Virus record (IMG/VR): IMGVR_UViG_3300044957_001622
Span: 1 to 23,049 of that record
Reading direction: 5' to 3' (one strand)
From: a virus
DNA length: 23,049 nt
The translations under genes and the position numbers were made by a program. Below, one piece after another: positions 1 to 23,049 of the stretch. A model generated the notes under the pieces. That model saw only the letters and a program-made list of their open reading frames with translations, had not been told where the DNA came from and did not search any database. The first letter of the stretch is position 1. Each line of letters begins with the position of its first letter.

Positions 1-78
1 GTCTCCGGGGCTGTAGGCCTCGTAGGACGTTGCGGTCAGCGGCCAGCGCCAGCGCTTGGCGAACTTGACGGTTTTCAC
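1..78 (-). CDS. 5' end of an unknown phage head/tail-junction gene (truncated by window edge)
   Basis: Only the first 26 codons are present; the frame runs open into the left edge. It begins with GTG two bases after the stop of the connector gene, in the same direction, so it is most likely the next gene of the head operon. The visible peptide is basic and aromatic at first (KFAKRWRW) and then reads TATSYEAYSPGD. I do not recognise a family. In phages of this organisation this slot often holds a small head-completion or head-tail adaptor protein, but that is position-based inference. No ATG is available nearby, so the GTG start rests on operon spacing alone. Confidence 0.5.
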   Translation of the reverse strand, partial: MKTVKFAKRWRWPLTATSYEAYSPGD

Positions 79-80
79 AG

Positions 81-650
81 CTAGACTCTCCTTCGATGGT
101 AGGGACCGAGCAGCGCCTTCACGCCGTTCGGCAGTTGGTTGACGATGTTGCCGATGTTGATGCCCGACCGATTCCGGAACCACTGTCCGACCAGCAGCTT
201 GATCGCTTGCGCGACCGGCGCCGGCGTCTCGGCGAAGCCCGCGCGATAGCGAAGACGAACCCGGTTTGTCCGGCTAGGCCAGGTGGCCGCGGCGCCCCAG
301 TCGATGAGGTCGCGGCGCGTTTCCACGCCGGCCAGATCGAGAGCCACCCCGACCCCGTCATGACCCCAATATTCGACCTCGAGCACCTCCTGCACTGGAC
401 CGATCGGCACGGTCAGGTGAGGCTCGCGGAGATATGGAAAGGCACCCGCGCCTGAGCCGTAGAAGACCTCGATCACTTGAGAGCCGATGCAGCGGCCGAG
501 CCATCCGTCCGGGCCATCCAGCCAGCCGCAAGCGGCGTCGATATAGGCCTCAATGAGCGCGTCCTCGTCATCGGCCGTGACGCGCAGATGCGCCTTCATG
601 TCCTCAAGGGACACCAGACGCGCCGGCGGCTCGACAACGAGGACGCTCAT
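81..650 (-). CDS. phage head-tail connector protein (gp6 / phiE125 gp8-like)
   Basis: 189 residues. The N-terminal third contains a segment starting EDMKAHLRV followed by an acidic DDEDALIEAYIDAA helix, the usual opening of the gp6-like connector family (the phiE125 gp8 group), which forms the ring that closes the portal vertex and joins it to the tail. The C-terminal part has the family-typical pattern of an arginine-rich strand (RVRLRYRAGF), a helix (VAQAIKLLVGQWFRNR) and a short tail ending PYHRRRV. The ATG is two bases after the stop of the upstream small gene, with a weak purine stretch before it. Position directly after the capsid genes agrees. The family call is from memory of the motif pattern. 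Confidence 0.82.
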   Translation of the reverse strand: MSVLVVEPPARLVSLEDMKAHLRVTADDEDALIEAYIDAACGWLDGPDGWLGRCIGSQVIEVFYGSGAGAFPYLREPHLTVPIGPVQEVLEVEYWGHDGVGVALDLAGVETRRDLIDWGAAATWPSRTNRVRLRYRAGFAETPAPVAQAIKLLVGQWFRNRSGINIGNIVNQLPNGVKALLGPYHRRRV

Positions 651-652
651 TG

Positions 653-904
653 TCAGCCCTTCGACTGGGCTTCGAGGTTCCGCTGCACGGCCTCGGCGCT
701 GGACAGGCCCGGGTCGTTGAAGTCGATCCGGTTCTGATCCGCCGAGGTGGTGGCGCGCGGGTCGTTGTCCACGGCGGGGTTGGACGGGTCGACGTCGGGC
801 ACGGTCTGCACCGGCGCGCCCGAGGGCGCGAACGTGGTGGCCGGCTTGATCGCGGCCGGCTTCTTCGCCGTCGGCTTGGCGGCAGTGGTCTTACGCGTGG
901 TCAT
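653..904 (-). CDS. small Lys/Ala/Pro-rich phage protein between capsid and connector
   Basis: 83 residues. The first 25 residues are built almost wholly of K, A, T and P, then an acidic region rich in D, N and P leads to a short predicted helix (AEAVQRNLEAQ). There is no hydrophobic segment or cysteine. An AGGAG-type ribosome site sits about 6 bases before the ATG. Such low-complexity proteins are frequent between major capsid and connector genes in HK97-type phages; a head-decoration or scaffolding role would be a guess. It is separated from the capsid gene by 114 bases holding two hairpins. The gene is well supported by start signal and tight spacing; its function is unknown. Confidence 0.7.
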   Translation of the reverse strand: MTTRKTTAAKPTAKKPAAIKPATTFAPSGAPVQTVPDVDPSNPAVDNDPRATTSADQNRIDFNDPGLSSAEAVQRNLEAQSKG

Positions 905-943
905 GTTGGTCTCCTCTGCTCGGCTGATCCCGGCTTGCCAGGA

Positions 944-995
944 GGGGCGACGACCGCCCCACCGGGGAAGCCGGGCCGGGGAATCCCCCGGCCCG
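944..995 (-). promoter_or_regulatory. two tandem hairpins between capsid gene and next gene
   Basis: Positions 972-981 and 986-995 form a perfect 10-bp inverted repeat around a 4-nt loop (arm CGGGCCGGGG). Positions 944-949 and 955-960 form a second one (GGGGCG/CGCCCC, 5-nt loop). In the minus-strand transcript these would fold 24 and 59 bases after the capsid stop codon. Neither is followed by a U-run, so a classical terminator is unlikely. mRNA 3'-end protection or partial attenuation after the highly expressed capsid gene is the likelier role. Confidence 0.5.
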
Positions 996-1018
996 AAGCC
1001 CCTCGACGCGGACCGCCC

Positions 1019-2302
1019 TTAGGCGGCGGCGGCGATCTGCAGCGCCTTCATCGACTGCGGGTTCTTCACCCCGCCGCCGACGCGCTTGGTCGTGTAGAAG
1101 TGGACGAACGGCTTGTTCGTGTACGGGTCGCGCAGGACCCGGACGCCGATCCGGTCGATGACCTGATAGGTCTCGGCCATGTCGCCGTAGAGGGCGGCGA
1201 TGTTGCCGGCGCCCACAGTCGGCATGGCCGGCAGGTGAACGATCGGCTCGCCGCTGAACGAGGCGGGTTGGCCGACCGCGAGGCTGGGTTGCCAGAGGTA
1301 TTGGCCCTGGCTGTCCTTCAGCTTGCGGATCGAGCCGGCCACACGCCGGTTCATGAAGAGCTTGGCGTTCGCCTCGAACTCTTCAGGCAGCGAGTAGATC
1401 AGGTCGAGCATGCCGTCCGCCGTGATCTTGGTCGCGTCGCCCGACACGGTGACCTCGATCGCGCCCAGCGGGTGCCGGGCCGCGTTCGCGGCGCCCGTGA
1501 CGTAGGTCAGGATGCCGTGAGGCTTGTTCGTGCCGTTGCCGGACAGGAAGGCGATGCCCTCCTGCTTGGCGAACTCACCGCGCACTTCGTCGGCGAGCCA
1601 GGCCTCGATATCGACCTCGGCGTCATCGATCAGGCCCTGCGACGCGGCCGGGTTCGCGTAGAGCTCGCCCAGCGGGAAGTCGAGCTTCGACAGGCCCGGG
1701 GTCGTCGTCGCCGGACGCGCCGCCGTCTCCCCGACCCAGCCCGACCCGGTGTTGCCGTCCGAGACGACCTTACTGAAGCCGGCGCCGCTGATCGCGATGA
1801 CGCTGGCGTGCTGCCGGATCGGCGACACCTGCTTCAGCGCGGTCGTGACGGTGCGGTCCCATTCGATCGGCGCGAGATAACCGCCCTCGCCGTCCGTCTT
1901 GGTGGCGGCGGCCCGGACCTCGTTCAGGCGGGACGTCTCGACGCCCGTCTTGAAGTAGGCGTTGAACTCGCCGGTGTATTCGGGGTCGCGCAGCTGCTCG
2001 CCCCCGCCGGCGCCGGCGGCGATCCGGGCGTTCAGTTCGTCGATCGTGGTCTGGAAGCCGTCGATCGCCGAGTCGATCTTCTCGAGCTTGGCGTTGACGA
2101 CCGCGTCGTCCGACTTGGCCTTCAGCTTCTCGTCGTTCGTGCTCTTGAACTCCTCGAAGGCCTGATTGACTTTTTCGATGGCCGACTTCACGTCGGCATT
2201 GATATCGCCGCGCGGCGCGAAAGCGACGCCGGCGGGCAGAGGGCGGGCAGCCAGCTGGACAAGCGCCAGCGACGCCACCGCGAGGTGGATCGAATGCTTC
2301 AT
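1019..2302 (-). CDS. major capsid protein, HK97 fold
   Basis: 427 residues, a normal length for a capsid protein with a cleavable delta domain. The frame is open further upstream, but the ATG at 2302 has an AGGAGG site 8 bases before it. Residues about 30-100 are a charged, heptad-like region (DVKSAIEKVNQAFEEFKS, then alternating helices), as expected for the delta/scaffold segment. The rest matches the HK97-type phage capsid family: GYLAPIEWD, FPLGELYANPAASQGLIDDA, a segment with FLSGNGTNKPHG, and a C-terminal VLRDPYTNKPFVHFYTTKRVGGG. The first 25 residues are hydrophobic and resemble a signal peptide, which is odd for a cytoplasmic capsid protein but lies within the part normally removed during maturation. 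It follows its protease directly. Confidence 0.93.
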   Translation of the reverse strand: MKHSIHLAVASLALVQLAARPLPAGVAFAPRGDINADVKSAIEKVNQAFEEFKSTNDEKLKAKSDDAVVNAKLEKIDSAIDGFQTTIDELNARIAAGAGGGEQLRDPEYTGEFNAYFKTGVETSRLNEVRAAATKTDGEGGYLAPIEWDRTVTTALKQVSPIRQHASVIAISGAGFSKVVSDGNTGSGWVGETAARPATTTPGLSKLDFPLGELYANPAASQGLIDDAEVDIEAWLADEVRGEFAKQEGIAFLSGNGTNKPHGILTYVTGAANAARHPLGAIEVTVSGDATKITADGMLDLIYSLPEEFEANAKLFMNRRVAGSIRKLKDSQGQYLWQPSLAVGQPASFSGEPIVHLPAMPTVGAGNIAALYGDMAETYQVIDRIGVRVLRDPYTNKPFVHFYTTKRVGGGVKNPQSMKALQIAAAA

Positions 2303-2312
2303 CTGAAGCCTC

Positions 2313-3212
2313 CTATGATTTCTGTGAAAACTTGGCAGCGAGGTCGGCCAGGCTGGACGCCAGACCGTTGCCGAGAGAGTCCGACGTCTCGGCGGGAGGG
2401 GCAGAGTCCGTCGTACCCCGAAGTTCCTTGATGCGAGCGCGAGCCTCAGTGCGGCTCTTGCCCTGCGCGAGCAGCGCCAGCTCCATCGCGCGGACCTGAT
2501 TGGCCTCACGGTCAGCAGCCTTGGCGCCTTCGTCTTGGGTGATCTGGTCGTTCGACATCAGGGCGTCTGCGAAGCCCTTCTCGACCGCCTGCGATCCCGA
2601 CAGCCACGTCCCGTCGCCGTTGTTGACCGTCATCCAGGCACTGCAGTCCGAGGCCTTCTGGCCGGACCGTGCGGCATAGAGATCGGCGACCGCCTGATCG
2701 AAAGGCTCGAGGAAGTCGGCGGTGGCGCGCATCACCGACTTGTTGCCGAGGGCAATCGTCCAGCAGTCGTGGATCATGATGAATGACGCCGCGCCGATCT
2801 CGATGCGGTCGCCGGCCATGGCGATGATCGAAGCGGCGGAGGCGGCCATGCCCATGACCTTCACCGTCACGTCCTGCGAGTGTTCGCGCAGAACGTTGTA
2901 GATCCCGATGCCCTCGAACATGTCGCCGCCCGGCGAGTTGATGTGGACCTCGACCGGCCGATCGCCGATGGCACGCAGCTGAGCCGCCACCGACTTCGAG
3001 GTGATGCCGCCGCCCGTCCACCAATCCTCGCCGATGATGTCGAACATCGTGATGATGTTGTCGCCCTTGGCGAGCGACCGGATGCCGGCGGCATCCTCGG
3101 CGAACCGCTCGTGCACCTCGGGTCGGGTGAAGGCGCTGATCTTGCCGCGTTGCGGCTGAGGCAGGGCGGCCGGACGGGCCATCGCGAAAACGGGGTTACT
3201 TGGGCGGAACAT
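2313..3212 (-). CDS. ClpP-like prohead protease (peptidase S14)
   Basis: 299 residues. The start at 3212 is preceded by AAGGAGG and overlaps the end of the portal gene by 17 bases; a longer open frame upstream has no start signal. From residue about 85 the fold is clear: VEVHINSPGGDMFEGIGIYN (the oxyanion-type GG loop), the nucleophile serine in GMAASAAS (residue about 125), and the catalytic histidine in MIHDCW (residue about 148). I could not place the third catalytic residue with certainty. Phage S14 proteases cut the delta domain from the capsid protein during head maturation, and the target gene lies immediately downstream. The C-terminal 70 residues are charged and probably non-catalytic. 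Confidence 0.92.
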   Translation of the reverse strand: MFRPSNPVFAMARPAALPQPQRGKISAFTRPEVHERFAEDAAGIRSLAKGDNIITMFDIIGEDWWTGGGITSKSVAAQLRAIGDRPVEVHINSPGGDMFEGIGIYNVLREHSQDVTVKVMGMAASAASIIAMAGDRIEIGAASFIMIHDCWTIALGNKSVMRATADFLEPFDQAVADLYAARSGQKASDCSAWMTVNNGDGTWLSGSQAVEKGFADALMSNDQITQDEGAKAADREANQVRAMELALLAQGKSRTEARARIKELRGTTDSAPPAETSDSLGNGLASSLADLAAKFSQKS

Positions 3213-4494
3213 CCTCGCCTCCTTCCTTGTCGTCGTTGGCGGCCTTGGGCGGCGAGCCCTGGCTGATCTTGTTGCTGGCCGGGTCGGCGTCGTCCGGCAT
3301 GTCGTTGAGGCGGCGGACCTCATTGGACGACATCCAGCCTTTGGCCCCCGGGCCGCCGAGCGCCTTGCCGAAGAACTCGGCTTGTTCCTTCATCGAGCCG
3401 CGCAGCAGGGCGGCCGGGTTGAACTTCGCCGAGAAGCGACCCTTCTCGTTGCTCGCCAGCAGGCAGCGTTCCACGGCCTGCTGCCACGCCTCGAACCACG
3501 GGCCGAGGGCGTACTGGACGAAGAACTGCCCGAGCGCCTGAATGCCCGAGCCCCAGCTCGTCTCATCGACCATGAGCAGCGGGCGCGGGACGCCGGTGAC
3601 GCGGGCCACTTCTTCGACCTGCATCTTCCGAACCTCGGAAAGCTGGGCGTCGCGGGCCGTCGAGGCGACCTGCTGATACTCGGTCCCTTCCTCGAGCAGC
3701 GGCGTCTTGCCGGCGTTCTCGGCGCCGGCGTAGCGATTGTTCCAGCTCTCCTGCAGCCGGGCGAAGGCCTCGTCGCTCAGCTCGCCGCCCGCCTTCAGGT
3801 AACCGTCGATGAAGGCGCCGTTGACGTAGAGCCGGCCGGCCGCGATCTCGGCGCTCAGCGCAAGGCCGATCGCGTCGCGCGCCTGCTTGACCAGCGACAT
3901 GCCGTGGACGCCGTCCAGCGAGATGCCGCGAAGGTGGAACATCTCGTGGGCCTGATAGCGACGGAGGCCGCCCTTTTCCGGCTGGTACTCGTACCGGATC
4001 GAGAAGTCGTCCTGCTGGACGGCCTTCATGCGGTCGGAGTGGAGTGGGATCAGCCGCACGATCTCCTCGCGGCCCGTGCGGACCTGGCGCGAGCGGACGA
4101 TCAGTGCATAGGCGTCGCCGTAGACCAGCGCCCGGAGCTGCATCAGCGTCCGGAAGTCGAAAGCCGTCTGCCAGTTGTTCGGCTCCCGGTGGAGGAGGCG
4201 ATACAGCGGGTGATCGGTCGCCTTCTCCTTCGTCTCCTCGTCGTAGAGCTGGAAGGGCAGCATGCCGATCGCATAGGAGATCAGGCTCACCGCCCGGAAC
4301 ATGGCCGGGTTCCGGAGCGCGGTCTCGACCGTGACGGTTCGACCAGAGAGGGAGGTCAGTCCCTCCTTCAGAAACTCCCGCAGCTTGGGGTCATCCAGCG
4401 ACAGGAAGGTCGCGGATTCGGTAGGCGCCGAGGCCCTCACCGGCCGCGCCGGTTCCGCCTTTGTCGCCCAGGGCAGGAGATCGCGCCACGCCAT
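3196..4494 (-). CDS. phage portal protein, HK97 family
   Basis: 432 residues, typical for HK97-type portals. Recognisable stretches are the N-terminal region with AMFRAVSLISYAIGMLPFQLY, the central YEYQPEKGG.RRYQAHEMFHLRG, and the C-terminal EVARVTGVPRPLLM followed by YALGPWFEAWQQAVERCLL, all characteristic of this family. The portal forms the dodecameric ring at one capsid vertex through which DNA enters. The ATG has a GGAGG site 6 bases upstream and lies 10 bases after the large terminase stop. Its end overlaps the protease start, the common arrangement of portal, protease and capsid. Confidence 0.93.
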   Translation of the reverse strand: MAWRDLLPWATKAEPARPVRASAPTESATFLSLDDPKLREFLKEGLTSLSGRTVTVETALRNPAMFRAVSLISYAIGMLPFQLYDEETKEKATDHPLYRLLHREPNNWQTAFDFRTLMQLRALVYGDAYALIVRSRQVRTGREEIVRLIPLHSDRMKAVQQDDFSIRYEYQPEKGGLRRYQAHEMFHLRGISLDGVHGMSLVKQARDAIGLALSAEIAAGRLYVNGAFIDGYLKAGGELSDEAFARLQESWNNRYAGAENAGKTPLLEEGTEYQQVASTARDAQLSEVRKMQVEEVARVTGVPRPLLMVDETSWGSGIQALGQFFVQYALGPWFEAWQQAVERCLLASNEKGRFSAKFNPAALLRGSMKEQAEFFGKALGGPGAKGWMSSNEVRRLNDMPDDADPASNKISQGSPPKAANDDKEGGEDVPPK

Positions 4495-4504
4495 TGGACC
4501 TCCT

Positions 4505-6145
4505 TCAGATCATCCGGACACCCCGGCGCTCGTAGACCGAGCGCTTCGGGGCTTCTTCGCTATTGGCCAGGGCCAGCGCCGTCACGAGGGCGGCAATGCC
4601 GTCGATGCGTTCCGTCGATTTAGACTTGCTCGGCTTGATGTTGCCCGCCGCGTCCATCTCGATGGCGACATTGCTGGCGCACCATTCGAGGATCGGGTGA
4701 CCCCCGTGCTCAAACCCGCCGTCGAGGAGCATCCGCTCCAGCTCCTTCGACGGCCCGGAGAGGGTGAGGAAGCCCTGCCGGACTTTCTCCACCGGCAGCC
4801 CCTCGCCCTGCAGCTGGATCATCAGCTGCAGGGCGTTGAAGGGATCGAAGCCGAACTTCTCGATCTTGAAGAGCTCGGCGTCCGCCAAGATCTGGCTCTT
4901 CACGAAGTCGTAGTCGACGACGTTCCCTTCGGTCGCGATCAGAGCCCCGGCCTGCGCCCACTTGTCGTAGGGCACGCGATCCGAGCGGACCCGCATCGCG
5001 ATCCGCTCGGCCGGCACGAAGAAGCGCGGCAGGAACTTCCACCGCTCCCCCTCGGCCACCGGCGGGAAGACTAGCACCGAGGCGGTCAGGTCGGTCGTCT
5101 GCGAGAGGTCGACGCCGCCGAAGCAGCGCCGGCCCCGCAGGCCCTCCGCCATCTCCTGCCACGGCGTCGGGCCGGCCAGCTGCCGCCAGCGCTCCATCTG
5201 GAGCCACCGGACGGCCTGCTCGGTCCAGATGTTCAGGTGGTAGCGCTTGAAGTCGTTCTCGTGCCGAGGCGACTCCTGCGCCCGCTTGCACTCAGCCCGG
5301 AGATAGTCGGGCTTCACGCTCACGCCGTAGTTCGGGTTGGCCGCCCGCCAGGTCTCCTCGCTCGTCCAGTCCGCGTCCGGATCGGCCGCGTAGATGATGA
5401 CCAAGGTCTCCTCATCCTCGATGAGGCCCTGCTGCATCTTCAGGCAGTACTCGAAGGTCTCCCAGCCGAAGCCGAGGCGCTGGCCGGCTGTCGAGATCAG
5501 GAACTCGAGCGGCTGGCGCCGCGCCACCGAGGACTGGTGGACGAAGGTGTAGAGGTCCCCGTTCGGCCACTCGTGGATTTCGTCGCCGATCAGGCCGGAC
5601 ATGGACAAACCGTGTTTGCCCGAGGCGTTGCCGCTCAGCGGCTTGAAGGCCGCGTTGAGCTGGGCGCAGTAGATCGACGGCTTGAAGGTCTCCAACAGCG
5701 ACGACAGCGTCGGCGAGAGGTTCACCATCGCGCCGGCCTTGGAGAAGACGAGGCGGGCCTGATCCTTGTCCTTCGCGATCGAATAGACCTGGCCGCCGAG
5801 CTCGCCGTCGCCGATCAGCGCCAGCAGCGAGACGCCGGCGGCCAGTTCGGTCTTCCCATTCTTGCGCGGAATCCAGACGATGCAGCGCCGAAACTGGCGG
5901 GTGCCGTCGGCCCGCTTCCACCCGAACAGCGGGCGGATGATGTCGTTCTCCTGCCAGCCCTCAAGCCGGAACGGCTTTCCGGCCCACTCGCCCTCGGTGA
6001 AGCGCAAGTGATCGTGGAAGAAGGAGACGGCGGCCGAGCCGGCCTTCTCATCAAACCAGTACTGGCCGTCGACCCAGCAGGCCCGCGCCGCGTCCCAAGT
6101 CGCGGAGGGCCGGATGTAGGCCGGCCGCTCCGGCCCGGCGATCAT
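4505..6145 (-). CDS. terL: terminase large subunit
   Basis: 546 residues, full length. The N-terminal ATPase domain has a Walker A-type loop at about residues 92-100 (IPRKNGKTE) and a Walker B at about 185-190 (LIGDEI). A coupling motif follows at about 217-222 (ISTAGQ). The C-terminal RNase-H-like nuclease domain shows three spaced aspartates in plausible contexts: GGVDLSQTTD (about 346), FGFDPFNA (about 434) and RIDGIAALVTALALA (about 515). It packages DNA into proheads and makes the end cuts. Start and small terminase stop are one base apart, implying coupled translation. Together with the upstream HNH gene this is the set seen in cos-packaging phages of the P27/HK97 type. Confidence 0.95.
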   Translation of the reverse strand: MIAGPERPAYIRPSATWDAARACWVDGQYWFDEKAGSAAVSFFHDHLRFTEGEWAGKPFRLEGWQENDIIRPLFGWKRADGTRQFRRCIVWIPRKNGKTELAAGVSLLALIGDGELGGQVYSIAKDKDQARLVFSKAGAMVNLSPTLSSLLETFKPSIYCAQLNAAFKPLSGNASGKHGLSMSGLIGDEIHEWPNGDLYTFVHQSSVARRQPLEFLISTAGQRLGFGWETFEYCLKMQQGLIEDEETLVIIYAADPDADWTSEETWRAANPNYGVSVKPDYLRAECKRAQESPRHENDFKRYHLNIWTEQAVRWLQMERWRQLAGPTPWQEMAEGLRGRRCFGGVDLSQTTDLTASVLVFPPVAEGERWKFLPRFFVPAERIAMRVRSDRVPYDKWAQAGALIATEGNVVDYDFVKSQILADAELFKIEKFGFDPFNALQLMIQLQGEGLPVEKVRQGFLTLSGPSKELERMLLDGGFEHGGHPILEWCASNVAIEMDAAGNIKPSKSKSTERIDGIAALVTALALANSEEAPKRSVYERRGVRMI

Positions 6146-6146
6146 C

Positions 6147-6695
6147 TCAGTTCAGCAGCCCGACCGGGCCGGCAGGCGTCGCGGCCTCGGGCGCCGGAGC
6201 CGGCGGCGTCGCGTCGTCGCGCCGAGATCCGAACAGGTCGCCCGCCGGGTCCGGCGTCATCGAGCGGGCGGCGAAGATACGCTGACGCTCGGCCGGGTTC
6301 AGACCGAAGACGGCCTCCTGACTTTCGAGCAGCCGACCCAACCGGTCGCCGATCAGGAAGGCCGGGTGCGCCCGCTTCAGTTTGCCGTGAGCGCTCTCGC
6401 TCTCGTAGGTCTCGCCCTCCTTGTCGAGGACGTCCTGCATCTTCAGCCAGCGGGCCAGGTTGCGACAGTAGCGCGCGAAGGACTCCGCATCGACCGGCGT
6501 CAGCAGCTTCAGGCGCGCGACGTTCGGCGCCAGCCGCTTCCAGACTTTCAGGCCCTCGCCCTTCAGCCACGCCGGCGGCGCGACGCCGCCGGTCTGCGAC
6601 GTGTCGATGACCGGATCAGCGCCGATGCGGCGGCGACCCGGATTGCCCTTGGCCTCTTTCACGACGGCCGGGGCAGGCTTCGGTCCTCGCCTCAT
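6147..6695 (-). CDS. terS: terminase small subunit, P27 family
   Basis: 182 residues from the ATG at 6695, which has GAGG 8 bases before it; a GTG three codons upstream lacks such a site. The N-terminus (RRGPKPAP, then KGNPGRRR) is the hallmark of P27-type small terminases. The central helical region (LKVWKRLAPNVARLKLLTPVDAESFARYC) is the DNA-recognition and oligomerisation part. The C-terminus is a Pro/Ala-rich tail. The small subunit recognises the packaging site, which usually lies close to its own gene, here probably in the 6705-6952 spacer. It stops one base before terL. Confidence 0.9.
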   Translation of the reverse strand: MRRGPKPAPAVVKEAKGNPGRRRIGADPVIDTSQTGGVAPPAWLKGEGLKVWKRLAPNVARLKLLTPVDAESFARYCRNLARWLKMQDVLDKEGETYESESAHGKLKRAHPAFLIGDRLGRLLESQEAVFGLNPAERQRIFAARSMTPDPAGDLFGSRRDDATPPAPAPEAATPAGPVGLLN

Positions 6696-6952
6696 CAGCC
6701 GCACCTCACAAAAAAAGTTTCGGAAACTCGCGCCCGGAAAAATTTCACGCCCCCGCCGGTCCGTAGGCCGGGACTTCCAGACTTTTGACCTCCCCCTCCC
6801 CCTCGGGAGAGGACCGGGTGTGATCGCCTTGCCGGGTGAAGTCGGGTCGCCCCGCCGCGCCCCCAGTTTGACGCCATGCGCTGACCGTCTCCCAGTCGGT
6901 CAGCGGCGCAGGTCGATCGGTTGATTCGAGCCCTCGCCCGGTTCAGGCCGCT
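6696..6952. other. non-coding spacer upstream of terS; candidate cos region
   Basis: No convincing gene lies here. It contains a 9-bp inverted repeat (6879-6887 with 6897-6905, arm CGCTGACCG, 9-nt loop) 48 bases after the HNH stop. It also holds an A-rich stretch at 6708-6735 next to a GC-rich block (6738-6748), and a C-rich tract at 6789-6804. HNH-type phages that package from cos usually keep the cos site between the HNH gene and the small terminase, so this is the best place to look. No cut position can be assigned from sequence alone. Confidence 0.35.
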
Positions 6953-7339
6953 CTAGGATGGCGCGGGGATGCGGAGCAGCGGCAGGCCGAGGCGCACCGC
7001 GAGAGCGTCGAGGGCCGCGCGACCCTTGCGCTCGATCCGTTGCTTGAAGCCGCTGTGACAATCGCCGCAGCAGCTGACCCAGTAGGTCTTGTTCCAGAAG
7101 AGCTGGCGATCTCCGCGATGCGGATAGAAGTGATCGACCAGATCGGCCGCCTTCACCTCATCGACCAGTGCGCAGTAGCGGCACAGCGGCGACCGCTTCA
7201 GGTGACCCTTGGCAGCCTTGTCCCAAGCGCTGTCGTAACCCCGCTCGCGAGCCGAACCGCGCCGGCGATCAGCCTGACGGTTCTGCTCGCGTCGTGAGAG
7301 GTCGCCCGCTGGGCGGAAGGTCGGAGGCATCGACGGCAT
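6953..7339 (-). CDS. phage HNH endonuclease
   Basis: 128 residues from ATG 7339, preceded by AGGGGG at a 5-base distance; a GTG two codons earlier is possible. Two zinc-binding pairs flank the active core: CRYC (about 53-56) and CGDC (about 91-94). Between them are DHFYPHRGD (the DH pair at about 69-70 and a second histidine at about 74) and WNKTYW with the motif asparagine (about 83). The N-terminus is very basic. HNH proteins next to terminase genes assist the terminase in cutting cos during packaging. Gene order and direction support that role over a homing endonuclease. Confidence 0.88.
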   Translation of the reverse strand: MPSMPPTFRPAGDLSRREQNRQADRRRGSARERGYDSAWDKAAKGHLKRSPLCRYCALVDEVKAADLVDHFYPHRGDRQLFWNKTYWVSCCGDCHSGFKQRIERKGRAALDALAVRLGLPLLRIPAPS

Positions 7340-7361
7340 CCGCACCCCCTAGGAACGCTAA

Positions 7362-7389
7362 ACCCGCCGCGACAGGGTGTCGGGCGGGT
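7362..7389 (-). terminator. strong terminator-like hairpin between early and late genes
   Basis: ACCCGCC (7362-7368) pairs with GGCGGGT (7383-7389), and inside it CGACA (7370-7374) pairs with TGTCG (7378-7382) around a GGG loop: a 12-bp stem with one bulged base. In the minus-strand transcript it starts 36 bases after the stop of the upstream gene and ends in GGGTTTAG, a short U-run. It could be a weak or conditional intrinsic terminator separating early genes from the HNH/terminase block. Confidence 0.5.
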
Positions 7390-7425
7390 CCGGGCGCACT
7401 TCTCAGCACAGGGAGTCCGATGCTC

Positions 7426-8223
7426 TTAGTGTTCCTTCCGCGCAAGCGCTTTCGTCCGGCGCGCCTCATTTAGCGATTCGATCTCGCATTTAGCGGCGTC
7501 GAGGCCCGCCTTTAGTCGACGGAGGTTCGCGGCGTTTAGGTCGCCGCCCGCTCCCAGCGACCGGATGGTCGCGCCGCGCCCGGCCACCGCTTCAAGCACG
7601 GCGACGGTCCTGGCATCGCCCACGCGGCGATGGATGGCCGAGATGACGGCCAGCGCCGCGCCCGCCTCGGCCACTGAGACCAGCATGTGACCGACATCCT
7701 TGAAGCCCGCCTGCGTCGAGCCGAAGGCGCTCACCGAGACCGGCGGCCTCGCCCGGTCGAGCACGGCCCGGTAGGCGTCGCCGATCTGCTTTTCCGCGTC
7801 ACTCACCGCGCCCGCCTTGTGCAGGCTGGCCAAGCCATCGACCCGACTGGCGCGCCGCACGGTCTGGACGTCGAGCACCGGCTGGCCGTCCCGCCGTGCC
7901 AGTCCGCCCATCTCGTTGCGCCGCCATTCGCCGACATCGACGGTCTCGACCTCGAAGGCCTCGCCCCGCGCCCGCGCCCGCTCCAGCGTATCCTCGATCC
8001 CGCGCTCGACGGCCGTGCCGGCCCGGGCCGCCGCGATCTCGGCCTCCACCTCGCGGATGAGGAACACCGCGCGCTGACGATCCCGCCAGTTGCCCGCCGC
8101 CAGCGCCTCGGCCTCGGCCAGTCGCTCTCGCTGGCCGGTCGTCAGCCGCCGGCTGTTGACCACGGCCGGACCGCGCGGGGCCGTCTCAATCGTGCGCTTC
8201 CGCCGCCGCGCCGCCTTACCCAT
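7426..8223 (-). CDS. unknown protein at the end of the early operon; candidate late-gene regulator
   Basis: 265 residues, ATG start overlapping the end of the replication gene by 8 bases. The N-terminus is strongly basic (GKAARRRKR); a charged helical region follows (residues about 30-90). The C-terminal half (about 130-265) contains a helical repeat (EKQIGDAYRAVLDRARPP, later VLEAVAGRGATIRSLGAG, then a final LRRLKAGLDAAK). It reminds me of the DUF6456-type DNA-binding domain of alphaproteobacterial phages, but I am not sure. Being the last early gene, just before a terminator-like hairpin and the packaging genes, it occupies the place of Q- or RinA-type late regulators; that role is inference only. 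Confidence 0.65.
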   Translation of the reverse strand: MGKAARRRKRTIETAPRGPAVVNSRRLTTGQRERLAEAEALAAGNWRDRQRAVFLIREVEAEIAAARAGTAVERGIEDTLERARARGEAFEVETVDVGEWRRNEMGGLARRDGQPVLDVQTVRRASRVDGLASLHKAGAVSDAEKQIGDAYRAVLDRARPPVSVSAFGSTQAGFKDVGHMLVSVAEAGAALAVISAIHRRVGDARTVAVLEAVAGRGATIRSLGAGGDLNAANLRRLKAGLDAAKCEIESLNEARRTKALARKEH

Positions 8224-9169
8224 GACCGCCCCCGCTCGCGCTCGCCGCCTCGCACTCGATCGTCACGCCCAGCCCTCGCAGAGCCTTGCCTGCAAGCGAC
8301 CGCAGGCGGTCCGCCGCGAAGCCGGTGCGCGTCAGAATCGTCCGCCGCTCCCCGTCCCAGCGCGCCGGGTCGAAGTAGCTGGCCCGCTGATCCGGCCCCA
8401 TCACCGCCGCGACCGCCGCCTCGATTTCGGGCGGTCCCGACCAGATCACGCGGGCCGGCGACGGATCGGCATCCGCGTCGGCCAGCCATGCCAGGAACCG
8501 GCTCTCGGCGAGCCAGCGGTCGAGGTTCATCGCCCGCCCTCGGCCGAAGTCGGGGTCTCGGCGCACCGCGACGGCCACCGCCGTCAGCAGCTGCTCATCC
8601 GTCAGCCGAGTCCGCTCGGTCGCAGCCGCCCATGCCGCCTCTACCCGATCCGGACTGACCCGCTCCGGGGCCTTCTCGGCCCAAAGTCGCTGCGCCTTCG
8701 CGCACGCGCTCGTGGAGGGCTTCAGCCCTTGAGAGATTCCCTTCCCTATTTGGGTGACACCCGTGTCACCCCATGGGGTGACATCCGCGACATCTTGGGG
8801 TGACGCCTGTGTCACCCCAGCGCCCGGCCTTGGGGTGACACCACTGTCACCCCGCGAGGCCCGCTCGGCGGCGATCCGACGCTTCGTATTCGCGTGGCCG
8901 ACGTCCAGTTGCAGCGTCCAGACGGGCACGATCTTGCCCTGATGCTTGTGCGTCCGCCCGGCCGACTTGATCAGCCCGGCACCCTGCAACGCGCGCATGC
9001 CGCGCTGGATGGTCCGGTCGCTGACCTGCATCTCGAAAGCCAGCAGCGGGATCAGCGCCCACGCCTCGCCCTCGGCGTCGGCATAGGACGCCAGATGCAC
9101 CAGCACCTGCTTGGCGTTGCGGTCCGGACAGTCCTGAGCCTTCGCCCAGGTCACGGCGATGTCGCTCAT
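8216..9169 (-). CDS. winged-helix phage replication initiator (lambda O-like organisation)
   Basis: 317 residues. Residues about 15-75 form a helix-turn-helix/winged-helix domain of the replication-initiator type (NAKQVLVHLASYADAEG, then SDRTIQRGMRALQGAGLI and a short wing). Residues about 100-145 are a linker with the repeated word GVT (GDSGVTP, GAGVTQ, ADVTP, DTGVTQ). The C-terminal half is charged and helical, possibly for partner recruitment. The linker is encoded by a cluster of palindromic repeats (separate entry), exactly the arrangement of lambda O, where origin iterons lie inside the initiator gene. Start ATG overlaps the upstream stop (ATGA). No helicase or loader gene is visible here, so host proteins may complete the replisome. 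Confidence 0.78.
   Translation of the reverse strand: MSDIAVTWAKAQDCPDRNAKQVLVHLASYADAEGEAWALIPLLAFEMQVSDRTIQRGMRALQGAGLIKSAGRTHKHQGKIVPVWTLQLDVGHANTKRRIAAERASRGDSGVTPRPGAGVTQASPQDVADVTPWGDTGVTQIGKGISQGLKPSTSACAKAQRLWAEKAPERVSPDRVEAAWAAATERTRLTDEQLLTAVAVAVRRDPDFGRGRAMNLDRWLAESRFLAWLADADADPSPARVIWSGPPEIEAAVAAVMGPDQRASYFDPARWDGERRTILTRTGFAADRLRSLAGKALRGLGVTIECEAASASGGGHG
8750..8854. repeat. iteron-like palindrome cluster inside the initiator gene; candidate replication origin
   Basis: Seven copies of a 10-base half-site with consensus TGGGGTGACA. Three inverted pairs each have a 4-base spacer: 8750-8759/8764-8773 (spacer CCCG), 8796-8805/8810-8819 (CCTG) and 8831-8840/8845-8854 (CCAC). An extra half-site at 8774-8783 abuts the first pair, making a perfect 20-bp palindrome at 8764-8783. 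Half-sites differ by at most one base. An AT-richer stretch and a GATTC (GANTC class) lie just beside the cluster at 8735-8750. The regular spacing is far beyond what the encoded peptide would require. Confidence 0.75.
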
Positions 9170-9462
9170 GCCCGCCCCCCGATCGGCTGGACGCGGCGGA
9201 TCAGGCCGGTCTGGCGCGGCGGCGGCGCGCGCGGCGCGGCCGGCTCCGGCAGATCCATCTCGACCAGATCGCCCGCCTGCACACGCGTCAGCAGATCGAT
9301 CGCGCGGCCCAGCTGGCCGAGCTCGAGCAGGGTCTGCGCCAGCAGCTGGCGGCGATGAACGGGGTCCGAAGCCTTCAGCGCCTCGTCCCGCAGGATGTGT
9401 TGCCGGGCGTCGGCGACCGCCAGACGCTCCTCCTTCAGCCGGTTCAGGGCCGCCTCAAACAT
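9166..9462 (-). CDS. small unknown early phage protein
   Basis: 98 residues from ATG 9462. Two in-frame GTG codons lie upstream (9474, and 9468 which would give a GTGA overlap with the previous stop), so the start is uncertain by four residues; a GGGGGTGG stretch serves any of them. The first 70 residues are helical and charged (MFEAALNRLKEERLAVADARQHIL, with LLAQTLLELGQLGRAIDLLTRV later), suggesting a helical hairpin or coiled coil. The tail is proline-rich with PRAPPPRQ. No family is recognised. It ends in a 4-base overlap with the initiator start, so it is translated from the same message. Confidence 0.6.
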   Translation of the reverse strand: MFEAALNRLKEERLAVADARQHILRDEALKASDPVHRRQLLAQTLLELGQLGRAIDLLTRVQAGDLVEMDLPEPAAPRAPPPRQTGLIRRVQPIGGRA

Positions 9463-9464
9463 AC

Positions 9465-9698
9465 TCACAGCCACCCCCGGTCACGCGCCAACCACGTCGG
9501 CATCGTCCAAACATTCTCGTCGCGGCCCTCGCCGCGCCGGACCTCGCTCTTCGGCGCCCACTTCGCCTTGCGGGCGTCGATGGTCTCGCCCAGCAGCCAA
9601 GACTTCGGCCGCTCGTCATGGAGCACGAGCGCCAGCTGCACCTCGCCAGCCTTCGGCTCGGCGCGCGGCGGCTCGAATCCGAACAGATCCCCGCTCAT
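9465..9698 (-). CDS. small conserved-looking phage protein (MSGDLFGFEPP type)
   Basis: 77 residues. The ATG at 9698 overlaps the stop of the cupin-like gene (ATGA). The opening SGDLFGFEPP resembles many short unannotated proteins in alphaproteobacterial phages. The middle is a strand-like LALVLHDERPKSWLLGE, and the end (DENVWTMPTWLARDRGWL) is rich in W. The frame is open further upstream, but that part is antisense-like arginine-rich sequence without a start signal. Function unknown. Confidence 0.62.
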   Translation of the reverse strand: MSGDLFGFEPPRAEPKAGEVQLALVLHDERPKSWLLGETIDARKAKWAPKSEVRRGEGRDENVWTMPTWLARDRGWL

Positions 9699-10210
9699 GG
9701 CCGCGCCTCCGCGATGCGCAGGGCCGCTTCGATCTGGCGCTGCGACGGCTGGCCGAGGCAGAGCAGATCGAATTCGTCGCGCAGCTGCTCGACGACATCC
9801 GCCCGCTCGGCTTCGGTCAGGGACGCGCCCGGCGGCGTTGGCCAGCCCGACCCGCGCAGCTCGATCGGCGCGCGCCTCGGCCCTCGAATCCATAGGCTGT
9901 ACGAGTGGCCATCGATGAGGGCCGCGATCCGATGCGACAGCGCCGGCCGAACGATTCCGAACCGGCCCGGCAACCACGCCCGGCCCTTCCCGCACTCCAG
10001 CTGCTCGACGTAGCCGCCGGCGAGGATCACGCGGAGAGCCGTGGCCGGGTGCGTATGGAAACAACCCGGGTCATCCGCGCCGACGATGCGATGGAGCGTC
10101 ACGCGCCAGCCGGCCCAGGCCAGCAGGTCTCGCTTCCAGAGCGTCGCGCGGCCGTCGACCGTGCCGATCCACTCGGTCAGCGTAATGCGGTCGAGAAGAC
10201 GTCGGATCAT
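9695..10210 (-). CDS. cupin-like phage protein
   Basis: 171 residues, ATG overlapping the stop of the methyltransferase gene (ATGA). A core of alternating strands includes CFHTHPATALRVILAGGYVEQ (residues about 50-70), a metal-binding-style HTH pair followed by the GGY turn of cupin folds, then GIVRPALSHRIAAL. These features match a small phage protein family with a cupin-like barrel. The C-terminal 40 residues form a charged helix (LTEAERADVVEQLRDEF) and may be a separate domain. The substrate is unknown. The assignment is from motif pattern, not alignment. Confidence 0.68.
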   Translation of the reverse strand: MIRRLLDRITLTEWIGTVDGRATLWKRDLLAWAGWRVTLHRIVGADDPGCFHTHPATALRVILAGGYVEQLECGKGRAWLPGRFGIVRPALSHRIAALIDGHSYSLWIRGPRRAPIELRGSGWPTPPGASLTEAERADVVEQLRDEFDLLCLGQPSQRQIEAALRIAEARP

Positions 10211-10899
10211 GCCGCCCTCCGCTGCGTGGTCATGAGGCCCGCAAATGCCCCGTCGCTCGGTGCCGTCAGGCGCTTCGCCGCATGCGGATCGAGCCAGATC
10301 TGGCGCGCTTCGCCATCGAATCCGGTCCAGCCCGGGACGACCCCCGGACGCACGAAGATGAACCACGCATAGGCCGTCGCCGTGGAAAGCCCCGGCTCCC
10401 ACAGGCCCTTGCGCAGGCCCGACCCCGCACGGGGAAGCACCGCCGTGGCGTAGAGACCGCATTCCGCGAACAGCCGGTAGCGTCCCGCGCCCTCAAGAAG
10501 TCGCAGCTGCAGCAACATAGCGGCCCCGACGCGCGCACGGCCGATGGCCCGCCGGATGAAGGGCGCGGTCTTGTCCGCGAACGGCGGGTTCGTGACGATC
10601 CAGTCTGGCCGAGGTCCGCCGACCGCCCCCGGGACGAGGAAGTCGCGCACGGCGAAGCCGCGCCCGTAATCATGGACGTCCGAGCCGACGACCTGGGCGA
10701 AGCGATCTCGCAAACCGTGGACGAGATGGCCCTCGCCGCAGGCCGGTTCCTCGCACGTCTCGCCCGGCAGGCGAAGCTGGTCGCGGACATCACCGATCGC
10801 CCGGCCCCACCATGGTGGCGACGGGAAGTAGTCGAGGCTGTCGCCGGCCTCGAGGCGGCTGGCCATCATGGCGCGATGACCATTCGGAAGGGACGTCAT
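10207..10899 (-). CDS. DNA N6-adenine methyltransferase-like protein
   Basis: 230 residues from ATG 10899, which overlaps the previous stop (ATGA). An SAM-binding motif I is visible at about residues 50-60 (EEPACGEGHLVHGL) and a catalytic motif IV NPPF at about 105 (DWIVTNPPFADKTAPF), giving the order of gamma-type adenine methyltransferases. A DYFPSPPWW stretch precedes motif I. The protein is short and has no clear target-recognition domain. No partner restriction gene is present, so it is probably an orphan methylase protecting phage DNA or marking sites for regulation. In Caulobacterales such enzymes could alter GANTC-dependent control, but specificity cannot be read from sequence. Confidence 0.8.
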   Translation of the reverse strand: MTSLPNGHRAMMASRLEAGDSLDYFPSPPWWGRAIGDVRDQLRLPGETCEEPACGEGHLVHGLRDRFAQVVGSDVHDYGRGFAVRDFLVPGAVGGPRPDWIVTNPPFADKTAPFIRRAIGRARVGAAMLLQLRLLEGAGRYRLFAECGLYATAVLPRAGSGLRKGLWEPGLSTATAYAWFIFVRPGVVPGWTGFDGEARQIWLDPHAAKRLTAPSDGAFAGLMTTQRRAA

Positions 10900-11246
10900 G
10901 ACGGAGGCTTCACTCCGATCCCTGCGAACTCGAGCAGGGCGTCGCCGATCTCGCGCCATGTCCGCCAGCGCAGCGAGGCGAACGCCCCCGCCTGATGATC
11001 CTTCGCCGCGAAGCCGTAGACGTCGGGGACGCAGTTCACGCGATCGACGCCCAGCACCTTGCCGGCGCGCGTGAAGACGCCCAGCACCACGCCGTCGTCA
11101 TCGACCACGGCGACGGGCCAGGCGCACCACAGGCCGAGCGTGTGATTGATGCAGGTGACAACCATATCGCCGACCTGAAAGCGCGGCCGGGCCGCCTCGT
11201 CATGGAGGCGAGGCGACACCGGGAAGGGCAGGACGTCGGCGCTCAT
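10896..11246 (-). CDS. unknown early phage protein with beta-rich N-terminus
   Basis: 116 residues; start and stop both share ATGA-type overlaps with neighbours. Residues about 20-70 look like a small beta barrel (RFQVGDMVVTCINH, then WPVAVVDDDGVVLGVFTR, then VLGVDRVNCVPD), resembling KOW/SH3-like folds used for binding nucleic acid or protein. The C-terminus is a helix (WRTWREIGDALLEFAG). No catalytic motif is seen. Confidence 0.62.
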   Translation of the reverse strand: MSADVLPFPVSPRLHDEAARPRFQVGDMVVTCINHTLGLWCAWPVAVVDDDGVVLGVFTRAGKVLGVDRVNCVPDVYGFAAKDHQAGAFASLRWRTWREIGDALLEFAGIGVKPPS

Positions 11247-11545
11247 GCGGGCGCGCCCCTCAGGGCCTCCTCAAGCGCTGACCACGCGGCCACCTGATCG
11301 GCGTCCTCGTCATCGTCCCAGTTGGCGGGGCGAACCCCGAAGACCATGCGCGCGGCGTTCAGCAGCGGCGTGGCGTTGAAGATCTCGGCGAAGACCCCGC
11401 ATCCGCAGCGCGCGATCGTCCGCGCCGGCGACGCCCCAAAGTCGCAGCCGACGATGATCGGCTGTCCCAGCGGTTCTGCCGGGCAATCGACAGCATGGCC
11501 GCCAGCGCCGCCGCCGCAATAGCAGGCGTTCGGATCGGCGCTCAT
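11243..11545 (-). CDS. small cysteine-rich unknown early phage protein
   Basis: 100 residues from ATG 11545, which overlaps the previous stop. Cysteines occur at CYCGGG near the N-terminus and at CDFGASPARTIARCGCG in the middle, enough for one zinc site, although spacing does not match a standard finger. The C-terminal half is acidic (WDDDEDADQVAAWSALEEAL). Longer upstream frame is arginine-rich and lacks a start signal. Function unknown. Confidence 0.6.
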   Translation of the reverse strand: MSADPNACYCGGGAGGHAVDCPAEPLGQPIIVGCDFGASPARTIARCGCGVFAEIFNATPLLNAARMVFGVRPANWDDDEDADQVAAWSALEEALRGAPA

Positions 11546-12204
11546 GCCGCCACCGCCTGCTGCGGGCGCAGCGCTGCGGCGAGGCTGTCGACGGGAACGT
11601 CGAAGCACCACGCCACGAAGTCGAGATCCGCGCCCAGCGCCAGCTGCTGTGACGTCCAGCGCACGATCCGGTCGGTGATCGGCCTCAGCCTCTCGACCTT
11701 CGAGGACAGCGGCGGCGCCTTGCGACGAACCGGGTTTGTCCGGAGCGGGCGGACTTCGGCCGAACGGGTCGGCGGCGGCGGTTGAGGCGCCGGATCAGCC
11801 GGCTTCGCGGCAGGCCGCGGCGCCTTTGCCTCGGGCTTACGCTTCGGCGTCGCCGCCTTGGCCGCCGCCGCAGGAGAGACCGGCGCAGGAGAGACCGGCG
11901 CGGCCTCCTTCGCCGCCTCGATCAGGCCGTGCGTTTCCAGCGCCTCGGCGATGATCAGCAGGTGATCGGTGTCGACCTTGGCGAGGCCCAGGCCGGACGG
12001 TGTCAGCCGGTTCGGATGCACCCGGAACGCCTTCGCCGTCGCTTTCCGGTCCCAGCCCAGCCGCGCGATGCAGCCGGCCGCCGCCATCACGCGCGGGCGC
12101 TGGTTGCCCTCTGCGAACACCGCCTCGGGTTTCGTCTTGGTCACGCCGCAGGCCGCGACAATCGCGGCCGCGATGTGCGCCGGCGTCATCGGCCCCCCGC
12201 TCAT
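11542..12204 (-). CDS. DNA-binding protein with DnaA-like/HTH N-terminal domain
   Basis: 220 residues from ATG 12204, with GGAGG 7 bases upstream and an ATGA overlap. Residues about 5-75 look like a helix-turn-helix domain resembling the C-terminal DNA-binding domain of DnaA: a first helix (AHIAAAIVAACGV), the stretch AVFAEGNQRPRVMAAAGCIAR, then GWDRKATAKAFRVHP. A long Ala/Pro/Lys linker (about 100-150) contains a five-residue tandem repeat, APVSP. The C-terminal domain (about 165-215) has KVERLRPITDRIVRWTSQQLA and a final FDVPVDSLAAALRPQQ. It may regulate transcription or replication of the early operon; the DnaA comparison is tentative. Confidence 0.6.
   Translation of the reverse strand: MSGGPMTPAHIAAAIVAACGVTKTKPEAVFAEGNQRPRVMAAAGCIARLGWDRKATAKAFRVHPNRLTPSGLGLAKVDTDHLLIIAEALETHGLIEAAKEAAPVSPAPVSPAAAAKAATPKRKPEAKAPRPAAKPADPAPQPPPPTRSAEVRPLRTNPVRRKAPPLSSKVERLRPITDRIVRWTSQQLALGADLDFVAWCFDVPVDSLAAALRPQQAVAA
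11870..11899. repeat. 15-bp perfect tandem repeat in coding linker
   Basis: Two head-to-tail copies of GCAGGAGAGACCGGC encode APVSP twice in the linker of the HTH protein. The 15-bp period keeps the frame, so it is most simply a slippage duplication. Confidence 0.8.
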
Positions 12205-12608
12205 CCCCACACCTCCGGGCGCCCGGCATGGGCGCGTTGAAACTCGCTCGCGTTCAGCTCGTGCAGCTGGTCATCGAGAAACTTGGCGACCGCCTCGACG
12301 GTCGGGGCCATCGCCCGCCGCGTCGGGCTGGACGTGGCCAAATGCGCGAAGGCGCAGACCAGCTTCAGGAAGGCCCGGCCCGTCTCGGCCATGGTCATCC
12401 CGGCGTCGCGGTCCAGCACGGCGGCCGATGCGTGTCGCGCGCGTCGGCCCAAGACCATCAGGCGCAGTTCGGCCTCGCCGCCGGTCGCGCCGTCCGCCGC
12501 ATCCTTGGCGCACTCTCGCGCCTGACCGATGAATGTCCGCCACTCGGCGCGCGAAGCCACCTTGTCGGCCGCGTCCGTCCGTTTGCCGCGATGATGCTGC
12601 GGGCTCAT
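12201..12608 (-). CDS. unknown early phage protein, mostly helical
   Basis: 135 residues from ATG 12608, overlapping the stop of the CII-like gene (ATGA) and itself ending in the same kind of overlap. The protein is all-helical in appearance with no transmembrane segment: DAADKVASRAEWRTFIGQAR, a region with ELRLMVLGRRAR, and GRAFLKLVCAFAHLA. A C-terminal helix (VEAVAKFLDDQLHELNASEF) could mediate partner contact. I recognise no family. The longer upstream frame is highly arginine-rich antisense sequence and was not used. Confidence 0.6.
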   Translation of the reverse strand: MSPQHHRGKRTDAADKVASRAEWRTFIGQARECAKDAADGATGGEAELRLMVLGRRARHASAAVLDRDAGMTMAETGRAFLKLVCAFAHLATSSPTRRAMAPTVEAVAKFLDDQLHELNASEFQRAHAGRPEVWG

Positions 12609-13051
12609 GCCGAACCGGTCCCGGCCAGCGCGGCCTGCGCCTGCCTGACCTCCTCGGCCAGGTTGTCCAGCGACGTCGCCAACTCCGCGCGCTCGCCGGC
12701 GTCGAGGTGGCCGTCCGCCATGGCTGCACGGCATCGGGCCATCGCGGCGGCGCCGCCTTCGACGATGTCGGCCAGTTCGTCGCGCAGCTCGCCGGCGACG
12801 ACGGCGGACGGCCGGGCCTCGGCCATGGCGCCGGTGATGATCGGCTCGCCGCAGTAAGCCTCGAGGCACAGCACGATGTCGATCGGCAGGAAGTCGGGCG
12901 CGGTCGGCACCTGACACCGGCTCAGGTGCGGGACGGAGTACGGGCGGCACGTCTCGCGGCAAGCGCGCGACGCCTCCTCAAGCCCGCCGCAGCGATCGAT
13001 CAGCTGTCGGGTCTTCAGCTTCAGCCAGCGCTTCGGATCGGCGGCGCTCAT
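12605..13051 (-). CDS. CII-like phage regulator
   Basis: 148 residues from ATG 13051. The N-terminal third has a helix-turn-helix arrangement (WLKLKTRQLIDRCGGLEEAS, then RPYSVPHLSRCQ, then FLPIDIVLCLEAYCG), which I recognise as typical of alphaproteobacterial phage proteins annotated as CII- or Cro-type regulators. The C-terminal half is a long acidic helix region (AAMARCRAAMADGHLDAGER, then ATSLDNLAEEVRQAQAAL), suitable for oligomerisation. It is the first gene after the Cro-like gene, the position of lambda cII. Its ATG overlaps the stop of the Cro-like frame (ATGA), so its translation may depend on that frame being read through. Confidence 0.65.
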   Translation of the reverse strand: MSAADPKRWLKLKTRQLIDRCGGLEEASRACRETCRPYSVPHLSRCQVPTAPDFLPIDIVLCLEAYCGEPIITGAMAEARPSAVVAGELRDELADIVEGGAAAMARCRAAMADGHLDAGERAELATSLDNLAEEVRQAQAALAGTGSA

Positions 13052-13794
13052 GCGGCGGCTCCGGTTCGGGCTAGTCTGTCGGCATGCTCCGAATCGCACT
13101 CGCCCTGGGCGTCGCTCTCATCGCCGGCCCGGCTTTGGCCGACCCATGCACTCGCATTCCCGATCGCGGTGCGATGCCGCCCGAACTGCGAACGGGCCAG
13201 ACCTTCAGCGGCCCCGTCGTCTACGTCGGCGACGGCGACAGCCTCTGCGTCGAGACGATCGGCGGGATCGGCGGCGCGGGCTGGGTGGAGGTTCGGCTGG
13301 CCGATTTCCGGGCGAACGAGCTCAACGCGCCCGGTGGCCGCGAGGCCCGACAGGCGTTGATTGATCTGGCCCTCCGACGCCGCGTGATCTGCATTGCCCG
13401 CAACCGAACCTACGACCGGGTCGCGGCCGTCTGCCGCCTCGACGGGATCGGCCTTGGAGATCTGCTGCGTCGACGTGGCGTCGCTGAAGGCGGGCGCTGA
13501 CGTTCCCGAGATGTTCGCGCCGTCTTTCTCGGCGCCATCGCTGAACGGCTCTGGCTTGATGGCGCCATCACTTCCGAGGGCTTCGCCATGTTCAGCCAGC
13601 TCACTGCAGACCGACCCGGCGCGGACCTTGCCGCCGCTCCAGCGTTCGATCCGAAGCGCCAGCCGCAGAGAAGCCTCGCGGCGGCCGTTCTCAATCTCGC
13701 TCAGCCAGCTACCGCTGGATGCACTGAGCCCGAGGGCGAGAGCAGTTTGTTCGAGTGTGAGGCCTTGTTCGGCCCTGAAATCGGCGAGAAGCAT
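13048..13794 (-). CDS. Cro-like HTH regulator in a long ORF that reads antisense through a nuclease gene
   Basis: The first 60-90 codons encode an XRE/Cro-type helix-turn-helix (LADFRAEQGLTLEQTALALG, then GSWLSEIENGRREASLRLAL). The ATG at 13794 lies next to an operator and a TTGACG -35 box, divergent from the CI-like gene, so this half is convincing. The frame then has no stop codon until 13048, giving 248 residues. From about residue 98 the sequence is the exact codon-by-codon reverse complement of the nuclease gene and looks like low-complexity antisense product (many A, D, G, R). The stop nevertheless overlaps the CII-like start as ATGA. Either the long tail is really made, or a frameshift or early end has been lost. 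The HTH half is firm; the tail is doubtful. Confidence 0.6.
   Translation of the reverse strand: MLLADFRAEQGLTLEQTALALGLSASSGSWLSEIENGRREASLRLALRIERWSGGKVRAGSVCSELAEHGEALGSDGAIKPEPFSDGAEKDGANISGTSAPAFSDATSTQQISKADPVEAADGRDPVVGSVAGNADHAASEGQINQRLSGLAATGRVELVRPEIGQPNLHPARAADPADRLDAEAVAVADVDDGAAEGLARSQFGRHRTAIGNASAWVGQSRAGDESDAQGECDSEHADRLARTGAAA
13084..13500 (+). CDS. secreted thermonuclease-like protein (staphylococcal nuclease fold)
   Basis: 138 residues. A signal peptide is visible (LRIALALGVALIAGPALA, cut before DPC). The nuclease core has VVYVGDGDSL (calcium-binding aspartates, about 50 and 52), VRLADFRANE (equivalents of Arg35 and Glu43 at about 71 and 79) and YDRVAAVCRLDG (Arg87 equivalent at about 112). 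The residue equivalent to Asp40 is an arginine, so activity may be weak or altered. It runs against all surrounding early genes and lies wholly inside the antisense of the Cro-like ORF. No strong ribosome site is seen. A periplasmic or secreted nuclease on a temperate phage would be a lysogenic-conversion gene, perhaps degrading incoming DNA. Confidence 0.75.
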   Translation: MLRIALALGVALIAGPALADPCTRIPDRGAMPPELRTGQTFSGPVVYVGDGDSLCVETIGGIGGAGWVEVRLADFRANELNAPGGREARQALIDLALRRRVICIARNRTYDRVAAVCRLDGIGLGDLLRRRGVAEGGR

Positions 13795-13799
13795 GCCTC

Positions 13800-13828
13800 A
13801 GTTTCACCGCAGGTGAAACTTTCGTCAA
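13800..13828 (-). promoter_or_regulatory. promoter and operator of the Cro-like (early) operon
   Basis: A TTGACG -35 box (minus strand, 13828-13823) is followed after 17 bases by GAAACT (13805-13800). The spacer and -10 are filled by a perfect dyad with arms AGTTTCACC (13800-13808) and GGTGAAACT (13812-13820) around a 3-base centre. A repressor on this dyad would directly block polymerase. The ATG lies only a few bases downstream, so the transcript would be leaderless or nearly so if this -10 is right. Confidence 0.6.
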
Positions 13829-13869
13829 GCGGATCGTTTCCCAAGTCGAGTAACGACAAACGCAGCAGG

Positions 13870-13887
13870 GTTTCACATCCTGTGAGT
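13870..13887 (+). promoter_or_regulatory. second switch operator, abutting the CI-like start codon
   Basis: GTTTCACA, TCC, TGTGAGT: the same half-site word TTTCAC with a 3-base centre as the 13800-13820 dyad, but imperfect on the right. The inner TCACA/TGTGA arms are exact. It ends one base before the ATG at 13888, suggesting repression by occupation of the gene start or autoregulation. Confidence 0.5.
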
Positions 13888-14211
13888 ATGGCGCTTCCGA
13901 CCTCATCTGACTGGTATCTACGGGAGTGGTTCGCCACGATCGGGCTGAAGCAGTTCGATCTGGTGACCCGGCTCGATTACCCGCGCGGGACCGCGCACAA
14001 GCTCTGGCACGGCATCCAACCCTATCGACGCGACAACGTCGTGGACATTGCCGCCCTGCTCAACATCCAGCCGTTTGAACTGTTGATGCCGCCGGAAGAG
14101 GCGATGGCGCTACGGCGCCTTCGCTCCGCTATCGCCGAGGTAGCGAAAGCGGAACCGGCCCCGGCTGAGGCCGAAGAAGCCGCCAACCCCCGGACGGGGA
14201 CTGACGGCTAG
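13888..14211 (+). CDS. short CI-like HTH repressor without a peptidase domain
   Basis: 107 residues. The HTH region is YLREWFATIGLKQFDLVTRL, then PRGTAHKLWHGIQPY and VVDIAALLNIQPFELLMPPEE, the standard five-helix XRE domain in which the third helix contains GTAHKLW. After residue about 80 only an Ala/Glu-rich tail follows, with no LexA/CI-type Ser-Lys peptidase domain. It diverges from the Cro-like gene over a 93-base region with two operators, so it is the best candidate for the lysogeny repressor. Induction would need something other than RecA-stimulated self-cleavage. A longer frame upstream crosses the operators and was rejected. Confidence 0.75.
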   Translation: MALPTSSDWYLREWFATIGLKQFDLVTRLDYPRGTAHKLWHGIQPYRRDNVVDIAALLNIQPFELLMPPEEAMALRRLRSAIAEVAKAEPAPAEAEEAANPRTGTDG

Positions 14212-14216
14212 GGACG

Positions 14217-14807
14217 TCACTGCTTGATGGCTCGGGTCGGACGGCACTGGAAGGTGGACACCTGACCGGCGCCGCCCATGAAGCCCATGTTGAGCTCGCG
14301 GAATGACTTCGACCCGTTGGCGGGGACGATTTCGAACAGCGTCTGCGTCACGCGACCCACGCGAGTGCCGCTGTTGCCGAACAGCTCGCATTCGATCCGC
14401 ACATCCTTGACGGCGAAGTCGGCCGCGTTGGCGAGCGAGCCGGAGATGATCAGAACGGTGTCGAAGCCCCCCTTCTCACCAGACGCCTCGAGCGTAAGGG
14501 CGCTCGCCGGATCTCGCTCATAACGCCGGCGCTCCTCGGCAAGCCGCTCGGCCTCGATCTGCTCTGCCGTCTTCTCGGGCGCTGCAGGCCGGGCGGCCGT
14601 CTCCGTTCCGGATGGGGCCGGCGCGCCCTGTCCCAGCACCCCGATCAAAACCCAGAGCGCCATCCAGCCCAAGCTGACGATGCGAGCCAGGGTCGAATGA
14701 CCCCGCCGCAGCGTGAACCACGCAAAGACGATCGGAAGGAAGAATATCCCGATACCCAACAGGATGCTGACTTTGCGCGTGGGCGCGGCGGGTTGCTCGA
14801 ACGTCAT
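14217..14807 (-). CDS. two-pass membrane protein with C-terminal soluble domain; possible exclusion protein
   Basis: 196 residues. Two N-terminal transmembrane helices (about 12-33, VSILLGIGIFFLPIVFAWFTL; about 41-59, RIVSLGWMALWVLIGVLGQ) with a short basic loop between them. Residues about 60-100 are a charged linker (EKTAEQIEAERLAEERRRYE). The C-terminal part looks like a small beta sandwich of the FxLYD type (VKDVRIECELFGNSGTRVG, then TQTLFEIVPANGSKSF). A GGAGGGA-type site precedes the ATG. It stands just beside the repressor gene, converging on it, a place where lysogenic-conversion or superinfection-exclusion genes are common; that role is inferred. Confidence 0.7.
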   Translation of the reverse strand: MTFEQPAAPTRKVSILLGIGIFFLPIVFAWFTLRRGHSTLARIVSLGWMALWVLIGVLGQGAPAPSGTETAARPAAPEKTAEQIEAERLAEERRRYERDPASALTLEASGEKGGFDTVLIISGSLANAADFAVKDVRIECELFGNSGTRVGRVTQTLFEIVPANGSKSFRELNMGFMGGAGQVSTFQCRPTRAIKQ

Positions 14808-14872
14808 TCAGTCCCTCCCCGGACTTTGATTGCGACCCGACGATAGCGACCACGCACGCTCCGCGCGAGTCT

Positions 14873-15115
14873 CTAGGCGGCGTCTTCGATCGGGACGTCG
14901 CCTGTCGCACACAACAACTCGACCTCGGTCCATTGATCCCCGCTGGCAGACGTATCGATCCGGAAGAAGGCCACGCCCGAAACCCGGTGAGCCATTTCGC
15001 GTCCGATCCGAAACGCGCGGTCCTCGTCTGACCCGCAGTCGATCAGATCCTGCGGCTGGAGCGTGCCCGCTCGGCGCTGGAAGGCCAGGACATGGAAGGT
15101 CGCGTCGTCGGTCAT
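14873..15115 (-). CDS. small unknown protein
   Basis: 80 residues from ATG 15115; a TTG three codons upstream is possible. The composition suggests alternating strands and helices (TFHVLAFQRRAG, DRAFRIGREMAHRVSGVAFFRI, WTEVELLCATGD). It reads like small phage or plasmid proteins with a two-layer fold, but I recognise no family. It is separated from the membrane-protein gene by 65 bases and could share its transcript. Its upstream region is the 15125-15365 control region, so it may be driven in the direction opposite to the plus-strand operon. Confidence 0.55.
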   Translation of the reverse strand: MTDDATFHVLAFQRRAGTLQPQDLIDCGSDEDRAFRIGREMAHRVSGVAFFRIDTSASGDQWTEVELLCATGDVPIEDAA

Positions 15116-15172
15116 GATCGCCAATCGTTAACGGGCTGACTGATTCCCGGCGCGTGAACCAGAGTCCATAGC

Positions 15173-15197
15173 CGATACGTCAAATTTGGTCGTATCG
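15173..15197. promoter_or_regulatory. 7-bp inverted repeat upstream of the plus-strand operon
   Basis: CGATACG (15173-15179) and CGTATCG (15191-15197) flank an AT-rich 11-base centre. It differs from the TTTCAC dyads nearby, so it could be the site of a second regulator acting between the minus-strand 15115 gene and the plus-strand operon. Confidence 0.35.
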
Positions 15198-15204
15198 ACT
15201 AGAC

Positions 15205-15261
15205 AAGTTCACTTGTGGTGAAAATATGCGTTGACGACTTCGTTTCACTTGTGGTGAAACT
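15205..15261 (+). promoter_or_regulatory. tandem operators and promoter of the plus-strand (ParB-clamp-integrase) operon
   Basis: Two dyads related to the switch operators: 15205-15225 (core TTCAC-N5-GTGAA around 15215) and 15241-15261 (GTTTCAC-N5-GTGAAACT around 15251), centres 36 bases apart. A TTGACG -35 box at 15231-15236 lies between them and the second dyad occupies the spacer and -10 area, as at the Cro-like promoter. A second weaker promoter (TAGACA at 15200, AATATG at 15223) may overlap the first dyad. One repressor probably controls both operons. Confidence 0.6.
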
Positions 15262-15267
15262 CTGGTC

Positions 15268-15343
15268 GTCCGCACCGGAGGGGCAAGCCCCCGACCCTGC
15301 CGACGCCCGACCGGTCACCCTCCCGACCGGCTCCGGTGCGGAC
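15268..15343 (+). promoter_or_regulatory. branched stem-loop in the leader of the plus-strand operon
   Basis: A perfect 13-bp inverted repeat, GTCCGCACCGGAG (15268-15280) with its complement at 15331-15343, closes a 50-base interior. Inside are a small hairpin directly stacked on it (GGG, CAAG, CCC at 15281-15290) and a 6-bp hairpin (CCGGTC 15311-15316 with GACCGG 15325-15330). It ends 22 bases before the first ORF and begins 7 bases after the operator, so it lies in the 5' leader of the transcript. There is no U-run, so it is not a simple terminator. Confidence 0.5.
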
Positions 15344-15365
15344 ACCCGCCAACCCGGAGTGTCCG

Positions 15366-15464
15366 ATGCAACAGACCCCCTCCCGCCGCAGCCTGATCGG
15401 TGAAGCCGTCGCCTTCGCGATGATGCTCGCGCCGCTGGCCGCCCTGATCGGCTGGGCCGGCTGA
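15366..15464 (+). CDS. tiny membrane protein, first gene of the plus-strand operon
   Basis: 32 residues. A basic start (QQTPSRRSLIGE) is followed by one hydrophobic helix (AVAFAMMLAPLAALIGWAG) reaching the C-terminus. GGAG lies 6 bases before the ATG, and the stop overlaps the next start as TGATG. The translation signals and coupling support a real gene. Function unknown; single-helix mini-proteins in phage early operons often modulate membrane or host enzymes. Confidence 0.55.
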   Translation: MQQTPSRRSLIGEAVAFAMMLAPLAALIGWAG

Positions 15465-15598
15465 TGCGCCCGGCTCTCCCTGACTTCCGCCCCATCGTCG
15501 AATGGCTCGACGCCCGCCCACGGCGGACCGGTCGCGCCACGACGATCATCCTGCTCGCCATGCTCGCCGCTCTCGCGGTCGCGGCGGCCCTGAACTGA
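15464..15598 (+). CDS. small membrane protein, second gene of the plus-strand operon
   Basis: 44 residues, start overlapping the previous stop (TGATG). The N-terminal half is polar with RPALPDFRPIVEWLDARPRR, then one transmembrane helix (TIILLAMLAALAVAAAL) runs to the end. Its basic residues before the helix predict an N-in orientation. It ends 11 bases before the ParB-like start. No family recognised. It could be a partner of the 32-residue protein upstream. Confidence 0.55.
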   Translation: MRPALPDFRPIVEWLDARPRRTGRATTIILLAMLAALAVAAALN

Positions 15599-15609
15599 TC
15601 GGAGACCGC

Positions 15610-17547
15610 ATGTCCCAGCTTTCCATCCTCGCCGTCCAGAACGCGCCGCTGCTGCGGGCGATCAAGACCAACCCGCTCGCACAGAAGGCGGACCTCGCCA
15701 CCGCGACCGGCAAGGACCGCTCGAACCTTAATCGCAGCATCGCCGCACTCGTCGAGGCCGGTCTGGTGGTGGAGTCGGACAGCGGCTCCCGCAACCTCAC
15801 CGATGACGGCGAGGCCCAGCTGGCGGCCGTCGACCGGGCTGAAGGCAAACCCGGTTTGCCGGGCGGCGACCGCTGGCCGCAACAGGTCGGCGACATTCGC
15901 CTGCTGAACCACGCGCAAATCTTCCCTGACCACGCCAACGCGCGAGTCGACTGGGACAGCGACGAGGCCCGCGAGGAACTGGACGCTCTGCGCGCCGACA
16001 TCGTCCAGTATGGACTGCTGCAGAACCTCGTCGTCCGGGCAGACGACTTTGGCGACACCCTGAAGGTCCTGAACGACGCCGGCGAGACCATGCCGGTCTT
16101 CACCCTAGTCGGTGGCGAGCGTCGCTGGCGCGCCATCGGGCTGGCGATTGCCGAAGACGACTGGCCGCGCGACCGCCCCATCCCGTGCCGCGTGGTCGAG
16201 CTCGACACGCTAGGGCAGCGGCTCGCCGCCCTGTCGGAAAACCTTCAGCGTCGGAACCTGAACCCGCTGGAGAAGGCGAAGGCCTTTGACGGCTTGGCCA
16301 AGGCCTTCGCCGAGCAGGGCATCGAGGACGACAAGATCAACCGTGAGATCGCGGACCGCGTCGGCGTCACGATCGAGCACGTCCAGCAACATCGCAGCTT
16401 CCTCAAGCTCGACGAGGCGGACCAACAGCGCCTGACCCTGCCGAAGGATGACCCGCGCCGCATGTCGGTCCGCGAGGCCCGCCAGAAAGCCTCGAACAAG
16501 GAGGCCAGCAAGCCGCTCGATCTGACGCCGGCCGAACGGCTCCTGTTCGCCGAGCTGACGCACCGCGCGCGGTCGATCGCCAGCTACAGCTTCAATGATT
16601 TCGAGGTCGGCCCGGACGCCGCCTATGACCCGACGCTCGCTCTGCTGATCGAGAAGACCATCGTCAGCGACGTCCATCGCGTCGGCTACGGCGAGCTGAC
16701 CGGCCGCTTCGCCCTGCGCCTGCGTTGGGACGGTCACCCGGAGCGCTACTTCGCGTGGTTCGACAAGGGCAAGGGCAAGGCCCTCGACGTCGGCCTCGAA
16801 GAGGAACAGGCCGCGTCCGGCCAGACCCGCGCCGAGGGCGCGACCTACGTCACCCCGTGGCTAACCGGCCCGTTCGAGCTCGACGAACAGGGCAAGGGCA
16901 TGGTCGCCGAGAAGGATGCCCGGGATGCCGAGAACGCCGAACGCGCGCGCCTGTCGCAGGAAGAGCGCGAGGCGCTGGCCAAGAAGTACGCCGACGCCCG
17001 CCAGAAGCACCTGCAGCTGCTGAACGCGGCGGCCGACGCGCCACCGGCCGAGGTCGGCGAGGCGACGATCGAGGCGGCCGAGGTGATCGACGCGCCCCTG
17101 CCGTGGCGTCTGAATCCGGACGGTATGGTCGTCGCCGCCAACGGCAAGGCCGTCCAACGCTTCGGCAACTACTACGGCTCGCCTGGCGACAACGACATGA
17201 CCGTCGCGCAGATCGTCGTGGTCGCGGTCAACTCGGCGGCCGGCCTTCCGACCCCGCCCGTCGAATTCAAGGGCCAGGCGGTCGAGGGCATGGACGAGGA
17301 AGAGTTCCTCGACGTCATGGCGCAGAACCTCGAGAGCCGCGCCGAGGCCGACGATGAAGCGGAGTTCGAGGTCTATCAGGGCCAGGCGTCCGAGATCCTC
17401 GCCACGTTCCTCGAGGACAATGGCGTCGCCTACGGCGAGGACGGCTTCGACTGGACCGACGAGGGCGCCGTCGCCCTGATCGACGGCCACATGTCCGACG
17501 CCGGCGGGGAACCCGCCCAAGGCGAAGCCGACAGGGCCGCCGCCTGA
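15610..17547 (+). CDS. ParB-like protein with N-terminal winged helix and long C-terminal extension
   Basis: 645 residues. GGAG lies 5 bases before the ATG; the frame is open upstream but without signals. Residues about 12-75 form a MarR-like winged helix (KADLATATGKDRSNLNRSIA, then LVEAGLVVESDSGSRNL). The ParB N-terminal domain follows (about 95-225): ALRADIVQYGLLQNLVV, the CTP-site motif GGERRWRA (about 168-175) and ENLQRRNLNPLEKAKA (about 210-225). The HTH is about 240-265 (REIADRVGVTIEHVQQHRSF). Residues from about 330 are an unassigned extension with a charged helix (ERARLSQEEREALAKKYADA). No ParA is present here, so it may act in transcription, silencing or origin handling rather than in standard partition. 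Confidence 0.88.
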   Translation: MSQLSILAVQNAPLLRAIKTNPLAQKADLATATGKDRSNLNRSIAALVEAGLVVESDSGSRNLTDDGEAQLAAVDRAEGKPGLPGGDRWPQQVGDIRLLNHAQIFPDHANARVDWDSDEAREELDALRADIVQYGLLQNLVVRADDFGDTLKVLNDAGETMPVFTLVGGERRWRAIGLAIAEDDWPRDRPIPCRVVELDTLGQRLAALSENLQRRNLNPLEKAKAFDGLAKAFAEQGIEDDKINREIADRVGVTIEHVQQHRSFLKLDEADQQRLTLPKDDPRRMSVREARQKASNKEASKPLDLTPAERLLFAELTHRARSIASYSFNDFEVGPDAAYDPTLALLIEKTIVSDVHRVGYGELTGRFALRLRWDGHPERYFAWFDKGKGKALDVGLEEEQAASGQTRAEGATYVTPWLTGPFELDEQGKGMVAEKDARDAENAERARLSQEEREALAKKYADARQKHLQLLNAAADAPPAEVGEATIEAAEVIDAPLPWRLNPDGMVVAANGKAVQRFGNYYGSPGDNDMTVAQIVVVAVNSAAGLPTPPVEFKGQAVEGMDEEEFLDVMAQNLESRAEADDEAEFEVYQGQASEILATFLEDNGVAYGEDGFDWTDEGAVALIDGHMSDAGGEPAQGEADRAAA

Positions 17548-17645
17548 TGCGCCCGCCTTGGGTCGAAGCCGCCGCCCTTCTCGGCGCCCACGGCTTCGAC
17601 AGCACCCCGCCCAAACCCGAACACCCCTTCGCAAGGAGCCTTCGC

Positions 17646-17966
17646 ATGGCCGACTTCGCCCCCTTCGCCTTCGCCACGCGGCTTGAGCCGACGTGCAAAC
17701 CCCGCGCCTTCACCAGCGCGACCGCCCTCGCCACCCACATCGAGGACCTGCGCCAGGGTCGCGCGATCGAGCTGGTCGAGGTCGAGGACATCGAGATCCC
17801 GGGCCAACCCGGCCTCTACCTCGGCGTCCAGATCTTCACCCTCGACGCCGGCAACGGCCGCGACGAATGCCTCGGCTACGCATGGCTGGGCGGCAAGGGC
17901 CGCGACCGCCTCGAGCCGGCCCTGCGCGCGGTCCGCCGCGACGTCGGCCGAAAGGCGGTGGCGTGA
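17646..17966 (+). CDS. small unknown phage protein
   Basis: 106 residues from ATG 17646, which has AAGGAG 7 bases upstream. An in-frame ATG at 17547 that overlaps the ParB stop (TGATG) would add 33 residues and cannot be excluded. The visible region has a helix (FTSATALATHIEDLRQGRAI), two strands (ELVEVEDIEIP, YLGVQIFTLDAG) and a C-terminal helix (RLEPALRAVRRDVGRK). No family recognised. Its stop overlaps the next start as TGATG. Confidence 0.62.
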   Translation: MADFAPFAFATRLEPTCKPRAFTSATALATHIEDLRQGRAIELVEVEDIEIPGQPGLYLGVQIFTLDAGNGRDECLGYAWLGGKGRDRLEPALRAVRRDVGRKAVA

Positions 17967-18307
17967 TGGCCGTTATCCCCTCGGCCCTCGATCTGACAGA
18001 CGCTGGCAACGTCGTGCAGGCCCGCCATGAGCTGCATCAGGCGATGGACTTCGGCGGGCAGGACAAGCGCGCCGCTTGGGCGGAAAAGTGGGGCGAAGCC
18101 GCCCTGGCCGCTGGCGAGAAGGCCTCGAACGAAGCGGGAGAATGGGACGGCTTCTCGGCCCCGGAGTCGCTCGAAGCCGCCGACAACCTCACCGACCAGC
18201 TGATTGCCGAGCTGGCGAAGGACAACCCCAACATCGAGAACTGCCGACGCCTCGCGAAGCGCGTCAGCGGCAAGCTCGACGACATGCTTGAGGCGATCGA
18301 GGAATGA
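17966..18307 (+). CDS. small acidic helical phage protein upstream of the clamp gene
   Basis: 113 residues; start overlaps the previous stop (TGATG) and the end overlaps the clamp start (ATGA). The sequence is helical and acidic (NVVQARHELHQAMDFG, then RAAWAEKWGEAALAAGEK, then a C-terminal ENCRRLAKRVSGKLDDMLEA). Translation appears coupled to the sliding clamp, so the two may be made in proportion. No known motif is visible, and I see no clear clamp-binding peptide. Confidence 0.62.
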   Translation: MAVIPSALDLTDAGNVVQARHELHQAMDFGGQDKRAAWAEKWGEAALAAGEKASNEAGEWDGFSAPESLEAADNLTDQLIAELAKDNPNIENCRRLAKRVSGKLDDMLEAIEE

Positions 18308-19434
18308 TCATCATCGTTGAACAGGCGGTTCTCGCCCGCGTCACCGCGCGCATCGCCAGCGTGGCGACAAAGCGCGGCACTATCCCCATCCTGCACAACG
18401 TCCTGATCGACGCCCGCGACGGCGCGGTCTGGATGACGGCCACCGACCTCGACATGGAAATTCGCGAACGGTTCGACGCAACGGTCGATCGCGCAGGGCA
18501 GATCACGGTCAGCGCCACGGCCTTGGCCGAGATCGCGCGCAACGCTCCGGCCGGCGCCGAGGTGGTCATCCAGTGGGAAGACGGCGCCGACCCCCGGGCG
18601 CTGATCAAGTTCGGCCGGTCCAAGTATCGCCTGCCGGTCCTGCCGGCCGGCGACTTCCCTATTCGGGCCGACCTGACCTCGGCGAGCGAGATGACTCTGT
18701 CGGCCGCCGAGCTGCTGACCCTCCTCGATCACGTCCACTTCGCTCAGTCGTCGGAAGAGACCCGCTACTACCTGAACGGAACCTACTTCCACACGATCGC
18801 CGATGAGGGTCAGGCAGTGTTTCGGGTCGTCGCGACGGACGGCCATCGCCTCTGCATCGATCAGCGCCCGGTCCCGGCCGCGACGTCCATCCCGGGCGTC
18901 ATCGTGCCGCGCGCCGCGATTGGAGAGTTTCGGCGGGTCCTGTCGGGTGCGAAGTCCGACGTGCAGCTGAAGGTCAATCAGACCGGCGTCTCCCTCGAGA
19001 TCGATGACACCTACCTGATCACCAAGACGGTTGACGGCTCCTACCCGGATTACGAGCGGGTCCGGCCGAGGGAGTGGGACCGCGAGATCGTTATCGACCG
19101 CGCTGTGCTGCATGCCGCCGTCAAACGCGTGTCTCTCATCAGTGCCGAAAAGGCCCGGTCGGTGAAGCTGTCGATCGAGGAAGAGGTGCTCACGCTCACG
19201 GTCCGGAACATGGAGACCGGAATGGCGGATGAGCAGATCGAGGTGAACGGCGAAGGCCCCCACTTCGAGACCGGCTTCAACGCCAAGTATCTGCTGGACG
19301 TCCTCGAGCAGACCGACGCCGACCAGATGCTGTTTCGCGTCAGCGACGGCGGCTCGCCGGCGCGCCTCGACCCGCATCCCGGGACAAAGGGCGCGGACGC
19401 GATCGTTAACGTCATCATGCCGCTGAGGGTGTGA
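18304..19434 (+). CDS. dnaN: DNA polymerase III beta subunit (sliding clamp), phage-encoded
   Basis: 376 residues, the full length of bacterial DnaN. Conserved features: AVLARVTARIASVATKRGTI, then PILHNVLIDA near the N-terminus; VWMTATDLDMEIRER; the FPIRADL region (about 118-124); YYLNGTYFH; FRVVATDGHRLCI; DGSYPDYERVRP; and the C-terminal IVNVIMPLRV, which matches the MPMRL-type end that binds polymerase partners. All three clamp domains appear intact. The protein forms the ring that tethers polymerase to DNA. A phage copy may take over or adjust the host replisome. It starts within the previous stop (ATGA) and is followed by an unknown gene (TGATG). Confidence 0.93.
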   Translation: MIIIVEQAVLARVTARIASVATKRGTIPILHNVLIDARDGAVWMTATDLDMEIRERFDATVDRAGQITVSATALAEIARNAPAGAEVVIQWEDGADPRALIKFGRSKYRLPVLPAGDFPIRADLTSASEMTLSAAELLTLLDHVHFAQSSEETRYYLNGTYFHTIADEGQAVFRVVATDGHRLCIDQRPVPAATSIPGVIVPRAAIGEFRRVLSGAKSDVQLKVNQTGVSLEIDDTYLITKTVDGSYPDYERVRPREWDREIVIDRAVLHAAVKRVSLISAEKARSVKLSIEEEVLTLTVRNMETGMADEQIEVNGEGPHFETGFNAKYLLDVLEQTDADQMLFRVSDGGSPARLDPHPGTKGADAIVNVIMPLRV

Positions 19435-19946
19435 TGAACCTTCGCACCCTCAAGAAGCTGTCCAAGCGAGCCGCGCCCTACCTGCCTCTGCTAGGCGACG
19501 ACCGACAGCAGTTTCCCGCTGAGCGCTTCGACAACTACACCGGCCTCGTCATCACCGCTCGAAAGCACTTCGAGCGCGGGCGGTCCGTGCACGACGAACT
19601 GTACGGCGAGCGGATGATCAAGACGCCAGCCAGGGACGGTCGCGGTTGGGTCTACGCCAAACCGCCCTGCCATCCGCGCAAGGGCACGATCATGGTCGGC
19701 GCGCTCGAGGGCTACTACGAGCCAGAATGGGATGAGGAGACCGCCTACGAGGCCCTTCTGGACATCCTCTACGTCGAGTTCACCGATTGGTCCGAGGACG
19801 GCCCCTGCGCCTTGATGCGGGACCTGTCGACCGTGACCGGCGTTTTCCGGGCGGCCAACGATCTGGCTCGCCAACGGGAGGCAGAACGGCTGCGCCAGGC
19901 CGAGACGCGCGCCGCTGCGCGAGCCACCAGCGAAGCCAGGGGCTGA
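19434..19946 (+). CDS. unknown phage protein downstream of the clamp gene
   Basis: 170 residues from ATG 19434 (TGATG with the clamp stop; a GTG one codon earlier is possible). The N-terminus is basic (LRTLKKLSKRAAPYLPLL), followed by NYTGLVITARKHFERGR, a region with WVYAKPPCHPRKGTIMVGAL, an acidic stretch (YEPEWDEETAYEALLDILYV) and a C-terminal coiled-coil-like helix (ANDLARQREAERLRQAE). No family recognised. It closes the coupled part of the operon; a 208-base gap follows. Confidence 0.65.
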   Translation: MNLRTLKKLSKRAAPYLPLLGDDRQQFPAERFDNYTGLVITARKHFERGRSVHDELYGERMIKTPARDGRGWVYAKPPCHPRKGTIMVGALEGYYEPEWDEETAYEALLDILYVEFTDWSEDGPCALMRDLSTVTGVFRAANDLARQREAERLRQAETRAAARATSEARG

Positions 19947-20154
19947 GGATGCGGCAGGCCTGCAGCGCCAGCCACGCGAGGTCGTGGTCGAAGGAAAAGG
20001 GGTCGGTCATCTCGACAGCTCCGGTTGCAACGCAGCCGAAGTTTCGGGCCATCCCGGGACCGGCAACGCGGTCTCCTAAGAACCGTCACGACCTCGCTTC
20101 CTCAACGCACGGCTCTTGTCAGGGCCGCACCGCACAACAGACGGAGGCCTAGCC
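19947..20154. other. non-coding gap before the excisionase-like gene
   Basis: No plus-strand gene is supported. On the minus strand a short frame begins at 20010 with ATG and a GGAG-type site and reads MTDPFSFDHDLAWLALQACR, continuing antisense into the preceding gene. It is possible but unproven. No clear terminator or operator copy is visible, and the region probably carries transcription into xis and int. Confidence 0.4.
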
Positions 20155-20511
20155 ATGGGCGCCGCCGAACGCCTCCCGATGATCGGCCCGGTGACGGAGG
20201 CGCGCATTCAGGCCGCCTTCGCCGAGGCCGCCGTCATCACCGCCGCCGCCGCCTGCAAGGTGATCGGCTGCGACCCCAAGACCCTGCGCGAGATGACCGA
20301 CGCCGGCATCATCCGGGCCGTCCGCGTCGGCGCCGGAAAGTCGCGCGGCTACACCGAGGGTGACATCCGCGCCTACCTGACCGAGAGTGCCGCGCCATGT
20401 CCGTCTACAAGCCCGCGAAAAGCCCCTTCTTCCAATACGACTTCCAGATCAAAGGTCGTCGATTTCACGGCTCGACGGGCGTTGAAACGCGCCGAGCGGC
20501 CGAAGAAGTAG
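20155..20511 (+). CDS. excisionase-like helix-turn-helix protein
   Basis: 118 residues from ATG 20155, with GGAGG 7 bases upstream; a longer open frame has no signal. The central region is a MerR/Xis-type winged helix: AVITAAAACKVIGCDPKTLR, then MTDAGIIRAVRVGAGKSRGY and TEGDIRAYLTE. Residues after about 80 are Ser/Pro/Lys-rich and are encoded in the 115 bases that overlap the start of the integrase gene in another frame, so the tail may be unconstrained. Position and fold match phage excisionases that direct integrase towards excision. Confidence 0.72.
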   Translation: MGAAERLPMIGPVTEARIQAAFAEAAVITAAAACKVIGCDPKTLREMTDAGIIRAVRVGAGKSRGYTEGDIRAYLTESAAPCPSTSPRKAPSSNTTSRSKVVDFTARRALKRAERPKK

Positions 20512-21575
20512 AGCGCCGCATCCGGCGTCAGGCCGCCCTGGGCGAGCTGGACGACGCCAGCCAGATGACCCTCGATCAGGCCGCCGCCCGCTGGTGGGAC
20601 GAGCACGGCTGCACCCTGAAGGGCGGCGATCGACTCGAGTCCCGCATCGAGCGGGTCGTCACCTTGATTGGCCCCTCGACCCCGATCCGCGAGATCACCA
20701 CCAAGGTCATCGCCCGCGCGATCGAGCGCCGGCGAGGCCAGGTCCGGGTCCACTCGAAAGCCGAGGACGCCCGCCAGTATCTCCCGAGCGACTCGACTGT
20801 GAACCGGGACATGATCGACAGCCTCCGGCCGATCCTGAACCGCGCCCGGCGGACATGGGAAGCCAAGCTGCCCGAGATCGATTGGGCCGCCCTGCGTCGG
20901 GCCGAACCTAAGCCGAAGCCCACGGAGTTCGCCGGCGACGACTACGAGCGGATGCTGGCCGAGGTCCGGCCGCACTGGCACCCGATGATCGACTTCGCTC
21001 GCAAGTACGGCGTCCGCCTCGCCGAGCTCTTCTTCAGCCTCGATGACCTCGACGTCTCAGATCCGGAGAACGCCCGGGTGAAGCTCCGCGAGCGCAAGGG
21101 CGACGACGACCACGTGATCCCGCTGCTGCCCGACGATGCCGCGCTGATGGCCGCGCGCCTCGGCCGAGCGCGCGCCGCGAAGCTGACCACGGTGTGGTTC
21201 CGCGAGAAGCGGCTGAAAGGCCCAGGCGGCAAGCTGAAGCTGATGCCCCTGACCTACGGCGGGCTGGAGATCGCCGTCCGGCGCGCCATGGTCCGCTCCG
21301 GGCTGAAGGAGGCCAAGGGCATGCGGGGCATCCACGCTGCCCGCCACCACGCGGCCATGCAGACCCTCCGCAAGACCAAGAACCTGCGCGTCGCCCAGCG
21401 CCTGCTAGGCCACGCCGACATCAAGTCGACCATGGTCTACGCCCACGCGATCGAGGACGACGTCCGCAACGCCCTTGCGGAGGTTCACCGGAATAGTCCC
21501 GAACCGGCCGGGACAGAGGCCGAAATTGCCGAAGAGAGTCAGTCGGCTAAGGGGTCGGGATCGGGCCGTTCATAA
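20397..21575 (+). CDS. int: tyrosine recombinase / phage integrase
   Basis: 392 residues. The N-terminus (YKPAKSPFFQYDFQIKGRR) is the typical arm-binding domain start; a core-binding SAM-like domain covers about 60-160. The catalytic domain shows Arg about 207 (KYGVRLAELF), Lys about 234 (RERKGDDDHVIPL), HxxR at about 313-316 (GIHAARHH), His about 339 (LLGHADI) and the nucleophile Tyr about 348 (KSTMVYAHA). All catalytic positions are present. The start lies inside the excisionase-like gene and the stop lies inside the tRNA-derived attachment core, so the gene ends exactly at its own site. It mediates site-specific insertion into a tRNA-Met gene. Confidence 0.93.
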   Translation: MSVYKPAKSPFFQYDFQIKGRRFHGSTGVETRRAAEEVERRIRRQAALGELDDASQMTLDQAAARWWDEHGCTLKGGDRLESRIERVVTLIGPSTPIREITTKVIARAIERRRGQVRVHSKAEDARQYLPSDSTVNRDMIDSLRPILNRARRTWEAKLPEIDWAALRRAEPKPKPTEFAGDDYERMLAEVRPHWHPMIDFARKYGVRLAELFFSLDDLDVSDPENARVKLRERKGDDDHVIPLLPDDAALMAARLGRARAAKLTTVWFREKRLKGPGGKLKLMPLTYGGLEIAVRRAMVRSGLKEAKGMRGIHAARHHAAMQTLRKTKNLRVAQRLLGHADIKSTMVYAHAIEDDVRNALAEVHRNSPEPAGTEAEIAEESQSAKGSGSGRS

Positions 21576-21613
21576 CCCACAGGTCGGCAGTTCGATCCTG
21601 CCTCCAGCCACCA
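21569..21613 (+). other. attachment core: 3' half of a tRNA-Met(CAU) gene
   Basis: Anticodon loop TTCATAA (21569-21575, anticodon CAT), the 3' side of the anticodon stem (CCCAC), variable region, T arm GGCAG/TTCGATC/CTGCC (21586-21602), acceptor 3' strand TCCAGCC, discriminator A and encoded CCA (21611-21613). The 5' side of the anticodon stem does not pair, and no D arm or 5' acceptor is present, so this is only the segment that phages copy to restore the tRNA after integration. The integrase stop codon TAA lies in the anticodon loop. Confidence 0.8.
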
Positions 21614-21699
21614 CTTTCCCTAAACTTCTAATACTTAACGGGCACAGTCCGCCGAGCGTCTCTCATCCGGGCCGGGCCATTTGGGAACGTCCGGGGGGT

Positions 21700-21731
21700 T
21701 CCGGGACTGCGATCCCCGGAATAGTCCCGGA
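21700..21731. repeat. 9-bp inverted repeat and 14-bp word repeated on both sides of the attachment core
   Basis: TCCGGGACT (21700-21708) pairs with AGTCCCGGA (21723-21731). The 14-base word CCGGAATAGTCCCG at 21716-21729 also occurs at 21488-21501 inside the integrase gene, in the same orientation, with the tRNA fragment between the two. They are candidate arm-type integrase sites. Confidence 0.45.
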
Positions 21732-21804
21732 CGGTGTTCCGCATTCGTTCGGTTGAGAACCCATGATTCTGCGGGTCGTATTCTCCGGAATGGAGGTCGC
21801 CGCG

Positions 21805-22612
21805 ATGGCAGAGCAGCAGTCTGCGGAAAACGGTTCGATGTGGTACGAACAGGATTGGCCGGCATACTTGTATCGGTACATTCCGCTGCGCAGCCAGATC
21901 GACCGCGACCGAGCCGAAGCCGTCGTAACGGGAGGGCGTCTGCGTCTCTCAAGCCCCGCGTGTTTGAACGACCCGTTTGACTGCCTGCCAATCGGCGAGG
22001 TTCCAGAGAGCCGCGTTGGCAGGGAACTCCTTTTGCGAGGAGCTATGAAGCGAGTAGAGGGTAGAGGGCCCACGGGCGTTGCTCAGGGTCGAATCCGACA
22101 CTTCATATACTCGCGCAAAGCGATGAAGGAGGAGCTGGAAGCATCCTTCCGTTCCACGGCGGAGGCCGGCGTCGCCTGCTTCTCAGAAAACTCTGACACC
22201 GTGATCATGTGGAGCCACTATGCAGACAACCATCGCGGGCGGCTCTCCGGTTTCGGATGGATCGCTGGCCGATCACCGAGCTGCCACTTCTTCTGAAGGT
22301 CGACTATTCGCCCCAGAGGCCAGTGATCAGGCTTCGGAATCACTTCGGGGACAACGACGACCTGATTCCGGGAATGACGCGGAAAGCAGACTTTTGGGCC
22401 TATGAACCGAATGACGCCTTATTGTGACGAATGGCGCAGGATACTGTCCGACTCCGACGGCGCGCCTGGACCGGGTCATTATGGGCGCAGCCATGCCGGC
22501 TGACCAGCGCAGTATGATTACGTCTTGGGCAGGCGAACGAGCATCAGCACTCGAAGTCTTGCGTGCTGAGATTTGTCGGCGGGAATTTAGGCTCTGTGCT
22601 GACGCAGCTTGA
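21805..22612 (+). pseudogene. decayed DUF2971-type gene with three frame changes
   Basis: The ATG at 21805 has GGAGG 8 bases upstream. The first frame gives YLYRYIPLRSQIDRDRAEAV, RLRLSSPACLNDPFDCLP and GVACFSENSDTVIMWSHYAD, the hallmark words of DUF2971. After NHRG (about 22238) the family pattern continues in another frame (LRFRMDRWP, LLLKVDYSPQRP, DFWAYEPN), then in the first frame again from 22426 (DEWRRILSDSDG), and finally in the third frame (LDRVIMGAAMP to RREFRLCADAA, stop 22612). The whole family length is present but no single frame covers it. It is a broken gene, or the read has several indels. DUF2971 proteins are accessory genes of unknown biochemical role, often found in mobile and defence loci. 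Confidence 0.75.
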
Positions 22613-23049
22613 ATCACAAAAAGGCCCACCCCGCGAAGAGAGCGGGCCTCGGTAGATGCGGAGCCCGGGGCTCGACGCAGGATGAGTCCTCGTCGTCGCG
22701 ACTGATCACGGCCGCTTGAACCAAGCCATACGGTTTGGGTTGCAGCCTCGCCCGGCCTGGGTGGCGCGGCCGGCGGCGGACAGTCTAGCCCCTTCATCCC
22801 TATCTCATCGAAGAACCGACAGAGGCGCGCCACGCTCGCCCAGCCCCGGTCGCCCCAGGTCTGCAGTGCGATGTCGTGCGTGTCCAGGGCGGCCTCCGAC
22901 GTCACAGCCTCGGGTGCAAGTTGCGGCTTCGGCTTAACCTTCAGATCCGCACTCGGTGGGAAGGCGAGACGCTTGCTGGCGCAGCCGCTCGCAAGCGAGG
23001 CGGACGCGCCGAGTGCTAGGACGGGCATCAGGGAGCGACTTGACCGCAT
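22327..23049 (-). CDS. probable phage lysis-associated lipoprotein (o-spanin-like); C-terminal end uncertain
   Basis: The frame begins at the right window edge with RSSRSLMPVLALGASASLAS followed by GC, a lipoprotein signal with a relaxed lipobox (cysteine about 23), then a proline/charge-rich stretch (FPPSADLKVKPKPQLAPEAV) and a compact end (WASVARLCRFFDEIGMKGLD followed by CPPP). This resembles the small lysis lipoproteins I associate with the end of late operons in Caulobacterales phages, which are about 90-110 residues. Here the frame stays open to 22327 (240 residues), running through a terminator and antisense to the DUF2971 remnant, so the part beyond about 22740 is probably not authentic. 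The ATG is the last codon of the window, so an earlier start cannot be excluded. Confidence 0.5.
   Translation of the reverse strand: MRSSRSLMPVLALGASASLASGCASKRLAFPPSADLKVKPKPQLAPEAVTSEAALDTHDIALQTWGDRGWASVARLCRFFDEIGMKGLDCPPPAAPPRPGEAATQTVWLGSSGRDQSRRRGLILRRAPGSASTEARSLRGVGLFVIQAASAQSLNSRRQISARKTSSADARSPAQDVIILRWSAGMAAPIMTRSRRAVGVGQYPAPFVTIRRHSVHRPKSLLSASFPESGRRCPRSDSEA
22618..22649 (-). terminator. rho-independent terminator at the end of the lysis/late operon
   Basis: On the minus strand, AGG-CCCGC-loop-GCGGG-(GTGGG bulge)-CCT is followed by five T residues (complement of 22622-22618). It is placed to stop minus-strand transcription coming from the right edge and to keep it out of the DUF2971 remnant. 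Confidence 0.65.

Follow-up and report, generated by a model that had tools for sequence, protein, structure and literature searches.

The 3′ strand of the stem that closes a branched leader RNA, at the head of the ParB-clamp-integrase operon of a phage, is complementary to the sequence beside the Shine–Dalgarno (SD) sequence of the first gene. This complementarity, absent from an earlier note on the same DNA, is the main point of this report. We consider it fairly likely that the leader is the 5′-terminal part of the early mRNA and switches translation in cis between two states, a function that we infer solely from sequence and computed energies. The window, that is, the whole stretch of DNA analyzed, is a 23-kb viral record (IMG/VR IMGVR_UViG_3300044957_001622; 23,049 nucleotides), and its relevant features are listed in Table 1.

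Table 1. Features of the leader and its operon in the window
Feature	Position	Strand	Remarks
Operator copy 1 (probable), TTCACTTGTGGTGAA	15208–15222	+	direct repeat, inverted repeat
Operator copy 2 (probable)	15244–15258	+	between −35 box and P1; direct repeat
−35 box (putative), TTGACG	15231–15236	+	37 nt from start of box to first base of P1
P1, 5′ strand, GTCCGCACCGGAG	15268–15280	+	fold, inverted repeat, −35 spacing, covariation
P2 hairpin	15281–15308	+	MFE pairs 15281–15284/15305–15308; C-rich loop; weak, variable
P3 hairpin, CCGGTC-ACCCTCCC-GACCGG	15311–15330	+	15311–15316/15325–15330; 8-nt loop; firm
P1, 3′ strand, CTCCGGTGCGGAC	15331–15343	+	final bases common to P1 and SD hairpin; fold, inverted repeat
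Competing SD hairpin (predicted)	15339–15365	+	CGGACAC 15339–15345/GTGTCCG 15359–15365; inner CCC/GG extension over SD
SD of ORF1, GGAG	15356–15359	+	in all 16 Brevundimonas-type leaders; 6–10 nt before ATG in 13
ORF1	15366–15464	+	small hydrophobic protein of 32 aa, opens the operon; ATG at 15366; from translation
ORF2	15464–15598	+	44-aa hydrophobic small protein; from translation
ParB-like protein	15610–17547	+	winged HTH at N-terminus; marker gene for finding relatives
Sliding clamp (DNA polymerase III beta-like)	18304–19434	+	
Tyrosine integrase	20397–21575	+	

Fold and Covariation of the Leader

The earlier note had described a perfect 13-bp stem enclosing two hairpins within 76 bases, and the inverted repeat is indeed present at 15268–15343. 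The predicted structure (MFE −43.1 kcal/mol, z −3.94) is a three-way junction in which P1 closes P2 and P3. None of 200 dinucleotide shuffles is equally stable; the reverse strand folds less stably (z −2.38), at a level that 4 of 200 shuffles reach. P2 is the less certain element in the window, where a local GGGG-CAAG-CCCC hairpin is an alternative to the MFE pairing. The part enclosed by P1 shows little conservation in the leader alignment (A8). Its unpaired letters are 58% C and 8% G, which makes a binding tract for Rho or S1 conceivable; in a C-rich fold, however, the letters left unpaired tend to be C in any case. The absence of a U-run, by which the note had set the element apart from a standard terminator, agrees with a terminator scan of 14800–15700 that returned no match. 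Rfam gave no match at gathering score across the window and, with 4227 families compared to 15180–15420, none at E ≤ 5. A literature search limited to CC-licensed PMC papers found nothing on this leader.

Covariation in P1 was examined in a sequence-only MAFFT alignment of 14 distinct leaders. In this alignment 97% of the P1 cells are paired, and covariation lies above that of 500 of 500 shuffles and of every slid control; three of the five unpaired cells fall at the innermost pair 12. Double changes occur at three of 12 pairs. Pair 8 is C-G in seven leaders, G-C in three, U-G in two, and G-U and U-A in one each, a distribution that requires six changes on the best ParB tree. Judged by the well-supported branches of this tree, G-C at pair 8 arose at least twice or was lost, a count that recombination could alter. 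Most P1 pairs are uninformative because their sequence does not vary in this main set (8 of 12 pairs invariant), and their constancy may reflect double use with the SD hairpin. Adding two divergent relatives (L118 and L120) raises the pairs with double changes to 5 of 13, among them U-A to C-G and A-U to G-C replacements at pairs that are invariant in the main set. The note had named homologous leaders without compensatory changes as the outcome that would count against it; compensatory changes are found in P1. The structure itself is real. Together with the conserved spacing to the −35 box described below, the compensatory changes support the note's suggestion of a leader RNA with a branched fold that may be a riboregulator.

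Complementarity to the Shine–Dalgarno Region

The six bases GGACAC (15340–15345), made up of the 3′ end of P1 and the next two bases, are complementary to GUGUCC (15359–15364), which overlaps the SD of ORF1. In 12 of the 14 distinct leaders, the stretch from GGAG to ATG contains a perfect 6-nt complement of GGACNN. Across 1046 windows of the same leaders such complements occur 22 times, 21 of them at this offset or at one of the two preceding offsets. L046 and L050 carry GGACGC/GCGUCC where the others have GGACAC/GUGUCC, which amounts to an A-U to G-C double change. The SD hairpin of L040/L109 contains an A·C mismatch, and L049 is missing the usual site; there, CGGACG can pair with UGUCCG over the start codon. 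Helix length is unremarkable in nine of 13 leaders (shuffle rank above 0.1, counting any helix through GGAC, with G-U pairs, over 60 nt), so that the signal is one of position, not of length.

We then compared the energies of the SD-hairpin state and the full-P1 state at 30 °C for 16 leaders, L118 and L120 included, using shuffled linker letters as a control. The mean gap is 1.5 kcal/mol, versus 7.4 kcal/mol with shuffled linkers. For 13 of the 16 leaders the gap falls in the lowest 8% of shuffles; for L049 (rank 0.54), L118 (0.31) and L120 (0.20) it is no better than in the shuffles. By computation, the leader thus has what defines a bistable leader: two mutually exclusive structures, close in energy, that expose the SD to different degrees. 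Several leaders have GGAG partly paired in either state, and a shorter SD hairpin is also possible when P1 is closed. P1 may therefore weaken, and not abolish, pairing of the SD, and the switch may be graded instead of all-or-none. Stepwise folding of the window completes P1 by transcript nucleotide 78; the second strand of the SD hairpin comes later, at nucleotides 92–97.

A pseudoknot between the P3 loop and the SD was also considered and rejected, since its duplex energies equal those obtained after shuffling the loops (13 leaders, mean z −0.2). UCC is present in nine of 13 P3 loops, which is weakly unusual (0.014) and perhaps a matter of composition; this count does not include L050, which lacks a P3 of the usual form.

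Operators, Promoter and Presumed Start Site

As the earlier note had it, the leader follows the operator/promoter and precedes the first small ORF, with operators and TTGACG upstream and the ATG at 15366 downstream. The repeats at 15208–15258 are probably the operator of a repressor, phage ParB being the alternative candidate binder. Their half-sites, GTTTCAC...GTGAAAC with 5 bp between, resemble chromosomal parS half-sites. Allowing up to three mismatches, the window contains three operator copies versus 0.08 expected. The third, TTCACCTGCGGTGAA (13803–13817, minus strand, two mismatches), is located directly upstream of an HTH_31 gene (13048–13794, minus strand), and this position suggests that the gene product is the repressor or the partner of the repressor.

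No full promoter match came out of a sigma-70 scan, and the −10 region is not recognizable; the promoter is deduced from the TTGAC box and its conserved spacing to P1. In 13 of the 16 leaders this box precedes P1 by 35–37 nt; L044, L047 and L049 have none. Given this spacing and the usual position of a −35 box, transcription would begin at the first bases of P1, so that the mRNA probably opens with P1 (start at or within ~2 nt of P1). A start downstream of 15343, which the note would have counted against its proposal, is not what this spacing indicates: the predicted start is at the foot of P1.

A separate 17-bp palindrome, GRCRAACC(N)GGTTYGYC, is a candidate parS-like site of the phage ParB. 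It occurs in the window at 254, 11724 and 15844, and one to four times in 19 of 21 ParB-phage loci (near-copies among them), frequently within ParB or close to where ORF1 begins. In 216,690 bases we counted 42 matches, versus 0.25 per mononucleotide-shuffled pass. Further along the operon, the last base of the ORF1 stop codon is the first base of ORF2, and a full-length DNA polymerase III beta clamp adjoins ParB and the integrase in this temperate phage genome.

Relatives of the Leader and Exchange of Its Flanks

In 16 records from Brevundimonas prophages and viral contigs, among which 14 sequences are distinct, the ParB operon is headed by the same leader. This set includes the window, L108, L109 and L144; L109 and L040 have the same core, and the cores of L048 and L047 are nearly the same. 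Most relatives came from a search with an alignment of four ParB proteins, which returned 10 viral and 43 genome loci. A terminase probe led to L009 (ParB 57% identical over its N-terminal part, 72% DNA match on the leader), and a pattern left open at one pair, on both sides, led to L037 and L038. A looser pattern scan hit 20 contigs, nine with real leaders and 11 with chance matches in other sequence; read by eye, the open P1 position pairs in nine of nine real leaders versus one of nine distinct chance sequences. Single-protein ParB probes detected no relatives among viral or genome contigs. The phages and plasmids collections yielded distant ParB cores only, and a DNA search of the phages gave no match to the leader. 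The operator sequence as a probe was a dead end, its five viral contigs having neither the ParB operon nor the leader near the match.

Among the close ParB loci (L039–L052, E 2e-68 or better) 12 of 14 have the leader upstream. The other two, L045 and L051, are one lineage of ParB phages that has lost the leader core. L051 (4200–4275) retains GGAGCGTCCGCGCC before the ATG, and by eye its CGCTCCG (4200) could pair with CGGAGCG over the SD, which would be another way of hiding it. The named hosts are Brevundimonas (L049, L050, L052), that of L050 being Brevundimonas aurantiaca DSM 4731. An RNA model matches five of 131 Brevundimonas genomes, in each case beside ParB, and ParB (E ≤ 1e-40) is present in seven of the 131; the family-wide search of 390 genomes matched the same five. 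In the divergent Caulobacteraceae relatives L118 and L120 the architecture upstream of ParB is kept and the letters are different. Both escaped the genome model searches and were recognized with a script that looked for the architecture, and by eye; the counts that speak to absence are therefore lower bounds. Besides these two, 13 of the 16 distant ParB loci scanned were blank, and L117 has a different, short leader. Two sets of matches were dismissed: that in L129 lies inside coding-looking sequence and scores at the level of shuffled controls, and the weak model matches L155–L159 look like chance, with no ParB nearby.

Operators vary between these phages. L040 and L109 are 100% identical in the core and 96% at the start of ORF1, versus 60% in the 70 bases upstream; the corresponding values for L047 and L048 are 99, 98 and 60%. 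The breakpoint of the operator swap is in both pairs the foot of P1, with leader and ORF1 nearly identical. On the other side, ORF1 belongs to one of two families (6 and 10 of 18 leaders) that lack mutual similarity at E < 0.01, and to neither in L118 and L120; ORF1 of the window is similar to that of L044 and L046. L039 and L044 have ORF1 of different families, yet their leader cores are 82% shared. The same core thus occurs with differing operators and differing ORF1 families, and so has been kept across exchanges on both sides. Since it stays constant as operators and first gene are exchanged, its role seems to concern the entire transcript.

Proposed Mechanism and Alternatives

In the proposed switch, state A would be the three-way junction of P2 and P3 closed by P1. 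In state B, the last 4–5 bases of the 3′ strand of P1 and the next two would pair with GNGUCC beside the SD, and the longer hairpin would bury GGAG. Because transcription presumably starts at the foot of P1, P1 would fold first and give a translatable mRNA. If this foot were opened, or left unstabilized, the SD hairpin would capture the shared strand, which would close ORF1 to translation and, through translational coupling, the genes downstream as well. Candidate triggers are a ligand or protein on P2/P3, trimming of the 5′ end, an altered start site, or temperature. It is a tentative and rather unlikely extension that the leader represents an undescribed, phage-borne class of sensory RNA, in which P1-P2-P3, placed at the very 5′ end of the early transcript, would bind a metabolite or protein that serves as a signal from host or phage and, through the shared strand, gate the translation of the replication and integration operon of a derepressed prophage. 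Should the switch be true, it would add a second gate, after the repressor, at the start of the lytic program of temperate phages of Caulobacterales, and whatever sets the balance of the folds would be a signal that informs the lysis–lysogeny decision in these hosts. The leader offers a defined pair of competing strands.

Several simpler roles have to be weighed against this proposal. Stem-loops of the ompA type at the 5′ end protect mRNA against 5′-end-dependent decay, and a P1 that begins at the first transcribed base could shield the early mRNA in the same way without any switching. P1 is very stable and begins at the predicted start in 13 of 13 leaders with a TTGAC box, as expected of such a stabilizer. 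Its conserved sequence is not expected, nor are the SD complement with its A-U to G-C double change and the near-equal energies of the two states, and we judge this explanation improbable. We give still less credence to a role of P1 as a DNA element, in which a dimeric protein (repressor, ParB or a recombination protein) would bind the inverted repeat and its folding as RNA would be a matter of chance. The fixed spacing to the −35 box would suit it, as would the exchange of operator modules at the 5′ edge of the leader (L040/L109, L047/L048), and both half-sites would have to covary. On DNA, however, the U-G and G-U cells at P1 pairs 8, 11 and 12 are mismatched half-sites; the conserved, one-sided SD complement and the fixed orientation to a start codon point to RNA, and the palindrome described above is a better candidate for the ParB site.

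The earlier note had named a put-like antitermination RNA as one of three possibilities; its action on RNA polymerase would keep the enzyme from pausing or terminating within the early operon. The position downstream of the early operator/promoter and the length of ~76 nt recall putL (PMC9378689), and conservation of the leader through exchanges of operators and ORF1 would fit such a role. This part of the note does not hold up well: put RNA has a different topology, as detailed below, and the SD complement is left unexplained. Intrinsic terminators are not in excess downstream either (three found versus 4.4 expected on both strands of 15180–22200); none stands out there as one for a put-like leader to overcome. 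We rate this role as poorly as the DNA element. Least probable of all, in our estimate, is a processed, trans-acting antisense RNA of the C4 type that would silence the early mRNA of an infecting phage. In its favor, the leader is a compact RNA of a phage, it lies directly ahead of what would be its target, and most P3 loops contain UCC. Nevertheless, C4 (RF01695) is an Rfam family and the leader matches none up to E = 5, the P3 loop pairs with the SD no better than shuffled loops do, and little leader RNA is expected in a lysogen because the promoter lies under the operators. The free small RNA that the note had also suggested finds no support in this analysis. The two-state switch remains the reading that we prefer.

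Comparison with Known Systems

C4 antisense RNA acts on a downstream ribosome-binding site. The leader is likewise a phage RNA near the early operon, but its pairing is in cis and through a strand of P1, not through loops, and it gives no match to the RF01695 covariance model; C4 is named in PMC2864571.

The put RNAs of HK022 bring about terminator read-through that depends on the β′ zinc-binding domain. According to PMC9378689, put RNA is ~70 nt long and has two stem-loops in tandem that no further stem encloses. Like putL, a branched RNA of ~70 nt with which a phage early transcript begins, our leader would sit just downstream of an early promoter (deduced from TTGAC in 13 of 16 leaders). 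It differs in that P1 encloses P2 and P3, and competition for the SD is not reported for put in the sections of PMC9378689 consulted.

With lambda cIII the leader shares alternative folds of a phage early mRNA in which the ribosome-binding site is open to different degrees. Alternative structures of cIII mRNA were reportedly described by Altuvia et al. in 1989, a study cited in PMC11182007. In our leader it would be a 5′ three-way junction that supplies the competing strand, and phage, gene and sequence are unrelated.

In the design of translational riboswitches, the closing P1 of a multibranched domain shares its 3′ strand with a hairpin that sequesters the SD. The leader differs from these in having no known aptamer (Rfam negative) and a fast-evolving interior with no invariant core outside P1, and a small-molecule pocket is therefore not indicated. 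It resembles them in the layout of the expression platform: in 12 of 14 distinct leaders a strand of P1 doubles as part of the SD hairpin.
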